Made by a program: the position numbers and the translations under genes. From the IMG/VR virus record IMGVR_UViG_3300010403_000004, positions 1 through 64,000 of that record: a DNA stretch of 64,000 nt; one strand, 5' to 3'. Source of the DNA: a virus. A model generated the notes under the pieces. The model was not told where the DNA came from. It saw only the letters and a list, made by a program, of their open reading frames with translations, and did not search any database. Shown here piece by piece: positions 1 through 64,000 of the stretch; within the stretch, counting starts at the first letter, position 1, and each line of letters starts with the position of its first letter.

Positions 1-324
1 AAGCGCCGGGACGCGCAGAAGGCCTACGAGGACGTTTTGGCAACAGGGGACGTGAAGAAAGTTCACGCCGCTGTGGACAAGCTCAATAAGATCCAAGCCA
101 TCATGGGCGGCAAAGCGGCGGTCACGGCGAGCGACTTCGACATCATCGCCCATCAGCAGACTCCGCTTGGCGAAGCAGCCCGCTTCATCAAGAACGAGCG
201 CGTCCGCTACGCCGAGGTGCAGGCCGCGAACCCCGAAGAGAATGACCAGATCGCGGCGATGCGCGGGTCGGTCATACCATGGTTCGACACGCCCGAAGCG
301 TTCAAGGCGCTGGCGGCGTTCTGA
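1..324 (+). CDS. Phage early protein, C-terminal part (5' truncated by window edge)
   Basis: The reading frame is open from the first base, so the true start lies outside the window; a TTG at 37 is in frame but need not be the start. The visible part (about 107 residues) is soluble, charged and helical, with no domain I recognise. It ends with an aromatic segment (PWFDTPEAF). Its stop overlaps the next start in a TGATG arrangement, so it is the promoter-distal part of a tightly packed plus-strand operon, like the early genes at the other end of the window. Function unknown. Confidence 0.7.
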   Translation, partial: KRRDAQKAYEDVLATGDVKKVHAAVDKLNKIQAIMGGKAAVTASDFDIIAHQQTPLGEAARFIKNERVRYAEVQAANPEENDQIAAMRGSVIPWFDTPEAFKALAAF

Positions 325-512
325 TGGATTTCATGGAGTCCGACTTGTCTCTGCCGATGTATGCACCTTGGCTATGCTTCTGCGCATGCACCACAGTTAT
401 GGAAGTGGACGGCGGTATTCGATTCGTGGCCAAGTCGGACTGTCCTCTGTGCAAGGGGGTCGTGCAATCTCAACTACGCATCCCCAGCCGCCCCAAGTGC
501 GACCGTAGCTGA
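324..512 (+). CDS. Small cysteine-rich protein, possible zinc ribbon
   Basis: A 62-residue frame starts at an ATG overlapping the preceding stop (TGATG), as in a translationally coupled operon. It carries a CFCAC motif near residue 20 and CPLC near residue 42, a likely four-cysteine metal site. The 3' end overlaps the end of the convergent gene on the other strand by about 43 bases. No family recognised. It could be the last gene of the early operon. Confidence 0.45.
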   Translation: MDFMESDLSLPMYAPWLCFCACTTVMEVDGGIRFVAKSDCPLCKGVVQSQLRIPSRPKCDRS

Positions 513-1471
513 TGTTGCCCATCCGGCGTCACGCTAGACAGGTTGCCGAACGTTCGCTGCACCGCTGGCATCAACTCCGCTCTCTTCGCGGGGCTGGCCG
601 CAGTCGCCGCGTTCAGCAACTCATCAGGGCTTAGACTGTCCGCGTCCTGCCCTCCCGGTAGTGCCTCGTCAATCGCGGCCGATATCTCATCGTCTGACAG
701 GTGCCCAGCCGCCGCCTTTGCCGCCTCACGTGCTGAGTGGTAGTCTCCGCTCCGGATGTGAGCGATGATCTGCGCCCGCGCCGACTGGCCGGCGGTGGCA
801 GTCTTGGCCTGCACTCCGTCCGTCTCCCCGTGGCGCATAAAGTATAGCCCAGGCTGAAAATCTACGGCAGTCTTGGGTGAGAACGGGGTAACTTCCCACT
901 GTCCGGACGGTCCTGGGAAAAACCGGTCGATCTCACCAAGCTTGCCAGCGTCCTCGCGAACCATCTCCTGGGTGGACACAGAGAAGTCATCAGGACACCC
1001 TTCCTTCGACCATGCCTTGAGGAGTCGGATCACCTGGCTCGACGTTGGAACCAAAATCTTCGATGTGGGAGCGTTGGCGAGCTTCTGCATGAGCCCGTGG
1101 GCCGCGCCGAGGACCCGCTGCTTGAACGTGTTGAACGACTCCCCTACCCCCTGTCCCGGAATCCTGTAGTTCGGCTGCTTGCGGATGGTGTCGGCGATGA
1201 ATCGCTTCACGTCGGAGCCGATGGGTGCCGACTGGCCGGCGGCGGGCGGCTGCGATACGTCGCCAAGCGCCGACGCACCATCCATCCCGGCAGTAGGCAT
1301 CCCGCCGTCCATCTCTCCGCTTGCCTGTGGCATTGGCGGGGCCGTGATGTCCTCATGCGGGATCGGACTGGGCGGGAGGTTCCCTGCGTCCGCGGTTCCG
1401 GGAAATGGCTGCTGCGCGGTTCTGGCCAGCCTACGGAGGCGGCGTTCGGTTACGGTTCGCTTGATGGGCAT
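470..1471 (-). CDS. Virion-associated protein with rearranged histidine-phosphatase-like segments
   Basis: 333 residues. The first 85 are Pro/Gly/Ala-rich and low in complexity. Residues about 105-175 (GESFNTFKQRV ... IRLLKAWSKEGCPDD) look like the second half of a phosphoglycerate-mutase/histidine phosphatase fold as seen in some phage proteins. The family's usual N-terminal signature RHGET appears afterwards, at residues 213-217. The second catalytic His region of the family (normally TH before the GxxIRxL-like segment) reads VPTSS here, so catalysis is doubtful. The C-terminal third is helical and Ala-rich. It is the last gene of the minus-strand virion operon, 3 bases after its upstream neighbour. 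The domain assignment is an inference from motifs. Confidence 0.6.
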   Translation of the reverse strand: MPIKRTVTERRLRRLARTAQQPFPGTADAGNLPPSPIPHEDITAPPMPQASGEMDGGMPTAGMDGASALGDVSQPPAAGQSAPIGSDVKRFIADTIRKQPNYRIPGQGVGESFNTFKQRVLGAAHGLMQKLANAPTSKILVPTSSQVIRLLKAWSKEGCPDDFSVSTQEMVREDAGKLGEIDRFFPGPSGQWEVTPFSPKTAVDFQPGLYFMRHGETDGVQAKTATAGQSARAQIIAHIRSGDYHSAREAAKAAAGHLSDDEISAAIDEALPGGQDADSLSPDELLNAATAASPAKRAELMPAVQRTFGNLSSVTPDGQHQLRSHLGRLGMRS

Positions 1472-1474
1472 GGG

Positions 1475-2941
1475 TTATTTTACCCCCGGCGTGCCCTGTT
1501 GCGGTTGAGCGTTCCAGATCGCCTGCCCCATACGGATAGACATCGGAAGCGTAGTCGATGGCTTGAGTTTTTGCGCCGCGCGACCAAGCGGAGACGCCCC
1601 GGCCCGCGCGAGCGCTATTGCAAGTTTCCCCTTGATCGCCGGATCATCTAGCGCATTGAGGGCCAGCCCCAACATACCCACCCCGATCCCTGTTTCCGTG
1701 TGCCCGCTGGCCAGCCCAGCCGCAGCCGCTCCGCCGAGTACCACCGACCGCAATCCGATGCCGCTGCGGTTGCGCTCTCTGCCGACAAACTGACGAAGCG
1801 AATCTTCCAGGTCGATCAACGCCCCGTCTCGTTCTCCGAGTTCCTTCAACTCTGGGTATATCGCTATCAGGTGATCCTTCGCGCCACGGGCCAGCGCCTT
1901 TTCCGCCGCATCAGTGGCGGCTCCCACAGTGGCTCCGCCCTTTTGCGCGGCTTCGTATTTTTGACGATTGACCTGATACGTCGCCTGCTTCTCCTCCATC
2001 GTTTCCACTGGGGTCATCATCTTCGGCGGCGTGACCATATTGCCGGAAGAATCGTAAACCGCACCGTGCTTCTGAAGGTACTGGGTACGCGCAGTTCTCA
2101 ACGCGCTTAGATCCCCTTCGTTCAGCGCCTGTTTCGCCCAAGGGCTATCGATTCCCAACTGCTGGAGTCTGTCGGCGATATCAACCGGATTGACCATGGC
2201 ATTATGCGCCTGAGGGGAATTGCGGACGATGTCCTCCATCGCCCGAGACACTTCATGCGCCCGCTGGCCAACTTGCTCATACCCTTCCACAGAGGGAGCA
2301 ATATTCTCCCGTATTCCAGTGGCGATTCGCGCATTAGCCTCGCTTGGCTTCAGGGACGTGGACGGCTTGAGTTCCCTGCCATACATGGCGGCTGGCGACA
2401 AATACTTAGCCGCCAGTTTCTCGATGGGCCATGCGACGGCACGCCCGCCGAGTTCCATCGCGCCTTGAATCGCAGCGCTTTTACCAACGTTAACTGCCGC
2501 ATCGCCAAAGGATTTGGGGGCTTCGGGGTCGCCACCGGCGGCCAATGCTCCTTGGCGCACAGCCTCTCCTACACCTCCTCCAAGGGCGGCGTATCCCATA
2601 GCTGGCAAGACCGCCTCTGGCGCGAATAGCGCTCCAGCGGTCGCGGCGACAGCAGGCACGTAGTCCAGCGCGGTTCTACCAAGAGAGCGGAATGACGCGT
2701 CTGTTTGCTCTTGAGTGGGGTGTCCTCCCGCGCCACTCGGAAATGATGGGCCGAATGGGCCGAATGCTTGAGAATCGCGTAGGCTGTAGCCCTTGGGCGG
2801 TGGAGGAAGGTTTGGCTGCGCGGACTGTGACGCTGTGGGTTGCTGCTGTGGCGTCGGAGCGCGAACCGTGTATCCCTGTGGAGGTGGCGGCAACTGCGCG
2901 GGTTGAGGTTCGGCGGGGTCAACGGGATCGTAATCCATCAC
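1475..2941 (-). CDS. Virion structural protein, possible internal/ejection protein
   Basis: 488 residues. The N-terminus carries two copies of a proline motif (LPPPPQGYTVR near residue 17, LPPPPKGYSLR near 46). A Gly/Ala-rich hydrophobic stretch (about 85-175) could cross a membrane, followed by a long helical region and a second Gly/Ala-rich hydrophobic stretch near 400-430. Internal virion proteins that enter the host envelope often have this make-up, but I recognise no family. The start overlaps the upstream stop by 4 bases (2938-2941), showing co-translation with the 689-residue protein. Confidence 0.6.
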   Translation of the reverse strand: MMDYDPVDPAEPQPAQLPPPPQGYTVRAPTPQQQPTASQSAQPNLPPPPKGYSLRDSQAFGPFGPSFPSGAGGHPTQEQTDASFRSLGRTALDYVPAVAATAGALFAPEAVLPAMGYAALGGGVGEAVRQGALAAGGDPEAPKSFGDAAVNVGKSAAIQGAMELGGRAVAWPIEKLAAKYLSPAAMYGRELKPSTSLKPSEANARIATGIRENIAPSVEGYEQVGQRAHEVSRAMEDIVRNSPQAHNAMVNPVDIADRLQQLGIDSPWAKQALNEGDLSALRTARTQYLQKHGAVYDSSGNMVTPPKMMTPVETMEEKQATYQVNRQKYEAAQKGGATVGAATDAAEKALARGAKDHLIAIYPELKELGERDGALIDLEDSLRQFVGRERNRSGIGLRSVVLGGAAAAGLASGHTETGIGVGMLGLALNALDDPAIKGKLAIALARAGASPLGRAAQKLKPSTTLPMSIRMGQAIWNAQPQQGTPGVK

Positions 2942-5007
2942 TGCACCTTCTGGCCAGTTTGAATGTCATACCATCCGCCGTCAGGCTTCTGCCCTATTTG
3001 GTGCCCATTGGGACCGTCCGCTAGGCGAAGAAACCCGTTGGGAACTGGTGGCGCACTCGCACCGTACCGCGCACCGGGAGCGAGGTCGCTTGCATCCACC
3101 CCATGCTTCTGGAACCGTTGGGCTACTTCGGGAGTGAGCATGTGGAAATCCGCTGGCCTGCCCATGCTGGTTTCGTATTGAGATTTCATCGCTGACAGCT
3201 TTCCTGCGATGAGGGAGTAAATTTCCTGAATTGCCCCTTGCTGCGCGGCCGGGGATAGATTGGCCGACAGCTTCGCTTGCCAACTCTTGATCTCGCTATC
3301 GGAAGCGCCGACCTGTCGCCACACCCGCATCAATTCATTCCCGACCGCCTCCTGGTCAAGCTGGAATTTGTTAATCCGCCGCTGAAGATCCGAACCTACG
3401 GTTGAGCCCACGGCATTCGCCACCGGGTTGACGATTCCCGGCATGAAGTTGCTGTTATTGAGATGCGCCCAGTTTTGCTCCAATTGGTCAACGTGTTGTG
3501 CGACGGTATTCAGTGAGTTTATGGCCTGCGCTGACTTGCCACTTCCGAAGTCGCTTTGCACCTTCTGCCTGACTGAATACTGGCTCGCGTCGAAACTTGG
3601 GTCATACTGCGCGGCCGCTCCGAGAATCGTTTGCCAATACGGCTTGCTCAGAGCCATGCCCGTTGGCAGAGGGTACTTGTAGTCCACGAGTTGCTTGATG
3701 ACGGCGGCGGTGTTGGGGTCCATCCCGTGCAAGACATTCTCGTCGCGTGCGTTGGGTGGCAGCGTCGGGTTGCGAGGGGGGAGGGAAATAGCGCCGGCCC
3801 CAGCATTGGGGTCGCGGTGCTCCTGATTGAACATCTGCTGCGCCCTGGCGACGGTGGCTGCATCATAAGCGCTTGGATTCAGCAACACCTGCGCTGGATT
3901 ACTGACCTCTTTGGGCTCGGGCGGCGGCTTGGCCGTGTTCTGCTTCTCGATCTCCAACTGGTACATCTTCGTGGCATTGACGAAACGGGGATCGTCCCTA
4001 TGGACCTGATCGCCTTCCTGGTTCCCTGGCATGTACTGCAACAATTCCTTGGGAACCGTGGCCAATTGCGATGGAGTATAAGCAGTGAAGCCTGTAGGTA
4101 GCGCCGGGTTCTCCATGGGAACCGGCTCCCACCCCTGCGGTCCCGGCTGTCCGGTTGGGCGGTAAATCGGATTTCGTCCGCCTACGAGCGAAGTGAACGC
4201 CTTTTGCTGGCGGTCCATCTCGTGTTGCTCTGCGGCGGTCCTGGCTGCATCTCGCCTACCTTCCGCGCTGATGCGCCGTTCCTCTTGCCGTCCGCCTTCC
4301 AGCCCTTCGTAGTAAGTCCCCCTCTTTTCTTCCGCATTCCCGCGCTGCTGCGCCTCTTGCGCTCCAACCAATCCTGTCAGTTCCTTCTCTGTCGCGCCAC
4401 GTGACGCCATTTCCTGCGACCACTTGGGGTGGATAATCTGCTGTGCGTACGGTGCGAGCTTGGTTGCCGACAATACGGCCATGCCGAGGCGCTGCGCCCA
4501 GCTATTGCCGGGTTGGGGTGCGGGCCGCGCGAGAGTCTCGGTGTCGCGCTTAATTGCTCGCTGGATTGGCGTAGGTTCTGTGGGAGCAACTCCCACCGGG
4601 GGCGGTACCCGTTGCGCCAATGGCGGGGGTGGGGCAGCAACATCGGGGCTTGCTTGCGGAGACGGTGAGGACTGCGACAACGCAACGGGTACCGGTGGAG
4701 GTGGTTCCTTGGCTCCGTTCATCAACTCGCCAGCGGCGGCGGACGGACCTTGCATGCGGGTGCTGGATTCCGGCTGGGAACTGTTGCCCATGCCAGAGGA
4801 GCCAGAAGATGTGACTTGCGGGTTGAACGCCGCGTCAGGCAGTGGCTGAGTCCACCACTGACCGTAGGATGTATCCTGTCCCGGATGGAACCCGCCATAG
4901 TCGGCAGCACCGGGCATGGTGGCGGTGGGGACGCTGGGACTCAACGGACGCCGCTGCTGAAGGAATGGATCGTTCCAGTCCTCAACGCCTTGGTCTAGGA
5001 CACTCAC
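2938..5007 (-). CDS. Large virion protein, Pro/Gln-rich N-terminus and helical core
   Basis: 689 residues. Residues 1-170 are Pro/Ser/Gln-rich and probably disordered. About 190-270 is a charged helix or coiled coil (EKRGTYYEGLEGGRQEE). About 440-610 is helical and globular, and the C-terminus has a short Gly-rich beta-like module (NGFLRLADGPNGHQIG). It sits among virion genes and overlaps both neighbours by 4 bases. The layout suits an internal or tail-associated protein; the exact role is unknown. No transglycosylase or peptidase motif is visible. Confidence 0.6.
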   Translation of the reverse strand: MSVLDQGVEDWNDPFLQQRRPLSPSVPTATMPGAADYGGFHPGQDTSYGQWWTQPLPDAAFNPQVTSSGSSGMGNSSQPESSTRMQGPSAAAGELMNGAKEPPPPVPVALSQSSPSPQASPDVAAPPPPLAQRVPPPVGVAPTEPTPIQRAIKRDTETLARPAPQPGNSWAQRLGMAVLSATKLAPYAQQIIHPKWSQEMASRGATEKELTGLVGAQEAQQRGNAEEKRGTYYEGLEGGRQEERRISAEGRRDAARTAAEQHEMDRQQKAFTSLVGGRNPIYRPTGQPGPQGWEPVPMENPALPTGFTAYTPSQLATVPKELLQYMPGNQEGDQVHRDDPRFVNATKMYQLEIEKQNTAKPPPEPKEVSNPAQVLLNPSAYDAATVARAQQMFNQEHRDPNAGAGAISLPPRNPTLPPNARDENVLHGMDPNTAAVIKQLVDYKYPLPTGMALSKPYWQTILGAAAQYDPSFDASQYSVRQKVQSDFGSGKSAQAINSLNTVAQHVDQLEQNWAHLNNSNFMPGIVNPVANAVGSTVGSDLQRRINKFQLDQEAVGNELMRVWRQVGASDSEIKSWQAKLSANLSPAAQQGAIQEIYSLIAGKLSAMKSQYETSMGRPADFHMLTPEVAQRFQKHGVDASDLAPGARYGASAPPVPNGFLRLADGPNGHQIGQKPDGGWYDIQTGQKVQ

Positions 5008-5282
5008 GCGCTGACCTCGACAGGATTGCCAACAATTGGACGTGGTTCAGCGCGACGGCGCACGCCGATCCTGTAGCCGGTCGATACGTATCCGTCCTTT
5101 CCCCTGGTAAATACGCGACGACCCTCGTCTTCGAAAAATTCAACCCATTCTGGACCGCCATATTTTTCGACGAATGGGCGCAAAACGGACGCCATGGCAT
5201 CGACAACTGTTTGCTTCGATGAGGTATGGTGCAACGGCAGATCAATCCACTCCCATTCATCCGTCTGGACTGGCCCCATCAT
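5004..5282 (-). CDS. Small conserved-looking virion-operon protein
   Basis: 92 residues, acidic and aromatic at the N-terminus (EWEWIDLP), then a helix and a short beta-like C-terminus. It overlaps the downstream gene by 4 bases (5004-5007) and the upstream gene by 4 bases (5279-5282), which strongly supports it as a coupled gene. No family recognised. Confidence 0.55.
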   Translation of the reverse strand: MMGPVQTDEWEWIDLPLHHTSSKQTVVDAMASVLRPFVEKYGGPEWVEFFEDEGRRVFTRGKDGYVSTGYRIGVRRRAEPRPIVGNPVEVSA

Positions 5283-5941
5283 CGCCCTCCCATCCGGTTA
5301 TACGACCGATACCGCGAGTACCTCATCCCCGGCACGTGCGGCGGGTTTATGTGCCCTTCCAGCATATCCGGCTGCAACCGGTTCCCCGGTCGCGGAGTCA
5401 ACGGTACCACGGCTTCCGGTTGCCCATGCTCTGCCAGCTTGACAAGGGTGGGCTGAGTGACGACGCCCCCGCGCTCCATGAACATCGGCGCAATGCCGCC
5501 CATTTGCTCAATCAGCGATGGGGCGATATTCTCCGCCGCTGCTCCTGCCGTAGCGTCACCAAGCGCGGCCCCTGCTTCGGGACTCGCCCCCATCCCACTT
5601 GCCGCTGCGCCTGCCCCAGGATCGGCAAGGTTGCTCTGATGTCCGAGACCCTTGCTCAGCAACTGCGACGTGAGTTTGCTCTTGGGTGCAGAGGCGCCCC
5701 ACGAAGAGCTAACCCCGCTGTCATCCACGGGTGGCGCGGGAGGGGCAGCCGCAACGGGCGGAGGGATAGCCGATGGAGAGTTGTAGCGCTGGTACGGCCC
5801 CGAAGGCGGCGGCGTGGGCTCCTTGAACGCGTTATAGACGGCATTGCCGAGCGGGTTAGCTTGGAGCATGCCTGTGCCGAGCCGCTGCATGAACCCCGGC
5901 TGCTGAACGGCGTTGGGATCGTCAGGTGGTGTTGGTGCCAT
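5279..5941 (-). CDS. Virion protein with tape-measure-type C-terminal motif
   Basis: 220 residues, mostly Ala/Pro/Gly-rich. Residues about 155-185 read MERGGVVTQPTLVKLAEHG then QPEAVVPL. This matches the short motif (GGIVxxPTLALVGExGPEAVIPL) found at the C-terminus of many tail tape measure proteins. The protein is far too short to be a tape measure. The same motif occurs at the C-terminus of the upstream gene, so the two probably share an assembly partner. It overlaps the downstream start by 4 bases. Confidence 0.6.
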   Translation of the reverse strand: MAPTPPDDPNAVQQPGFMQRLGTGMLQANPLGNAVYNAFKEPTPPPSGPYQRYNSPSAIPPPVAAAPPAPPVDDSGVSSSWGASAPKSKLTSQLLSKGLGHQSNLADPGAGAAASGMGASPEAGAALGDATAGAAAENIAPSLIEQMGGIAPMFMERGGVVTQPTLVKLAEHGQPEAVVPLTPRPGNRLQPDMLEGHINPPHVPGMRYSRYRSYNRMGGR

Positions 5942-7675
5942 TTACGCCGCCCTCCGCATCGACCGATACCGCGGCATCTGCATCACCTTCTCGCGCTCGG
6001 TCGGGATTGGCCCAACATACTCCGGCCCGTGCTCCCCGACAACGGCCAACGTAGGCTCAAACGCCACGCCGCCCTTCTCAAACAAACCCGCCAGCGACTT
6101 ACCCAACTGATCCCCGAGCGACGGCTTGCCCACCTCGAAGTTACCCTGCGCCGATGCCGCCTGGTTCACGCCCGAGGTTTGAGTGCCGTATGCCCCGAGT
6201 TGCGTCTGCTGAGCGGCCTGGCCGCCCTGCTGCGCCATGCCTTGCTGTTGCGCCACACCCGACCGGTAGGCTCCTTCCCCAGCAATCCGGGCATCGCCAA
6301 CAGTCTTCGCCCCGGCAGAGGTTGCCTGCTGGCTTCCCACGCCCTGCTCGTATCGTGACTTCGCTTCCGCCGCGGCACGCTGTGCGGCAATCTGCTCCGC
6401 CGTGGCTTGGGCGTTGTACTGCTGTCCCGTCATGGTGTTTTCCTGCCCGACGGAAAACTGGCCGTAGTTGTTCACGGCGTCTAGGTTCGCATGCCCCATC
6501 TTGTCAGCGGCGTTGATTCGCTGCGCTCCAGCGTTCGTCGCAACGCCAATGCCCGCTTCCCCGAGCCGTTGACGCGCCGCGATGTCCGACGTCCCCGCCA
6601 GTCCAGCTGCCTCCTGTGCCGCCGCCTCTTCCCGCGCCGCTGCGTTGGCCTGGAATCCCGTCTGGGTGCCCACCGCGCCCTCTCGCTGGCCTTCGATGCC
6701 GGCCGCACGCTGGTATTGCGCCTGAAGCGCCGCGATGCGCGCATTGGTCATCGTATCGCCCGCCGTTGCCCCTTCCTGCGTGACGAGTTGCTGACGCAGA
6801 GCAGCGAGCGCCGCCGGCGAGGTGTTTCCTTGTGCGGCGGCCTGACGCTCCAACGTGTCTTCGGCGGTACGGAATTGGTTTCCCGTGCTGGTGCCAGCAG
6901 ATGTCACGAGGTCCTGAACGTCGGCATCCGTCATCTGCTTTTCGGTGCCGTTCGGGTCGAAGCCAAGTGCTGGATTATTGACAGCCGCATCGAGGCCGGA
7001 GAAGCGTTGCTGCGCGTCGGATAGGCCGCCGTAGAGCCTGCCCACAGCGGACCCAACGTCCCCGCCGGCGAAGTTAAGTGCCTCTTGGGTGCTGTTTCCG
7101 AACTGGTCTACAGCCGCTCCGAGGTTTCCTGAGTACGCGTCCAACTGGGAACCCAACCCCTCTTGGTACTGGTTGAGCATCGCACCTTCGTTCTGGACGC
7201 CCTCGTTGACGGTGTTGACGGGCGCGTTCGGATCGCCCATCATCTTGCCGTACTGATCGTCGCCGGTGTTGAATCGCGAGTAGTCGGTGTTTATCTGTCC
7301 CGACTCGCCCGGAGTGAAGCCGGGGGTCGCGTGGAGGTCGTTCAGCGCCTGCCCTTGCGCACCGGTATACGCCTGCTGAAGCGGCCCGTAGTAGTTGAGC
7401 TGGTGGCCTGCCTGTTGCCCGATCAGGTTTCCCGTGGTAGAGATTTGGTTGCGATTCGCGGCAAAGATGTCCTCCATCGGGGCGTTCGGATCGACATCCT
7501 GGCCAGCGTTACCGAGCGCCACGCCGAAGTTTTGGCTGGAGTTGGCTACTCCTGACTGGCTATAGGGCGAAAAGCCGCCAAAACCCTGATATCCGTAGAG
7601 GGCATAGGGATTTATGGCATTCGGGTCGTTCGGGTCTTGCGATGTTTGGGTCGGGAGTTCGTAGGCCGATGGCAT
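5942..7675 (-). CDS. Ala/Gln-rich helical virion protein ending in tape-measure-type motif
   Basis: 577 residues of low-complexity Ala/Gln/Gly helix (about 130-500). The N-terminus has Pro/Asn-rich repeats and the C-terminus (about 540-577) reads FEKGGVAFEPTLAVVGEHG then PEYVGPI, the same motif as in the next gene, followed by a basic MPRYRSMRRAA tail. It directly abuts that gene. The long helical, Ala/Gln-rich body suits a tail- or core-associated protein that packs inside the virion. No enzyme motif seen. Confidence 0.6.
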   Translation of the reverse strand: MPSAYELPTQTSQDPNDPNAINPYALYGYQGFGGFSPYSQSGVANSSQNFGVALGNAGQDVDPNAPMEDIFAANRNQISTTGNLIGQQAGHQLNYYGPLQQAYTGAQGQALNDLHATPGFTPGESGQINTDYSRFNTGDDQYGKMMGDPNAPVNTVNEGVQNEGAMLNQYQEGLGSQLDAYSGNLGAAVDQFGNSTQEALNFAGGDVGSAVGRLYGGLSDAQQRFSGLDAAVNNPALGFDPNGTEKQMTDADVQDLVTSAGTSTGNQFRTAEDTLERQAAAQGNTSPAALAALRQQLVTQEGATAGDTMTNARIAALQAQYQRAAGIEGQREGAVGTQTGFQANAAAREEAAAQEAAGLAGTSDIAARQRLGEAGIGVATNAGAQRINAADKMGHANLDAVNNYGQFSVGQENTMTGQQYNAQATAEQIAAQRAAAEAKSRYEQGVGSQQATSAGAKTVGDARIAGEGAYRSGVAQQQGMAQQGGQAAQQTQLGAYGTQTSGVNQAASAQGNFEVGKPSLGDQLGKSLAGLFEKGGVAFEPTLAVVGEHGPEYVGPIPTEREKVMQMPRYRSMRRAA

Positions 7676-7684
7676 CGTACCCCC

Positions 7685-8113
7685 TTAAAATGTTTGCTGG
7701 TCCTGCTGTTCCTTCGGCTGCACCGACTGTGGCGCGCCCGGTTGCTGCGGCCCAGACATCTGCGTCCGCTGTCCCGGACCTGGAGCTCCCTGATACATCG
7801 GACGCGGCGTCGATCCGCCAGGACCTTGCGGCTGAGGTGCAGGTTGCGCCCACGGTGCGGGCATGCGTGGAGGAGCCGCACCGGGCTGCTGTCCCATCTG
7901 GGGCGCGCCACCGGGTTGCTCCGGCATCCCCGGTTGTGGGCCAGCCATTCCCATGCCGCCACCGGCAGGCATCGGCGGTCCACCGATCTGTTGCGGCCCT
8001 CCGGGAGGCATCGCCCCTTGCGGCGGCATTCCACCCCCACCGCGCCGGTACCGCGCCATCATCGCCGCACGGGGATCTCCGCCCTGATCGCCACCCATTC
8101 CACCTGGAGCCAT
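7685..8113 (-). CDS. Pro/Gly/Met-rich low-complexity protein
   Basis: 142 residues dominated by Pro, Gly, Gln and Met. I chose the ATG at 8113 over upstream in-frame codons because an AGGAGGA ribosome site lies just before it and the longer frame would overlap the preceding fibre gene heavily. It is probably disordered. It may be a linker or accessory factor for its virion neighbours; function unknown. Confidence 0.5.
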   Translation of the reverse strand: MAPGGMGGDQGGDPRAAMMARYRRGGGGMPPQGAMPPGGPQQIGGPPMPAGGGMGMAGPQPGMPEQPGGAPQMGQQPGAAPPRMPAPWAQPAPQPQGPGGSTPRPMYQGAPGPGQRTQMSGPQQPGAPQSVQPKEQQDQQTF

Positions 8114-8120
8114 AGTCAAG

Positions 8121-8141
8121 TTCCTCCTGAAGGGATTATAA
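8121..8141 (-). promoter_or_regulatory. Possible minus-strand -10 box and strong ribosome site
   Basis: On the minus strand a TATAAT hexamer lies about 25 bases before the ATG at 8113, and AGGAGGA about 8 bases before it. A TTGACG element is present 20 bases upstream of the TATAAT, wider than usual, so the promoter is tentative. The ribosome site supports the chosen start. Confidence 0.3.
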
Positions 8142-8151
8142 CCTAAGCGCG

Positions 8152-10053
8152 CTACGTCAGCGTCAATTGTTCCAACGTGACCCTCAGAGAATACTGCGGC
8201 GTGCCGGTCGCGCCTGTCCTTGTCGTGGCGTACGTGATGTCGTTCGCTCCGTCCGCCTCTATGGGCACCTGCCCGCTTCCGAACCCGCCTGCACCTGTGG
8301 TGCTGAGTTGGATGGTCACAGTGGTGGTGCGGGCTGCCACCCCGTCGTTCCACCCGATAGTGACCGTCAGCGTGTCGGCCCCGCTGGCCGTGGTGGTCTT
8401 GACGTAGACGGTAACGCGGTAGAGCCCAGCGGGAGCCACGGCGCCACCGACGCGAAGGTTGGTCGTTCCAATGGAGGTGGTCTGCGCGGTGAGCCGGACT
8501 GCGGCGTAAACTGGCACGAGTCCAACCCCGGCGGTTGCCTTAGTGTTGTAAGTGGACGCTACGCCTTCACTTAACTCAAGCGCCGATACAGGGGACGCGT
8601 TTCCGATTTGCGTGATCTCGAAAACCAGTTTCGCCCCATGCGCGGCAACGGCGTGGTTCTCGGTTGCCACTGCGCGGACACCCGCCGCGTACTCGCTCTC
8701 CCCCGTCCCGTCAAACCCCCAGGCAATCAGCCCGCCCAGCGTGTCGCCAGACTGTGAAGCCGTCGCCGCGGATGGAGTGCCGCGGTACTGCGTCATGGAC
8801 ACCAGCGGCCCGTACTGAGTCGCCCCGGTGTACCCCGAGAGGTTCACCATGATCGATGAGGCCAGCGCGGCGATGGCGTCGTGGAATGCGGTGTAGACGC
8901 CACCGAGGATCTCAATGTCGTTATCGACGCCGCTACCATCCGCGATGGTGATGCCGTCCTGGATGGTGACCACGGTCCCGGCGGCGGCGGTGGACGTTAC
9001 GGTGATCCGCCCTTGCACGGGGTCGATGTCGATGATGCCGCCGGAGCCGGTGATGTGAATGTGGGCGTCGGTGATCAGCAGCGATCCGTCGCCTTGAGCG
9101 AGAAACTTGGCCGTTGGCCAGTTGATCGAGATCCCGCCTGACACGTACGCGCCGGAGAACGTGGACCCCTGAAGGTCTACCGTGTTCGCGTTGATGACGG
9201 TGACCAGAAACGTTCCGTTCGCTCCTGTCACGCCTACTACGTTTGTCGTGGTTACCGCATACCCCGTCGAGTAGCCATGGGCGGTGATGGTGAGTCTTAC
9301 GAGTCCAGAACCGTTGTTCACGGCGTTCGTGATCCGCTTGCCCGCCGCGACTGCGATTGTCTCAAATGCGCCCCCAGCAAAGAACCGCCCGACTGTGCCG
9401 CCGGATGTGTAGGCTCCCGCGAACGTGGACCCCACCAGAGTGATGTGGTTCGCGTCCACGACGGTGATGACCCATTGCCCTGTTGCGTTCGGGACCCCGC
9501 CAACGCTGGCCGCGTTCACCCAATCGCCGTCGCGGTACCCGTGGCCAGTGACGGTGAGCTCGATCTGCCCTGCGTCACTCACCGCGCCGGTTACGGCCTT
9601 CGTCGCTTCCGATTGCGTGCCAATCCACGCGCCAACGTTCGCGTACGGGTCCAGAACGTAGACCTGCCCGTTCTGTCCGATCACCACTCGCGTGCCATTC
9701 GAGTAGAACGGGGCTGACGCAGGGCCGCCCCCACCGATGAAGAGATTGTTCCCCCAAATGCCAGAGTAGGACGTGTTCGTATTCGGGTCGATGATGGAGC
9801 CGATGACCGCAATAAGTGAGCCATCGGCGGCGGTTATCTGGAGTGGGTTCGGGAAAGGAAGCGGGGACTGGAGCGCGGAGAACGCGTGGTCGGCTTGCCG
9901 CTGAAGGTTGCCCAGTGCATCGCCGACCGCTGCCCACAGCGAAGCGTCCTTGCCGGTGACCTTGCGCAGTTGCGATGCGATGACCTTGACGTTGCCGGGG
10001 TTGGCTTGTCCGGGAGGGATGATGCTGACGGACTGGGGCGGGGTGATGGGCAT
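8152..10053 (-). CDS. Tail fibre-like structural protein with tandem FCCH-like modules
   Basis: 633 residues, beta-rich (Thr/Val/Gly). After a helical N-terminus (about 1-65) it holds two tandem modules at about 160-225 and 240-310. Each follows the pattern LTVTxHGY ... VVGVxxANGxxxVTVxxANxxxLxGSTFxGAYxSGG. Comparable modules in phage structural proteins are often matched to the E1 FCCH-domain profile. The C-terminal half is beta-structured, with a lectin-like Thr/Val-rich end. It lies next to the hub-like protein at 10147-12366, so a tail fibre or adhesin role is likely. Confidence 0.6.
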   Translation of the reverse strand: MPITPPQSVSIIPPGQANPGNVKVIASQLRKVTGKDASLWAAVGDALGNLQRQADHAFSALQSPLPFPNPLQITAADGSLIAVIGSIIDPNTNTSYSGIWGNNLFIGGGGPASAPFYSNGTRVVIGQNGQVYVLDPYANVGAWIGTQSEATKAVTGAVSDAGQIELTVTGHGYRDGDWVNAASVGGVPNATGQWVITVVDANHITLVGSTFAGAYTSGGTVGRFFAGGAFETIAVAAGKRITNAVNNGSGLVRLTITAHGYSTGYAVTTTNVVGVTGANGTFLVTVINANTVDLQGSTFSGAYVSGGISINWPTAKFLAQGDGSLLITDAHIHITGSGGIIDIDPVQGRITVTSTAAAGTVVTIQDGITIADGSGVDNDIEILGGVYTAFHDAIAALASSIMVNLSGYTGATQYGPLVSMTQYRGTPSAATASQSGDTLGGLIAWGFDGTGESEYAAGVRAVATENHAVAAHGAKLVFEITQIGNASPVSALELSEGVASTYNTKATAGVGLVPVYAAVRLTAQTTSIGTTNLRVGGAVAPAGLYRVTVYVKTTTASGADTLTVTIGWNDGVAARTTTVTIQLSTTGAGGFGSGQVPIEADGANDITYATTRTGATGTPQYSLRVTLEQLTLT

Positions 10054-10061
10054 CTACGGCC

Positions 10062-10142
10062 CTACGCCAAAACCACCTTGGAGAATCCGCATTCCGTCGT
10101 GCATGCCACCCGTTTCATGCAGATTGGGCCTTCCGTCTCCAT
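10062..10142 (-). CDS. Possible mini-protein (26 aa), cysteine-containing
   Basis: The 93-base gap between two structural genes holds a 26-codon frame beginning METEGPICMKRVACTTECGF, with three cysteines. A GAGGTGAG ribosome site lies just before the ATG. Tiny Cys-bearing genes of this kind occur in phage operons, but the length leaves chance possible. Confidence 0.3.
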   Translation of the reverse strand: METEGPICMKRVACTTECGFSKVVLA

Positions 10143-10146
10143 AAAC

Positions 10147-12366
10147 TCACCTCACCGGCAACGAATTCTTATAATACGCCCGGATCAAGCTCAGAATGAA
10201 AAACTGATCCACAGACCCAGAGAAAACCTGAATACTCTGCTGCTCCGAGCGCAAGGCCCATTTTACCAGTATTTCCTTCCCCGGCGATGCGGATAAGGTG
10301 ATAGGCGATGCCGCCGGGACTACGCTTCTGACGTGATCCAACCCGAACGCGGTGATCTGCACGGTGCCGACCCCGTGAATGCGGAAGTGTGCCCCATCGT
10401 AGTCGTGGAGCGTCGTGGCGATATCCGTGGAGAGCGGCATAAGGCTCGTCTCGTTATACGTGACAATGCCGCTGGCCGCCCCACTCATATCTACGTCGCG
10501 ATGGATCAGTGTATCGGACGGGATGGTGCGCCTGATCAAAGGTCCGGGGTTCGACCGGTTCGGCGCGTACCAGACCTCATCGAAACCGGTTGAGATATTG
10601 CGGATAACTCCGCTCGCCCCTGCGCGGTAGATAGCAAACGCGTTCATCGAGTACATCAACTCCCCGACTTGCTCGCCCATCGAGTAGTTCCACGACATCT
10701 CCACATTCGGCGCGTTCGGAGCGACTACGCCTCCGCCGGTATAGGTGCCATTCCCGGCGACCGGGATGGTGAACGTATTGCTTCCGGTGACGGTGATCAC
10801 TTGCGTCGTGTTTGCGTTCGTGTTGCCGCCAACGCCGGTGATCGTGACGCTCAACCCGTTCTGCATCAAATGCGGCTGCGCGACCACCTGCCCGCTGACG
10901 AGCACTCCAGTGGTGATCGTGATTGGGTTCGTATTCGACGCCGCCGTGACGAGGACCTTGAGCGGCGCGGTGACCCGCACCACGCGATCAAGCGCGTCGT
11001 CAACGATCTGTATCTGCGTGGGGTTCGCCCAGTTGATTCGGTTCCAATCGGGAGCCTGCCAGTACGACAGCGGAACGGACGGGAACGGCCCGCTCTTGTA
11101 GGCGAACAGTCCCTTTTCCGATGCCAGCAGAATTCTTCCGTTGCTGGCGAGAATGCAGGACGGAGCCAAAATGCCCACTGATCCGTCAATGCGGGCCGGA
11201 GCGGTCCACGTGGACGGGTAGCCGCCGCTATCGGAGCACGAGTACAGCCCCGATAGCGTGGCGATGTAGCACACCGCGTCAATCGACACCCCGGCGACCG
11301 GAATCTGCTTGCCCTCAATGTAGACTCCGTGGAAGGCCGCGGTCAAAGACTGGTACGCGTCCTTGTCAGAAAAGTACACGACAGGAAATCCGGCGGAATC
11401 GACGGTCACGTACCCCATGCGCGACGAGAACAGGAAGATTGCCGACGGCTTGAACGGGGCGGTACCGGCCTGGTTCGCCGTGAGCAGGTTCTGGCTCTGC
11501 GTGACATCTGTGCCCGCCACGAGGTCCCCGTCAGCGATATTCACCGTGATCACTACGTTGCCTGGAGTGGTGGGAACGTTGCCGACCGCGCCAGCAACGA
11601 GGAAGTACCGCGCCGGATTCGCTACTGAAGACATGACGATCTGAATGGTTCCGCCAGGGGTGAGGTACGAAGGAATTGACGCGAAGGCGACGGTGACCGA
11701 CCACGAATGGACGCCATCCGGCGCGGTCACCGTATAGGGTACGAAGACGCCCGCCGACGTGACCGGATTCAACGCGCCCGTGTAGCCGTTGCGCGTCGTG
11801 AAGACGAACCCGAGGCGGTGCGCTCCTGTGGTAACGACGCCCGCGCCGGCCGTGGTATTCACCGACATCGATGCGACCGTTGTTTGGAGCGGTTGCGCAA
11901 ACAACTGATCCGAGTTGGGTCCGGCCAGCCCGTAAACGTACGCCGCATTGGTGCCGACGCGCCCGGTGATGTCGCAAAACGCGAGGTAACCACGGATGCC
12001 GTCGGGAGCGAACGACAGGTACTTGCCGTTGGTGACCGCAACGAGAGAGACAAAGGACGCGGACGCCTGACTCCACGCCTTCGCGCCGACCGCTGGCGCA
12101 TAATAGACGGCGTAGCAGTCCTGGACGCCCGCAAGGTTAAAGTACCACGGAGCGAGCGACGTTACCGCGCCGTCGCCGTTGGGGATTTGTGAGACGAGAG
12201 AAACGCCGCGCCTGGGGGACACCTGAACGGTGCCCCCAGGCGAGACGATAAAGTCAATGTTTTGCGAGTAGAGCCCGTGGTCTGGGTCAAGCGCGTAATC
12301 GTCACTCGCTTGCGCAGATCCCTTGAATTGAGAAATCTGAACCGGAAGCGTATCAAAGTAGGCCAT
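10147..12366 (-). CDS. Tail/head-completion structural protein (hub-like)
   Basis: 739 residues, beta-rich. The N-terminus (DHGLYSQNIDFIVSPGG then RRGVSL) resembles the opening of stabilisation or tail-hub proteins of short-tailed phages, where a conserved N..PGG..xRxGV segment is common. Residues about 480-560 hold another FCCH-like module (TNPITITTGVL ... VITVTGSNTFTIPV). It lies in the adaptor and fibre gene group. A hub or tube assignment is plausible; structure prediction would decide it. Confidence 0.5.
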   Translation of the reverse strand: MAYFDTLPVQISQFKGSAQASDDYALDPDHGLYSQNIDFIVSPGGTVQVSPRRGVSLVSQIPNGDGAVTSLAPWYFNLAGVQDCYAVYYAPAVGAKAWSQASASFVSLVAVTNGKYLSFAPDGIRGYLAFCDITGRVGTNAAYVYGLAGPNSDQLFAQPLQTTVASMSVNTTAGAGVVTTGAHRLGFVFTTRNGYTGALNPVTSAGVFVPYTVTAPDGVHSWSVTVAFASIPSYLTPGGTIQIVMSSVANPARYFLVAGAVGNVPTTPGNVVITVNIADGDLVAGTDVTQSQNLLTANQAGTAPFKPSAIFLFSSRMGYVTVDSAGFPVVYFSDKDAYQSLTAAFHGVYIEGKQIPVAGVSIDAVCYIATLSGLYSCSDSGGYPSTWTAPARIDGSVGILAPSCILASNGRILLASEKGLFAYKSGPFPSVPLSYWQAPDWNRINWANPTQIQIVDDALDRVVRVTAPLKVLVTAASNTNPITITTGVLVSGQVVAQPHLMQNGLSVTITGVGGNTNANTTQVITVTGSNTFTIPVAGNGTYTGGGVVAPNAPNVEMSWNYSMGEQVGELMYSMNAFAIYRAGASGVIRNISTGFDEVWYAPNRSNPGPLIRRTIPSDTLIHRDVDMSGAASGIVTYNETSLMPLSTDIATTLHDYDGAHFRIHGVGTVQITAFGLDHVRSVVPAASPITLSASPGKEILVKWALRSEQQSIQVFSGSVDQFFILSLIRAYYKNSLPVR

Positions 12367-12386
12367 TGGTTGACCGGTGCTAGCGC

Positions 12387-13793
12387 TTACGCGGGCGTCA
12401 AGCTAACCGTCACTGTCACGCCCGCCAGCGTGGTCAGGGTGCCAGCAAAGTCCACCGACAGCCGATCACCCGCCATCAGGTAATTGAATTGCGCATTGAC
12501 GAACGTTCCCACCTGAACGGTGTTCGCGGTACCCTTCATGTCGAAGCCTGCGTTGGTATTGTTCGACAGCAGATCGGTTCCGGCCCCCGGTGCGTCGGTA
12601 GCCTTGTCGCGCGTGACCTGTAAGGTGACTGCGCCGCCGTCTGTGCCCGCGACCGAGTGGACCTCGGTGATCACATCGATGCGGTAGTTTCGGTCTGCCG
12701 TGAAGAACGCCTGATCTGCGAGATTGGCATTCTTGGACAGAGTGAAAGTCACTTCCTTGCGACGTTCGGTCGCCTGCAAGGTCGCCACTAGAACGACCCC
12801 GGCAAGGGCCGTCAGTGTGCCCGCATAGTCTACCGAGAGTCGATCCCCAGGAGCGAGCCGCAAGCTGGCCGCGGTCGCGGTGAGGGTGCCCGTTTGGACC
12901 GTGTTAATGGCCGCCTTGCAGTTGAATCCGGCATTGGTGTTATTGGTCAGGAGATCGGTGCCAGCGCCCGGAGCGTTGGTCGATGTGTCCTTGACGAGCT
13001 GGAGGTTCACCGCAGAGCCGTTCGTGCCGAGCGTGGAGTGAACGTAATAGGACGACGTGACGATGTAGTCCCGGTTGGCCAGAAAAATCGACTGGTCAAC
13101 GAGGTCACCGTTCGCCTGCATGTTGTAGCAGATCCACTTGGAGCCATCGAGCGGGGCGAAGGTGATGGTGACCACGACGCCGGCAAGCTCTGTGCCTGCC
13201 GTCGAAAACTTGATTCCAAGGCGATCTCCGGCGGCATATTGCAGGAGCGGGTCGCTGTTGTCGCCTGTGCTGGGTTGGCTGAGGGTGGCAGTCTGAAGCG
13301 TGTTCGCCGTGCCCTTCATGTTGAAGGTGCCGCTCATCGCTGTCGTGCCGCTTCCCGGAGCAGTTGTTCCGGTGAGTTTCTCGATGTAGGCGGTCATCGT
13401 CGCAGCGGTGGACTCAGCAGTTGCGTGAATCTCCGTGATGCCCACCAGTCGAGACGCGGTGGGGACGATGAAAAAGTGCTGACTTACCAGAGACGCGGCG
13501 GTCGAGAGGTTGAACTTGCAGTGCTGGTACATCGGAACATACTGCTCCTCGGAAAGGAGCACATTGTTCAGACCGTCAACGCTCATGCCTGCGACAACCC
13601 CGGTTCCGGCGGCATTTCCCCAGAGTTGCTGGTACGTGTTGTCGTAAACCCCGATTCCAGACCCTCCGAGAGTTGGTGCATTGGCCAGATTCGCAGCGAC
13701 ACCGCGTCCTCCAGGGTACTGCTTGGAAAACGGAGCGCGAATGCGACCTGTCAGTGAATCGACGGCTGCTTGAGCCTGCGATAGAAGTCCCAT
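12387..13793 (-). CDS. Repeat-containing virion surface protein (three beta modules)
   Basis: 468 residues. After about 100 N-terminal residues come three tandem modules of roughly 110 residues (about 105-215, 230-340, 350-468). Each contains TD.GAGT.LL.NN.NAGF..K...NTVQ.GTL followed by GDRLS.D.AGTLT.LAGV.V.. or a close variant. The first copy is the most divergent. Tandem beta modules of this type suit capsid decoration or fibre proteins. A ribosome site AGGAG precedes the ATG. Next genes upstream encode an adaptor-like protein and zinc-ribbon proteins. Confidence 0.6.
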   Translation of the reverse strand: MGLLSQAQAAVDSLTGRIRAPFSKQYPGGRGVAANLANAPTLGGSGIGVYDNTYQQLWGNAAGTGVVAGMSVDGLNNVLLSEEQYVPMYQHCKFNLSTAASLVSQHFFIVPTASRLVGITEIHATAESTAATMTAYIEKLTGTTAPGSGTTAMSGTFNMKGTANTLQTATLSQPSTGDNSDPLLQYAAGDRLGIKFSTAGTELAGVVVTITFAPLDGSKWICYNMQANGDLVDQSIFLANRDYIVTSSYYVHSTLGTNGSAVNLQLVKDTSTNAPGAGTDLLTNNTNAGFNCKAAINTVQTGTLTATAASLRLAPGDRLSVDYAGTLTALAGVVLVATLQATERRKEVTFTLSKNANLADQAFFTADRNYRIDVITEVHSVAGTDGGAVTLQVTRDKATDAPGAGTDLLSNNTNAGFDMKGTANTVQVGTFVNAQFNYLMAGDRLSVDFAGTLTTLAGVTVTVSLTPA

Positions 13794-13861
13794 TGTCTTT
13801 TTCTCCTGTTCCGCACTGCGTTCCTGACCTGATGGTCAAGCGCTCCGTGCGCTCATGGGTT

Positions 13862-13870
13862 AGTATAGCA
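13862..13870 (-). promoter_or_regulatory. Possible extended -10 promoter
   Basis: On the minus strand TGCTATACT (an extended -10 element) lies about 64 bases before the start at 13793, within a 183-base gap. No clear -35 is present. It could drive the decoration-like gene and those downstream. The rest of the gap shows nothing else. Confidence 0.3.
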
Positions 13871-13976
13871 ATGTGGGGATGGGACCGGGAAAGGAATCAT
13901 GCGAGTCCAAAGGGCTGTGACACGGCCAGCCACGCACTGAGTACCGGCGGAGAGCTTCGGCGGCCCGTCCCCGCCA

Positions 13977-14960
13977 TCACCCCAGCAGATAGGCGCCCCA
14001 CCGAGCACGCTTGTCTCGGAACGCGCCTTGACGCCGCGTCGGGCCGCGCTGATCCGCCATCACCTGCGACCGATAGAACAGATCGATCAGGCTGTCCTCT
14101 TGCGGGTGCATCGGGTCGCCGTACGCCTTGTTCCTGAGCCTCTCGGCCATGGGGAACCACTGCTTTGCTTGGGCTGCGTTCGCCGCCGTCGCTGTCGATA
14201 GGAAATCCCGGCAGTTGTCGATCCAGATCGTGTAGTTCGGGCTAATCGGAGCCGTCCCCGAAGCGTAGTACGTCATGCGGAGTTGGACGTTGCCAGTCGC
14301 GCCGCGAAACGTTAGGCGCCCATTCGCCCACAGGTAGTTCCCGAGCGTGGCCCCCGGTGCGCCATCCAGCGCGGCCATGAGATCGACAGGGAACACCTCC
14401 GTGAACGAAAAGTTCCCGCTGGGGTAGAACGCGCCGCCAGTCCCGGCGATGCCATCGGATGCCGAGCCGTTGAGGGTGAACGTAGTCGCCCCGGTCACCG
14501 TGGCGAACCAGTTCCCCCACGGGGCGGCGGTTCCAAGCACGCCAGACACTGCGCCCTCGACCATTGATCCGATGGAGTAGCCATGGGGTGCGGATGTCGT
14601 CACGACGATAGGGGTTGCGGCGCTGGTGCTTGTGATGGCAACCGCGGTCGGAGCCTGTCTCTCCTCAATCTGTTCCGGTTCGGAGAAATCCACAATGCCA
14701 TACGTTACCGGGATCACGACTGTTGTGTTCGCTGGAAGCGTGATGTAGACCGAGTTCTGTACGCGCTTCGATGCGCCAGTGATCTTGGAATACATCGTGC
14801 GGTATGGCTCGCCGAATAAGGAACCCGACCCCGGCGTACCGCCAGAGGTTGCACCCGTGAGGAGGAAATTGTTGGTGAAGAGTTCGCCACCAGAAATCTG
14901 CGTGTCCGCCAGCATCGTTCGGACATCATCGAAAATCTCTTGCAGCGTACATTGAGCCAT
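13977..14960 (-). CDS. Head-tail adaptor/connector-like protein
   Basis: 327 residues. The helical N-terminus (CTLQEIFDDVRTMLAD) and helical C-terminus resemble adaptor proteins that bind the portal. The middle is beta-rich and includes an FCCH-like module at about 105-170 (PIVVTTSAPHGYSIGS ... TGATTFTLNG). It lies between fibre-type genes and zinc-ribbon genes, 3 bases after the stop of the upstream gene. The adaptor role is inferred from fold pattern and position. Confidence 0.5.
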   Translation of the reverse strand: MAQCTLQEIFDDVRTMLADTQISGGELFTNNFLLTGATSGGTPGSGSLFGEPYRTMYSKITGASKRVQNSVYITLPANTTVVIPVTYGIVDFSEPEQIEERQAPTAVAITSTSAATPIVVTTSAPHGYSIGSMVEGAVSGVLGTAAPWGNWFATVTGATTFTLNGSASDGIAGTGGAFYPSGNFSFTEVFPVDLMAALDGAPGATLGNYLWANGRLTFRGATGNVQLRMTYYASGTAPISPNYTIWIDNCRDFLSTATAANAAQAKQWFPMAERLRNKAYGDPMHPQEDSLIDLFYRSQVMADQRGPTRRQGAFRDKRARWGAYLLG

Positions 14961-14963
14961 GGC

Positions 14964-15314
14964 TTATTGAAGTGTGGGCTTGGGGGCCTTTGGCTGCTTG
15001 GGGGCCTTTGGCTGTGGAGTCGGTTCCGGGTCTGACTTGGGGTCGGCCGCGGCGTCCACATCGACTGTCGGCGGATACGGTTGTACCCCTACATGCTCTG
15101 GGAGAGCATCCCGCGCTTGAATCTCGCGCTTCCGGATGTCATCCACTCCGATGCGATTGGCGAAACCGGCCGGGAAGTTCACGTGCGACGGATACTCCGC
15201 GCCAAGCCGGTATGGATTCACCGCCTCATGGCGCGTGCTATCCATGCCGTGCTTCCAGCCGCATGCCTGACAGCCGAGCGCGTTGAGAGTGTGATCGCAA
15301 TTGGGACACAGCAT
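14964..15314 (-). CDS. Zinc-ribbon protein with Pro/Lys-rich tail
   Basis: 116 residues. The N-terminus MLCPNCDHTLNALGCQACGW carries two CxxC pairs forming a zinc ribbon. The C-terminal 30 residues are Pro/Lys repeats (PKAPKQPKAPK). It lies 9 bases after the next zinc-ribbon gene. Two adjacent zinc-ribbon proteins among virion genes suggest a shared assembly role; the exact function is unknown. Confidence 0.6.
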   Translation of the reverse strand: MLCPNCDHTLNALGCQACGWKHGMDSTRHEAVNPYRLGAEYPSHVNFPAGFANRIGVDDIRKREIQARDALPEHVGVQPYPPTVDVDAAADPKSDPEPTPQPKAPKQPKAPKPTLQ

Positions 15315-15323
15315 AACGTCTCC

Positions 15324-16055
15324 TTATACCGACTGTTGAGCAGCCGCCTTCTCGATCTTGAGCAGATGCGCCGGAGTTTCCTTCACCTGACGATTGCACG
15401 ACGGGCACACGATAGCCTGGTTGCTGATCATCGTGGTACACCACGGGCACGGGCCGCTGTCGCTGGCCATGTCGCGGTGGCTCCACTCGCGCTTGTACCC
15501 TAGCCAATCCGCGCCGAGGCGCATTGTGTCGGTGATCTCTTTCCAGTTATTCTGCTTGTGCAGCCGTTCGCCTTCGGTGAACAGGTACTCGAAGTACATC
15601 GACTGCATGGCCATCATGGACCTCAACTCGCTGACGCTGGGTCCAGGAAGGTCCCCCGTGTCGGCGTACTTCTTCAGTTCGACCTTCATCGGCACGATCT
15701 CAATGAGTCCGGGGGATGCCCCCTGCGGGACGTTGAACAGCCCGCCCGTGTGTTCCTTCAAGATGTCCGCGACAATCGTTTCCACCGCAACCGGCTTCGG
15801 AAGGCGCGGCTTCTGCGGGTTCTGGTTGCCCATCGCGGACAGCGCAGTGATGTCGAGGACACTCTCGAACGAGTCGTAGATCGGCAACACGAACGCCCGC
15901 TCGCCACGCGCGACTGGCTCAAAAACAAATGCCGTGGACCGTTGGGCCGTGGGGCCTTCGCTGTTGCGGCTGGGTCCGTAGTGCCGGCGAATGGTGGGAA
16001 GTTGTCCGGGGTAGATCGAGGCGATGAACTTCACGTCGGGGATGTATCGGGCCAT
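15324..16055 (-). CDS. Phage protein with C-terminal zinc ribbon
   Basis: 243 residues. The N-terminal 150 residues are mixed alpha/beta with no recognised family. The C-terminus has CPWC and CPSC pairs (about 205 and 219), a zinc ribbon, then a helical tail. Position among adaptor and capsid-accessory genes suggests a structural or assembly role. It is the first gene after the hairpin region at 16105-16202. Confidence 0.6.
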   Translation of the reverse strand: MARYIPDVKFIASIYPGQLPTIRRHYGPSRNSEGPTAQRSTAFVFEPVARGERAFVLPIYDSFESVLDITALSAMGNQNPQKPRLPKPVAVETIVADILKEHTGGLFNVPQGASPGLIEIVPMKVELKKYADTGDLPGPSVSELRSMMAMQSMYFEYLFTEGERLHKQNNWKEITDTMRLGADWLGYKREWSHRDMASDSGPCPWCTTMISNQAIVCPSCNRQVKETPAHLLKIEKAAAQQSV

Positions 16056-16104
16056 TTAGACTCCTGTGCGGATAATAGCACGGGAAAGGATAGGGTGGGT
16101 ATAG

Positions 16105-16202
16105 AGTAGCGCGGGAGCGGAGAGTTCTTTTGAAGGATGATGACCACTTCCCCCGAAATTTGCCATCCGCCCCTAGGGAACGCTGTTTTCTCCCGCGCTA
16201 CT
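16105..16202. repeat. Perfect 13-bp inverted repeat with 72-bp spacer
   Basis: AGTAGCGCGGGAG at 16105-16117 is exactly repeated in reverse complement (CTCCCGCGCTACT) at 16190-16202, inside the 199-base gap between two minus-strand genes. A transcript of either strand would form a long stem with a 72-base loop. There is no T-run for a simple terminator. It might be a processing or protein-binding site, or the mark of a small insertion. Confidence 0.55.
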
Positions 16203-16254
16203 TGGTAAGGAGTTGAAACGTTGGAGGTATCGTATCACAGCAATAGGGACTTTA

Positions 16255-16947
16255 CTAGACCCGATCCCGCCGCGTCCAAGGAAAGCTGACAAACCCGCCG
16301 CGCTTGCCCGGAGTGGGGTTCAAATACGCCCCGAACGCATCGCGCACGCAATCCTCGATCTCGCGCCGCTTCGCCGCCTCGCGGATGTCCTCGCTCGCCA
16401 GCATATCTCCTAGCCGCGCATCGAAGCTCAGTCGAGTCTGCTCTTTGACAAACGCGATGAACGCCTCGGTGTCGTTGAGGTTGGGCTCCCGGTCGCCACC
16501 CGGGGAGCGCGGCAAAAACGCATCAGTCGGGACGCGCCACCCGCGCGAGGGAAAATCCGCGCCGGGGAACCGCGCGTTCCACATCTCCAGCAGCCGCGCG
16601 TCGGTGGGTCCGCGGCCATCTGGCAGCGGGTCACCATGCTTGCCGATCCACCCCCAGATCAACTCCTCTGCCGTGAGGAGCTTCGTGACATACCACGCGG
16701 AGTTGCGCACCTGACGGTTTGCCACGTAGTCTGGCACCACGAGTTCCTCGGTACAAGACTCAACCCCGCCGCCGATGATCGGCACGTCGAACGTGCGCAT
16801 CTTTTTCGTGCTCTGTCCGGTCCGGAACGCGGGCCAGAACAGCTTATCGGAGTGTTTCCACGCAAAGATGGAGTGTCCGTCGCGGCGACCGAGTTCGCGG
16901 CCAAGGAGATTGTCGAGTACCGATACCGCTTGGGGGGAAATTGCCAT
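16255..16947 (-). CDS. Hypothetical phage protein
   Basis: 230 residues, soluble, with many Arg and Trp. A helical N-terminus is followed by a mixed region with a cysteine in VESCTEELV and a helical, Arg-rich C-terminus. No family recognised. A minus-strand TATAAT box lies about 12 bases before the ATG, so the mRNA may have almost no leader. It is the first gene of the operon running toward the tail genes. Confidence 0.5.
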   Translation of the reverse strand: MAISPQAVSVLDNLLGRELGRRDGHSIFAWKHSDKLFWPAFRTGQSTKKMRTFDVPIIGGGVESCTEELVVPDYVANRQVRNSAWYVTKLLTAEELIWGWIGKHGDPLPDGRGPTDARLLEMWNARFPGADFPSRGWRVPTDAFLPRSPGGDREPNLNDTEAFIAFVKEQTRLSFDARLGDMLASEDIREAAKRREIEDCVRDAFGAYLNPTPGKRGGFVSFPWTRRDRV

Positions 16948-16958
16948 AATCAGTTGTG

Positions 16959-16988
16959 ATTATAGTGTGGTGGGGTGGGGATGCGCAA
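16959..16988 (-). promoter_or_regulatory. Minus-strand promoter for tail-side late operon
   Basis: Minus strand: TTGCGC (16988-16983), an 18-base spacer, then TATAAT (16964-16959). The predicted start of transcription is only about 5 bases before the ATG of the gene at 16947. The promoter overlaps the start of the divergent plus-strand gene at 16988. Confidence 0.5.
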
Positions 16989-17698
16989 TGTGTAACAATG
17001 ACCTTGTGAAATGGTTGTTCGTCGCTGCGCAGGTGATCGCGCTCGTGCGCCTGTTGTGGGTCCGCTTCCCTTACCCGTGCTTCCTCGCCGCTCTAACGCT
17101 CTGGACGGCCCAGGCGCTCAACGTCACGCTCGTAGCCCCGCTGGCCAGCAACCCCAGCGAATGGACCCGCACGTGGTGGCGATACCCTGAGATCGCGCTC
17201 ATCATCGCCACCACCGCGGCTGTCATGGAAGCACTCGGGCGGTCACGGAAGCACGTGGAAGACTACCTGAACAGGCTCCTGCTACTGATATCGGCCGGCG
17301 CGCTCGCATTCGTCATCGTCCTGACTGGGATCTGCTTTGTCGCGCCGTTCCACGGCGATGACCAGGACCGGTTCAATCAACTTAGAGCGTGGTCATGGGC
17401 ACTCATGGCGCTCTGGATGGTCGCATCGGACCTGCTGCTCACGCTGAGAGGCGTGGATCGTCCCACGGACGCCTGCTGGCACGCACGTCTGCTGATGGCG
17501 GTGATGATCGGGAAGATGTTGGTAGCGCCGTTGGTAGCCGCGCCAGACGAGGTGTGGCGTGACGCGCGGGCCGCGTACCGTCCGCTTGTGATTCTCGCTT
17601 GCTACTGTTGGGCTACTCGCTTCCCGCGCCGGCCGACCGTACCTGATCGGGAGACAGGTCATGGCGAATTGCCACCAGCTCAGACCGCACACCGGTGA
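16988..17698 (+). CDS. Integral membrane protein on the opposite strand
   Basis: 236 residues from the ATG at 16988 (MCNNDLVKWLF); the frame extends upstream but that part is the antisense of the neighbouring gene. About five or six hydrophobic segments alternate with charged loops, typical of a polytopic membrane protein. It is a single plus-strand gene inside a minus-strand block, so it was probably acquired separately and may be expressed independently. Possible superinfection exclusion or lysis-timing factor, but no family recognised. Confidence 0.5.
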   Translation: MCNNDLVKWLFVAAQVIALVRLLWVRFPYPCFLAALTLWTAQALNVTLVAPLASNPSEWTRTWWRYPEIALIIATTAAVMEALGRSRKHVEDYLNRLLLLISAGALAFVIVLTGICFVAPFHGDDQDRFNQLRAWSWALMALWMVASDLLLTLRGVDRPTDACWHARLLMAVMIGKMLVAPLVAAPDEVWRDARAAYRPLVILACYCWATRFPRRPTVPDRETGHGELPPAQTAHR

Positions 17699-17831
17699 GC
17701 GCCGCGCGGATCTCGCGTTGTAGCTCGCGCTGATGCACGCTTGGACGCCGGAATCCGAGGAATAGCATTCCGCATGCACCGCCCAAGAACCCCACGAGAA
17801 TAAGACCAACCGCCGCAAGTACGCTAGCCAT
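17613..17831 (-). CDS. Small single-span membrane protein
   Basis: 72 residues: one N-terminal hydrophobic segment (LAAVGLILVGFLGGACGMLFLGF) then a charged helix. This layout fits small phage lysis or spanin-type inner-membrane proteins. Its 3' end overlaps the convergent plus-strand gene by about 86 bases. It is grouped with other small membrane proteins. Confidence 0.5.
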   Translation of the reverse strand: MASVLAAVGLILVGFLGGACGMLFLGFRRPSVHQRELQREIRAALTGVRSELVAIRHDLSPDQVRSAGAGSE

Positions 17832-17874
17832 TTAAGGCAATTGTACTATGCGTACGGAACCGCACGGGTTAAAT

Positions 17875-18018
17875 TTATTCGGGCGGCGGCGGTGACGTGG
17901 GAGGTGGGTCCGTGTCGGGCGGGAGTTGCGGCGGTTTCGGCTCGTCTGCTGGTTCGTCAGACGCGCTATACGTACGGCGTCGGCGAGTAGCGGCGACTGC
18001 GGTTTTATTACGACTCAT
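17875..18018 (-). CDS. Small Pro-rich basic/acidic protein
   Basis: 47 residues from an ATG with an AAGGA ribosome site; begins with a basic segment (ATRRRRTY) and ends in PPP repeats (DTDPPPTSPPPPE). The longer upstream frame would overlap the neighbouring gene. No function recognised; it may be a small accessory in the membrane-protein cluster. Confidence 0.4.
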   Translation of the reverse strand: MSRNKTAVAATRRRRTYSASDEPADEPKPPQLPPDTDPPPTSPPPPE

Positions 18019-18023
18019 GTAGT

Positions 18024-18248
18024 TTATCCTTTCAGAATGAGTTTGACGATGACTTCGTAGAGCAATACAGCAACGCCGAGTGCGCCGACCGCCCTCCACT
18101 TAAACTCTTCGAGCGAGTCTAGGCGCGTGTGGATGCGGGTCAACTCACCTGGCTGGCCGTTGCCCAGCAGGTAATGGTCCAGACGGTCTAACACCGTCTC
18201 GATTTTGGTCAAGCGGCTCTCGATTGCGATGAGTCGGGTTTCGAGCAT
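18024..18248 (-). CDS. XhlA-like small coiled-coil/membrane protein
   Basis: 74 residues: an N-terminal amphipathic coiled coil (LETRLIAIESRLTKIETVLDR) and a C-terminal membrane span (VGALGVAVLLYEVIVKLIL). This order matches the haemolysin XhlA-type proteins that work with holins. It lies 47 bases from the next small membrane gene. The XhlA assignment is by layout, not by a checked match. Confidence 0.5.
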   Translation of the reverse strand: MLETRLIAIESRLTKIETVLDRLDHYLLGNGQPGELTRIHTRLDSLEEFKWRAVGALGVAVLLYEVIVKLILKG

Positions 18249-18295
18249 CAGTACTCCCTATCTATGATATTACCCTTGGCGCGGGGCCGCTGGGG

Positions 18296-18622
18296 TCACG
18301 ATTTCGCTTCGATGATCTTCTGCTCCACCGTGGCAGTCGTACCGGGGTCCGTGGCCGGCTGGGGCGGTCCGGTAGTCGCAGACATGCTGAGTGTAGATGT
18401 GCCGCCTCCTGGAGAGGGAGGAATCGGCGGCAATCCAGGCGTGCTCTCGCCGGTCAGGTGGCGCAGCAGCGCACCGACCGCCATCCCGAACGGGACCGAC
18501 ACCGACATAAAGAATGCCCCGTCCGATCGGAACCAGAACTCGGCACCGAACATGGCCAGGAGCAGGATGATGGACAGGAATAGCAGGATCACCGCTGTCC
18601 CGGCGTTGCTGGCTACTTTCAT
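18296..18622 (-). CDS. Two-span membrane protein, possible holin
   Basis: 108 residues with two hydrophobic spans (about 8-28 and 37-52) and a Pro/Gly/Thr-rich cytoplasmic-type tail. Small size, two spans and neighbours with coiled-coil membrane proteins suit a holin. It overlaps the upstream stop by 4 bases. No endolysin is visible nearby. Confidence 0.45.
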   Translation of the reverse strand: MKVASNAGTAVILLFLSIILLLAMFGAEFWFRSDGAFFMSVSVPFGMAVGALLRHLTGESTPGLPPIPPSPGGGTSTLSMSATTGPPQPATDPGTTATVEQKIIEAKS

Positions 18623-18888
18623 GTGACTCCTTTGACGGGCCGTTGTCGCGACTCAATCACAGCCACGCGCTGGATCAGATTATTGATCTTGTCGTCGTGC
18701 CTGCCGATCATGTCGCAGGCGATGTCGTACGCCGCGAGCTTGGACGCCGCATCGTGCCGCCACTTCCGCAGCGCCTCAACCTCGATCTTCATTTCGCTGA
18801 TCATGTAATTCATCCGACTGAGCAGAGCCACGAACCCGATCAACTGGGTAAGCAGGACAGCACCGAGCGATACCCATTGAAGGATCAT
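18619..18888 (-). CDS. Single-span coiled-coil membrane protein
   Basis: 89 residues from the ATG at 18888: an N-terminal span (LGAVLLTQLIGFVALL) then a long coiled coil (MISEMKIEVEALRKW onward). I used this start because a purine-rich site (GGTGGAG) precedes it and the frame upstream is antisense of the fibre gene. The layout resembles an inner-membrane spanin or lysis accessory. Overlaps its downstream neighbour by 4 bases. Confidence 0.5.
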   Translation of the reverse strand: MILQWVSLGAVLLTQLIGFVALLSRMNYMISEMKIEVEALRKWRHDAASKLAAYDIACDMIGRHDDKINNLIQRVAVIESRQRPVKGVT

Positions 18889-18899
18889 CTCCACCTTAT

Positions 18900-21068
18900 T
18901 TATCGGACCGGTGCGGACATTGGGAAAAGTCGCTTGATCTCCGCGCCAACTGGGCCGCCGGCGTGACCCGCTGTGAATGTAGTCGGATTGTTCACGCGGA
19001 ACCCGAGCCTCACCCATTCGTACGCCGCCATGGGCGTGAACTTGGGATTGAACCCGGAGTCGTTGTTCACCTTGCCGAACTCTGATACGCACCCGGCCAG
19101 CGTCGTCACTGAAGCATCCATCAGCGTGCACCACGTCAGTAGCTTGCGCGTCGTGTCGGTGAATTGTGGGTTACCGGATTGATCGTGGGTGCCAGGAGGA
19201 GACGGGCTCGTGTAGTAGTTTGTGGCACTCACAATAGTGATCGTCCCTGAGCACGTCGCCGTTCCGTTTGTCAGCACTGCGGTCGTGGGGCTGGCAGAAT
19301 ATCCGCTGCCGCCCGCTGTGATGGATAGCATGGTCGACGCGGCGATGGTGTCCGTGCCGGTCAGTGCGATCGTTCCAGCGGCACTGCTGCCGCCGCCGTT
19401 GAACGTCCCGACGTTGCAGGTTTGATTCGCGGACCCCGTGACGGTCGCGCCGCTCACGTACTTCGCCTGACGCACGACGCCCGACGTGGCGTTCTGGTAG
19501 CCCCCGTTCCCGCCACCACCCACGTTGGAGAAGTTGTACGTCCAGTTGTAGTCGAGGCCGTTGTAGGACCCGTCCTGCACGAACGTGGACCCGGACAGGA
19601 TGGAGTAGGCCAACGCGCCGGTTGCGCATGTGGTCAGACAGTAGGCGATGTTGTCGGTCATCGCCGCGAACCCGCCCGCCGTGGTACCAAGGCCGGCTTC
19701 CCATCCACCACCACCGCTGCCGCCCGTCGCGTCGGACCCAGTGTGCCGAGCGAAGTAGGTGTTGTTCTGAACAGTCGATACACTGGACGCGCCGGGTCCA
19801 ATCTTCAAATGGACGGCGTTCATATACTGCGTCGCCTCGGTCGGTGGCGGCAGCACCACTCCGTTTTTCTTAAGGTAGGTCCCGCCCAAGTTGGAACTGT
19901 CGCCACCCCCGGAAGAGTTTCCCGATCCGGCCACCGATTCCGTGATGAACCCGTCCAGTATTTGCGCTCCCTGGTACGCCTTGGGGCCGTCGAGAAAATA
20001 GGGCTCCTGCCCACCGGTGGTGCAATTTCTGACGCCATAGATTCTCGTGACCGACCCCGATTGCAGGCCCGGGAAGTCCATTGACGTTTGGCAGGCGGTG
20101 GAGTAGCTGAACATGTTCGACCACTGCTGCGCGTTGAATTGACTGGGCGCGATGGTGACAAAGTAGTTCCCCGCCCCCGCCACTTGGGAGTTGAGTATCC
20201 AATCGTGGACGTAGAGGTTGACATTGCCCGCCGACAACGTTTCCAGTGTAATTGGGCCTTCGCTGTAGATATAGTTGATGGTCCACAGCGCCGTTGTCTT
20301 GGAGAACGTCAGAATCATCGTGCGCTTGTCCGTGCGCGTCGGACTGAAGAACGAGGTGTGAGTGATCGAGTAGGTTTGGCTGTTCGCGTCCCCGCGGAGC
20401 CACAGCACGCCGGAGCCGGTGAACGAACAGTAGTTGCATGACCACGCGTACGTCGATGGGCCGTTGGTGTCGTGCGAGACGCACCGGTTTGCGCGCGACA
20501 CGGATTCAGTTGCCGCCGTTCCGCACCCAGTAAAGTTGGCGTACTGAAACTGCATCTGTCCGCCGCCGATAAACCCGCCGTCATCGAATCCGCCGAAGTC
20601 CCCGCTCATGGCGAAGTTGGTCTGATTGAAGCGATGGCCGTTGGTGCTAGTCGATCGCAGCAAAGCGACCGTGTTGTCTTTCGCTCCGATATGCCACACG
20701 TAGGCTGGCGTTCCGCTCGCGAGGCTGGAGTCATGGACGAGCGCGGAGTCGGGCCCGTACGTCCACGTCGCCTCGCACTGCGAGACATCACCTTGGATCT
20801 GGAGCGTGCCGTTGACATTGAGGACGCCCGTTCCGCTGGTGGTTGAGCAGGATATCGCCACGGTACCCGCCGCGCCGGACGTGCCGACTACCGCCGTGGT
20901 GCTGGCTGGGATCGTGATCGTGAAACTGTCGGCCAACACTACAGTGTCGCCCGCCACGGGCGCGTGGCCGCACGACCAGGTCGCCCCCGTCCAGGTGCCG
21001 GTGGATTGCGAGGTGCAGGTAGCGGCGAAGGCGGGGATGGAGAGGGCGAGTAGTAGTAGGGTTCTCAT
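18900..21068 (-). CDS. Large secreted beta-helix-like protein with signal peptide
   Basis: 722 residues. The N-terminus MRTLLLLALSIPAFA then ATC is a classic Sec signal peptide with an AxA cleavage site. A segment TWTGATWSCGHAPVAGDTV follows, a pattern common at the start of secreted beta-helix proteins (G8-like). The body is rich in Gly/Ser/Thr/Asn with paired cysteines, suggesting a disulfide-stabilised parallel beta-helix. Its start overlaps the upstream stop by 4 bases, so it is part of a coupled block of signal-peptide proteins. It may be a fibre, adhesin or exported polysaccharide-binding protein. Confidence 0.55.
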   Translation of the reverse strand: MRTLLLLALSIPAFAATCTSQSTGTWTGATWSCGHAPVAGDTVVLADSFTITIPASTTAVVGTSGAAGTVAISCSTTSGTGVLNVNGTLQIQGDVSQCEATWTYGPDSALVHDSSLASGTPAYVWHIGAKDNTVALLRSTSTNGHRFNQTNFAMSGDFGGFDDGGFIGGGQMQFQYANFTGCGTAATESVSRANRCVSHDTNGPSTYAWSCNYCSFTGSGVLWLRGDANSQTYSITHTSFFSPTRTDKRTMILTFSKTTALWTINYIYSEGPITLETLSAGNVNLYVHDWILNSQVAGAGNYFVTIAPSQFNAQQWSNMFSYSTACQTSMDFPGLQSGSVTRIYGVRNCTTGGQEPYFLDGPKAYQGAQILDGFITESVAGSGNSSGGGDSSNLGGTYLKKNGVVLPPPTEATQYMNAVHLKIGPGASSVSTVQNNTYFARHTGSDATGGSGGGGWEAGLGTTAGGFAAMTDNIAYCLTTCATGALAYSILSGSTFVQDGSYNGLDYNWTYNFSNVGGGGNGGYQNATSGVVRQAKYVSGATVTGSANQTCNVGTFNGGGSSAAGTIALTGTDTIAASTMLSITAGGSGYSASPTTAVLTNGTATCSGTITIVSATNYYTSPSPPGTHDQSGNPQFTDTTRKLLTWCTLMDASVTTLAGCVSEFGKVNNDSGFNPKFTPMAAYEWVRLGFRVNNPTTFTAGHAGGPVGAEIKRLFPMSAPVR

Positions 21069-21775
21069 TGTTGGGGCGTCCTGTGTACGATTTTGGGCAG
21101 GGCTGGCTTGAAGGTGGCTATAGAGCAGTTGACCTGGCTACCCGTGCTCCAACTCCACGTGGGATTCACGGACGCCGCAGATGTCTGAATATAATACGCC
21201 GCCGACTGGCCGAAGTTATTCCCCGCGCTATAGGCGGCGGTATTGGTTATTGTCATCGTCGGAGTAGCCACAGCGGTGCCTGTTATTGACGCCGCAAACG
21301 CGAGCCCAGAGACAACAAGTTCGTTATCCTGCGATGGCAATCCGCTGGCACCAGGCTGAACGCTTGTCCCGTTATTCGTTCCCCCCGTGCTCTGCTGATC
21401 GAACGATGACGCCGTAGCCACACCCGAGAAGATCATGACGCAAATCGCGGGAAACGTAGCCACGCCATTCGGAATTGTGAAGGTCTGTGTCGAACTCACC
21501 GTCGCATTCTCAGCGTAGTAAATCGCGTGAAGGGTACTTGAATTGGTGACCGTGTTCAACTTGGTGTAGGTATTTGCCGAGGTTGAATCAGTCGGCGTGG
21601 CCAAGGTTGTGAAGCGGACCTCAAAAATTACTATGAGGTGGTTCGTTCCTGCCGTGCCGTCTATCGCGCTGGTGGTTACGGTCGAAGTGCTACCGGAAGC
21701 GCACGTGCTTGCCTCCAAGTGGATAGCGGCGTGCGCGGTCGCGGCAAGGAGAAAAATGGTTAGGGTGCGTAGCAT
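21065..21775 (-). CDS. Secreted beta-sandwich-like protein with signal peptide
   Basis: 236 residues: Sec signal peptide [16 protein letters not shown] then AIH; body Thr/Ser/Ala-rich and beta-like, ending before a short basic tail. Contains few cysteines (one pair plausible). Coupled to both neighbours (1-base and 4-base overlaps). No enzymatic motif; the make-up fits a surface lectin or fibre domain. Confidence 0.5.
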   Translation of the reverse strand: MLRTLTIFLLAATAHAAIHLEASTCASGSTSTVTTSAIDGTAGTNHLIVIFEVRFTTLATPTDSTSANTYTKLNTVTNSSTLHAIYYAENATVSSTQTFTIPNGVATFPAICVMIFSGVATASSFDQQSTGGTNNGTSVQPGASGLPSQDNELVVSGLAFAASITGTAVATPTMTITNTAAYSAGNNFGQSAAYYIQTSAASVNPTWSWSTGSQVNCSIATFKPALPKIVHRTPQQ

Positions 21776-22812
21776 CAGTTCACCGTGTAGACAACCATGA
21801 CCTTGTAGATGACCGGGGTTCCGGCAAGCGTGCTGGTGCTGGTTTCGATATAATCTCCGGCCCCTAACGCCGTGGTCGATACCGTGATACTGCCGGATGA
21901 CGTAGTCCCATCAATGCACGTTTGGGACGTCGCCGTTCTAGCGCAGGCGGGGAACCCGCCGGTGAGAGTCGCCAGCGCTCCGCTCAGCAGATTGGTGTTG
22001 GTCCATGCCGTGCAATTCCCACCGGTGATTGTCGAGCAATGCCGCTTCTGCACCTGGACGCTACTGGTGCCGGCGTCGGCATCAACTGCGATCTCCACTA
22101 CCGTGGAAGCCGCTGGAACCTTGCACTGCTTCATCTGTGGAGCGAGGTCCAGAGCCACCAGCGCAGCTCCATTGTTGGCTCCGATCACGATATCGCAGAC
22201 GCGGGTCGTGTTCCCGACTGGACCCGTGGGTCCTGTTGGCCCGACCGCGCCGCTACCATTCCCGGAAGAGATCAGAACAACGCCATTGAAGGCCCCGCTG
22301 AATGTCACAGTGGCTACGTTGGTGGATGTCGGAACGATATCAAGTACACTCACAGTGCTCGACAATCCTCCGAGGTCCGCTCCCGCTCCTGCGACGATCC
22401 ACGGAGCAACACTTGTCCCGGTTGCGAAGTTATGAGTGATAACCATACAGGGATTACTGTTGGTCCCACACGTCGGACTGGCCGTGCAACTTCCCCCGCC
22501 GCTAGTCGAACATGTCGAACTACCCGTGTTGACCGTAGCCGTGATGGCCGACGCCAACGTGGGATTCGCGCCCGTCGGACCGGTCGGACCAGTAGGCCCT
22601 GTCGGACCCGTTGCGCCTGCCACGCCCGCGCTTCCTGTCGGTCCAGTGGGACCAGTGGGACCGGCGGGGCCGGTGGGGCCGGTGGGTCCGGTGGGTCCGG
22701 TGGGTCCAGTCGCACCGGTTATCGCAGGCGGGACGCTGGTACTCTGCGCCGACAGGGATGCCGCGATGATGCCGCAGAGAAATATCGGGAGGATTGCGGC
22801 CAGCCGCCTCAT
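21775..22812 (-). CDS. Collagen-like protein with signal peptide
   Basis: 345 residues from the ATG at 22812, which overlaps the upstream stop (ATGA). The N-terminus [22 protein letters not shown] is a signal peptide. Residues about 33-85 are Gly-X-Y repeats, mainly GPT, interrupted by GSAGVAGAT. The C-terminal domain (about 200-345) is beta-like, with cysteines in CDIVIG, QCKV, RHCST, NCTAW and CARTA. Collagen-like stalks with globular heads are typical of surface fibres and spore or phage adhesins, so a trimeric stalked adhesin is likely. Confidence 0.6.
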
Positions 22813-23627
22813 CGGATCACCCCCCTCACAGAGCAGTAGATCGACGATGCCGTTCCTGCAAGCCAGGTCGCGCCGCCATCGGCACGCGTGCCTCCAGGCC
22901 ACGCAATCACGGTGATATTGTTGACTGTGGTGTTCGGAATTACGGTAGGCACAATCGGCAGAGCCGCGGACTGCGCGTCCGACACGGTGAAGGAATGGTT
23001 TCCGCCGTTATTGTCTGCGCACGAGATGAGGTCGATATCGCAAGTCCTGTTCGCTTGCAAGTCGATCCCGCCGCTGATCACCCAGTTGCCGGCCGAGACG
23101 TTCCACGTGTGGATCTTCAGCGCTCCGAACGGAGGCCCGGAAGTGCTGACGACGGTCGTACACCCGGAACACGTAATCGTCGCCGTTGGCAGGGGATTGT
23201 TGACGTAGATCGTCGGCGTCCCCGGTGCACCAGCGGAACCGCCCACCACGCCGCCATAGATCGTCACCACGCCAACGTCAGCGGCAGTGCCACCCGACAG
23301 GGTAGCCGTCTTCGTAGACGTAATCAGCATGTCCGTGGTGGGGAAGCGGATGTACTCCGGGACCGTCGCGCTCGCCGAGCCGCCCATTGTCAGGACGGTA
23401 GCCGACGTACGCGCCACGTCCAACGTTGACCGCGAGCAGATTCGCTGCGACGTAGTGGAGAGCAGTTCCCGGAACTGGAAATGATCCCCGCCGACAGGAG
23501 AGGTGGAGAGGTTCGGGTAGGTTTGGGATGGAATGGGATCGGGAACCAGCGCGTTCGATGGCTGGCCCCATGCGGCAGATGCCGCCACGATGAGAATCAG
23601 GAGATATTTCGGCATCATTTTTTCCAT
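22809..23627 (-). CDS. Secreted beta-rich protein with signal peptide
   Basis: 272 residues. The N-terminus, from [18 protein letters not shown] then QPS, looks like a signal peptide. ATGs at 23627, 23618 and 23615 are possible starts; the last overlaps the stop of the HNH gene in TGATG form. Body is Thr/Val/Gly-rich with Cys pairs ([23 protein letters not shown]). Member of the four-gene signal-peptide block. Function unknown, probably surface or fibre related. Confidence 0.5.
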
Positions 23628-24265
23628 GTCTGTTCGGTAACGAGCATGTGGATCGCTCCCACGCTCATGTTAAACTCTTTGGCCAACTCTTTCAACGTGG
23701 CCCCGGTGGCTCGTTTGGCTATAATCGCCACCCGCTGATCTTGGGTGAGTTGCCGTTTCTGCGGCTCCCTTGGACCGACCACTCGTCGCCAATGCTTGCC
23801 TTTGACGAGGGGGATAATGGAGCCTAGCGTAACCCCGTACTTGGCACTCAGCGCCAGTAGCGTCATTCCCGCGGCGCGATCCACCAACACCTGCCCAGCG
23901 AGTTCTTCGGTCAGGACTGCGGTGTGAATGCCGACGCCTCGCGGACGCCGATCTCGCGCAATCGCGTCGGCGCTGTTTTCCTTGTGCGTCCCTGGAATGC
24001 AATGGGCCGGATTGACGCACCACTTGTGGTCGCATGTGTGTCTCCCTAGGAACTTTCCGAGATCAACCCGGTTAGCAATAAAATACGAGATCCGGTGCGC
24101 CTTGAAACTCTCCGGCCCGATCCAGAATGTTCCGTATCCGTCCCCAGATGCCCCGGCGAACCAAGGCCAGCATTCATCGGACCCACCCTTAATGACCTTG
24201 GACCAAAAGCGGTCCAAGTCCTTTTGCGAAAGTCGCGGAATAGGTTTAGGCTTGTAGTCAGACAT
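23615..24265 (-). CDS. HNH homing endonuclease with C-terminal helix-turn-helix motifs
   Basis: 216 residues. Residues 31-35 ECWPW and 76-88 (HTCDHKWCVNPAH) give the HNH_3-type phage homing nuclease signature with metal-binding Cys and His. Residues about 110-216 contain two predicted helix-turn-helix segments (LLALSAKYGVTLGSI, LKELAKEFNMSVGAI) for target DNA binding. It lies just downstream of the capsid gene and has the same ECWPW signature as the gene at 30092. Free-standing homing endonucleases often sit beside essential genes. Confidence 0.75.
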   Translation of the reverse strand: MSDYKPKPIPRLSQKDLDRFWSKVIKGGSDECWPWFAGASGDGYGTFWIGPESFKAHRISYFIANRVDLGKFLGRHTCDHKWCVNPAHCIPGTHKENSADAIARDRRPRGVGIHTAVLTEELAGQVLVDRAAGMTLLALSAKYGVTLGSIIPLVKGKHWRRVVGPREPQKRQLTQDQRVAIIAKRATGATLKELAKEFNMSVGAIHMLVTEQTWKK

Positions 24266-24295
24266 CTTGTTCTCCTTTCAAGAACAGGAAGTTCA

Positions 24296-24340
24296 GGGGC
24301 CGGGTTCGATTTGCTGTCGAATTCCAGCCCCGTTTTTATT
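24296..24340 (+). terminator. Strong hairpin followed by T-run
   Basis: Stem GGGGC (24296-24300)/GCCCC (24327-24331), inner stem TTCGA (24305-24309)/TCGAA (24317-24321), then GTTTTTATT. On the plus strand this is a good intrinsic terminator. On the minus strand, the direction of the flanking genes, there is no T-run, so there it may instead insulate the HNH gene or shield its ribosome site. Confidence 0.5.
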
Positions 24341-24369
24341 GTAACCTAAACCATGCGTTGATGTCAAGC

Positions 24370-25743
24370 CTACTGACCGGCAGGTACCTGTAAGCTGTAG
24401 TAAACAACCGCGCAACCAGGGTCAACGCTATAAAGCTGTCTCGAGTTGACTAAATAGAACTGGAAGCCCGCTTGGGGGTTGCCGGTGGTGGCCGAGCGTC
24501 CGATAAAGATGCGCTGGCCTTCGGGAGTTTGGACGAAGTCGATGTCGGCGAGCTGGCACCAGCCGAAGTTGGACGGATTTAGCCAATCGACGCGGGCCTT
24601 GCTGGCGTAGCGGCTGACGTAGTGGGTCACATCGCCGGCCATAAAGGTGTCGCCGTAGTCGGTGCCCTTGGGGGCGATATCGATCATCTTGTCGGAGGGG
24701 CCGCGGAACCAGTTGCTGATCGTGATGCCCTGGAGGTACCAGGAAACGCGTTGGGCGGGGTGACAGACGCCGATGACGCCACTGTAGGCTTCCTCGTCGC
24801 GCCGCTGGATGAGTTGCGACTTGCCGCTGTACAGCAGGGACGGAGTGAAGAAGCCGGATTGCCCGTTAACGGACGGAGTGGCCAATTCGTACGCCGTGGT
24901 GTAGGAGAGTCCGCCCAGCGAGCCGCTGGTGGACGTGGTGTTGAACGTATAGATGCCGTTACGCCACGAGCCGGCCGCCGCGGTGTACGCCGTACGAGCT
25001 GCGCCGAGGCCCATGTTCGGAAACATGATCTGATCGGTGTTCACCGGAGTGTAGGTGCTGGTCCCGGACAGGGTTAGCGTATTCGACGCGAAGTTGATGC
25101 TCTTAACGCGGGCGCCGACGAATTGCAGCAGGAGGTTCGTGTCGTAGATGTCCACGAGGGCATTCGCGCCGCGGATGCGGTTGTAGCCGAACGTGGATTC
25201 GAGGTTGTACGTGACGTTCGTGCTGGAGATCGTCGGGGAGCCGGTTCCGTTGGCTTGCGCCAGAGTCCCAGTGGAATCCTGGAAGAGTCCGATCTCGTTG
25301 TAGAGCGCCATTTCGGAGATCGCCTTGCCGAGGGTGAACTGGAGTGCGTTCGTGATAGCCTGTTTCGCGTCCTTCGTGCCGTAGATGGCGCGGAGGGGCA
25401 AATTGAAGCCGATATCGTTTTCGAAGGTTCCGAACGCCATGAACGCACTGTTCATCATGGAGCCGGTGCCGAGATCGCCTCCGTCCAGGGAGATGGCCTG
25501 GTAGTCGCCACCGATGGAGAGCAAAACCGGAACGCGCCACGCGAGAACCGGGCCGCCGGCGGTGTATGTCGGAGATCCGCCCGATGCCGCGTCGGTGAAC
25601 GCGGAGACTTGGTGTTTTTCCGCCTGCTTGTTGAACAAAGAGGCAAATTTGGACTGCTTTTGCGCGAGGAAATAGGACAGTTTCGGGCGAACCTGTTCCA
25701 ACATTGTCGGAATGACGTTCGCCGTCTGAGCCGTGATGCTCAT
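24370..25743 (-). CDS. Major capsid protein (putative)
   Basis: 457 residues, soluble, with an alternating helix/strand make-up. The helical N-terminus (VIPTMLEQVRPKLSYFLAQ) resembles an N-arm, followed by an extended region and a C-terminal beta-rich domain. It lies directly after a Pro/Gly-rich, helix-ended scaffold-like gene and 3.7 kb downstream of the portal, the standard order portal-scaffold-capsid. A well-spaced leader (47 bases) precedes it. No cleavage site is obvious. Assigned from position and make-up rather than a motif. Confidence 0.65.
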   Translation of the reverse strand: MSITAQTANVIPTMLEQVRPKLSYFLAQKQSKFASLFNKQAEKHQVSAFTDAASGGSPTYTAGGPVLAWRVPVLLSIGGDYQAISLDGGDLGTGSMMNSAFMAFGTFENDIGFNLPLRAIYGTKDAKQAITNALQFTLGKAISEMALYNEIGLFQDSTGTLAQANGTGSPTISSTNVTYNLESTFGYNRIRGANALVDIYDTNLLLQFVGARVKSINFASNTLTLSGTSTYTPVNTDQIMFPNMGLGAARTAYTAAAGSWRNGIYTFNTTSTSGSLGGLSYTTAYELATPSVNGQSGFFTPSLLYSGKSQLIQRRDEEAYSGVIGVCHPAQRVSWYLQGITISNWFRGPSDKMIDIAPKGTDYGDTFMAGDVTHYVSRYASKARVDWLNPSNFGWCQLADIDFVQTPEGQRIFIGRSATTGNPQAGFQFYLVNSRQLYSVDPGCAVVYYSLQVPAGQ

Positions 25744-25790
25744 GATGGCCCCCTTAACGGGTGAGATTTATGATGTGGCGGGGCGGAGGT

Positions 25791-27092
25791 CTACTGAAAG
25801 ACTTTAGCCCACTCCGCGTCGTACTGGTCGCGGCTCAAGCGAGCAGGCGGCTCACCAGCGCTCGGAGCGGGAGATGGGCGAGGAGTACCGGGCTTGGGGC
25901 CGGGTCTCTGCTGGCCGAGTCTCGCTTGAGTGGTGGCGTTAACGCGCTTTTGCGCGATTGCCGGTAGCACGCGGGAGACACGTGACAAAAAATCCTGGAT
26001 GTATGCTTGGACGCGAGGCTGCAAGCCCTGTCCGGGCGAACCCTGCTGCCAAGTATGCCGGTAGTCCGACATGAGTTGATCAAAATTCTGTTTATGCTCG
26101 GTAAACCATTCCTGCTTCATCATCGTATCGATGACTTCCCGCTGGATTCCGGCCTTTAGATCGTTGTAAGCGACTTCGTTGAACTTCGCCTTGACTGGCG
26201 CGAGCAGAGAGTCGATCCGAGTTCCGAGTTGGGTGAACTTAGCACCCTCTACTGCGGTTTGGTTGAACGAAACCACGTCGCGCTTGAGCGCGTTCTGCTG
26301 GCGAGCCTCGAATGCCTGCTTTTCCTGCTGCCATTGCGCCTGAGCTTGCGCGGCGGGGTCCTTCTTGGGCAATTCCTTCTGGTAGTTTCCCGTCATGCCC
26401 CAATCGACGGACTGCGCGTCGAGGAGGTCCTGCGGGTTGCCCGTTTGCGCTGCCTTGTCGTAGAGCGACTCCACAACAGACTTGCCCATCGTGGAAACGA
26501 ACTCGGCGTGAGCTTGCGGATTGACCTGCTTCAGGATCTGCGGGGCCATCTGCGCCATTTTCGCGAATGATCGCTGGAATTGGGCACGTGTCGCTGGGTC
26601 CTGATGGTTCCCCCCGGCCCAATGGTTGAGTACGCCGCGAATGCTATCGTCCGTGCCGTACATCCAATCGTTCGTGATCTGCCGTAGATCGGTCGCCTGC
26701 AGTGCGGCGGACTGTGCCTCTTGCGGTGTGGCGTAAATCTGACTGACCGCTTCCGTGTACTTCAGCGCGTTCTGAACCCTGGGGTATTCCCCCTTCGGCA
26801 TCATGTACGCCTTGCCATCCGGGGATAACGCCCACGGAGAGTCGGTCGGTGCGGCGTCGGGAGCGGCGGCTACCGGCGCTTCGCCGGGGGCTGCGTCGGG
26901 TGCCTCATCGAACGGCAGTGCGGGTTCTTGTCCACCTTCGGCGCCGGGTGGAGTATCGCCAATCTCAGGGGACTCGTTCCCTGATGCGGAATCGTACGCA
27001 TCGCCCAGCAACGCGCCAAGTTCGCCCGTGATGTCGTTACCGCCAAGAGGGGGACCGCCACTACCGATATCGCCGATGCCTACAGCAGCCAT
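25791..27092 (-). CDS. Scaffold-like protein
   Basis: 433 residues. The N-terminal 110 residues are acidic Pro/Gly/Ala, the middle (about 120-375) is almost entirely helical and rich in Gln/Lys/Glu, and the C-terminus is basic and Pro-rich. Scaffolding proteins have this build, and it lies between portal-side genes and the capsid gene. I see no protease motif. An alternative is an internal core protein. Confidence 0.55.
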   Translation of the reverse strand: MAAVGIGDIGSGGPPLGGNDITGELGALLGDAYDSASGNESPEIGDTPPGAEGGQEPALPFDEAPDAAPGEAPVAAAPDAAPTDSPWALSPDGKAYMMPKGEYPRVQNALKYTEAVSQIYATPQEAQSAALQATDLRQITNDWMYGTDDSIRGVLNHWAGGNHQDPATRAQFQRSFAKMAQMAPQILKQVNPQAHAEFVSTMGKSVVESLYDKAAQTGNPQDLLDAQSVDWGMTGNYQKELPKKDPAAQAQAQWQQEKQAFEARQQNALKRDVVSFNQTAVEGAKFTQLGTRIDSLLAPVKAKFNEVAYNDLKAGIQREVIDTMMKQEWFTEHKQNFDQLMSDYRHTWQQGSPGQGLQPRVQAYIQDFLSRVSRVLPAIAQKRVNATTQARLGQQRPGPKPGTPRPSPAPSAGEPPARLSRDQYDAEWAKVFQ

Positions 27093-27096
27093 ATGT

Positions 27097-27315
27097 TTAG
27101 GAGGATAGTACTTCTGAGGGCGGAATGCAAATTGAGTTGCGGGCCTGTTCCAGGTTCGCGATCAGCAGCAACGCGTATCCGCACCTGCATTCTACGCAAT
27201 CGCGGAAATGTGTGGCCGTCGGATCGTGGTCTTTTTGGTGGACCCCAAGCGCGATAGCGAAGGCGTCTTTGTGCTCTGCGGACTCCCTGATTTCGGCGGT
27301 GTCTTCGAGCTTCAT
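27097..27315 (-). CDS. Small protein with Cys cluster
   Basis: 72 residues with CVECRCGY near residue 40, possibly binding metal with the His before it. It ends 5 bases before the scaffold-like gene start, and its own start overlaps the upstream stop by 4 bases, so it is translationally coupled. No family recognised. Confidence 0.5.
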   Translation of the reverse strand: MKLEDTAEIRESAEHKDAFAIALGVHQKDHDPTATHFRDCVECRCGYALLLIANLEQARNSICIPPSEVLSS

Positions 27316-27626
27316 TCCCGCGTCCTTTCCGCCACGAACCGGTTGAACTCATCCCTCGCGCCAAGGCACCCGTTCGCCAGCTTCCGCCCCGTCATCGCCG
27401 CGATCTGATCCGTGAACGCCGTGCGCGGTCCGGTATACCGAGCGCTGTACTCGCGATGTGAGGCGGCAACGCACTGCACGTCCATTTCCGCGAGGATCTG
27501 GTCCTGCGCTTCGTGGACCAGCGCGACGGGCTCCGGCGTCTCAGGTGACGCGGATGCGCCACGGAGAGACGGGAGTGCGGAGAGCGCGATGAGGGCCTTC
27601 GCGGCGAATCGGCTCAGGATGCTCAT
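27312..27626 (-). CDS. Small exported or membrane-anchored protein
   Basis: 104 residues from the ATG at 27626, chosen because it begins 4 bases after the portal stop; an upstream ATG (27653) would overlap the portal gene. The N-terminus (LSRFAAKALIALSALPSLRGASA) resembles a signal sequence. The remainder is helical with two cysteines. A position just after portal is unusual for an exported protein. Confidence 0.45.
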   Translation of the reverse strand: MSILSRFAAKALIALSALPSLRGASASPETPEPVALVHEAQDQILAEMDVQCVAASHREYSARYTGPRTAFTDQIAAMTGRKLANGCLGARDEFNRFVAERTRE

Positions 27627-27630
27627 GCGG

Positions 27631-30018
27631 CTATTGTACTGCACCTGCCGCACCAGCAGGCATCCCCTGAGGTGGCGGCATGGCTCCTGGCTTCAACGGA
27701 GGCGGCTGGATCTCCGCTTGCACCCCGGGAGGCTCAATCCCAGCCTTTTGAAGCGCCTGCGTGATAGCCTCATTTCCAAGATCCGAGCCCTTCAGCGACA
27801 CCGCCACGCTCGCCTTTGCGGGAGGTACCACAGGCGGCACAACAGCCTTGGCCTCGTGCGCCTGACCGTACAACTGCACGTTCTCGTAGCCGTCCGGGTT
27901 CGATTCCTTGATATCGAAATTGGTGATCAGGTACGCCTTCGCCAACTTCCCTAAGAACTCGGAGTCGTCTTCCCAATCCGGCTGTATGCTGGCTTGCGGT
28001 GGCCCCGGCTGACCGGTCTGAGGATCTATCGGACCTGGTTGCGGTTTCTCCTGCAACAGCTTGCCGATGATGTCCATGCCCTTGTCGCGGTCGTCAAGGT
28101 GCGGCACGCGCATTCCAGGCATCCCGAGCAGTTCCTTGAACTCGTGAATGTTGAGCGGATCATCCAAGCCCCACGCCTTCAGGATTTCGGCTGGCTTGTC
28201 CAGCATCCACATCAGCAAGTCGCGCTGCTGGCCCCACGTCATGGGGATCGCTTCGTCGGCCTCGAAGTGGAAATTGCCGCCCTTCAGGTCTTCGATGGTG
28301 ACGGTGATGGAATCGAACTTGCCGTACTCGTTCTCCTTCTGCTTGGAGAACGCCATCACGCCGTCTTCGTTATCGGCCAGCAGCTTGCAGCCCTTCTCGT
28401 AGACGCGCTCCAACGACTTGCCGATCATCACCCAAATCACGGACAGTTGCCGGATGGCGGCGTTCGTCTTCAACTCGCTCTGACGCGCGGTCGGGTCGGA
28501 CGTGTCGCCGCCCCAGATGATGTCGAGCAACCCGGAAGTTTCGCGCGATGTTTCTTCCACCTGGCGGCGGAACGGAGGGATCTGTTCCGAGAACGTCACG
28601 GTCGTTTGCTGCGAAATCAGATCGTTCAACGTGCCACCCGGCGGCCGTACGGCGGGGATCAAATCTCCAGGATTGTCGCGTCGGCGTTGCCACGCGTCGA
28701 GATCCACGCGCGTTGGGTCCGCGAACCGGGGATCGTTGGACCGTTCAAGCGTCTCGTTGCACTGATTGAGGATATTGTTGAGCAAATCCTGAGTGACGAT
28801 CCAATCGTCGCCCAGCGGCTCGCACATGATTCGCTTCGTCGGCTCCGGCTGGCATTCCTGCCAGTGGTTTATCACCTTGCGGTTTTCCAGATCGATGACG
28901 TGGCCTTTGACCGCCGTGATACGGATGCCGTCGGGGAAATTCTCGGCGATCAACTCTCGGATCGCCTTGTCGTCGATCAGCTCGTACTGCGCGGTAGTCC
29001 AGTCCTCCAGGATCACGCTCCAGCGGTTCTCGCGCTTGGGGCGCACGATGCCGATGGGGGACGCCATCGCACTGCGGACGCTCTCGCCGTACTGGAGGGA
29101 CGCGGACTGGTCATCGAACGCGTTTTCTCCGCCCTTGACGGCTTCGCGCAAGGTGTCCCCGTACTTTTGGAGCAACTTCGCTTTCGGCTGTTCCATCTCC
29201 CGGCGAATCCAGCCGCAATCGTTCACCCCTTTACGTCCGTCGGCATCCAGCGGGACCGAAACCTCGCTCGCGTCGAGGATGTCGATCTCCAGGCCGCCCT
29301 TTGGCATCCGCTTTGGTGGAAGGTCCGCCGGCACGCTGGCTTGTAGCGGGTCCTGGTACATGCCGCCATCAGTCGGAGCCCCGCACTCTGGGCACTCAGG
29401 CCCATCGGACATCGCCCCGCACTGTGGACAAGAGATCCCGCCGCCGATCTGCGCTTGCTCCTCGGCAAGCTGCGGAACATCCTTCCATCCGTACTTGTCT
29501 CCGTCCTCCACCCATTCAATCGTCCAGAATGATGTGCCGAAGTTGAACAGAGAGAACACAAGCCACAGAACCATGACCTGAAGCTCGCACTGTTCGCGGA
29601 TGTAGAGCGCGGCGTTATTCGCGGCGCGTGCCGCCCGGATATCATTTTCGGCGGACGGATTGTTCGGTACGGCTACCGCATTCGGAATGCGCGTGCCAAG
29701 GACTGCTTCCAGTTTCCGGCAATACCCGCGGTAGATGTTCTGCGTGTAGTCGTAGACGCCGTTGCTCTGACCCGCGCCGCCCATTGAACCACCGTCAATG
29801 CCGGTCGCATCTAGAAGCCCCTGGTACAGGGCAGGCGCGAAGTAGGCAAGATCGCGGTAGTAAAGCGAATGCTTGTGGATTCGGCGGAGAATCCAAACTC
29901 TATCGGCCTCTAACTCGTCCGCCATCTCGCTCGCTATAACGCGCGCAATCGGTTTGGCGAGTTTTGCGATGAGTTCTTGTTTGGATGGGGCGGCCTTCGT
30001 CGGTCCTAAGATTTCCAT
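27631..30018 (-). CDS. Portal protein with zinc-ribbon insertion
   Basis: 795 residues from the ATG at 30018 (MEILGPTK). The length, helical core, upstream position relative to scaffold and capsid genes, and Pro/Gly/Gln-rich C-terminus fit portal proteins of short-tailed phages. Residues 197-212 contain CPQC and CPEC, a four-Cys zinc ribbon in the wing-like region. A GTG at 30060 (14 codons upstream) is an alternative start; the DNA before 30018 is the intergenic side of an inserted HNH gene, and no strong ribosome site precedes 30018. A displaced copy of the first 13 codons lies at 30641-30685. Confidence 0.65.
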   Translation of the reverse strand: MEILGPTKAAPSKQELIAKLAKPIARVIASEMADELEADRVWILRRIHKHSLYYRDLAYFAPALYQGLLDATGIDGGSMGGAGQSNGVYDYTQNIYRGYCRKLEAVLGTRIPNAVAVPNNPSAENDIRAARAANNAALYIREQCELQVMVLWLVFSLFNFGTSFWTIEWVEDGDKYGWKDVPQLAEEQAQIGGGISCPQCGAMSDGPECPECGAPTDGGMYQDPLQASVPADLPPKRMPKGGLEIDILDASEVSVPLDADGRKGVNDCGWIRREMEQPKAKLLQKYGDTLREAVKGGENAFDDQSASLQYGESVRSAMASPIGIVRPKRENRWSVILEDWTTAQYELIDDKAIRELIAENFPDGIRITAVKGHVIDLENRKVINHWQECQPEPTKRIMCEPLGDDWIVTQDLLNNILNQCNETLERSNDPRFADPTRVDLDAWQRRRDNPGDLIPAVRPPGGTLNDLISQQTTVTFSEQIPPFRRQVEETSRETSGLLDIIWGGDTSDPTARQSELKTNAAIRQLSVIWVMIGKSLERVYEKGCKLLADNEDGVMAFSKQKENEYGKFDSITVTIEDLKGGNFHFEADEAIPMTWGQQRDLLMWMLDKPAEILKAWGLDDPLNIHEFKELLGMPGMRVPHLDDRDKGMDIIGKLLQEKPQPGPIDPQTGQPGPPQASIQPDWEDDSEFLGKLAKAYLITNFDIKESNPDGYENVQLYGQAHEAKAVVPPVVPPAKASVAVSLKGSDLGNEAITQALQKAGIEPPGVQAEIQPPPLKPGAMPPPQGMPAGAAGAVQ

Positions 30019-30091
30019 GTTAATATGTAACGAGGTGGAGAGCGTTGAAGCGCACCCCACCTCTCACCAAATCGCCTATCAAGGAGGCAAG

Positions 30092-30640
30092 ATGGCTAAA
30101 GCTAAGTTTAGAACAATTCCAGAACTCTCCGCCCATCAGTCGAAATCCTTTCACGGTAATATCGACAAGAGAGGCATTGATGAATGCTGGCCATGGACTG
30201 GCCGCATTATGAAAAAACAGTCCTGCCAATACGGAACATTCTGCATCACCAAACCGTTCGGAGAAATTCCTGCGCATCGGTTGTCTTTCAAACTCCATAG
30301 CGGAATCGACCCGGCGCATCTGTGGGTGCTCCACCGATGCGATAATCCGATCTGCGTCAACCCCTCGCATCTGTTTTTGGGAACGTTCCAAGACAACGTT
30401 GACGATATGGTCAGAAAGGGACGCCACATGCACGGAGACGGGCACTACCTGCGACAGCATCCCCGTTGCGGACAGGCGCACAATCGTGCATCGCTCACAG
30501 ACGCGGAGGCGCTGGAGATAAAGTCCATTTACCCCGCTGGGGGGCACACGCAGAAGGCGCTCGGCCAGCGTTACGGTGTTTCGGAGGCTTGCATCCAGAA
30601 AATCGTAAGCGGCAAAAATTATAGCCACCTGAAGGTGTGA
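30092..30640 (+). CDS. HNH homing endonuclease inserted at the portal start
   Basis: 182 residues from an ATG with a GGAGGC ribosome site. ECWPW at residues 31-35 and HRCDNPICVNPSH at 81-93 mark the HNH_3-type nuclease, followed by a C-terminal helix-turn-helix-like segment (TQKALGQRYGVSEACI). It is transcribed opposite to the portal gene and separates a remnant of the portal start (30641-30685) from the intact gene. It is a free-standing homing gene that targeted the portal locus, with its own divergent start region. Confidence 0.75.
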   Translation: MAKAKFRTIPELSAHQSKSFHGNIDKRGIDECWPWTGRIMKKQSCQYGTFCITKPFGEIPAHRLSFKLHSGIDPAHLWVLHRCDNPICVNPSHLFLGTFQDNVDDMVRKGRHMHGDGHYLRQHPRCGQAHNRASLTDAEALEIKSIYPAGGHTQKALGQRYGVSEACIQKIVSGKNYSHLKV

Positions 30641-30685
30641 CCTTGGCTTCGATGGCGCGGGTTTGGTGGGGCCGAGGATTTCCAT
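30641..30685 (-). pseudogene. Displaced remnant of the portal gene 5' end
   Basis: The minus strand from 30685 reads MEILGPTKPAPSK, matching the start of the intact portal (MEILGPTKAAPSK). Twelve of 13 residues are identical, but only 4 of 13 codons are the same; 8 differ silently. Its ATG lies 3 bases after the stop of the upstream gene (30689), where the original start would be expected. After codon 13 the frame runs antisense through the HNH gene. Confidence 0.75.
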
Positions 30686-30688
30686 GCG

Positions 30689-31189
30689 CTAAACCGGTTC
30701 CCCCTGAACCTCGTTCATCACGGCCCCGGCGACTCCTTCCCCCATATGCTTAGCGACTACAGCGAACCTGGGATGGAGTTTCGCGAGCACCGCCATGTCC
30801 ACATCCCTGTGCATTTGGCGCACTCGCGAGATGGCGGACCTAGCCGTTTCCTCGCTGGCCTTGAACTGCCGCATGTCTGGCGGCTTCTCCTCCACCCGCT
30901 CCGTCATCAGCTTCACGTTCAACGCGTCGAGGCTTTTCAGCCGATCCTCGGTAATCCGCTGAAGGTCGCCCCGTACCGCCGCAAGTTCCGCGATCAACCG
31001 TTCCACCTCGGAGCGCCGCTCAACAGCCAGCACCTCGGCGGAGATGCGCGCGGCGCGTTCGCGAGCGAGGTCGGTATTCAGCCGCTCCATGTCGCGCTCG
31101 TATTCCGCCTCCATCCGCACGGCGGAATCTAACGCCTGCGTCAACGCGGAGACGCGCTCGGACTGCCGTAGCCGTCGCCAGAGATTCAC
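30689..31189 (-). CDS. Coiled-coil protein in the portal operon
   Basis: 166 residues, nearly all helix with heptad-like Leu/Ala/Val and alternating charges (about 10-110). The C-terminus is helical and Met-rich. It lies just before the original portal start and overlaps the next upstream gene by 4 bases. It may be a capsid accessory or assembly factor. No family recognised. Confidence 0.55.
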   Translation of the reverse strand: MNLWRRLRQSERVSALTQALDSAVRMEAEYERDMERLNTDLARERAARISAEVLAVERRSEVERLIAELAAVRGDLQRITEDRLKSLDALNVKLMTERVEEKPPDMRQFKASEETARSAISRVRQMHRDVDMAVLAKLHPRFAVVAKHMGEGVAGAVMNEVQGEPV

Positions 31190-31500
31190 TGAGTTGCGTC
31201 CTCGGTCGGAGCCTTATCGTCCAGGTCCGGTTGTTCCCCGTCTTCCGCGACCGGCTCGAAATACTGGATGCACGCATCGTCCGGGTCGAAAACCCCTTCC
31301 ACCGCAGAGCACGCGCCCGTGTCCGGCGAGTAGTTGGCGCAGTCAATGCAATGGCGATCTGCCTTGACTACGCCAGCCTCTTCGGGAGACGCCTTTCCTT
31401 CCCGCTTGGGCTCTTCCATCCCGGGAGGCGGCATCTTGCCCTCACGCGGACTCGGACCAGATTCCATAACCGCCAATTCAGGTGGCGGAGACTTTGCCAT
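31186..31500 (-). CDS. Four-cysteine small phage protein (HiPIP-like fold suspected)
   Basis: 104 residues from the ATG at 31500 (MAKSPPPELAV). The first half is Pro/Glu/Lys-rich; the second has HCIDCANYSPDTGACSAVEG then DDACIQYF, a C-x2-C-x8-C...C pattern. Small phage proteins with this spacing are often matched to high-potential iron-sulfur or rubredoxin-like families. Coupled by a 4-base overlap to the coiled-coil gene. Confidence 0.5.
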   Translation of the reverse strand: MAKSPPPELAVMESGPSPREGKMPPPGMEEPKREGKASPEEAGVVKADRHCIDCANYSPDTGACSAVEGVFDPDDACIQYFEPVAEDGEQPDLDDKAPTEDATQ

Positions 31501-31529
31501 GCGGACACCTCGATTAACGCTACCACACC

Positions 31530-31991
31530 CTACGCCAAAGGCACGCTGAACACTGGCGCGAAGAAAATCCAACTGCTCCCGTTCCACTGCACAGGGAACA
31601 CGGTAGCCCGCAACGGCCCCGGATCAACCGTCACTCCGATGTCCGTGATGAGGTTGGTCGGCAACGCCACTGTCCAGCCACCGGTCGCGTTCTGCACCAG
31701 GCGAAGCCAGAACCGCTGGCCGGTCGGGATACTCCCTGAACCGGCGTACGTGAACGTCATGCTCGCGACGTTCGCCGTCAGCGTCATGCTGATAACGTCA
31801 GCCAACGAGGAATCAATCGCGGGTGTCGTGGAGAACGCCATCGTAGATTGATTGAGCTGGCTTCCGCTATCCACCGATGCGATGAAGTTGAGGTTGTCGG
31901 CCACATTGAACAGGCCGAACGGGATCAGCGCAGCCTTGCGCGACGATGCCTCAAAGTTTGCGAGTTTTGCGAAGTAGGCGGGCGATCCCAT
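31530..31991 (-). CDS. Small virion protein, tail/fibre-type beta domain
   Basis: 153 residues from the ATG at 31991, preceded by AGGAA. The C-terminal two thirds are Thr/Ser/Val-rich and beta-like, ending with PVQWNGSSWIFFAPVF, an ending found in fibre or baseplate domains of phages (a WNG.SW.F motif). The long upstream frame is antisense of the spike gene. It begins the portal-side operon, divergent from the spike gene. Confidence 0.5.
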   Translation of the reverse strand: MGSPAYFAKLANFEASSRKAALIPFGLFNVADNLNFIASVDSGSQLNQSTMAFSTTPAIDSSLADVISMTLTANVASMTFTYAGSGSIPTGQRFWLRLVQNATGGWTVALPTNLITDIGVTVDPGPLRATVFPVQWNGSSWIFFAPVFSVPLA

Positions 31992-32040
31992 ATGCTTCCT
32001 ACGCCAAATTCTACCACGCCCAAAACAAAAATCACCTAAA

Positions 32041-33846
32041 ATGTACAACATGAAGGCATTCCCGATACTTCTCGCCATCGCGTCCGCGCTCTCCGCCCAG
32101 CAGGTGGACTGGGTTTCCCAGGTTCGCAACAAACCGATCACCTCTGGCGGATTGACCGATTCCACTCGCCTAATCTGGCAGCAGGCTCCAACCTCTCCCG
32201 CCACCCTTACAGCCGCGCTTATGACTGTTACGCTTGCGCCCTGTCCGATTGGGTTGGCCGGCGCGGATACGAATCACTGGATCTATATCGCTGGCACGGG
32301 GACTGCTGAATGGCGGCTGATTTCAGGCGGAACATGCACGTCGGGGGCGTCCACGGGCACGATCACGTTCACGCCTGACAACAGCCATGGGGCGGGGTAC
32401 ACGGTCGGGAGTCCGAACGGGATCTACGAAGCGGTCGCCTACGCGGGAGCCGGGGCGACGATCACCATTCCGGCTGGAGTTACGAACACCTGCAACCTAT
32501 ACATTCAGGCCGGCGTGACACTTACCGGCGCGGGGAGCTTTGTTGGTTACCCGTCTCTCGGCGTCGGCGCGACCAATCTCAGTTGCGGAATCGCCAGCAT
32601 TCCAACGCTGGTCACCAACGCTACGGCGGTGACGATTCAGAACATGGAGGTGGCGCACTCCATCCTCCCCACTGCTGGCGGGTATGGGGTGAAAATCGCT
32701 GGTAACTTTCCCACCATCCGCAATGTGCTGGCGATTAATAATTATGCTGGGTACTTCCTTAGCGGCCCTGGCGGAATATTGACCCAAGGCATCATTGCGG
32801 ATTCGTTCGCTACCCAAAGCGTCGTAGCCGGTTACCTGTGCGACCCTACCGCCACAGGATTTCAGATTGATATCTATGGGAGTTGGTCCACTGACAACGG
32901 CCTGCATGGTCTCGATTGCACCGTGAACGGGGGGCTCGGCAACGTCACCGGCCCAAGGCTGACGGGATTCAAGACCTACTCCAACAATGGGAACGGGGCA
33001 CTGTTTAGTGCTGGTGCTGGCAGCGCGATCAGCAATGTGTCCATTCAGGATAGCTTCTTCGGCTCAGACAACTCCGACGAAATCAAGATGGACACGCGCG
33101 GCGTCCAGAACGTCATTCAGAACACCCGAGTGGAACTCGCTGGTCAGATCGACAATCCCAACGTCGGCTACAACGCCGCGACGGTTGTCAGTGCGGCACA
33201 CACTGGATATGGAATCCTCGTCACCGCAAACAACAATCCAACGACCGGAGCGCCGCTGCTGATCTCCGGCGTAGTCGCTGGTTCCGCCTCGTACTCCGGG
33301 ATCGGAGCGGCTGGGCCACGCACTGTCATCGTCGGCGGGAGCTTCAACCAGAACGGCAAATTTCCCAGCAATAACACGCACAAGGCCGGGATCAGTGTTC
33401 AGGACACCGGCATCACGATAGATGGCGCGTGGTTCGGGTCACAGAACCAGATTTACGGCATCGAGGTCAATAACGCCAGTCCCATCCCGCTCGCTCCGTT
33501 TGGCGTCAACTACTTCGATCCGGGCCTTACCGAACTCATCAGGTGGGACCAGGCGGTGACCGCATTCGGACCGCAGATCGCTGCCTACGCGCCGCGCCGG
33601 TTCGGGTCCTCCTGCACCACGGCTGGCACAGTCGGAGCCGTCTGCACGTCGGCTTACACGATTACTCCGGCGTTTGTTGACGCTCTATACACGGCCACGT
33701 GTACCGTCACGGGCGTAACCTCGGGAGCGCCATCGGCACCCGTGGCGGTCGCCACCAGCGGGAGCACGCTAACGGTCACGATCATGGCTGGTACAGCGGT
33801 CGCGGCGCAGGCGTCTGGCGTGGCCTGCATCATCATGCACGACTGA
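32041..33846 (+). CDS. Beta-helix tail-spike-like protein with signal peptide
   Basis: 601 residues. MKAFPILLAIASALSA then QQV (from the ATG at 32050; the ATG at 32041 adds three residues) forms a Sec signal peptide. The body is a right-handed beta-helix type, with repeated short strands and Asn/Gly turns (about 150-480), and a small C-terminal beta domain with several Cys. Tail spikes and pectate-lyase-like enzymes have this fold. It is on the plus strand, opposite to the other virion genes. The ribosome site is weak. No catalytic residue is assignable by eye. Confidence 0.55.
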   Translation: MYNMKAFPILLAIASALSAQQVDWVSQVRNKPITSGGLTDSTRLIWQQAPTSPATLTAALMTVTLAPCPIGLAGADTNHWIYIAGTGTAEWRLISGGTCTSGASTGTITFTPDNSHGAGYTVGSPNGIYEAVAYAGAGATITIPAGVTNTCNLYIQAGVTLTGAGSFVGYPSLGVGATNLSCGIASIPTLVTNATAVTIQNMEVAHSILPTAGGYGVKIAGNFPTIRNVLAINNYAGYFLSGPGGILTQGIIADSFATQSVVAGYLCDPTATGFQIDIYGSWSTDNGLHGLDCTVNGGLGNVTGPRLTGFKTYSNNGNGALFSAGAGSAISNVSIQDSFFGSDNSDEIKMDTRGVQNVIQNTRVELAGQIDNPNVGYNAATVVSAAHTGYGILVTANNNPTTGAPLLISGVVAGSASYSGIGAAGPRTVIVGGSFNQNGKFPSNNTHKAGISVQDTGITIDGAWFGSQNQIYGIEVNNASPIPLAPFGVNYFDPGLTELIRWDQAVTAFGPQIAAYAPRRFGSSCTTAGTVGAVCTSAYTITPAFVDALYTATCTVTGVTSGAPSAPVAVATSGSTLTVTIMAGTAVAAQASGVACIIMHD

Positions 33847-33851
33847 CGCTC

Positions 33852-36800
33852 TTACATCCGCGCGAACCGGTGCCCCATCAGCCGGTCACGCCGCACCTGC
33901 GCTCGTCCCACCGGCGGCCACGCCATCTCGCGAACCTCCGGGACCTCGGGCACCGTCCGCGGCACACAGACCGCCAGCAGCAACGCCTCCACGAACGGGG
34001 ACACGTCAAGGTCCTTGCGAAATGCTCCCAACTCCGCGATCAACCCGGCGCACGACGGGTGAATCTTGATCTTCGGCCACTCGCCCGTCACCTGCCCCTC
34101 CACCATCCCAAGGTACCGGTGATACTCGCGCAAGTCCGCCTCGGCCAACGCCATGGCCTTATCCCGCTCGTACGGCAACTGCCGGAAGTCCGGAGGTTGG
34201 AATGCCAGCAGCCCGCGCAGCCGATCCAACGCCGCGTCCGACTCCTCCTCCACCATCTCGCTTCGGATACGCCCTCCTTGCAGCCGAACCCGCGCCGCGT
34301 TACGCGCATCCCATCCGCCATCCTCCGGCTCATACGCCAGCAACGAAGCCTCCATCATCTCCGCCCACGACCCCACCGGCTCGACCGGCGCGAACGCGTG
34401 CTTCGGCAGGAATATCTCGTACCCCGCTCTCCCTGCCCGGATCTCCCGCACTCCCAACTCCGGCAATACCCGCCGCGCAATCTCTCTCCCGGCCACCATC
34501 GCGTCCACCCCAACCAAACTCAACTCCCCCGTGACCCTCAGCGCACCCGTCCGCAACTCCGCCATCCACAACGCTGCCCGCCCTGGAATAACCGCGACGA
34601 ACCGCCGTGCCCCAGCGTCAACCCTCTCCCCAGACACATGCACCGCCGACGTTGGCTCCCCCATCCGTGGCGCAACGCGGAACTCCGGCACTCCAGCCCT
34701 TGCGCTCGCATCGTACAGCCGCTTCAACGCCTGCGACATCGCGTCCGTGTCATCGTCATGTTTCGCTCCCTGCCCCGCCGCGAACTCCGCCAGCAACTCC
34801 CACACCCACGGGAATAGGTCCGGGTTGGGCAAGTAAACATTCCCCGCCTCCACGTACCCCGAGATGGCCGCCACTCGGCTCCACTTTCCCCCGGCAGGGT
34901 TCACCGCGATCAACCCCGGTATCTCGTTCTTCAACGCATCGATCACCGCAGGGCCGTTGGCTTTATCCTCGACCAACTTCTCCGAGCACGGCACCCGCTC
35001 GCTCATCCTTCGGACGGCCGCCAGCGTCTCCAGAAACGTTCGATGCTCCGAGTCCCGCTCCAGCAGGTACGAGTTACTTCCAATTCTCCCCCACGCCTGC
35101 CCCGCCACGGTATCGTTCTCATCCGTCCCCTTAAACGCCATGTCCCACGACTGCACCACTTGCTCAAACACCGCCGGCAACTCCACCGGCGCAATCTCCG
35201 CAAACGTTCCGTCCCCAATCGCCAGCCGCACCGGTCTCGGCTTTCCCTCCGCGTCCACCACTCCCATGCCGGGAGGATTGTAGAACCGGAACCACTCCCG
35301 CTTGAGCCCATTCTTGCCACCAGCAGCCGGTTTCTGGTTAAATTGGCCTGAATTTTGGGACGCGAAGCCCCATGCCACATAGTTTCCGGTCGTGGTGGTT
35401 AGCCCGTAGACCGGCATATACCCAAGCGGACGCATTGAAATCACGTGATGGTTTTTTTTGTCCTTGGATCGATGCACGGGCTCAGAAAGAGATTTCCCAG
35501 CCATCCACAGGCTATCGATGATCCTCTGCCGTTTGACCATGTGGCAGTGAGCTAGTATCTTAATTTTTGACGACCGTCCGCCGTGAATATTATAAATTCC
35601 CGACTCGTGCCATTTAGGATTGTCTTGTCTCTTTTTGACGCGGCCATCTTTGTCGCGTGCGCCACGCCAAACTGAATACTCGAAGCCAAGCCGCGGGATC
35701 ACCCTCTCCAGTTCGGCTTGAACGTCAGGATTTTTGGCTGATTGGCTTATTGATACCAGGTTCTTTTGGCAGCAGCTCCCCTCTCCATCGATCATGCCCC
35801 CGAGCCAGTCGTATAGTCTTTGGTCCTCTGCGTTGCAATCTCCGCTGGGAGTGTATACGGAATGAAGTTTGCTTCTCACCTTTAGCGGCAAATAGGATGC
35901 TCGGTTGCGTCCCTTTGCTCTGTACCATTTATGGTCTTTAGTGCAATGGACCGTGCGCCCACTGGAAAGAGAATATTCGTACACCATCTGTTGCGAAACG
36001 CTAATATCGGTGACGCGGCATTTAGTTAACGACGCCTTGAGTTTGTGCCCGTGGACTTGCCCCACCTGCAACCTGGCATCGTTCTCCGGCTTGACATACC
36101 CAACCAACTCATCCCCGACATTCACGTCCTTGATCTGTTTTTCTGACCAGTCAGCCATCAGTATCGGCGTGTATCCAGGCGTGCAGTAATGCTGTCGCTG
36201 TTCTCTTTTCAAAAGATCCGTCTCTTCCGGCCCCAATCGCTCCGGAAACAGCAACTCCCCATGCCTCGTCCTCGGGTCCGGATACGCCAGCGGCCCAATC
36301 GTCCGCGCCCCATCCCACTCGTTCGGAATCACCACCTGCTCCCAGCCGCCCATTTCCAACAGGTACTCCGTTAGGTCGCCGCCGTACGATGCCCGCTGCT
36401 GAATGACTAGCCTACAGTCCGTCTTCGGATCGATATTCCGCGAAGACATCGAACCCGAGTACCACTCCCGAACCGATTGCGGATACGTCTCCGGCTCCTT
36501 GTTCATCCTTTCCAGATCATTCGGATCGTCGATGATGACCACCGACCCACCCTCACCAAGGACGCCGCCCTCGACCGACGCGATGATCCGGAACCCGCCC
36601 TTGTCGTTCTCAAACCGGCCCTTCTCGTTCTGGTCACCAGAGAGTTGGAACTTGGAGCCCCAGCGCGACTGGTACCACTGCGAAGCAATCAGGTTTCGAC
36701 ACCGGCGCGAGTCCCTCTTCGCCAGCGTCAAGCCGAACGACGCCGCCAAAAACTTCTCCTGCGGCGCCTTCAGCCATCGCCACGCCGGGAACGCCACTGA

Positions 36801-37091
36801 AACCAGGGAACTTTTCAGCATTCTGGGGGGCACATTAATTATGAGACGGCGAATCTCCCGCCTCGACAACGCCTGCAAATACTCGCAAAGCATACTGATG
36901 TGCCAATTTTTCTGGAATGGTACCCCAGGCTGCAACGCCGGCCAAGACTGCTCCAGAAAGAACTCCAAACTCTCCTCGCAGTACTCCGCATCCGCCTGCA
37001 ACTCTATCGCCCGGATCGCCTCCTCCGCCACCCGCAACGCCCTGTCAGACGTGTACTGGCTCGGCGGCCTCTTCCCTGTGGCTCTTGGCAT
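33852..37091 (-). CDS. Terminase large subunit with intein and C-terminal extension
   Basis: 1079 residues, including an intein at 303-580. The ATPase part has a Walker-A-like loop (NVPPRMLKSS, about 86-95) and a Walker B (VVIIDDPND, about 184-192). After the intein, SGQFNQKPA joins the usual Y-x-QFxQxP segment of terminases. The nuclease part has WDMAFKGTDENDT (about 653), EDKANG and a late HDDDTDAM cluster. About 280 further residues follow the nuclease domain, a long extension of unknown role. After splicing the protein would be 801 residues. Confidence 0.85.
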   Translation of the reverse strand: MPRATGKRPPSQYTSDRALRVAEEAIRAIELQADAEYCEESLEFFLEQSWPALQPGVPFQKNWHISMLCEYLQALSRREIRRLIINVPPRMLKSSLVSVAFPAWRWLKAPQEKFLAASFGLTLAKRDSRRCRNLIASQWYQSRWGSKFQLSGDQNEKGRFENDKGGFRIIASVEGGVLGEGGSVVIIDDPNDLERMNKEPETYPQSVREWYSGSMSSRNIDPKTDCRLVIQQRASYGGDLTEYLLEMGGWEQVVIPNEWDGARTIGPLAYPDPRTRHGELLFPERLGPEETDLLKREQRQHYCTPGYTPILMADWSEKQIKDVNVGDELVGYVKPENDARLQVGQVHGHKLKASLTKCRVTDISVSQQMVYEYSLSSGRTVHCTKDHKWYRAKGRNRASYLPLKVRSKLHSVYTPSGDCNAEDQRLYDWLGGMIDGEGSCCQKNLVSISQSAKNPDVQAELERVIPRLGFEYSVWRGARDKDGRVKKRQDNPKWHESGIYNIHGGRSSKIKILAHCHMVKRQRIIDSLWMAGKSLSEPVHRSKDKKNHHVISMRPLGYMPVYGLTTTTGNYVAWGFASQNSGQFNQKPAAGGKNGLKREWFRFYNPPGMGVVDAEGKPRPVRLAIGDGTFAEIAPVELPAVFEQVVQSWDMAFKGTDENDTVAGQAWGRIGSNSYLLERDSEHRTFLETLAAVRRMSERVPCSEKLVEDKANGPAVIDALKNEIPGLIAVNPAGGKWSRVAAISGYVEAGNVYLPNPDLFPWVWELLAEFAAGQGAKHDDDTDAMSQALKRLYDASARAGVPEFRVAPRMGEPTSAVHVSGERVDAGARRFVAVIPGRAALWMAELRTGALRVTGELSLVGVDAMVAGREIARRVLPELGVREIRAGRAGYEIFLPKHAFAPVEPVGSWAEMMEASLLAYEPEDGGWDARNAARVRLQGGRIRSEMVEEESDAALDRLRGLLAFQPPDFRQLPYERDKAMALAEADLREYHRYLGMVEGQVTGEWPKIKIHPSCAGLIAELGAFRKDLDVSPFVEALLLAVCVPRTVPEVPEVREMAWPPVGRAQVRRDRLMGHRFARM
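35352..36185 (-). other. Intein in the large terminase (LAGLIDADG-type)
   Basis: Residues 303-580 of the terminase. It starts with Cys (CTPGYTPILMADW), has a block B-like HCTKDHKWY near 383-390, and ends VYGLTTTTGNYVAWGFASQN before the +1 Ser of SGQFNQKP. The penultimate residue is Gln rather than the usual His. DWLGGMIDGEG near 428-438 is a LAGLIDADG motif; a second motif is not clear, so the homing part may be degenerate. The insertion point in the Y-x-Q segment is a known terminase intein site. Confidence 0.8.
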
Positions 37092-37769
37092 GAATCCAGA
37101 CTACCACTCTGGACGCACTGGCTCCCCCTTGTCGCTCAAGAGTCCACACTTATCCATGGGATGCTTATGCGCAATCCCTGCCGCTGTGTTCTGCGGAGTT
37201 CTCAAAAGCATAAAGGTTTGATCGGTTCTGGTCCGCACCATCCCATATTTAGTGCGGCCCGCAGGCTCTTTACCCTGAGACAGCCAGCCTCAGGAGGCCC
37301 CGTTACCGGCGATTCGCCGTTGGGTTCCCGATCTCCCCATCATGCAACTGGTCGCAACGATAGGCTGGTAACGCTTGGGTGTAGGGTTCGCTGCTCATCG
37401 GCCAAGACACCGCCGAAATCCCTTGAATCATTTCGTCTGGAATTGTCGCACATAACACGAAAGCCGTCAACAATGGGATATTGACGGCTCTGTGGAAATG
37501 AAACACGAGATGTAGCACTCACATCTTATCACAAACCACCAGTGCCTTGCCACCGGATTTTTGCCCGGAGAATTTTGGGGTCCAATTGTCTAACCCTATT
37601 CGCCTTTGCCCGGGCGCGCATCGATTTCCGCACAGGGGCCACGGGGTCCTTCGGGCGGCCCCCGTCACCTATGCCGGCTGGTCGCCGCGGCCCGACGAGC
37701 TGGCGCCGGCGTGCGGGGCGTGCTTGTCTCTCGCATCACCAGGTGGCGAAAGATTCCGCAAAATAGTGC
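37092..37769. other. Gene-less switch region between late and early blocks
   Basis: About 680 bases with no convincing gene; the longer frames are GC-biased shadows. It holds several inverted repeats: CCGCAC (37233-37238)/GTGCGG (37252-37257), CGGCGATTCGCCG near 37307-37319, the terminator-like hairpin at 37462-37489, and ACGGGG (37641-37646)/CCCCGT (37660-37665). It lies between divergent terminase and early transcription units, so regulatory or origin functions are possible. Confidence 0.5.
37462..37489 (-). terminator. Minus-strand hairpin terminator
   Basis: Stem AGCCGTCAA (37462-37470)/TTGACGGCT (37481-37489), 9 bp perfect, 10-base loop. On the minus strand it is followed by TTTCGTGTTAT. 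It resembles the plus-strand terminator at 43604-43653 (AGCCCGTCAAC stem followed by TTTCCGTTTC). It would stop leftward transcription before the terminase gene. Confidence 0.5.
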
Positions 37770-37820
37770 TTGCAATGCTGATTGATTCGGGTTACCATTG
37801 GTTCATGGTTGAGGAGCCAT
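37770..37820 (+). promoter_or_regulatory. Early promoter with 5' hairpin presenting the ribosome site
   Basis: TTGCAA (37770-37775), 17-base spacer, TACCAT (37793-37798). Transcription would begin near a hairpin ATGG (37805-37808)/CCAT (37817-37820) whose loop is TTGAGGAG, containing the Shine-Dalgarno sequence for the ATG at 37826. The same loop occurs in the leader at 40729-40747. Confidence 0.6.
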
Positions 37821-37825
37821 ACAGC

Positions 37826-38239
37826 ATGACGAAGAAGTACAAGGCAGAGAACTTCGATCAGGTATACCGCGAGCGTGACCTATTCATGCTCGCCTTAAAC
37901 GATCAGCTTAACGGCGCGGTGTGCTGGTCACATTGGACGAAAGATCCATACAGTGAAGGCAAGTACCGCGTGGGAGCTTGCCGGTTAGAGTCGGCGAGTG
38001 GTGGACTTCTGATCATGACCTTCCGACACCCGCGGCAGATGGACTACACCACCGTCTGGGCTGCTGATGGATTCGAAGCGGGTAACCCCGCGATTCAGCA
38101 GGCTGTGTACGAAGCTCGCACCAGCTACCGCGCGGAATCGGTCTGCACTGCGGCCGATGGCCACGTGAAGACAATCAGCGCGTCCAACGGTGAAATGCGC
38201 TTGGTCGACGCGGGAGTCAGCACGGAGGTGGCGCAATGA
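37826..38239 (+). CDS. Early protein, unknown function
   Basis: 137 residues from the ATG at 37826, placed 9 bases after GAGGAG. Mixed alpha/beta with three cysteines; no domain recognised. First gene of an early operon, coupled to the next by an ATGA overlap. The longer frame upstream is GC-biased non-coding DNA before the promoter. Confidence 0.6.
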   Translation: MTKKYKAENFDQVYRERDLFMLALNDQLNGAVCWSHWTKDPYSEGKYRVGACRLESASGGLLIMTFRHPRQMDYTTVWAADGFEAGNPAIQQAVYEARTSYRAESVCTAADGHVKTISASNGEMRLVDAGVSTEVAQ

Positions 38240-38583
38240 TCCACATATCGAACATCATCACGATTCAGACCTGCAAGCAGTGCGGCCGGCTTGCCAATGT
38301 CCAGATCACCTGCTCACGCTGGGCTTGCCACGCGTGCGGCGACCTAGTTCAGTCGGTCGAGTATACTCCGAATGACTTCGAGCGCTTGGTGCGCATCGTC
38401 TGCCCGGTAGGCGGAAACCCCGACGATGTAGGCGTTATGCTGGGTAACGTCGGATTCTGGATCGACGCTGACGGACCGTGGGCCGGTCAGCTGTCTTTCT
38501 CGCATCCTACGAACGCATGGGACTTGCCGGCGTTGAAGCGCGACTTGACGCGGAGATTGCAGGAGGTTACCAATGCCGCGTAA
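38236..38583 (+). CDS. Small zinc-ribbon protein
   Basis: 115 residues. CKQCGR near residue 13 and CHACGD near 31 form a zinc ribbon; a mixed region follows with repeated Val/Asp turns (VGVMLGNVGFWIDADGPW). Coupled to the upstream gene (ATGA) and overlapping the next by 11 bases. Probably DNA- or RNA-binding, function unknown. Confidence 0.55.
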   Translation: MIHISNIITIQTCKQCGRLANVQITCSRWACHACGDLVQSVEYTPNDFERLVRIVCPVGGNPDDVGVMLGNVGFWIDADGPWAGQLSFSHPTNAWDLPALKRDLTRRLQEVTNAA

Positions 38584-38782
38584 GCTCACATCCGATCAGG
38601 CGCGCGCCATGGGCGCCCAGCGAAAGACTCACGGGGCCGGTACCGGCCGGCCCCATTCCACCGACGCCAGGTGCGCATGCGGGAAGTACACGCGCGCCAC
38701 GGCGCACAAGAGGTACCACGCGTGCGACCCAGACACCGCGATTATCGCCCAGCTGGACTCCGACGCGGACAGCCACACCTGA
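38573..38782 (+). CDS. Small basic Cys/His protein
   Basis: 69 residues, basic N-terminus (PRKLTSDQARAMGAQRKTHG), then RCACGKYT and HKRYHAC, a possible zinc site. Overlaps its upstream neighbour and ends 2 bases before the convergent gene. No family recognised. Confidence 0.5.
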   Translation: MPRKLTSDQARAMGAQRKTHGAGTGRPHSTDARCACGKYTRATAHKRYHACDPDTAIIAQLDSDADSHT

Positions 38783-38783
38783 T

Positions 38784-39011
38784 TTAGAGATCCTCGAACG
38801 CTACCAAACTACGTTCGGGGATCTCCGCCGGTTCAGGGAGCCGCGGGCGGGAAGCAAGCCGCTCCGCCCACTGGGCGAGGTTGGGCCGCTGCGGCCTTCC
38901 CCCGTTCTTTCCACCGCTCTTGGTCTTTCGTTTTCGGCTGGCGTACGACTGACGCATCGAGAGTAGTTCAGCGTCGGTGAACGGGTATTTGCAGTGTGGA
39001 CAGCTAGTCAT
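38784..39011 (-). CDS. Small zinc-finger protein
   Basis: 75 residues from the ATG at 39011. Begins MTSCPHCKYPFTDAELL, a CxxC site followed by a helix, then a basic Arg/Lys segment (SRKRKTKSGGKNGG). A longer start at 39053 would add residues encoded by the iteron repeats (39012-39089), which are better read as regulatory DNA. Likely nucleic-acid binding. Confidence 0.5.
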   Translation of the reverse strand: MTSCPHCKYPFTDAELLSMRQSYASRKRKTKSGGKNGGRPQRPNLAQWAERLASRPRLPEPAEIPERSLVAFEDL

Positions 39012-39089
39012 AATCCATCCAGGATACCACAAATCAATCCAGCCTGGATACAATCCATCCAGGGTACAGATTAATCCAACCGGGGTTAC
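39012..39089. repeat. Four iteron-like repeats, consensus AATCCA-CC-GG-TAC
   Basis: Four imperfect copies begin at 39012, 39036, 39052 and 39073: AATCCATCCAGGATACC, AATCCAGCCTGGATAC, AATCCATCCAGGGTAC and AATCCAACCGGGGTTAC. They lie directly before the zinc-finger gene start at 39011 and reach the end of the next gene. Such arrays act as operators or replication iterons. Confidence 0.55.
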
Positions 39090-39682
39090 TGCTCCGAATC
39101 AACCGCCTCAGCAGTCACCGTCACCGTTTTCCCCGCCGCAATCGCCTTTGCCTTCTTACGCATTGATCCTACAGCCTTTAGCCTATCCTCGATAGCTCTA
39201 CGGGCGCCTGGCTCCAACACGTCCAGCGCGCCCGCCAGGTGCGCAGACAGGTCCTCCGGGCTTATCTGGCTGAGATCCGCCGGCACGCGCTGCGTCTGTT
39301 TTCGGTCGATGATCCAGCCGCGCAATTTGGCGTGAGCCATCAGCGCTTTGATGCGTAAATCAATCGTCGCGCGTTCCTCCGCGTCAATGTCACCCTCAGC
39401 TAAACGCCTTCGAATGATCATGATATCGGCATCAATCCCAGCGCGGACTCGCTCGATTGGGTCAGACGCCAGCGAACGGACGCGATCTTGCATGCGTGGG
39501 TCCTGCATGATGTCCCAACCGCTATCGGCCGCGAAACCAGCGCGTTCAGCGGCTTTGCGGTAGGAGATACCGGCAGCAACGAGGGCCGCCATGACCTCCC
39601 GTTGCTCTGACATCAGTAGTAGGCCGTTAACCGGATTGTTCACCGAGGTGCGGGCTAGAGCCATATAGCGAGAGTTTAGCAT
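39086..39682 (-). CDS. Probable terminase small subunit
   Basis: 198 residues (ATG at 39664 also possible). Residues about 34-60 (ISYRKAAERAGFAADSGWDIMQ) form a helix-turn-helix like those of small terminases, followed by DPRMQDRVRSL and a long helical region (ADIMIIRRRLAEGDIDAEERA). The C-terminus is basic and helical. It is on the same strand as the large terminase, about 2 kb away across early plus-strand genes. An alternative is a DNA-binding regulator. Confidence 0.45.
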   Translation of the reverse strand: MLNSRYMALARTSVNNPVNGLLLMSEQREVMAALVAAGISYRKAAERAGFAADSGWDIMQDPRMQDRVRSLASDPIERVRAGIDADIMIIRRRLAEGDIDAEERATIDLRIKALMAHAKLRGWIIDRKQTQRVPADLSQISPEDLSAHLAGALDVLEPGARRAIEDRLKAVGSMRKKAKAIAAGKTVTVTAEAVDSEQ

Positions 39683-39823
39683 GGGTAGGAGCCTTTCGGA
39701 CAGCGCCTTGTAAGCCTAAGCGCCCTTGGTCCGCTACCGCGAGGTTCGGCAAATCGGCACCGCCACGCCCCGTATGCGAGGCTTTCCCAATTGACGCGAT
39801 AACGGTACGTGATAATATGGGCC

Positions 39824-40078
39824 ATGGAGAAAGACCCAGCCGCGGTGTCCCTGGGGCGCCGCGGCGGCCTAGCGCGTGGCGTGCTGCTTCGGGCTGGCAT
39901 TGTTGCGCGCAGCGGTCAATCGGTAGCCAAACCCACCAGGTGCGCACGGTGCGGTGTGGAGTTACCCAGCGCGCGTGCTGCGTGGCGACACTGCCGGCAA
40001 ACCCGTATTCAGCCGCGCAAGCTCACCGATGCAGAGTTAACTGCGTGGCGCATGCTGAATGAGAATGAGATGGAGTAG
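39824..40078 (+). CDS. Small protein with GxxGG motif and zinc-finger-like site
   Basis: 84 residues from the ATG at 39824. VSLGRRGGLARG near the N-terminus is a short motif common in tiny phage and plasmid proteins. CARCGVELPSARAAWRHC follows, a CxxC...H..C site like a C2H2-type finger. The 3' end overlaps the convergent GIY-YIG gene by 56 bases. Confidence 0.45.
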   Translation: MEKDPAAVSLGRRGGLARGVLLRAGIVARSGQSVAKPTRCARCGVELPSARAAWRHCRQTRIQPRKLTDAELTAWRMLNENEME

Positions 40079-40454
40079 CGAGGTGTCGCGGGTCGGCCGG
40101 CCAAAACACGCGGCCCCGAGTATGCCACCAGTCCTCCGGCACCAACAAAGAGCGCACGCTTTCGATGTAATCCGTAACCTCTTCTCTCAGCCAAAACCAC
40201 TCGCATGGATGGCGGAGGGCACCAGGCGGAATGGTGTTTAGGTGCCTGAACCTATCGTGTGCCTCTTGTTCAGAGATCACGCTCTCCGGCATTACCGCGA
40301 TGTGCCGAATTCCAGCGCGGTCACAGCTCGGCATGTTGGCGAATGCCCACGCGCGAATGTTTGTGATTCGGCTGCCGGGGTGACGACTGGAACCAATCTT
40401 AACGTACTTGCGGTCGCCAGTGGCCGCGAAATAGACGTAACCAAGAGCACTCAT
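40023..40454 (-). CDS. GIY-YIG domain protein (T5orf172/MUG113-like)
   Basis: 143 residues. Residues 5-34 (GYVYFAATGDRKYVKIG then SSRHPGSRITNIRAW) match the GIY-YIG nuclease fold as found in T5orf172-type proteins, with the conserved VYF and VKIG strands. The rest is a helical C-terminus with DRF, WF and W residues. May be a homing or defence-related nuclease. Its promoter region is divergent from the gene at 40502. Confidence 0.6.
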   Translation of the reverse strand: MSALGYVYFAATGDRKYVKIGSSRHPGSRITNIRAWAFANMPSCDRAGIRHIAVMPESVISEQEAHDRFRHLNTIPPGALRHPCEWFWLREEVTDYIESVRSLLVPEDWWHTRGRVFWPADPRHLATPSHSHSACATQLTLHR

Positions 40455-40501
40455 GTGTTTATGCTACCACAAACAACGTGGTTTATGATATGATCGCAGA
40501 T
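40455..40501. promoter_or_regulatory. Divergent promoter region with inverted repeat
   Basis: Between divergent genes: CCAC...GTGG inverted repeat (accacaaacaacgtggt), plus-strand TATGAT about 10 bases before the ATG at 40502, and minus-strand TAGCAT about 7 bases before the ATG at 40454. -35 boxes are weak. Both genes could be repressed from the inverted repeat. Confidence 0.35.
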
Positions 40502-40711
40502 ATGAACAAGGAAAACCCGTCTGTGGCTACCCAAGCTGCACGTCTGCTCCGGAGTATGCGACAGTCGCGCAAGGCTGGGCCGGGGCGCAAGCGCCGCGTA
40601 ATGCACACCCCGCAGGCTAAGTACTGCACCTGCATCGAATGCCGCCGAGATCGCGGCCACTATTCCAGCAAAAACATGCCAGCAAGAAAAGGTTTGACAG
40701 AATCAACGTAG
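40502..40711 (+). CDS. Small basic Cys protein
   Basis: 69 residues from the ATG at 40502, very basic, with CTCIEC near residue 42 as a possible zinc site. The 3' end overlaps the -35 region of the next early promoter. No function recognised. Confidence 0.45.
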   Translation: MNKENPSVATQAARLLRSMRQSRKAGPGRKRRVMHTPQAKYCTCIECRRDRGHYSSKNMPARKGLTEST

Positions 40712-40747
40712 ATTGTGTACTATTGTATTACGGTTGAGGAGCCGTAA
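40694..40747 (+). promoter_or_regulatory. Early promoter with TTGAGGAG-loop hairpin
   Basis: TTGACA (40694-40699), 18-base spacer, TACTAT (40718-40723). Then a hairpin TTACGG (40728-40733)/CCGTAA (40742-40747) whose 8-base loop TTGAGGAG is identical to that at 37809-37816. Stem bases differ from that copy while pairing is kept. The Shine-Dalgarno sequence in the loop serves the ATG at 40753. Confidence 0.65.
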
Positions 40748-40752
40748 AACAA

Positions 40753-41610
40753 ATGACGCAAGTAATGCGCACCCATCGCACCACCCTTCACATTCCCGTG
40801 GTTCCGTTGGACTGGAACCACTCCACGGCCAAGCAAGCCCGCGCAAGCTGGTCCCAATACGTCGCGCTCTGCCAGTCGCTTGCAACCGATGGCTTCGACT
40901 GCACCGTCACAGTGAATCGCCTGGGTACCGCGCACGATGGCCACGACGTTCTACGGCTCACGGTAGAGGGAACCGCGGCGCGGGCCGGTGTGGTGAAGCA
41001 CAAGCCGCGTAAGCGGGCGTTTACGCTGCCTGCCAAGCTGACGGCTGAACAATGCCAGAAACGCGCGATAGTGGCCCAAAAGGGCATCGAGTCCGATCAC
41101 TACTTCTATGCGCAAACGATCAAGTTCGAAACACCGGCATGGCGCGCGTTTGACATCGCACTCCGCGCGGCTGTCGATGCCGGCGGCTTGGACGGCGCGT
41201 TGCGGTCGGACCTTGCGAACGCATGGCGTGAGCTATCGGACCCTGAAATCTATTCGCACGATGGAATCTTGCGCACTATCCTTCATTCGAACCTGCCGGC
41301 TATTCTGTGGGAACTCAGCTATACGGCCGATACCCCGTATCGTTCCATGAAGTGCTCTAACCCTGGCGATCACTTCCGCTACGGGTCGGAAAACGTCAAG
41401 GTCGCGGCAAGGTGGTTTGCTCGCGATACGGCCATCGATGACGCTAACAGTTCCGCGGCTCATTGCTTCATGGCCCAGTTTTCGGATCTCCGGCAAGCGG
41501 AAACCGAGTACTGGCGTGAACTCGAAATGCTTTCAGGTCAGCGTGAACGCTTTGCCCCTGGCGTGGCCGATACTCTCGACACGTCCGATGAACTGGAGGT
41601 AGCAGCATGA
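40753..41610 (+). CDS. Early protein, unknown function
   Basis: 285 residues, soluble, mixed alpha/beta, Trp/His-rich in places. No motif recognised. First gene after a good promoter, coupled to the DUF3560 gene by an ATGA overlap (41607). The basic loop at about 75-90 (KHKPRKRAF) could bind nucleic acid. Confidence 0.6.
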   Translation: MTQVMRTHRTTLHIPVVPLDWNHSTAKQARASWSQYVALCQSLATDGFDCTVTVNRLGTAHDGHDVLRLTVEGTAARAGVVKHKPRKRAFTLPAKLTAEQCQKRAIVAQKGIESDHYFYAQTIKFETPAWRAFDIALRAAVDAGGLDGALRSDLANAWRELSDPEIYSHDGILRTILHSNLPAILWELSYTADTPYRSMKCSNPGDHFRYGSENVKVAARWFARDTAIDDANSSAAHCFMAQFSDLRQAETEYWRELEMLSGQRERFAPGVADTLDTSDELEVAA

Positions 41611-42128
41611 TTATCACGGCCACGTACGACCCTGCGGATGACAAACTCAGAATCTCCGCGTCCCAGCGCCTAGACGCCGACACCTACGCCAAGGTAAAAG
41701 CCGCAGGCTACGGCTGGGCGCCCAAGCAAGGCGTATTCTATGCCGTCTGGTCACCCTCGCGTGAGGACTTGGCGCTTGAACTCGCCGGCGAGATAGGCGA
41801 TGAAGACACGAGCCTAGTAGAGCGCGCCGAAGTGCGGGCGGAACGGTTCGAAGGGTACCAGGAAAACCGAGCCAAGGACGCAGAGCAGGCGCGGGCGGCG
41901 GTCGATCGCATCGCGGATGGTATCCCGATGGGGCAACCCATAATTTGCGGCCATCACAGCGAACTCCACGCGCGCAAGGATGCCGAGAAGATTGAGAACG
42001 GCATGCGGCGCGCCTGCAAGATGTGGGACACGGCGCAGTACTGGCAGTCGCGCGCTAAGGGTGCGTTGATGCACGCGAAGTACTTGGAGCGTCCGGACGT
42101 GCGGGCGGCGGCGCATCAAGGGCCTTGA
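41607..42128 (+). CDS. DUF3560 protein, N-terminal part (frameshifted)
   Basis: 173 residues. ITATYDPADDKLRIS then ASQRLDADTYAKVKAAGYGWAPKQ, with SLVERAEVRAERFEGYQE and the GQPIICGHHSE segment, is the DUF3560 family of plasmid and phage proteins. The frame ends after an odd AAAHQGP. The next frame continues the family sequence (RRIKGLEAEKRS then LIADYTPAY), so an extra base in the GCGGCGG run near 42105-42110 splits one gene. A sequencing error, a real mutation or programmed frameshifting are all possible. Confidence 0.6.
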   Translation: MIITATYDPADDKLRISASQRLDADTYAKVKAAGYGWAPKQGVFYAVWSPSREDLALELAGEIGDEDTSLVERAEVRAERFEGYQENRAKDAEQARAAVDRIADGIPMGQPIICGHHSELHARKDAEKIENGMRRACKMWDTAQYWQSRAKGALMHAKYLERPDVRAAAHQGP

Positions 42129-42177
42129 AGCGGAAAAGCGGTCCCTGATCGCGGACTACACGCCAGCGTACCCCGAC

Positions 42178-43362
42178 ATGCCCACGATCATGCAAGAGCG
42201 CTGGGACTGGCGTCCTACGGCTGGAGTAGGCATTGAGCAGATGGAAGTCGAACGCGCGGCGGCACGGGTACCGCATGTCTACGTGGGACCGAAGGGCCGC
42301 GGCGGGCGTTGGGTACCGGTTGAGAGCCTACCGCGTATCGAGGCGGGGAACCAGCGGAGCATCCGGCATATCGAAAACCGCCTGGAGTACGAGCGCGCCA
42401 TGTTAGGAGAGGCGGGCGCGCTGTCGCTCCTGGACAAGAAGCCGCGGCCAACGTTGCCGCCGATCTGCAACTACCGGGCGCCCGAAGGTCTGAGCATCGA
42501 GAATAACTACCACCGCGGCGAGTACAGCATTTACGCGCAGGTCGAAATGACGCAGGCGGAATACGCTGCAATCTATACCGACTACAAGGGGACGCGCGTT
42601 ATCGAAGGATCTCACCGCGTGCGTACGGCGATGGTGAAACACAAGCACGTGTGCGTTTTCCTCACCGATAGCAAGGTCCATGAGAAGCCCGCGGCGGCCG
42701 TCAAGGTGGCGACAGTGGTAGCGGAGCGACCCGCGCCTGCGCCGTACGTCGCGCCTGTGCGTACCGACTTCGACGCCATGAAGGACGCGCTACGCTCCGG
42801 CGTGGCGGTTCAGGTGGTGAGTGCGCCTCAGCTATTCCCGACGCCCGCGGATCTAGCCCGCAAGATGGTAGACGCGGCCGGCATCATGGGCGGCGAGCGG
42901 GTGCTCGAACCCAGCGCGGGAACGGGCAACCTCGTAAAGGCGATCCAGAACGCGGCCACGGGTGCGGATAACGTCCGGGTGGTTGCAGTCGAGATCAGCG
43001 CGGCGTTGGTGCGTGGGCTTGAGAATGCGCGGCGGTTGACCATCGGTGCGAACGATGCGACGTACGATATCAGGTGCGCCGATTTTCTCACCTGCAACGG
43101 CGATCTGGGCAAGTTCGACGCGGTAATCATGAACCCGCCTTTCGCTCCGAGCGCGGCGGATATCACCCACATCAAGCACGCGGTCAAGTTCCTACGTCCT
43201 GGCGGTCGCCTGGTGGCCATCTGCGCCAACGGGCCACGGCAACGTGAGCAGCTTATGCCCATGGTGGAGAACAGCGGCGGCTACTGGGAAGACTTGCCGG
43301 CGGGCAGTTTCGAGGCGTCCGGAACGGGCGTCAACACGGCTATGGTGGTGATCGAGGGTTAA
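42178..43362 (+). CDS. DUF3560 C-terminal part fused to N6-adenine methyltransferase-like domain
   Basis: 394 residues from the ATG at 42178, but the open frame extends upstream and matches the DUF3560 family, so this is the second half of one broken gene. Residues 244-251 EPSAGTGN and 319-322 NPPF are motifs I and IV of N6-adenine methyltransferases. A basic linker (about 165-200) precedes the domain. It would modify phage or host DNA; restoring the frame would give a protein of about 585 residues. Confidence 0.65.
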   Translation: MPTIMQERWDWRPTAGVGIEQMEVERAAARVPHVYVGPKGRGGRWVPVESLPRIEAGNQRSIRHIENRLEYERAMLGEAGALSLLDKKPRPTLPPICNYRAPEGLSIENNYHRGEYSIYAQVEMTQAEYAAIYTDYKGTRVIEGSHRVRTAMVKHKHVCVFLTDSKVHEKPAAAVKVATVVAERPAPAPYVAPVRTDFDAMKDALRSGVAVQVVSAPQLFPTPADLARKMVDAAGIMGGERVLEPSAGTGNLVKAIQNAATGADNVRVVAVEISAALVRGLENARRLTIGANDATYDIRCADFLTCNGDLGKFDAVIMNPPFAPSAADITHIKHAVKFLRPGGRLVAICANGPRQREQLMPMVENSGGYWEDLPAGSFEASGTGVNTAMVVIEG

Positions 43363-43526
43363 CCGAGCTTCACCCCTCGCCGCGGTTCGTCCCGCGCGAG
43401 GGGTCCTACCCTGGGCTGCGCATAGGGGAAGACACGCAGGTAAAGCCTGAATCGTCCCGCGGCGGGTTGCCTTCCGAGCCACCCGCCGTCTATCGGGATT
43501 GTGGTCTAGTCACAATCTCCAATGTA
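43363..43526. other. Gene-less segment before the RNA region
   Basis: No coding frame supported. It contains the inverted repeat GATTGTG (43497-43503)/CACAATC (43511-43517) with a 7-base loop. I see no other feature. It leads into a promoter/operator at 43527-43573. Confidence 0.4.
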
Positions 43527-43573
43527 CCGAACTGTTGCAAAATTTGCAATGGTTCGGACGCCAGTGGTATCAT
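43527..43573 (+). promoter_or_regulatory. Promoter with 31-bp palindromic operator
   Basis: TTGCAA (43544-43549), 18-base spacer, TATCAT (43568-43573). The -35 lies in a near-perfect palindrome (43527-43557): CCGAAC-TG-TTGCAAA-A-TTTGCAA-TG-GTTCGG, where only the two TG steps fail to pair. This looks like an operator at the start of a non-coding transcript. Confidence 0.55.
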
Positions 43574-43603
43574 GGTCCTGCATCGTTTCTTGATCGCGCA
43601 CGG

Positions 43604-43664
43604 AGCCCGTCAACAAGCCGGCCTTGTAACCCGGCGAACCAAGTTGACGGGCTTTCCGTTTCTG
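43604..43664 (+). terminator. Strong hairpin terminator after the promoter
   Basis: Stem AGCCCGTCAAC (43604-43614)/GTTGACGGGCT (43643-43653), 11 bp, with an inner hairpin GCCGG...CCGGC, then TTTCCGTTTCTG. A transcript from the 43544-43573 promoter would end here after about 85 bases, giving a small RNA, unless read through into the structured segment that follows. Confidence 0.5.
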
Positions 43665-43740
43665 TGATACAGTCCAATCAACCGCGAATACAGCGCGGCC
43701 AGCGCAATCGAATAAACTGATGCAGCCCAAATCAATATCG

Positions 43741-44046
43741 GGAACGAAGGCATTCAGCGGATACCTCTGCGCGTCGGTCAGTAGGACGCAGCCGTGCCGT
43801 AGGGCGGCGCATTGGGGAATCACGGGTCTGAAAGCCCGCTTGGCGCCGGACGGAAGTTAACGGAGCCGGTCAAGCCACCGAGGCGTAAGCGTTCGCGGGG
43901 ATCGTAGTACAGGTGCAACTCCAGCCCGCGAGAAAAGGAACAGGCAGGCGCACGCCAGGATCAAGTTGCGCCCGTCGAAGCGAAGCCGTGGCTCCATACC
44001 GCAGAATTTCGTTCGATGTCACGAAATCGAGGAGTAGGGTTTCGTG
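43741..44046 (+). ncRNA. Candidate large structured RNA, HEARO/omega-RNA-like
   Basis: About 300 bases without a believable gene but with ordered stems: GCGTC (43771-43775)/GACGC (43785-43789), CGGCGC (43805-43810)/GCGCCG (43843-43848) enclosing CGGG (43823-43826)/CCCG (43835-43838), TCGCGGG (43893-43899)/CCCGCGA (43925-43931), GGCGCA (43947-43952)/TGCGCC (43967-43972) and ATTTCGT (44006-44012)/ACGAAAT (44021-44027). Segments such as GGACGCAG, GGGAATCAC, a GAAAGCCC hairpin and CCGGACGGAAG recall HEARO RNAs, the guide RNAs of IscB-type nucleases. No IscB gene is present. The family call is from memory of the pattern only. Confidence 0.45.
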
Positions 44047-44104
44047 CGTCTCGCTTCGCGTTCACCACCCGCAGTCTGTCACGTCAACATGCAGCAACCA
44101 AGGC

Positions 44105-44320
44105 TTACCAGGGACGCGCAAGCCCCAACCGTTGCAAGGTTTGCGATGGCGCGACCCACGCGGGCTCCGGTTCGACCCTACCATCCCGCTGCGCCATGAC
44201 CAGCGCGTACCCCTCGATCAACGGCACGCCGGCCGCCGCGGCTGCCTTCTTCGCGGCCTGGTCCAGCTCGATTGTGATGGCGCGCGCCGCCAGCTTCGAT
44301 TGGGATTTGGTGTCCTTCAT
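44105..44320 (-). CDS. Small helical protein in the regulator cassette
   Basis: 71 residues; Lys/Ala-rich helix (AARAITIELDQAAKKAAAAA) then a mixed C-terminus. Last of three coupled minus-strand genes. No family recognised; size and place suggest a partner or modulator of the regulator at 44516-44698. Confidence 0.4.
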   Translation of the reverse strand: MKDTKSQSKLAARAITIELDQAAKKAAAAAGVPLIEGYALVMAQRDGRVEPEPAWVAPSQTLQRLGLARPW

Positions 44321-44324
44321 GGCT

Positions 44325-44519
44325 CTATTCCGTCCATCGGGCCAACTCCCACCCGACCTGGCCCCATCGCCACGAAGCCAACCAGGATCGAAACGGGCCG
44401 TGCTCCATAAATGGCAGCACTCGCCGATGAGAGTAGTTTCCCTGACGGAAACGCAGGATCTTGCTTCCGAGCCGGATCTTGATTATCAGACGACCGTCGC
44501 GCATCCTGCTGATTTTCAT
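44325..44519 (-). CDS. Small basic Trp-rich protein
   Basis: 64 residues from the ATG at 44519, overlapping the upstream stop by 4 bases. Basic and aromatic (ILRFRQGNYSHRRVL, SWLASWRWGQVGW), beta-like. A toxin-like or DNA-binding role is possible given its place beside a ribbon-helix-helix-like gene, but no family is recognised. Confidence 0.45.
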   Translation of the reverse strand: MKISRMRDGRLIIKIRLGSKILRFRQGNYSHRRVLPFMEHGPFRSWLASWRWGQVGWELARWTE

Positions 44520-44698
44520 GCGCTCCCCCCGCGCTTGACGGCCCGCGCTACCAGATCCCTGATCCACCTGGCGAGCGACTGGCCATCAACCTTGGCGCGG
44601 TGCCGAGCAGCCGCGTGCAACTCAGGCTCTAGCGGTATGTCGGCGCGGGTCACTGCCACGTTATAGCGCGGCGCACGCGTAGTCTTTGGTTTTGCCAT
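44516..44698 (-). CDS. Ribbon-helix-helix-like repressor/antitoxin
   Basis: 60 residues from the ATG at 44698. A basic strand-like start (RYNVAVTRADIPL) is followed by two helices (PELHAAARHRAKVDGQ, SLARWIRDLVARAV), the ribbon-helix-helix layout of Arc/CopG regulators. It is divergent from the early promoter at 44767-44795, whose spacer is a 14-bp palindrome. Likely the early regulator; its target is inferred. Confidence 0.55.
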   Translation of the reverse strand: MAKPKTTRAPRYNVAVTRADIPLEPELHAAARHRAKVDGQSLARWIRDLVARAVKRGGSA

Positions 44699-44766
44699 CG
44701 CCCCATCGTAGCACAAGGGTCCCGTGACGCCAAACAAAAATAAATCGAATTATTTGCAGATTTCTC

Positions 44767-44821
44767 TTGCGTGAGTCACGTGACTCGTGTATGATTATTT
44801 CAGTGGCCGACACCATCGGCC
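44767..44821 (+). promoter_or_regulatory. Early promoter with palindromic operator and 5' hairpin
   Basis: TTGCGT (44767-44772), 17-base spacer, TATGAT (44790-44795). The first 14 spacer bases are the perfect palindrome GAGTCACGTGACTC (44773-44786). The transcript would start near a hairpin GGCCGA (44805-44810)/TCGGCC (44816-44821), with the ribosome site TGGAG just after it, before the ATG at 44835. Confidence 0.65.
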
Positions 44822-44834
44822 TGGAGAAAAGAAG

Positions 44835-45092
44835 ATGAAAAACACCGCAATCAACTGGAATCTAATCAAGCGCCTACCAGAAGACGGAATAATCTACGAA
44901 GGTGGCCCGGACTATGGCTGCTTCCGCGTCGCGCACTTGCCCGCCACACGAAAGCAGGCGGAATTGTTACTGGCCGAGTCCGGTCACGGGCTATATCGAC
45001 GAACCAGGATTTTCCCTCCCAATGCTCCAAAGGGTTGGTCTGCGGTGCAATTCATTGCCGGCTCTATCTCCGAGTTTGCGGAGGTCAAGTAG
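44835..45092 (+). CDS. Small early protein
   Basis: 85 residues from the ATG at 44835; mixed alpha/beta, no motif recognised. First gene of the long early operon, adjacent to the next gene (stop TAG then ATG). Confidence 0.55.
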   Translation: MKNTAINWNLIKRLPEDGIIYEGGPDYGCFRVAHLPATRKQAELLLAESGHGLYRRTRIFPPNAPKGWSAVQFIAGSISEFAEVK

Positions 45093-45341
45093 ATGACACC
45101 CCTACCCAACAGAGCCAGCGACGCGGGGGATGTTTCCACACCGGAAGAGCCGATGACATGGGATGAACTCGCGTACACGGCTGAGGACTACCTGCGCGAT
45201 GCGCGGCGCATGTATCGCGACGATATCGCCCAGCAACGACGGATGCGGATCGAACACCTGGAGCGCGCCGCGCATCTGATCCGGCAGGCGATAGCGGCGC
45301 TTGAGATGCCAGCGCGGGTCGAAACGGGAGCAAAGGTATGA
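45093..45341 (+). CDS. Small helical acidic protein
   Basis: 82 residues, almost all helix (DELAYTAEDYLRDARRMY, QQRRMRIEHLERAAHLIR). Immediately follows the previous gene and overlaps the next by 4 bases. No family recognised. Confidence 0.5.
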   Translation: MTPLPNRASDAGDVSTPEEPMTWDELAYTAEDYLRDARRMYRDDIAQQRRMRIEHLERAAHLIRQAIAALEMPARVETGAKV

Positions 45342-45847
45342 ATCGCAAATTGATTTCTCCTGGAAGCGCATTTGGGAGATTGACGGTGATCCGATTGGCC
45401 GGAACCAAGCGCGCCTGCCTAACCTACGAATGCGTCTGCTCGTGCGGCGTCACGCGGGAAGTTCTCGGGACTACCCTGCGATCTGGTGACAGCACCTCGT
45501 GTGGGTGTTCGCGAAAGGGGAATTGCGGCGTTAAGCCGATTCACGGTCACGGGAAGCCGGGGGATCGCACGTACGCGATTTCGAGGGCCGCCAAAGTCAC
45601 CCGGCTCATCGACGCGATGGACCGCGTACTCGGGCGCCGGACGACTGCGGATGATCCAGCAAAGCTCAGCCGCGCACAGATGACGGCGGTACTCGCGCTG
45701 GCCGACCTGGCGCACCCTCCAAGCCATCTGACGATCGATGCAGTAGCGGAGCGGCTGATTGAGCGGGACGCGGAGCACCTCAAGCGCAACAATACCGCGG
45801 CCCCACAAGAGACAGAAGAGTCCGATCTCGAAAGGCGGAGACGATAA
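45338..45847 (+). CDS. SCGC zinc-module protein with helical C-terminus
   Basis: 169 residues. The N-terminal 60 residues (GSAFGRLTVIRLAG ... CVCSCG ... LRSGDSTSCGC) match the small Cys-rich module often linked to AP2/HNH homing proteins. The C-terminal half is helical (LSRAQMTAVLALADLA) and Lys/Arg/Glu-rich. Coupled to both neighbours. Likely DNA-binding. Confidence 0.55.
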   Translation: MNRKLISPGSAFGRLTVIRLAGTKRACLTYECVCSCGVTREVLGTTLRSGDSTSCGCSRKGNCGVKPIHGHGKPGDRTYAISRAAKVTRLIDAMDRVLGRRTTADDPAKLSRAQMTAVLALADLAHPPSHLTIDAVAERLIERDAEHLKRNNTAAPQETEESDLERRRR

Positions 45848-46131
45848 TGGAAAATCACCAAATTGAAGAGCCGGAGCGCTACGAGGAGCCGCCGAGCTTC
45901 TGCCCGTGCGGATGCGGCGAGACGTGGCCTGATCCATGTTCTGGCGAGCCGCTGAAGGCTACCTCTATACGGATGCGTTTAGAGGTAGCTATTGAACTTG
46001 CCGAGCAAATGCGCGATGCGCGATGGGGTTCGACAAACTATTTCTACGGGCTGGCCGATAAGCTGGTTAAGCACTTGACGGCATTCCATCCGGAGGATGT
46101 CAACCGGGATGTGGACGGAGCGCAGTCATGA
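45847..46131 (+). CDS. Small early protein with CxCxC start
   Basis: 94 residues; N-terminus FCPCGCGETW suggests metal binding, then two helices. Overlaps the upstream stop by 1 base and the next start by 4 bases. No family recognised. Confidence 0.5.
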   Translation: MENHQIEEPERYEEPPSFCPCGCGETWPDPCSGEPLKATSIRMRLEVAIELAEQMRDARWGSTNYFYGLADKLVKHLTAFHPEDVNRDVDGAQS

Positions 46132-46931
46132 AAGAAAGGGTAAATTCGATGATCAACCTAGACGAGATTGTATTACAGTCGGGCGCGCATGAATCGGCTG
46201 AAGCCGGCATGTGCGTGATGGAGATGGTGTCTTACATGGAGGACGAGCCATGGAGCGACCATCCGGCGTGTGTGTCGCCAGTGCTAGGAGCGTTCCTGCG
46301 CTCCTGGAACGATGGATTGGATGAGGAGACGCGCCAGCGGCTGAAGCCTTACGCGGCTCGCGTGATCGGGACCGCCAACGATGGCAAGGATGAGGCGCGG
46401 GCGTGGATGGCTACAGACTGGCTATGCCGCAGTCAACTACCCGCTTGGCTGGATCTGGCGGGATTGACGGAGCACGCCGCCGCAGTCCGGGCATTAGGCG
46501 CTATCGCCTCGACGGATAGCGCGCAGGTCGGCCAAACAACACTAGCCGCCGCCGGGGCCGCCGCCAGGGACGCCGCCAGGGCCGCCGCCGGGGCCGCCGC
46601 CTGGGACGCCGCCAGGGCCGCCGCCGGGGCCGCCGCCGGGGCCGCCGCCTGGGACGCCGCCAGGGCCGCCGCCGGGGACGCCGCCGGGGCCGCCGCCTGG
46701 GACGCCGCCAGGGCCGCCGCCTGGGACGCCGCCGGGGCCGCCGCCGGGGCCGCCGCCTGGGCCGCCGCCGGGGACGCCGCCAGGGACGCCGCCGGGGCCG
46801 CCGCCTGGGCCGCCGCCTGGGACGCCGCCAGGGCCGCCGCCGGGGCCGCCGCCTGGGACGCCCTGAAGCCTACGGCGACCGCGCTCCAAGCGTCGGCTTT
46901 TGATCTGCTCGACCGAATGATAGCGCCTTGA
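46128..46931 (+). CDS. Early protein with Ala-rich tandem repeat C-terminus
   Basis: 267 residues. The N-terminal 125 residues are a compact domain found in phage early proteins (MEMVSYMEDEPWSDHPACVSP ... MATDWLCRSQLPAWL). Residues about 138-248 are a four-residue-period Ala repeat with W, D, R and G, encoded by a GC-only repeat. The last 20 residues are helical. The repeat is likely a long helix. Function unknown. Confidence 0.6.
   Translation: MKERVNSMINLDEIVLQSGAHESAEAGMCVMEMVSYMEDEPWSDHPACVSPVLGAFLRSWNDGLDEETRQRLKPYAARVIGTANDGKDEARAWMATDWLCRSQLPAWLDLAGLTEHAAAVRALGAIASTDSAQVGQTTLAAAGAAARDAARAAAGAAAWDAARAAAGAAAGAAAWDAARAAAGDAAGAAAWDAARAAAWDAAGAAAGAAAWAAAGDAARDAAGAAAWAAAWDAARAAAGAAAWDALKPTATALQASAFDLLDRMIAP
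46540..46863 (+). repeat. GC-rich coding tandem repeat (GCCGCC units)
   Basis: About 320 bases built from GCCGCC plus GGGGCC, TGGGAC, AGGGAC or AGGGCC, in short 12-base units. It encodes an Ala-rich helix. The pattern is prone to slippage, so copy number may vary between related phages. Confidence 0.8.
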
Positions 46932-47046
46932 CCTTTGCGCTCCCCTCGCCTTCATCGGCCTCCAGGAGCGCTTAGCCCTCGCTTGGGGTGGTGCCCTCGC
47001 GCATGTGGGAGTGGGTAAGCTCCCACCGATCTTAGAAGGAGGAGTC

Positions 47047-47349
47047 ATGGACGACGCCGCGTACATTATCAAGCTACCGGCCCGCATCACAGGACGAACA
47101 AAGATAGTTCGATCCTTCAGCTACAAGCTCAACGTCGGCAAGTACGAGAGCCGCGACTTCTTCTGTTCTCAGTCGGCCGATTGTGACATTGAGGACGCCG
47201 AAGAGATCGGCGATCTGGTGTACCAGTTCTGCAAGCGTCAGGTGTTCGCGTCGGTGAAGGAATACAAGCGGCAGGCCGTGGCCGCCGGGGATGGTAACGC
47301 GGCTGCGTTCGAGCATTGGAAAGAGAATCGAGAAAGGATCGCATCGTGA
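47047..47349 (+). CDS. Small early protein
   Basis: 100 residues from an ATG after a strong GGAGGAG site. Beta-like N-terminus (RFSYK-type strands) then helices; cysteines at FFCSQSADCD. The longer in-frame start at 47005 lacks such a site. No family recognised; stop overlaps the next GTG by 4 bases. Confidence 0.55.
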   Translation: MDDAAYIIKLPARITGRTKIVRSFSYKLNVGKYESRDFFCSQSADCDIEDAEEIGDLVYQFCKRQVFASVKEYKRQAVAAGDGNAAAFEHWKENRERIAS

Positions 47350-47801
47350 GACTGAACGGATTCGAAACCTTACGGAAACACCCGTCCTATAGTGTCTGGC
47401 GGGGGATGTGGGATCGCTGCCTTAATTCGAATATCCCCAACTATAGGTATTACGGTGGCCGAGGAATTAGTGTCTGCCCTGCATGGCGTTCATTTGTCCA
47501 ATTCGTTTTTGACGTTGGGGAGCGCCCTTCGACTGCGCATTCCATAGAGCGCATTGACAATAACGGGAACTATGAGCCGTCCAATGTTCGATGGGCAACA
47601 GACAAGGAGCAGGCCAATAATCGCCGCAACTCTCGCTACGTGACACTCAACGGAGAGCGAGTCACGGTTTCTCAATTTGCAGAACGGTGCGGACTATCCC
47701 GCTACACCGTTGCCACCAGAATGAACCTTGGATGGCCGGAGGCGAACCTTGGTAAACCCCGCGATACAAAGAAAAGGAATGGTAACGCCAAATGCGTCTA
47801 A
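47346..47801 (+). CDS. AP2/HNH-associated homing-type protein
   Basis: 151 residues from the GTG at 47346. HPSYSVWRGMWDRC then NYRYYGGRGISVCPAWRSF and IERIDNNGNYEPSNVRWAT match a widespread phage family usually annotated as HNH or AP2-linked homing proteins; a helix-turn-helix-like end (VSQFAERCGLSRYTV) follows. The first codons (GTG AGA CTG AAC) mimic the first codons of the following gene (ATG CGT CTA AAC) with different codons, hinting at insertion inside that gene's start. Confidence 0.55.
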   Translation: MRLNGFETLRKHPSYSVWRGMWDRCLNSNIPNYRYYGGRGISVCPAWRSFVQFVFDVGERPSTAHSIERIDNNGNYEPSNVRWATDKEQANNRRNSRYVTLNGERVTVSQFAERCGLSRYTVATRMNLGWPEANLGKPRDTKKRNGNAKCV

Positions 47802-48331
47802 ACTACAATTCGCAAGATGGCCGGATGCACATCGAGTTATCCGGCGAAAGCGTCAAGGATCTGTTTGAGAGCCTGTCATCGTTCCAGGAGGTCTTCGAAG
47901 CCGACACCGCGTGCGGCGTTTGCAACTCGCCGGCGATCCGCTTCCTGGCGCGGACGGTGGAGGATTTCAAATTCTACGAGCTGAGCTGCACTGCCTGTAC
48001 GGCGCGAATGTCATTCGGACAAGCTAAGAAGGGCGGCGGACTCTTCCCGAAACGTCGCGACGAAGACGGAAGGCCGCTCGACAATCGCGGGTGGTCCAAG
48101 TTCGTGCCGAAGTCGGACGGCGTCGGCAACGCGTCGGCACCAGCAGCACGGCCCAGCGCGCCCGCCGCTGACATCCCGCGAGATGCTGGCGTAGCGGTGT
48201 TCGCCGACTGGGACGCCGCGGAGAAGAGCAAAGCCTGGGGCGATCCATGGGTTAAGGTCGCAGGCACCATGTACAAGCTGGTGGATGGAAACTATCAGGC
48301 TCCAGCACCGGCGAAAGGAGCAACCCGATGA
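47792..48331 (+). CDS. Zinc-ribbon early protein, likely single-strand DNA associated
   Basis: 179 residues. CGVC and CTAC (about 41 and 70) make a zinc ribbon, followed by MSFGQAKKGGGLFPKR, a segment common in phage proteins near recombination genes. The N-terminus has two strands (LNYNSQDGRMHIEL). The C-terminus is Ala/Pro-rich. Start overlaps the previous gene by 10 bases. Confidence 0.55.
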   Translation: MRLNYNSQDGRMHIELSGESVKDLFESLSSFQEVFEADTACGVCNSPAIRFLARTVEDFKFYELSCTACTARMSFGQAKKGGGLFPKRRDEDGRPLDNRGWSKFVPKSDGVGNASAPAARPSAPAADIPRDAGVAVFADWDAAEKSKAWGDPWVKVAGTMYKLVDGNYQAPAPAKGATR

Positions 48332-48561
48332 GAAAACCACGAACACCCAACCGCACCGACGCGCAGAAGATGGAGGACACATTCGCCGATTTGACGCTTA
48401 CCGAGCAGGCGCAAATGCTGGCGAGCCTGCAATCCCTCAACCGCTGGTGCATCCGCGAGCGTTCGCGGGCGCCGCAGACCGGCAACGAAGCGGAAGCCGC
48501 TGGTCGCGCGGATCACGCGAAGGCCGCTAACGGGGCGCTGCCCCTGGAGCATGAGTCATGA
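48328..48561 (+). CDS. Small early protein
   Basis: 77 residues; basic N-terminus (RKPRTPNRTDAQK), a helix (LTLTEQAQMLASLQ), then an Ala/Glu-rich tail. ATGA overlap with the previous gene and 4-base overlap with the next. No family recognised. Confidence 0.5.
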   Translation: MRKPRTPNRTDAQKMEDTFADLTLTEQAQMLASLQSLNRWCIRERSRAPQTGNEAEAAGRADHAKAANGALPLEHES

Positions 48562-48752
48562 AGGCTACTGCGAAGCAACTCAGGGAAGAGGTCGCCGCGC
48601 TGCGCTCTGTTGGCAGTCTGATGTCCAACGTGTGCTTCAACATAAGCCAAGGGGCTGGGCGACTCGCCGATACCGAACGGCAGCGCGAAATGTTGGCCGA
48701 ACTAGCAAGGCAGTGGGACGCCATCAAAAGGAGCGAGACATGCAAGAGCTGA
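48558..48752 (+). CDS. Small helical protein
   Basis: 64 residues of helix (LREEVAALRSVG, MLAELARQWDAI). Coupled at both ends. No family recognised. Confidence 0.45.
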   Translation: MKATAKQLREEVAALRSVGSLMSNVCFNISQGAGRLADTERQREMLAELARQWDAIKRSETCKS

Positions 48753-49522
48753 GCCTCTGGAAACTGGACCACGAGCTTGAAGCGCTGGTCAACGTCCAGG
48801 CCGAGCGCATGGGCGATACCGACGATCCACCCTCTGCCGAGGAGCTGGCAGCCATGCAAGCGGAGATCGCCAAGTACCTGGAAGCCTTGCCCCGCAAGGT
48901 GGACGGCGTGGCGGGGTGGTTCCGGGCGAAGGAATCGCAGCTCACGGCGATCCTGGGGCCGAAGTCCGCCACGGGCACGCGCAAGGGAGGCGAGGTTGAC
49001 CGGTTGCGCGCAATCGCGGCGGACATCGAGGGCCAGGTGGCGCGGCTCAAAGGCATCGTCGCGGAGGTCCTAGAGCGGCAGCCGGCGCCGGCGAAGGGCA
49101 GCCGGAAGCTGGTAGGCGCGACGGGATCGCAACTGATCCTGAAGGGCAACGGGGGCGTTGAGCCGCTGGTGATTTCGCAGCCGGAACTGGTGCCCGATGA
49201 TCTCAGTTATTTCGAGGGCCGAGTGTCGCATGAGCTCTATTGCGAGCTGATGAAGGTTGGGCTATCCACGCCTGAACTGGCACATGAAGTCGCTACGGCA
49301 TTCAAGCGGGTTCCGTCTCCATCACTCATCCGAGAGGCGCTAATCCAGCCGTGCGACCTATGCGACGGGAAAGGCGATTCAGAGGAGGCTACCACGTGCA
49401 GGAGCGATGGTGCACCCTGCAAATGTCCAGCGCAGCATTGCCCCTCATGCGGCGGTACCGGGCGGCGTGGCGTTCCTGGGGCACATCTGGGCGAGAGGTT
49501 AAATCATGTCGAAATCCGTTAG
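48740..49522 (+). CDS. Gp157-like protein with DnaJ-type zinc finger
   Basis: 260 residues from the ATG at 48740 with AAAGGAG. The N-terminal half matches the Siphovirus Gp157 type (LWKLDHELEALVNVQ, KVDGVAGWFRAKESQL, coiled coil). The C-terminus (about 205-240) carries CDLCDGKG ... CKCPAQHCPSCGGTG, a DnaJ-like zinc finger. Gp157-type genes are linked to phage resistance and recombination loci; the finger may bind ssDNA or proteins. Confidence 0.6.
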   Translation: MQELSLWKLDHELEALVNVQAERMGDTDDPPSAEELAAMQAEIAKYLEALPRKVDGVAGWFRAKESQLTAILGPKSATGTRKGGEVDRLRAIAADIEGQVARLKGIVAEVLERQPAPAKGSRKLVGATGSQLILKGNGGVEPLVISQPELVPDDLSYFEGRVSHELYCELMKVGLSTPELAHEVATAFKRVPSPSLIREALIQPCDLCDGKGDSEEATTCRSDGAPCKCPAQHCPSCGGTGRRGVPGAHLGERLNHVEIR

Positions 49523-49847
49523 GCCGTGGACGCCGGGGCCGTGGTATGCCGAACAGCCGGGTATGGGATTCACCACCCTCAGGCAAGTTGGGACCGACAG
49601 AATCGTATTTGCTCTGGCTCACCCCAATCCTAAATGTGGCGATCCTGACGTTCCTGATGAGGAAAAGTACGCGAATCTTGCGTTGCTGGAACACGCGCCG
49701 GATCTTTACGATGCGCTCAAGGACGCAGAAGGATGGGTAGAATTTCTCCGTATTAACGGATGCGATGGGGGAGCCGTGGTGAAATCTCTCTCAAAAATCC
49801 GGGCCGCCCTCGATAAAGCGAATCCCCACAGGAACGAGGTGCTCTGA
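49506..49847 (+). CDS. TPGPW-type phage early protein
   Basis: 113 residues. RPWTPGPWYAE at the start and a later NLALLEHAPDLYDALK helix match a common small early phage family (TPGPW...NARLIAxAPELL) of unknown function. Overlaps its neighbours. Confidence 0.6.
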   Translation: MSKSVRPWTPGPWYAEQPGMGFTTLRQVGTDRIVFALAHPNPKCGDPDVPDEEKYANLALLEHAPDLYDALKDAEGWVEFLRINGCDGGAVVKSLSKIRAALDKANPHRNEVL

Positions 49848-50077
49848 TGGCGGAAACCACAGCCTACACCTGCGACGAATGCGGGCGCACGAAGGGGGCG
49901 AGCAACCATTGGTACCGCGCCGCCCGCCTCACTACAGCAGCGCCGCAGTACCCCAGGCTCATCTGCGCGACGTGGGAGCAAGGCCCTCTGATGCTGGCCG
50001 ATGGCGACACCGAGCTTCACCTGTGCGGCATGGACTGCCTCACCAAGTGCATGAGCAAGGCGATGCAGAATGAATAA
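49847..50077 (+). CDS. Small zinc-finger protein
   Basis: 76 residues. CDECGR at the N-terminus and CGMDC...C at the C-terminus form a probable zinc site. Overlaps the next small gene by 8 bases. Function unknown. Confidence 0.5.
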   Translation: MAETTAYTCDECGRTKGASNHWYRAARLTTAAPQYPRLICATWEQGPLMLADGDTELHLCGMDCLTKCMSKAMQNE

Positions 50078-50213
50078 GATTAAGCCTGGGTATGATCCGA
50101 AATGTGAGGATTTGGCTCGCCATTTCCTGCCTTACGCGGACGATGCAGAAGTGGCAGATATGGCGCAGGTGATTCAAGACGCCATCGAAGACCAACTGGA
50201 AGATCCGAGATGA
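50070..50213 (+). CDS. Very small acidic early protein (47 aa)
   Basis: 47 residues from the ATG at 50070 (MNKIKPGYDPKCEDLARHFL onward), acidic and helical at the end (AQVIQDAIEDQLED). Its stop overlaps the next start (ATGA) and its start overlaps the previous gene. The YDPKC...LA.HFL pattern recurs in small phage early genes. A real but short gene. Confidence 0.5.
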   Translation: MNKIKPGYDPKCEDLARHFLPYADDAEVADMAQVIQDAIEDQLEDPR

Positions 50214-50632
50214 ACTGGACAACCTCACAGGCCGCCGCGGTCTTCGCGCGACTTGGAATCATTAACCCGCTGGGTGCCGCGTGCGGACAGCCGCCCCGCC
50301 GCTCCAAGTACAACGCCGTGCCTACGGTGGTGGACGGTATCCGCTTCGCATCGAAGGCCGAGGCCCAAGCCTTCCAGACGCTCAAGATCGCGGAATCCAA
50401 GGGCCTGGTGACGGATCTCCGCTTGCAGCCGCGGTACGAGTTGCAAGCCAAGTTCACGGACGGCCAGGGAGTCAAACACCGGGCCGTTTTTTACGTGGGA
50501 GATTTTGAGTTCGTCCGTGATGGCCGGCGGATCTGCGCGGACGTGAAGGGCGTAGAGGCTCCGGGATTCCGAGCCAAATGGAAGCTGGCCATCGCCCGGT
50601 ACCCGGATATCGTGTTCGAGTTGTGGAAATGA
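50210..50632 (+). CDS. DUF1064-type nuclease
   Basis: 140 residues. SKYNAVPTVVDGIRFASKAEAQAF then a LQPRYEL strand, GDFEF, ICADVKGVE and KWKLAIARYPDI match the DUF1064 family, predicted PD-(D/E)xK-type Holliday-junction or VRR-like nucleases of phages. It is placed with the recombination genes of the early operon. Likely a resolvase replacing RusA. Confidence 0.7.
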   Translation: MNWTTSQAAAVFARLGIINPLGAACGQPPRRSKYNAVPTVVDGIRFASKAEAQAFQTLKIAESKGLVTDLRLQPRYELQAKFTDGQGVKHRAVFYVGDFEFVRDGRRICADVKGVEAPGFRAKWKLAIARYPDIVFELWK

Positions 50633-50639
50633 GGAAACG

Positions 50640-51047
50640 GTGAGCAGAATCAGCTATTGCGATGAGGAAGACTTCCCCGGCCAGTTCGATTTGTGGCAAG
50701 GGAACTGCGAGCGGTCGCTACGCGGAAAGAAAGGGCAGGAGGAGCTTGGCGAGCTTCGCGCGGCGCTTCTTGATCTGCCGGACAAACGGCTACTCCACAA
50801 GGCGCTTGAGGACGAAGAGGGCGGCGTGTGCGCCATCGGAGCCTACGGCAAACGCAAGGGGGTGGACCTATCCAAGTTCGATTTGGACACCGATACCGAT
50901 GAGGTGGGTATCGTAGGCGGAATGCCGCGCTTGGTCGCGTGGAAGGTGGTAGAGATGAATGACTTCCAATTCGACCGACACTTTACTCCGGAGCAGCGCT
51001 ACGAAAAGATGCTCGCGTGGATTGACAGCAAATTGCAAGCAAAATGA
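50640..51047 (+). CDS. Early protein, unknown function
   Basis: 135 residues from a GTG at 50640. Helical N-terminus then mixed; no motif recognised. Ends just before a structured leader at 51053-51112. Confidence 0.55.
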   Translation: MSRISYCDEEDFPGQFDLWQGNCERSLRGKKGQEELGELRAALLDLPDKRLLHKALEDEEGGVCAIGAYGKRKGVDLSKFDLDTDTDEVGIVGGMPRLVAWKVVEMNDFQFDRHFTPEQRYEKMLAWIDSKLQAK

Positions 51048-51052
51048 GTTTA

Positions 51053-51112
51053 CGGGGGGTAATACACAGCGCGGGGCCGGGGAGGTGTCCACGACTCCGC
51101 GCTGATCCCCCA
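51053..51112 (+). promoter_or_regulatory. Nested hairpin leader before the 51143 gene
   Basis: Outer GGGGG and CCCCC enclose an 8-bp stem CAGCGCGG (51067-51074)/CCGCGCTG (51097-51104) with a 22-base loop. No T-run. It could be an RNA processing or attenuator structure between two early genes. Confidence 0.4.
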
Positions 51113-51142
51113 CCAGTTTAAAAATGAAAGGTAGGTAACGAC

Positions 51143-51571
51143 ATGGACGAACAGAAGCAAGCGCAATTCAACGGTTGGGCTAAGGTGGAAGTGATGGGCC
51201 ACCAGAGCCACATAGGATATGTCACCACCGAAGCATACGGCGGCGCGGTGTTATTCCGCATCGATCAACCGGAGGTTCCAGCCAGCGAAGAGATTCTCGA
51301 CGTTTCCGACTGGGTGGGAAACCAGCGATGCCCCGCCGGGACCGTCGTCAAGCGGGCCGCGATTCAGGCCGTTTCCGTGCTGGTCGGGTCGGGCAGCATT
51401 TACCGGATCATTCCATGCACGGAGGATGCGGCGATGAAGGCTATCCGCTCAAACGAGCGTCGGCCACTGTCTGTGGTGCGGCTCCCCGAGGCGATGGCTA
51501 TCGAAGCGCCGGATCGGGAAGCGGACGACGACGACGAAGACCCCGATCCACACGGAGACGGCGATTTCTGA
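51143..51571 (+). CDS. Early protein with acidic tail
   Basis: 142 residues. The N-terminus includes the strand pattern GYVTTEAYGGAVLFRID seen in a common phage family; the C-terminus is acidic (ADDDDEDPDPHGDGD). Downstream lies a strong promoter and structured leader. Function unknown. Confidence 0.5.
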   Translation: MDEQKQAQFNGWAKVEVMGHQSHIGYVTTEAYGGAVLFRIDQPEVPASEEILDVSDWVGNQRCPAGTVVKRAAIQAVSVLVGSGSIYRIIPCTEDAAMKAIRSNERRPLSVVRLPEAMAIEAPDREADDDDEDPDPHGDGDF

Positions 51572-51572
51572 T

Positions 51573-51601
51573 TTGACATTACGCCCGATGTGGCGTAGAC
51601 T
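51573..51601 (+). promoter_or_regulatory. Early promoter
   Basis: TTGACA (51573-51578), 17-base spacer, TAGACT (51596-51601). Transcription would start near 51608, at the hairpin TGTCGGG (51607-51613)/CCCGACA (51619-51625). Confidence 0.65.
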
Positions 51602-51606
51602 TTCCG

Positions 51607-51696
51607 TGTCGGGTAGCTCCCGACATGGATTTGCGGATACCCACGGGCTCGGGTCCTTAGCCCGAGCCTACCGCGCCACCCACTAAGGAGGGTGAT
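51607..51696 (+). promoter_or_regulatory. Structured leader: hairpin loop complementary to the ribosome site
   Basis: Hairpin 1: TGTCGGG-TAGCT-CCCGACA (51607-51625). Hairpin 2: GGCTCGGG (51646-51653), loop TCCTTAG (51654-51660), CCCGAGCC (51661-51668). The loop is the exact reverse complement of CTAAGGA (51683-51689), which is the Shine-Dalgarno sequence before the TTG at 51697. Pairing of loop and ribosome site would form a pseudoknot that hides the site. Confidence 0.55.
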
Positions 51697-51984
51697 TTGA
51701 TTCGACCGACAATCATCAACATCAAGAACAAAGGCGACGAGCCGTATCAGTATATCGGGCGGCCGTCAAAATGGGGTAACCCGTTCTTCATTGGTAAGGA
51801 CGGCGACCGTGACGCGGTTTGCGAAAAGTACCGCACCTGGATCGTCACTCAGCCGAAACTGATGGCGGCGCTACCTTCGCTGGCCGGTAAGCGACTCGCC
51901 TGTTTCTGCGCACCGAAGCGATGCCACGGCGAGGTTTTAGCGGATCTGGTTGAGGCGCTTCCGGAGGTTGGGGACCGTGCCTAA
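51697..51984 (+). CDS. DUF4326 protein
   Basis: 95 residues from the TTG at 51697 after CTAAGGAGGG. YIGRPSKWGNPF, YRTWIVTQP, CFCAPKRCHGEVLADL match the DUF4326 family of phage early proteins, probably a small nucleotide- or DNA-interacting protein. No ATG is in frame nearby, so TTG is used. The leader may control translation. Confidence 0.65.
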   Translation: MIRPTIINIKNKGDEPYQYIGRPSKWGNPFFIGKDGDRDAVCEKYRTWIVTQPKLMAALPSLAGKRLACFCAPKRCHGEVLADLVEALPEVGDRA

Positions 51985-52723
51985 TCGCATACTCCGAGAG
52001 GGCATCAACAGCAGCGCCAGAGTCAACCGGCTTTCGTTGGGGGCCGAGGTCCTGTATCGCCGCCTGATCTCGGTCGCAGACGACTATGGGCGGTATTACG
52101 CCAACCTCACGACCGTGCGCGGCGGGTGCTGGCCGACGCATTCGACCCCACCTTGCGAACAAGATGTCAGCAGATGGATAGCAGAGTGTCGGCAAGGTGA
52201 CCGCCCTTTGCTGACAATCTACATAGTGGACGGTTGCAATTACCTTCAAATCAATGATTTTAATCAGAAAGTACGCTCTAAAAGCAAGTTTCCTGACCCT
52301 GCTATCGGATTGCTGGCAAGTTGCGAGCAAGTTGTTGACAAAATGCCTGCACTAGACGTAGTCGAAGACGGAGTCGTATTGCGTAATGCGGAGTCGTATC
52401 CGCAGTCGGAGCGGGCGGCGGCAAATGGCACCCCAAAACCAATTCCGCTGCCATCACAGACCGAGTGGCCGCTCACCATCGCGGAGATCCGCAAGCACGA
52501 TCCAGCGGTCGATGACATTTTTGTGCTCAGGCTGGCGCAAGCGTGCATCCAGGGGTGCCTGAGCTCTAAGACCTTCCCGCAGGAAAAGATTGATCTGGTC
52601 ACCGACAAGGTGATTGCGAAGGCGTGCGCTGAGAGCTTCGCGACCGGGCCGCCGAACCACCGCGCGGGGCTGCTGCTGAACCGAGTGCCACCGATTCTGA
52701 TTTCATGGAGTGTGACGGAATGA
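51977..52723 (+). CDS. DnaD-like/replisome organiser-type protein
   Basis: 248 residues from a GTG at 51977 (overlap 8 bases with the previous gene). RILREGINSSARVNRL and AEVLYRRLISVADDYGRYYAN match the N-terminal domain of phage replisome organisers and related proteins. The C-terminus is helical. It likely helps start phage DNA replication with a host helicase. Confidence 0.55.
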   Translation: MPNRILREGINSSARVNRLSLGAEVLYRRLISVADDYGRYYANLTTVRGGCWPTHSTPPCEQDVSRWIAECRQGDRPLLTIYIVDGCNYLQINDFNQKVRSKSKFPDPAIGLLASCEQVVDKMPALDVVEDGVVLRNAESYPQSERAAANGTPKPIPLPSQTEWPLTIAEIRKHDPAVDDIFVLRLAQACIQGCLSSKTFPQEKIDLVTDKVIAKACAESFATGPPNHRAGLLLNRVPPILISWSVTE

Positions 52724-53601
52724 CGGAAATTGTCAATTACTGCGGACTGAGCGGCGGCAAGGATTCCAGCGCTACCATGCTCTGGCTGATCCACGAAAGC
52801 GGCTTGCCGCGAGAGTCACTCCGGTTCACGTTCTGCAACACGCACAATGAACACCAGTACACGTATGACCATGTGGCGCTGTTATCCCGGTACGTTCAGG
52901 AGTGGGGCTGTGCGCCGGTCGTGACGCTGGAACCGGAACGCGGGTTCTTCGATCTTGCGAAATGGAAGAAGCGTTTCCCGAGCCGCAAGGCGCGATTCTG
53001 CACCCAATTCCTGAAGGTCATTCCGTCGCGCGAGGATGTCACGGCGCTGATCCGCGCTGGTCATGAAGTGATAGTTCATTCCGGGGTCCGGGCTGGGGAA
53101 TCGGATTTGCGGTCGAAACTGGTAGAACGAGAATTTAGCGACATGTTCGGGTGCGTCATCAACCGCCCGCTACTCCGATGGACCTTGGCGGACGTGCTGG
53201 CCTATCACAAGCGCTTTGATCTGCCCCTCAATCGGCTGTACGGTTACGGCTTCTCACGCGTCGGATGCTTCCCCTGTATCAATAGCAACAAGGCCGAGGT
53301 CAAGCTGATTTCGATCCACTTCCCCGAGCGGATAGATGGGATTCGAGCGCAAGAGCAAGCGGGCTTCGGGCCGGGCGGAAGATATCAGTCTTTCTTTCAC
53401 GCCAAAACGACACCGCCGCGTTTTCATAGCGAAACGTACGTCAACCGGAAGGGCCTCAAGTATTCGGTCGCCACGATAGACGATGTAGTCCGCTGGTCGC
53501 ACACTGGGAAACGCGCGAAGGAACCCGGACCATACCTGACCGATGATTTCAATGATGACGCTTCGCTCGTATGCCCGAGCGGGGGAGGGATGTGCGAATG
53601 A
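52720..53601 (+). CDS. PAPS-reductase/DndC-like ATP pyrophosphatase
   Basis: 293 residues from the ATG at 52720 (ATGA overlap). SGGKDSS at 11-17 is the P-loop of the PAPS reductase/ATP-pyrophosphatase family. CTQF (94-97) and GCFPC (182-186) supply cysteines. HSGVRAGESDLRS is a further family segment. Phage members are often next to DNA-modifying genes; possible role in sulfur-type DNA or nucleotide modification or cofactor metabolism. Confidence 0.7.
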   Translation: MTEIVNYCGLSGGKDSSATMLWLIHESGLPRESLRFTFCNTHNEHQYTYDHVALLSRYVQEWGCAPVVTLEPERGFFDLAKWKKRFPSRKARFCTQFLKVIPSREDVTALIRAGHEVIVHSGVRAGESDLRSKLVEREFSDMFGCVINRPLLRWTLADVLAYHKRFDLPLNRLYGYGFSRVGCFPCINSNKAEVKLISIHFPERIDGIRAQEQAGFGPGGRYQSFFHAKTTPPRFHSETYVNRKGLKYSVATIDDVVRWSHTGKRAKEPGPYLTDDFNDDASLVCPSGGGMCE

Positions 53602-54116
53602 GACTCGATAAAACCGCGAAAGACGAACCCGATCAAGAGAATCCCGAGGAGATGGTCCGGCGCGCGTTCTCACGCTGCTCGAATTTCCCCGATGACAAAT
53701 TCGGGGTACTTGGACTCGCCCAGGGGCTCAAGCGGGCGTCCAGCCGCACGGGAGTGCCGATGGAGCGCATTGTAGCGGAGTGCGCCGACACCTCCGTGTA
53801 CTGCCCGACCGATGCGGACTTGCTGACGGTAGCGCGGGGGATTCGGGACGCCAGCAAGCGGGCGGTCCAGCGCGATCCCTGGGAGGATTGGAAGCGCGAG
53901 CCGAGCGCGCCGTTCGACATGCACGGCTATGACCACGCTCAGGCGGCACAGAGGCATCGTGAGCGCGATGCTTTGTGGACGGCGGCCAAGGGGCTTGGAA
54001 TGTTCCGAAACGGCGACTGGGCACCCTACGGCGTCATCTGCGCGGCATTGCGCGAGGCGGGGTACCCGAAGACGCCATACCAGGGCGAAATGCTCACAGC
54101 CTGGGAGAAATGCTGA
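53598..54116 (+). CDS. Early protein, helical
   Basis: 172 residues from the ATG at 53598 (ATGA overlap with the PAPS-like gene). Helical N-terminus (MVRRAFSRCSNFPDDKFG) and WTAAKGLGMFRNGDW; no family recognised. Coupled to the next gene by a TGATG overlap. Confidence 0.55.
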   Translation: MRLDKTAKDEPDQENPEEMVRRAFSRCSNFPDDKFGVLGLAQGLKRASSRTGVPMERIVAECADTSVYCPTDADLLTVARGIRDASKRAVQRDPWEDWKREPSAPFDMHGYDHAQAAQRHRERDALWTAAKGLGMFRNGDWAPYGVICAALREAGYPKTPYQGEMLTAWEKC

Positions 54117-54289
54117 TGCAACACGTGACAATCACAGCGGCCGGCACGTACGCCGCCAGCACCATCAAGCCCGAGTTGGTTGAATCGCTTCGCGCCAGCA
54201 TCGAGCAACACATGAAGGCGTATGGCCTGAAAGAGATCGAGATTACCGCGCGGGTGTGCGGATGTCGGAAGAAAGCTGAGGTTGCCTGA
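54116..54289 (+). CDS. Small early protein
   Basis: 57 residues from the ATG at 54116 (TGATG). Short helix and strand; CGC near the C-terminus. No family recognised. Confidence 0.45.
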   Translation: MQHVTITAAGTYAASTIKPELVESLRASIEQHMKAYGLKEIEITARVCGCRKKAEVA

Positions 54290-54290
54290 A

Positions 54291-55079
54291 ATGGGACAGA
54301 CGACAGAGATTTCCTGGACTGACCACACATTCAACCCTTGGGCCGGATGCGTGAAGGTGTCGCCAGAATGCGATAACTGCTACGCCGAAAAGGACACCAA
54401 CCGGCGCGGGTTCGTGAAGTGGGGGAAGGACGCGCCCCGGCGGCGTACGGTGCCGAGTTATTGGAATCAATTGGAAAAATGGAATCGCCACGCGTGCTCG
54501 ACTGGCGTACGCGAGCGCGTGTTCATCGGCTCCTGGTGTGACATCATGGAGGAAAACCCGCAATTGACGCCGATTCGGTGTGATCTGTGGCCACGGCTGG
54601 AACAGAGCGCGTATCTCGATAAGCTGCTGTTGACGAAGCGCCCGCAGAACTTCCGGAGATTCCTGCCGCGTTGGTGGATCGAGAACCCACGTACCGACGT
54701 GTGGGGTATGACCACGGCGGGAATGGCTTCCTCGAAATGGCGGATAGACGCTCTACGCGATACGCCTTTCGTGGTGCGCGGGCTCAGTATGGAGCCGCTG
54801 TTGGGTCCTATGGGCACACTCGACCTCCGTGGCATTCACTGGGTCATTGTGGGCGGGGAGAGTCAGCACGGCGCGCGTGCGATGCGGCCGGAGTGGGCGC
54901 GCGAGATTCGCGATCAGTGCGTAGCTGCTGGCGTGGCGTTCCATTTCAAGCAATTTGGCGAACACAATTCAGAACTGATTCACGTGGGCAAAAAAGCGGC
55001 TGGAAGACTCCTAGACGGCAGGGAATGGAATCAGTTCCCTGCGCTTCGCGACGGAAAGGTGGTGACGGTTGGCGAATAG
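54291..55079 (+). CDS. DUF5131 (Gp37/Gp68-type) protein with exchanged C-terminus
   Basis: 262 residues from the ATG at 54291. ISWTDHTFNPW then CVKVSPECDNCYAE matches the Gp37/Gp68 (DUF5131) family, a radical-SAM-like fold in phages. The C-terminal end (GEHNSELIHVGKKAAGRLLD then GREWNQFP) is a diverged version of a remnant at 55446-55550, so the end of this gene was replaced by an incoming HNH cassette. The HNH gene starts inside its last codons. Confidence 0.65.
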   Translation: MGQTTEISWTDHTFNPWAGCVKVSPECDNCYAEKDTNRRGFVKWGKDAPRRRTVPSYWNQLEKWNRHACSTGVRERVFIGSWCDIMEENPQLTPIRCDLWPRLEQSAYLDKLLLTKRPQNFRRFLPRWWIENPRTDVWGMTTAGMASSKWRIDALRDTPFVVRGLSMEPLLGPMGTLDLRGIHWVIVGGESQHGARAMRPEWAREIRDQCVAAGVAFHFKQFGEHNSELIHVGKKAAGRLLDGREWNQFPALRDGKVVTVGE

Positions 55080-55449
55080 CACTGAAGCAGTGCGCCGATG
55101 GCGCACAAAGCAAAGATCATTGGGATTGTCAGTACATGGGCCCGTTCGTCTCGCCAAACAGGCCGCATGGCTGAAGTCCACCTATTACGATCTGCGGTCA
55201 AGGCTCTACGATATTGTCGGTCGAGAATGTGTGTGGTGTGGGCACGACGATGTACGCGTATTGGAGTTTGACCACATCGCGGATGACGGAGCGAACGACC
55301 GCAGAGAGTTTCAAGGAGCGAGATCTATGCTGGATTATTATGTGACACGGCCTGATGAGGCCAAGGCGCGGCTTCAATCGCTCTGCCGAAATTGTAATTG
55401 GCTGAAGCGTAAAGGATTCACGCGCGAACAGAAGCGAGGCGCGGCATGA
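55069..55449 (+). CDS. HNH endonuclease at the end of the DUF5131 gene
   Basis: 126 residues from the TTG at 55069. CVWC (54-57), FDHI (67-70) and CRNCN (106-110) give the HNH zinc-nuclease signature; the N-terminus is basic and helical. It overlaps the DUF5131 stop by 11 bases and the remnant start by 4. Probably a homing nuclease targeting this gene. Confidence 0.7.
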   Translation: MANSTEAVRRWRTKQRSLGLSVHGPVRLAKQAAWLKSTYYDLRSRLYDIVGRECVWCGHDDVRVLEFDHIADDGANDRREFQGARSMLDYYVTRPDEAKARLQSLCRNCNWLKRKGFTREQKRGAA

Positions 55450-55550
55450 AATGGGGAGAACACGATAGCGGCCTGGTCCACATCGGCAAGAAGAAGGCAG
55501 GTCGGTTACTTGACGGGCGGGAGTGGAACGAATTCCCGAGGGTAGCCTGA
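55446..55550 (+). pseudogene. Displaced remnant of the DUF5131 C-terminus
   Basis: The frame from 55446 reads MKWGEHDSGLVHIGKKKAGR then LLDGREWNEFPRVA, ending at a TGA (TGATG overlap with the next gene). It aligns with the intact gene's end over 28 residues with 22 identical, and in AGRLLDGREWN (11 of 11 identical) 9 codons differ silently. It may still be translated as a 34-residue peptide. Confidence 0.75.
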
Positions 55551-55942
55551 TGGCCGGCACTCGCATGGGGTACCTCACCCGAGTCATCCGCTACGGGCCG
55601 CAGAAGCAGCCGGCGCCGCGTGTCGCCGTGCTGGTCCACGGAACCACCAACGGGTACACCACGCACGCCTGCCGGTGCGAGGGATGCCGCAAGGCCCACG
55701 CGGATGCGATGCGGGCGTATCGCCACAGGCCGAAGACGTGGCCGGATTGGGCGCACGGTCGAAACGGGACCTACCTCAACGGTTGCCGCTGCGCGAAGTG
55801 CAGGAAGGCGCACACGGCGTACCGGCGACGATGGGCGGCAACGCGGCGCCAGCCCGGGGAGTCGCCGCTTGATCGGCGGAGAGTTGAGCGGCTGGAGTAT
55901 TTCCGCAAGCGACACCAGGAGAAGAAAGGAAAGGCAGCATGA
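55550..55942 (+). CDS. Tandem Cys-motif protein
   Basis: 130 residues from the ATG at 55550. Two copies of a Cys motif, HGTTNGYTTHACRCEGCRKAH (about 30-50) and HGRNGTYLNGCRCAKCRKAH (about 68-88), each with CRCxxC. The C-terminus is basic (YFRKRHQEKKGK). A small DNA-binding protein is likely. Confidence 0.6.
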   Translation: MAGTRMGYLTRVIRYGPQKQPAPRVAVLVHGTTNGYTTHACRCEGCRKAHADAMRAYRHRPKTWPDWAHGRNGTYLNGCRCAKCRKAHTAYRRRWAATRRQPGESPLDRRRVERLEYFRKRHQEKKGKAA

Positions 55943-56220
55943 AAGACGCAGATAGGTACCGTATTCAGGCGCACGCAATGCAGTCCGGCGTGGCGGCAAA
56001 GATGAACATCGACCCGTCCGATACATCGCCTAAGCATTTGCGGGTTGGCATCAATTCAGCCATGAGCGATGTGGGCGGATTGGCTGGACTGCTGATCAAG
56101 AAGGGCGTATTCACCATGGAAGAGTACACCGAGGCAATCGCGGACTCCATGGAACGTGAGGCTGATTCCTATCGGCAATACCTCAGCGATCATTTTGGCA
56201 GAAAGGTTGATCTGGCATGA
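55939..56220 (+). CDS. Small early protein
   Basis: 93 residues. HLRVGINSAMSDVGGLAGLLI and KKGVFTMEEYTEAIADSMERE are a helical pattern common in phage early proteins. ATGA overlaps on both sides. Function unknown. Confidence 0.55.
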   Translation: MKDADRYRIQAHAMQSGVAAKMNIDPSDTSPKHLRVGINSAMSDVGGLAGLLIKKGVFTMEEYTEAIADSMEREADSYRQYLSDHFGRKVDLA

Positions 56221-56402
56221 AACCAGGACACCTACTCGTGATCCGCGCGATAATCGCGGACCTCGAATCCACTTACGGGCAGGACCCGGCGTGGGGGCCG
56301 ACCGCCGCACTGATAATTGCCGAGGAGGAGTTGCGCGTGTTCTACCAGCGGCAGGCAGCGAAAGGAAAGGCGAAGGCAACGGAGGCAGCATGCCAGTCAT
56401 AG
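56217..56402 (+). CDS. Small early helical protein
   Basis: 61 residues, helical (LLVIRAIIADLESTYG, ALIIAEEELRVFYQ), basic end. Coupled at both ends. No family recognised. Confidence 0.45.
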   Translation: MKPGHLLVIRAIIADLESTYGQDPAWGPTAALIIAEEELRVFYQRQAAKGKAKATEAACQS

Positions 56403-56701
56403 AGACGCCTAAGGTGTGGCCCAGTTTTGTGCGAAGGAAAAGCGACGGCTTCGTTAAACCGGTGGACATCACCGGCGAGAACTCGCGCAGTTGGCTGGAG
56501 GGTCCGGCATGGCTGGAAGGCCAAAGAAGGCGGGTAGTTAAGTCCGAATACGTTCCAGCCACAACCGAAGAGTACGAGCGACAGAACTGGCGCGACCGAA
56601 ACCAGTACCGCATTGGGCAACTGGTCGCCAATCGTCAACCGCCCGAAGTGCTGCGAAAGATAGCAGAACTGATCGGATATCAGGAGGAAGAGAAGCCGTG
56701 A
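56390..56701 (+). CDS. Small early protein
   Basis: 103 residues from the ATG at 56390 after GGAGGCAGC. Mixed, with Trp-rich N-terminus (VWPSFVRRKSDGF). Overlaps neighbours. No family recognised. Confidence 0.5.
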   Translation: MPVIETPKVWPSFVRRKSDGFVKPVDITGENSRSWLEGPAWLEGQRRRVVKSEYVPATTEEYERQNWRDRNQYRIGQLVANRQPPEVLRKIAELIGYQEEEKP

Positions 56702-57630
56702 CAAACACAGAGCACATGGACCGGATTAAGGCCACGGTCAGCAACAATTGCGATATGCGGCCATCCGATGAGGAAGCGATTCTGGAATCCCTCGCCGCCC
56801 TTCGGGCCTGTATCGCAGAGATGGAGCGCGTGCTGGTAACTCGCGGCATCGCGGCGTGCATGAGATTGAACGCCAAACAGGCCGAGCGCATCGCCGCGCT
56901 CGAAGCGGCCCTCCGGGAGATTCAGGAGCAGCGCGGCTGCGACACCGACGACGGGCAGTGTCCAGCTTATGCTCGTTGCACGTACTGCATTGCCGCCGCC
57001 GCCCTCACTCCGCAACCGGCCACCGTCGCCCCGTCCGAATGCGAATGCGCTGGAGATCCTGACCTCGACGCGCTCTACCGCGAGGGCGAAACCGTTGCAA
57101 AATCTGCAACATTTCAACCTCTCGAAGATCGCGTAGCTGAATGGGTGCGCACCAGGATTGGCGCTGACCACATGAACAGCCGCGAGCGATCAATGCGCCT
57201 ACTCGAAGAGGCAGTAGAACTTGCCCAGGCCGAGGGGATCAGTTGGGGTCTGGCCGCTAAACAGGTTGCGCACGTCTACGATCGTGAACCCGGCGAGCCA
57301 TCGCAGGAAGCTGCTGGCGTGGCGATTTGTCTACTCGGATGGTGCGCATCCACCAGCCATACGTTCGAGGATCTTGCTACAAAGGAACTCGCACGCATCG
57401 AAGCCAAGCCGCTGGACCAGATACGCGGAAGTCTTGCACGCAAGGCCGATGCCGATCTGGTCACGATGCCGACTCCTGGACCTGCCGCGCCACGCCAATC
57501 GCCACGCTACTGCGAACCATGCGGCAGGCCCGCAACTAAGTTCGACGCCAACGGTACGGCGCTGTGCGACTCCTGCCACGCGGATATCGAGAGACAGCGG
57601 AAGACGCTGGCAGAGAAAGGCGGCAAGTGA
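56698..57630 (+). CDS. MazG-like nucleotide pyrophosphohydrolase region protein
   Basis: 310 residues from the GTG at 56698. A coiled coil (about 30-80) precedes a Cys cluster (CPAYARCTYC). The central part has MRLLEEAVELAQAEG (EEAVEL at 170-175) with a following SQEAAGVAICLLGW, like MazG-type NTP pyrophosphohydrolases. The C-terminus has CEPCG...CDSC, a zinc ribbon. It probably hydrolyses nucleoside triphosphates during infection. Confidence 0.55.
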   Translation: MTNTEHMDRIKATVSNNCDMRPSDEEAILESLAALRACIAEMERVLVTRGIAACMRLNAKQAERIAALEAALREIQEQRGCDTDDGQCPAYARCTYCIAAAALTPQPATVAPSECECAGDPDLDALYREGETVAKSATFQPLEDRVAEWVRTRIGADHMNSRERSMRLLEEAVELAQAEGISWGLAAKQVAHVYDREPGEPSQEAAGVAICLLGWCASTSHTFEDLATKELARIEAKPLDQIRGSLARKADADLVTMPTPGPAAPRQSPRYCEPCGRPATKFDANGTALCDSCHADIERQRKTLAEKGGK

Positions 57631-57929
57631 TGGCCAAAATAGTCGTGCGCCAATTGGAATGGAACAACGATGGCTACGTGTTCTACGCCCTGGGCCATCT
57701 TCCGCCCTCTGATTTTCTCCAGTCGGCCATGCCAATCATGCGGGCCGAAATCGGCGAAACGTTGGACGATTGCGCCCCGACCGCCGAAGACGTACGACAC
57801 GTCTGGTATCGCCACGCATCCCCCTACGAATGCAAGACGCATGGATGGGACAGCGGGTACTTCGAAACCGAGGCTCCCATCAAAACCGGCAGAGGCCAAC
57901 CGTTCAAAGTAACGAGCGTGGAATTATGA
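57630..57929 (+). CDS. Small early protein
   Basis: 99 residues from the ATG at 57630 (TGATG). Mixed with Trp/Tyr-rich strands (NNDGYVFYALGHLP); no family recognised. Overlaps the next start by 4 bases. Confidence 0.5.
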   Translation: MAKIVVRQLEWNNDGYVFYALGHLPPSDFLQSAMPIMRAEIGETLDDCAPTAEDVRHVWYRHASPYECKTHGWDSGYFETEAPIKTGRGQPFKVTSVEL

Positions 57930-58279
57930 CACCGAACCTGAGTGACGCTGAGGTGATCTGTAAGTTCATGGAACCGCGACCGCTGGCCACTATAGAGTCC
58001 TTAGTAAATTACCCCGGTACGTGGTGGCACGTCGATATGGACGCCGCGTTAGCCGGAGAAAAGCGATGGAAGCCTCGCACCCTCACCCTCAACGAATGCC
58101 ACGAAGTCGAAGCGCGGCTGAACGATGAGCAGTGGACGAGGTATTCGCGCGTTGTGATGGACGATGCTAGACGCGCTGGCTTGGACCTGAAGTCCTCGCA
58201 CGCTCAAATCTGGCTCCACGCCACAGCCGAGCAGAAAACCCGCGCGCTTTCGGCTGCACTGAGGGAACCATGCCGGTGA
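57926..58279 (+). CDS. Small early helical protein
   Basis: 117 residues from the ATG at 57926 (ATGA). Mostly helical in the second half (LNECHEVEARLNDEQW). Overlaps the next gene by 10 bases. No family recognised. Confidence 0.5.
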   Translation: MTPNLSDAEVICKFMEPRPLATIESLVNYPGTWWHVDMDAALAGEKRWKPRTLTLNECHEVEARLNDEQWTRYSRVVMDDARRAGLDLKSSHAQIWLHATAEQKTRALSAALREPCR

Positions 58280-58488
58280 ACATGCTTCCCCAACCGGACG
58301 CCCACGCCGGCAGAATGGCTGAGCTTGACGCCCTGTTGGCCCGTGTGCGAGCGCGGGTGGCCAAGAGGACATCTTGTGCCATCTGCTCCGCGCCGCTCGT
58401 AGGAAAGCAGAAGTCATGCTGTGGAGCCCGCCGATGCCAAAAAGAGGCGATGCGGCGGCGCACGGCGGCACTCAGGGAGCAGGGATGA
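58270..58488 (+). CDS. Small zinc-binding protein
   Basis: 72 residues: helix (MAELDALLARVRARVAK), then SCAICSAPLVGKQKSCCGAR, a C-x2-C...CC zinc site, and a basic tail. ATGA overlap with the cytosine methyltransferase gene. Confidence 0.5.
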   Translation: MPVNMLPQPDAHAGRMAELDALLARVRARVAKRTSCAICSAPLVGKQKSCCGARRCQKEAMRRRTAALREQG

Positions 58489-59621
58489 GCGCAATGCCCT
58501 GTGAAATGAAGGCGGTAACCCACTCTGTGCGCGTCCCCCGGAAGCCTTTGGTGATTGAACTATTCGCGGGTCGATTTGGCTGGGGCCGCGGTTTCGTGGC
58601 CGCCGGATACCGATCAGTGGGATTTGACATCGTGCATGAGCCCTACCACGGTGCCGTGCCGGAAGGGTGCCAGTTGGTATTGCGGGACGTTCTCACGATC
58701 CACGGCTCTGAACTCAAAGACGCCGCCGTGATAGTTGCGAGCCCGCCATGCACCGAATATTCGTACATGGCAATGCCTTGGAAGCGGGGGAAGCAGATCG
58801 CGGCGGCGTTACGCGGGGAGCGCCGGGAGCGGACAAGTGCAGATGTGCTGCGCGGGGTTCCGGGCGAACCCATTCCATTTCCCGAGGGGTACACTGGATC
58901 GCGGACGGTCGCGGAGCTGACGGCGCTGTTTGACGCGTGCTTTCGATTGCAGCGTGAAGCGTCGGAAGCCGCGGGCCGTCGCATTCCAATGGTCGTTGAG
59001 AACGTGAAGGGCGCTCAACCGTGGGTAGGAAAAGCAAAGGCGCACTTCGGGTCTTTCTACCTGTGGGGCGACGTGAAATCAGTTGGGGGACGGATCACGA
59101 TAGGCGGCAAGTTCGGATGCACGCTGAAGCCAGCGGGCCGGTCGCAGAAGTTTAACCCGGATGGGACGGCGCACGGCCAAGGGTCATGGTTCAAGATCGC
59201 GGATTCAGCGAATCGCGGAGCTCAGACCAAGAACGGTGGCGGGTCCTGGTTCAACGTGGCGCACAATACCGAAAGCGGGGTAGGGCAGAATCCAGTGAAC
59301 GGGGTGAAGGCCGAGGGTATCAACTGGAGCGGGCACGGCACGCCGGGATACAAGCCACAAGGGTTCAATGTGACGGCAGCGCAACGGTACCGCGAGGAGC
59401 GCGGCGTCAAGCAAGAAGGCAGCGGGCCGGAATGGTTCGACAAGGGAATATGCAAGCACTCATCCCGGAGTGACAGCCGTAAAGCAGCCTCGGCCATGAT
59501 AGCGGAGATCCCTCTTGATTTGGCGCGTTGGATCGCTGAATCGTTCAAGCCCGATGCCGATTTGCTGAAGCGCGGGGAAGACGCCACGGGCGCGAAGGCT
59601 TACCAGAAAGGAACCCGATGA
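58485..59621 (+). CDS. C5-cytosine DNA methyltransferase-like protein
   Basis: 378 residues from the ATG at 58485. ELFAGRFGW at 25-33 (motif I), SPPCTEYSY at 86-94 (PC motif) and ENVKG at 172-176 (ENV motif) are the C5-methyltransferase signatures. Residues about 190-310 hold Gly/Asn/Ser-rich repeats (GSWFKIADSAN, GSWFNVAHNTE) in a region where target recognition varies. Likely protects phage DNA from restriction. Confidence 0.7.
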   Translation: MSAMPCEMKAVTHSVRVPRKPLVIELFAGRFGWGRGFVAAGYRSVGFDIVHEPYHGAVPEGCQLVLRDVLTIHGSELKDAAVIVASPPCTEYSYMAMPWKRGKQIAAALRGERRERTSADVLRGVPGEPIPFPEGYTGSRTVAELTALFDACFRLQREASEAAGRRIPMVVENVKGAQPWVGKAKAHFGSFYLWGDVKSVGGRITIGGKFGCTLKPAGRSQKFNPDGTAHGQGSWFKIADSANRGAQTKNGGGSWFNVAHNTESGVGQNPVNGVKAEGINWSGHGTPGYKPQGFNVTAAQRYREERGVKQEGSGPEWFDKGICKHSSRSDSRKAASAMIAEIPLDLARWIAESFKPDADLLKRGEDATGAKAYQKGTR

Positions 59622-59887
59622 AACTCAAACCAGAACAGCGCGTAGACTTGCCGACCGCCCGCACCCGTGCGTTGAAGTATCTCGCAGAGTGCCACCGCAC
59701 GGAGTTGGCCGCCGCGAACTGCATCGCCCTTGTGATTTGGCCGGATCACCAAATGACCTCGCAAGGGGCTGGTGCCGCCGCTTCACGCGTGCTCAAAACG
59801 TTGGCTAAAGACGGCCTGGTGGAGTGGACCAGCAACGATTACAACTGGGGGTGGCGGAGCACGCCCAAGGGACGGGCGCAGGCGTGA
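59618..59887 (+). CDS. Winged-helix-like small protein
   Basis: 89 residues. AGAAASRVLKTLAKDGLVEW followed by a wing-like strand (GWRSTPKGRA) suggests a winged helix-turn-helix. Overlaps the methyltransferase stop by 4 bases and the next start by 4. Possible early regulator. Confidence 0.55.
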   Translation: MKLKPEQRVDLPTARTRALKYLAECHRTELAAANCIALVIWPDHQMTSQGAGAAASRVLKTLAKDGLVEWTSNDYNWGWRSTPKGRAQA

Positions 59888-60276
59888 GCACCCGCATATT
59901 CCGCGGCCAGGTCCAAGCCGGCCGTTTCGTCCTGGAGGATCGCGCCGCCTTCGCGACACTCAAGGCCAGCTTGGAGGGGAAGCCGATCGAGTTGACGCTC
60001 CGGCGCTTGCGAATGACGCGCAGCGGACGCCAGAATCGATATCTTCACGGTGTGGTCTTCGCAATGATTGCGGAGGCCGCGGGCTATACCCTGGAAGAGG
60101 CAAAGGACGCCCTGAAGTGGGAGTTCCTACGGGTACACAGTGACACCGCGCTGCCAACGGTTCGCGGAACGTCCACGCTCGACACGGCGGAAATGACCGA
60201 ATTTATCGAGCAGTGCCGCATCCTTGCAGCCTCGATGTACGGCATAAATATACCTGATCCTAATGAAGTGGAATGA
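59884..60276 (+). CDS. NinB-like recombination protein
   Basis: 130 residues from the GTG at 59884 (GTGA overlap). TRSGRQNRYLHGVVFAMIAEAAG, LEEAKDALKWEFL and STLDTAEMTEFIEQCRILAA match the lambda NinB family, which acts with phage recombination systems. Length fits NinB. A later leader separates it from the helicase gene. Confidence 0.65.
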   Translation: MSTRIFRGQVQAGRFVLEDRAAFATLKASLEGKPIELTLRRLRMTRSGRQNRYLHGVVFAMIAEAAGYTLEEAKDALKWEFLRVHSDTALPTVRGTSTLDTAEMTEFIEQCRILAASMYGINIPDPNEVE

Positions 60277-60292
60277 CCAACGTGCATGGTAT

Positions 60293-60356
60293 TATGATGT
60301 TCGAGCCGCAAGGATGCGTCAACATCCCGGTGGCTCTAACCTTACGCACTGAGGAG
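60293..60356 (+). promoter_or_regulatory. Possible early promoter with hairpin leader
   Basis: TATGAT (60293-60298) is followed at about +1 by a hairpin GAGCC (60303-60307)/GGCTC (60332-60336) enclosing GGATG (60312-60316)/CATCC (60323-60327). GAGGAG (60351-60356) then precedes the ATG at 60366. The -35 is weak. Confidence 0.4.
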
Positions 60357-60365
60357 ACAGCACGC

Positions 60366-61907
60366 ATGGCTGAAAACGATTCTACCATTGATCTTGAACG
60401 TTGTGACGCAGAAATAGCGCAAGCGGAAAAAGCGCTTCGCGCTGGCCATCCGCATGAGCATGAGCTATTGATTTGGAATAGCGACTGGCACCAGGAGAAG
60501 CGAATGATCCAGCGCGAGGCGGTTAGTCGGTTCTTAGCGAGCAAGGCTCAGGATGGAACCTTCACCGGTTTCGATCCGGTGTGGATGCCGTCGTTCCCGT
60601 TCGACTTCCAGCAATATCTGATCGACTACCACACGCGCAAGGGAAAGTCGTTCCTGGGAGGCGATTGCGGTCTTGGCAAGACCATAATTCAACTCGTATT
60701 CGGAGAGAACGTAGTCCGCAAAATGAATAGGCCGGTGTTGATTGTGACGCCGCTTGCCGTGGCGCAACAGACCGTACGCGAGGCTGAGAAGTTCGGCATC
60801 GAAGCCCATCGCTCGCGAGAGGGCAAAGTGTTCAGTGGGATCAACGTCACCAACTACGAGCGGCTGCACTACTTCAACCCAGCAGACTTCGCGGGGGTGG
60901 TGTGCGACGAATCCAGCGCGATCAAGAGCTTCAACGGAAAGCGCCGCGCAGTGGTGACGGAGTTTCTTCGCACGGTCCCATATCGCCTGTTGGCCACGGC
61001 AACTCCGGCACCCAACGACTACATCGAATTGGGCACGACCGCTGAGGCCCTGGGCGTCATGGGTCAGATCGAAATGTTGAATCGGTTTTTCAAGAACGAT
61101 CAGAACACGTCCGACACCAAGAGCCGATGGACTGGATACGCCGCACCGCGAGAGTTGGACACTCCGGGATGGAGATTCAAGGGACACGCGGAAATCCCGT
61201 TCTTTCGGTGGGTATGCTCTTGGGCTCGCGGTGGCCGCCGACCTTCCGATTTTGGGCCATTCTCCGATGAGAAATTCGTGCTTCCGAAACTGATAGAGCG
61301 AGAGCACATAGTGGAAACGCGCACGATGGCCGAGGGATTCCTGTTTCCAACGGTCGCCACCAACATGCAAGAGGAGCGCGAAGAGAGCCGCCGCACGATG
61401 CAAGAGCGCTGCGAAATGGCTGCTGAGTTGACAGCCCACACCGGCAAGCCGTTTGTCATGTGGTGCCAACTGAACCCCGAGGGAGATCTACTCGAAAAGC
61501 TGATGCCCGACGCGATACAGGTGGCCGGGGCGGACAGCGACGAAGCGAAAGAGGAAGCGTACGAGGCCTTCGTTTCCGGGCAGTCGCGCGGGCTCATCAC
61601 GAAGCAGAAAATCGGAGGGTGGGGATTAAACTGGCAACACTGCGCACACGTGCTGGAGTTCGCTTCCCACTCGTTCGAGCAGCACTACCAGGGCGTACGG
61701 CGGTGTTGGAGGTTCGGGCAAAAGCAGGACGTGATAAACGATCTGATCGCGACGGAGGGCCAGCGCGGGGCTGTGGAGAATAACCGTCGCAAGTCAGTCG
61801 CGGCGGATAGAATGTTCAGCGCCTTGGTTCAGCATATGCACGAAGCCCTACAAATCGAAGCGGGCTACAAATTCACGAAAGAGGTCGAGGTCCCGGTCTG
61901 GTTATAA
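60366..61907 (+). CDS. SNF2-type DNA helicase/translocase
   Basis: 513 residues from the ATG at 60366 after GAGGAG (an ATG at 60273 would add 31 residues but overlaps the previous gene). Walker A DCGLGKT at 100-106, motif II DESS at 181-184, motif III-like ATATP at 210-214, and motif VI-like QGVRRCWRFGQ near the end. This is an SNF2/SWI2 helicase, as found in many phages, acting on double-stranded DNA. It is coupled in position with a DNA methyltransferase downstream, so both may act in DNA modification or replication. Confidence 0.75.
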   Translation: MAENDSTIDLERCDAEIAQAEKALRAGHPHEHELLIWNSDWHQEKRMIQREAVSRFLASKAQDGTFTGFDPVWMPSFPFDFQQYLIDYHTRKGKSFLGGDCGLGKTIIQLVFGENVVRKMNRPVLIVTPLAVAQQTVREAEKFGIEAHRSREGKVFSGINVTNYERLHYFNPADFAGVVCDESSAIKSFNGKRRAVVTEFLRTVPYRLLATATPAPNDYIELGTTAEALGVMGQIEMLNRFFKNDQNTSDTKSRWTGYAAPRELDTPGWRFKGHAEIPFFRWVCSWARGGRRPSDFGPFSDEKFVLPKLIEREHIVETRTMAEGFLFPTVATNMQEEREESRRTMQERCEMAAELTAHTGKPFVMWCQLNPEGDLLEKLMPDAIQVAGADSDEAKEEAYEAFVSGQSRGLITKQKIGGWGLNWQHCAHVLEFASHSFEQHYQGVRRCWRFGQKQDVINDLIATEGQRGAVENNRRKSVAADRMFSALVQHMHEALQIEAGYKFTKEVEVPVWL

Positions 61908-61919
61908 AGGATAAAAGGC

Positions 61920-62933
61920 ATGGCTATAATTGATCAACTCATCACACCAAACTACGCGATCTACAATGGCGACGGGCTTGAATTTCTACCAACGCTCCCC
62001 GACCGTTCTATTGATCTGTCTGTTCATTCCCCGCCGTTCGCGACGGACTCGGGCGGTTGCCTGTATCACTACAGTAGCTCCGACCGGGACCTGTCCAACT
62101 GCCGGACGTATGCCGAGTTCTTCGAGCATTACGGCTTCTTCGCGGCGGAAATCTCGCGGGTCACCAAACCGGGCCGGATGGCCGTGGTCCACTGCATGGA
62201 CGTTCCATCAGGGAACAGCGGGACGGATTACTACGTGGACTTCCCCGGCGACATCATTCGCCTATACCAGCAGCACGGTTTCAAGATGGCGTCACCACGC
62301 ATCACGATATGGAAGGAGCCGCTGATGGTCCGCAACCGCACTCTGACCAAAGCGTTGGCCCACAAGAGCATCGTGGACGATTCCTGCGATTGCGTCGTGG
62401 CTGGCGCGGACTACCTCCTGATCTTCCGGCGCGACGGCAATAACGCGGTACCGGTGACGCACGAGCGCGGTCTGATGCGCTACTACGGGGAGCGTAAAAT
62501 CCCGCACGAGTTACACCGATACCGCGGCTGGAAAGGATCGCAGATCGAGAACCGTTTCTCACATTGGATCTGGCGTCAGTACGCCTCCTGCGTCTGGGAC
62601 GACATCCGCGGGAATACCGGGACCAAAGCGGAAGGAGTCCTGCAATTCAAGGACGCTCGCGAGGAAGACGACGAGAAGCACGTACACCCACTGCAACTCG
62701 ACGTAATTTCCCGCTGTGTGGAACTGTGGAGCAACCCCGGTGAAAAGGTGCTGACGCCGTTCATGGGAGTGGGCAGTGAAGTCTACGCGGCGGTGCGTGC
62801 CGGCCGCAAGGGTATCGGCGTCGAGCTGAAGCCGTCCTACTACCGGCAGGCCATCGAAAACCTCGCTACGGTACACCTGGATACCGAGGACACGGACCAG
62901 GCCGTCATGCAGTTCGAAGCGGTACCTGCATGA
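61920..62933 (+). CDS. N4/N6 DNA methyltransferase (beta-type order)
   Basis: 337 residues. SPPF at 37-40 (motif IV) comes first, and the AdoMet motif (TPFMGVGSEVYAAVRAGRKG) near the C-terminus, the order of beta-class methyltransferases. Target recognition probably lies in the middle. It follows the SNF2 helicase by 12 bases. It could modify phage DNA against restriction. Confidence 0.7.
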   Translation: MAIIDQLITPNYAIYNGDGLEFLPTLPDRSIDLSVHSPPFATDSGGCLYHYSSSDRDLSNCRTYAEFFEHYGFFAAEISRVTKPGRMAVVHCMDVPSGNSGTDYYVDFPGDIIRLYQQHGFKMASPRITIWKEPLMVRNRTLTKALAHKSIVDDSCDCVVAGADYLLIFRRDGNNAVPVTHERGLMRYYGERKIPHELHRYRGWKGSQIENRFSHWIWRQYASCVWDDIRGNTGTKAEGVLQFKDAREEDDEKHVHPLQLDVISRCVELWSNPGEKVLTPFMGVGSEVYAAVRAGRKGIGVELKPSYYRQAIENLATVHLDTEDTDQAVMQFEAVPA

Positions 62934-63316
62934 TCACCAAACGCAGAAGCAAGCCCCGGCGCCGCCCGGTTCCGGTGGATGATCCAGCGCGGCTGGAGTG
63001 GATACGCTCGCTCCCTTGCCTGGTTTGCTATCGCGAGTTGTACCGCTGGCTTCCGATGGCGGACTTCGCGGAATTCGCCGCGCGATCTCAAGCCCGTTTC
63101 GGGGCGCAGAAGTCACGCACCGAAGCCGCGCACGTTGGCGACCGTGGACTTGGGCAGAAGGCCCCCGACAGCGAAACCGCGCCGCTTTGCGTCGGGCACC
63201 ATCGAACCGGCAAGGACTCACACCATGTTCTTGGTAAAGGGTTTTGGGCAAAACATGGGCTAGACCGCGATGCGATCTTGAAGCAGTTGCAGGAAGCGTA
63301 CGAAAGCAGGGGATGA
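62930..63316 (+). CDS. HNH/DUF968-like nuclease
   Basis: 128 residues. RSLPCLVC near the N-terminus, then TEAAHVGDRGLGQKAPDSE then TAPLCVGHHRTGKDSHHV, resembles HNH-type recombination nucleases (DUF968, Ref-like) of phages. Basic N-terminus. Starts with an ATGA overlap after the methyltransferase. Likely acts with NinB-like and DUF1064-like proteins. Confidence 0.6.
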   Translation: MITKRRSKPRRRPVPVDDPARLEWIRSLPCLVCYRELYRWLPMADFAEFAARSQARFGAQKSRTEAAHVGDRGLGQKAPDSETAPLCVGHHRTGKDSHHVLGKGFWAKHGLDRDAILKQLQEAYESRG

Positions 63317-63804
63317 CAATGAACTCCCGCGACAGAGATCGAAAACTGGCAGCCATTCGCACACTTGCAGAACGCCCCGGAACGGAGGCTGAAGGCATCG
63401 CCGCCCGCGCCGCGCTGGAGCGCCTTGGGGCGACGGCTGAAGATGTGAGCGACCCGTGGGAATTGTTCCGAGAGTTCTTGCGGACTGGCGACATGGAGAC
63501 GCTTTGGATGGCCACAAAGGGGCACAGCTTACGGGAGAATCTTGATGAGGTCCCCGCTACGCAACAAAAAGGCCAAGATGCCAGCGAAGAACATGATGCG
63601 CCCGATCTCCGACAGTTTCCCGTTCACACACAAGGCGTACATGAGCAGGCCGACCAGGGCAAAGAGTACCGGAAGCAGGATCACCATGCCTTCAGTATAT
63701 ACCCCAACACCTATCGGGCGCGTCTGTGCGCGTCGGTACTTGGTATAATTCAGCATGTCCCACAAACGAAAGGAAAAGACAATGAAACCTACACACACCG
63801 CTGA
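63313..63804 (+). CDS. Early protein with DUF2786-like helix
   Basis: 163 residues from the ATG at 63313 (ATGA overlap; ATG at 63319 also possible). DRDRKLAAIRTLAERPGTEAEG then an Ala/Arg-rich helix is like the start of DUF2786 proteins. The C-terminal third overlaps the antisense small gene and may be shorter in reality. Function unknown. Confidence 0.5.
   Translation: MTMNSRDRDRKLAAIRTLAERPGTEAEGIAARAALERLGATAEDVSDPWELFREFLRTGDMETLWMATKGHSLRENLDEVPATQQKGQDASEEHDAPDLRQFPVHTQGVHEQADQGKEYRKQDHHAFSIYPNTYRARLCASVLGIIQHVPQTKGKDNETYTHR
63529..63687 (-). CDS. Small two-span membrane protein (antisense)
   Basis: 52 residues from the ATG at 63687 with a GAAGG site just before it. MVILLPVLFALVGLLMYALC and GRIMFFAGILAFLL form two hydrophobic spans. 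It lies antisense to the end of the 63313 gene. TATACT upstream could be a -10. Possible small membrane regulator or holin, but overlap with a plus-strand gene lowers confidence. Confidence 0.35.
   Translation of the reverse strand: MVILLPVLFALVGLLMYALCVNGKLSEIGRIMFFAGILAFLLRSGDLIKILP
63737..63750 (+). promoter_or_regulatory. Extended -10 promoter
   Basis: TTGGTATAAT gives an extended -10 (TG, one base, TATAAT) about 30 bases before the ATG at 63782, with an AAAGGA ribosome site. No clear -35. Confidence 0.5.
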
Positions 63805-64000
63805 ATCGGCGGACAACTTTCTCAGCCATCACGGAAACATCGGAAGCGGCATCGACTACTCGGGCCGCGGGCTGAAGGGTACTGCGGTCGAGATCGTGGA
63901 GCACCTGAAGACGCTCGCATTGGCGAGTCAATCCGAACCGTACACTACGGAAGGATTCCACGCCGTAACAGGCAATCCGATTGACAATCCGAACGCCAAC
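63782..64000 (+). CDS. Early protein, N-terminal part (cut by window edge)
   Basis: 73 residues to the window end, from an ATG after AAAGGA and an extended -10. Reads MKPTHTAESADNFLSHHGNI onward; soluble and mixed. No family recognised. It continues beyond the window, so the early region extends further right. Confidence 0.55.
   Translation, partial: MKPTHTAESADNFLSHHGNIGSGIDYSGRGLKGTAVEIVEHLKTLALASQSEPYTTEGFHAVTGNPIDNPNAN

What the first reader, a model, noticed from the sequence alone, without database searches (positions are those of the whole stretch)
29980..30690. HNH gene inserted at portal start; displaced original start and recoded replacement
The portal gene begins MEILGPTKAAPSK at 30018. 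A second copy of that start, MEILGPTKPAPSK, lies at 30685 directly behind the upstream gene (3 bases after its stop), where the original start should be. The HNH gene (plus strand) lies between them. The copies share 12 of 13 residues, but 8 of 13 codons differ silently and only 4 are the same. The simplest reading is that a homing cassette entered the start and carried in a diverged allele of the gene end, leaving the old start as a remnant. Silent change at nearly every codon suggests the new start came from another lineage or was selected to escape recutting.
Basis: partly seen in the sequence, partly recalled or inferred. Interest (0 to 1): 0.9.

Follow-up and report, generated by a model that had tools for sequence, protein, structure and literature searches.

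The report
Phage gene start replaced beside endonuclease
In this uncultured phage a small DNA-cutting-enzyme gene has wedged into the start of a probable portal gene, bringing a diverged replacement start from another lineage and leaving the original first 13 codons stranded; the same trick is known for gene ends in fungal mitochondria, but I found no report of it at a gene start in a phage.

Summary
The probable portal gene starts at 30018(-) with MEILGPTKAAPSK. A second start, MEILGPTKPAPSK, lies at 30685(-), three bases behind the upstream gene. It matches 12/13; the next best match in six frames is 6/13. Of the 13 codons 4 are identical, 8 differ silently and 1 changes the residue.

Every relative recovered (16 loci, about 11 distinct lineages, 45-90% portal identity) has one start at or directly behind the upstream gene's stop and no HNH there. 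The 30685 copy continues the native DNA (34/39 and 35/39 nt to L001 and L002). The working start is the odd one (27/39, 26/39), and the window departs from its sister L001 only over about the first 40-46 codons. So a cassette plus a foreign start tract entered, and the old start is the remnant.

Silent recoding needs no special selection: L001 and L003 differ silently in 9 of the same 13 codons.

The HNH gene has an intact HNH_3 domain and its own leader, and points away from the portal. L006 versus L005 shows a second HNH facing a gene whose first codons are diverged. I favour endonuclease-driven homing with replacement of the gene start; passive mosaic recombination is the main rival. Donor and cut site were not found.

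The parts
30647..30685 (-). Displaced original start of the portal gene: 13 codons, MEILGPTKPAPSK, 3 bases behind the upstream gene's stop
   Evidence: 12/13 aa match; 34/39 and 35/39 nt to L001 and L002; continuous 84% DNA match to L001 down to 30644
30641..30646 (.). Left junction: native portal DNA stops within about 6 bases of the HNH stop codon
30092..30640 (+). HNH endonuclease gene, 182 aa, HNH_3 domain plus C-terminal helix-turn-helix-like part
   Evidence: PF13392 E=1.4e-6, above cut-off; phrog_59 E=9e-25; phrog_517 HTH 3.5e-5
30074..30088 (+). Small hairpin GCCTATCAAGGAGGC holding the Shine-Dalgarno sequence (30081-30087) of the HNH gene
   Evidence: 18/20 leader bases shared with the HNH leader of L006
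30032..30063 (+). Hairpin in the HNH leader
   Evidence: whole leader -23.3 kcal/mol, z -2.96
30018..30026 (+). Extended -10-like sequence TGTTAATAT for the HNH gene, touching the complement of the portal ATG (inferred promoter)
   Evidence: the consensus scanner found no sigma-70 site here
29881..30018 (-). Replacement start tract of the portal gene, about codons 1-46, of different ancestry from the rest; right boundary approximate (codon 38-50)
27631..30018 (-). Probable portal gene, 795 aa
30689..31189 (-). Upstream gene (native neighbour), 81% aa identical to L001
30020..30685 (-). Open frame of 221 codons from the remnant ATG, antisense through the whole HNH gene, stopping (TAA) one base before the new portal ATG; possible translational coupling, unproven

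Best explanation
A free-standing HNH homing endonuclease cassette, divergently oriented to the portal gene, was copied from a related but more distant phage into the first codons of the portal gene. On the portal side the exchange ran through homology: the donor's gene start and roughly 40-46 codons came along, then the sequence returns to the native allele. On the other side the donor DNA was joined to the recipient after codon 13, within a few bases of the HNH stop codon, which stranded the original start. The gene works from the imported start, so the insertion is tolerated. Shown: insertion, native remnant, foreign start tract. Inferred: that the HNH protein made the break, the joining steps, and the promoter.
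For: All relatives have one start and no HNH at this place. Remnant and upstream gene continue native DNA. The first 40 codons have 13 window-only versus 5 L001-only differences, the rest 66 versus 95 (Fisher p=0.013); against sister-supporting sites p=0.0016; sisterhood score rank 3 of 756 overlapping windows, minimum at codons 1-3. HNH_3 domain above cut-off. The HNH leader carries a hairpin and an SD hairpin, similar to controls described for T4 homing endonucleases (PMC2988022). Second case: in L006 an HNH gene faces a gene whose first 39 nt match L005 at 27/39 while the rest matches at 420/438 (p=5e-7).
Against: No donor phage with this HNH beside a portal start was found. No endonuclease activity or cut site is known. 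The foreign tract is short and its statistics modest and partly post hoc. Among about 80 other HNH loci none shows a duplicated flank, so the displaced start is rare. L006 has no remnant, and its facing gene could have diverged for other reasons.
Confidence: 0.62

Rival explanations
1. Passive mosaicism: an illegitimate recombination between two phage lineages joined a lineage carrying an HNH gene upstream of its portal to this one. The HNH enzyme took no part; the remnant is just the overlap.
For: Phage genomes recombine this way; no cut site is known; the 39-nt overlap needs only one illegitimate joint plus one homologous crossover.
Against: The joint lies within about 6 bases of the HNH stop, keeping exactly the HNH cassette; a second HNH in this phage group also faces a diverged gene start; nuclease genes are reported at exchange boundaries in phages (PMC10448857).
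Confidence: 0.27
2. The opposite polarity: the upstream gene with the 30685 start is the incomer and the start at 30018 is the original.
For: Two alleles of different ancestry are present; by itself that does not say which one is new.
Against: The upstream gene, the remnant and the portal body after codon ~46 all share the nearest relative L001 at similar divergence, whereas only codons 1-46 lose it; the 30685 copy sits in the ancestral position.
Confidence: 0.05
3. The start was duplicated in place (e.g. a target duplication at insertion) and both copies then drifted.
For: Both copies share K8, seen in no aligned relative.
Against: 8 silent to 1 missense change is not the pattern of a free-drifting copy, and the remnant stays close to L001 and L002.
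Confidence: 0.04
4. The remnant was kept because it works as the start of a 221-codon antisense frame that couples translation from the upstream gene to the new portal start.
For: The frame is open through the HNH gene and ends TAAC-ATG; the new start has no visible Shine-Dalgarno sequence.
Against: By codon usage an open antisense frame has probability 0.12, and 7 of 44 related HNH genes show one. Post hoc. Compatible with the main explanation.
Confidence: 0.15

Closest known systems
Mitochondrial mobile-ORF gene hybrids (Allomyces macrogynus atp6; Glomus atp6, atp9, cox2, nad3; PMC3630166)
   Same: An endonuclease gene inserted at the end of an essential gene brings a foreign gene end; the displaced native end remains and matches close relatives (about 91% nt for atp6), while the new end is about 64% at DNA but nearly identical at protein level.
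   Different: There the 3' end (C-terminus) is replaced, in fungal mitochondria, by LAGLIDADG or GIY-YIG enzymes, often in phase with the gene. Here it is the 5' end, in a phage, by an HNH gene in opposite orientation.
Free-standing homing endonucleases of T4-like phages (seg and mob genes; PMC2988022)
   Same: Stand-alone HNH or GIY-YIG genes between essential genes, co-conversion of flanks, RBS hairpins.
   Different: Known ones insert between genes with cut sites hundreds of bases away; I found no described case in which the neighbour's start is replaced and the old one left as a remnant.
Nuclease genes at boundaries of genetic exchange between phages (PMC10448857)
   Same: Nuclease genes mark the edge between native and foreign DNA.
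   Different: Concerns large islands and whole genes, not a swapped gene start.
Prophages integrating in host genes and restoring the gene end (e.g. icd in E. coli; from own knowledge)
   Same: The element carries a silently diverged replacement of the gene end it displaces.
   Different: Site-specific integrase and host chromosome; 3' end. No integrase here.

Membership tests
HNH homing endonuclease (HNH_3 type) | HNH_3 nuclease domain | tested here: met
   PF13392 28.2 bits, cut-off 24.8
HNH homing endonuclease (HNH_3 type) | separate C-terminal DNA-binding part | tested here: met
   phrog_517 HTH DNA binding protein, residues 122-174, E=3.5e-5
Free-standing phage homing endonuclease | stand-alone ORF, present/absent at one site among relatives | tested here: met
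   absent from all relatives at this site
Free-standing phage homing endonuclease | co-converted flank | tested here: inconclusive
   foreign tract of ~40-46 codons, p=0.013 and 0.0016; no donor found
Free-standing phage homing endonuclease | cuts the HNH-less allele and drives its own inheritance | not testable with these tools
   needs biochemistry and phage crosses
Gene-end-replacing mobile ORF (mORF hybrid) | displaced native end close to relatives, imported end diverged mostly silently | tested here: met
   remnant 34-35/39 nt versus new start 26-27/39 nt to L001 and L002
Gene-end-replacing mobile ORF (mORF hybrid) | replacement of the 3' end (C-terminus) of a mitochondrial gene | tested here: not met
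   5' end of a phage gene
Phage portal protein | profile match or portal fold | tested here: inconclusive
   phrog_156 E=0.0098, no Pfam or PDB match, model pLDDT 36; position between terminase and head genes fits

The most novel reading that the evidence does not exclude
In this phage group HNH cassettes are 'start-carrying' elements: the HNH promoter reaches into the first codons of the essential gene it faces, so homing always carries that gene's start. Afterwards the cassette holds the only working start. Silent divergence between the two copies would hinder both recutting and loss of the cassette by recombination between them.
Probability: 0.2. Interest if true: 0.72.

Novelty: new variant of a known kind. 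Interest (0 to 1): 0.55.

Why it matters
It shows in a phage, and at a gene start, what was known for gene ends in fungal mitochondria: an endonuclease gene can settle inside an essential gene without an intron or intein by bringing a replacement for the part it displaces. The stranded start records which side was joined by homology and which was not. That gives a directly testable model of how free-standing homing endonucleases colonise new sites and why genes next to them have chimeric ends.

Tried and rejected
Portal relatives in annotated phages (none) and in bacterial/archaeal genomes (none). Donor search with the HNH protein in viral contigs and phages (nothing above about 60% identity, no portal beside it) and with the portal N-terminus (only known relatives). 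Duplicate flanks around about 80 other HNH genes, including the window's second one (none convincing). Rfam: nothing above gathering scores. Sigma-70 scan: no hit; the terminator-like hit at 30623-30642(-) is at chance level. Selection for recoding: rejected as unnecessary. Assembly chimera: considered unlikely because both flanks share the same nearest relative and two joints would be needed. Structure prediction failed. tblastx synteny output was too noisy to use and was replaced. The L007 portal was left out of alignments because of an internal TGA.

Full report
Observation. On the minus strand the probable portal gene begins at 30018 (MEILGPTKAAPSK) and a second, very similar start lies at 30685 (MEILGPTKPAPSK), three bases behind the stop of the upstream gene. 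The copies match at 12 of 13 residues; in a six-frame scan of the window the next best match is 6 of 13. Of 13 codons, 4 are the same, 8 differ silently and 1 changes the residue. A 182-aa HNH gene (30092-30640, plus strand) lies between them; it matches PF13392 above its cut-off and several HNH families of PHROGs, with an HTH-like C-terminal part.

Which state is ancestral. Searches of viral contigs gave 16 loci with relatives of the gene, 45-90% identical over the gene and about 11 distinct lineages. In each of them the gene has one start, at or directly behind the stop of the upstream gene, with no HNH between. L001, the nearest (90% aa), keeps 84% DNA identity with the window continuously from 31515 through the remnant to 30644 (alignment). 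So the arrangement in the window is derived, and the copy at 30685 is in the native place.

Which copy is foreign. Over the 13 codons the remnant matches L001 at 34/39 and L002 at 35/39 nt, the working start at 27/39 and 26/39. Along the portal gene the window is the sister of L001 (0.818 nt identity against 0.72-0.76 for other pairs among the window and L001-L003), except at the start: over the first 40 codons identity to L001 falls to 0.69, and a sisterhood score ranks 3rd lowest of 756 overlapping windows. Site patterns agree: 13 window-only against 5 L001-only differences in codons 1-40, 66 against 95 afterwards (Fisher p=0.013); against sites uniting the window with L001, p=0.0016. The foreign tract ends near codon 38-50. 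The statistics are modest because the tract is short, and overlapping windows are not independent.

Recoding. L001 and L003, neither with an HNH there, have identical 13-residue starts but differ silently at 9 of 13 codons. Eight silent differences are therefore ordinary divergence between lineages of this phage group. Selection is not excluded, only unnecessary. Both copies share K8, seen in no aligned relative, so the donor may be closer in protein than in codons.

The cassette. Upstream of the HNH gene lie an extended -10-like TGTTAATAT (30018-30026), a stable hairpin (30032-30063) and a small hairpin holding the Shine-Dalgarno sequence (30074-30088). The leader of the HNH gene in L006 has the same layout and shares 18 of 20 bases around the Shine-Dalgarno site, although the proteins are only 34% identical. 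The HNH genes of L005 and L010 and the window's second HNH gene also have a -10-like box just ahead of a hairpin. RBS hairpins are described for T4 homing endonucleases (PMC2988022). In both the window and L006 the -35 region of such a promoter would fall inside the first codons of the facing gene; the promoters are inferred, and the consensus scanner found none.

A second case. L005 and L006 are close relatives. In L006 an HNH gene stands head to head with the coiled-coil gene upstream of the portal; in L005 another gene is there. The first 39 nt of the coiled-coil gene match at 27/39, then an indel, then 420/438 (p=5e-7). There is no stranded start, but again the gene start facing an HNH gene is of other ancestry. 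About 80 further HNH loci show no duplicated flank, so a preserved remnant is rare.

Mechanism. I favour homing with replacement of the gene start: a break near portal codon 13, one end repaired by homology to a donor that carried the HNH gene ahead of its own portal, the other end joined without homology just past the HNH stop. Illegitimate mosaic recombination without enzyme action gives the same product and cannot be excluded; the joint right at the HNH stop and the L006 case tilt the balance. The frame starting at the remnant ATG is open through the whole HNH gene (221 codons) and stops one base before the new ATG, which could couple translation; chance of the open frame alone is about 0.12.

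Comparison. The closest described systems are mitochondrial mobile-ORF hybrids (PMC3630166): imported, mostly silently diverged gene end, displaced native end close to relatives. The window differs in host, nuclease type, orientation and in replacing the 5' end. The literature held did not show a phage case, but that library lacks most subscription papers. Verdict: real, derived insertion; new variant of a known kind.

Noticed in passing
window 35362-36186 (-), inside terminase ORF 33852-37091: Terminase carries an insert of about 275 residues (304-577) absent from L003 and looking like an intein with a LAGLIDADG-like motif (LYDWLGGMIDGEGSC).
   Followed up: partly
window 23615-24265 (-): Second HNH gene directly behind the probable capsid gene, 31% identical to the first, with a TTGACA-18-TACAAT promoter-like site just after the capsid stop and a leader hairpin.
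   Followed up: partly
window about 16950-24370: About 7.4 kb between the probable capsid gene and the next shared gene corresponds to only 1.3 kb in the syntenic relative L003.
   Followed up: no
L006:3876-4496: HNH gene facing a gene whose first codons are diverged from L005 before near identity; leader 18/20 bases like that of the window's HNH gene.
   Followed up: yes
L005:7324-8015 and L006:7613-8878: HNH gene overlapping the portal 3' end in L005; in L006 its N-terminal half is gone and two other genes sit there.
   Followed up: partly
L007:4992-7409: Portal homologue with one in-frame TGA at codon 345 in an otherwise open frame.
   Followed up: no
L012, L014, L025, L030, L038, L058 (upstream of HNH genes): Shine-Dalgarno sequence of many viral HNH genes lies within a predicted hairpin, as known from T4.
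   Followed up: partly
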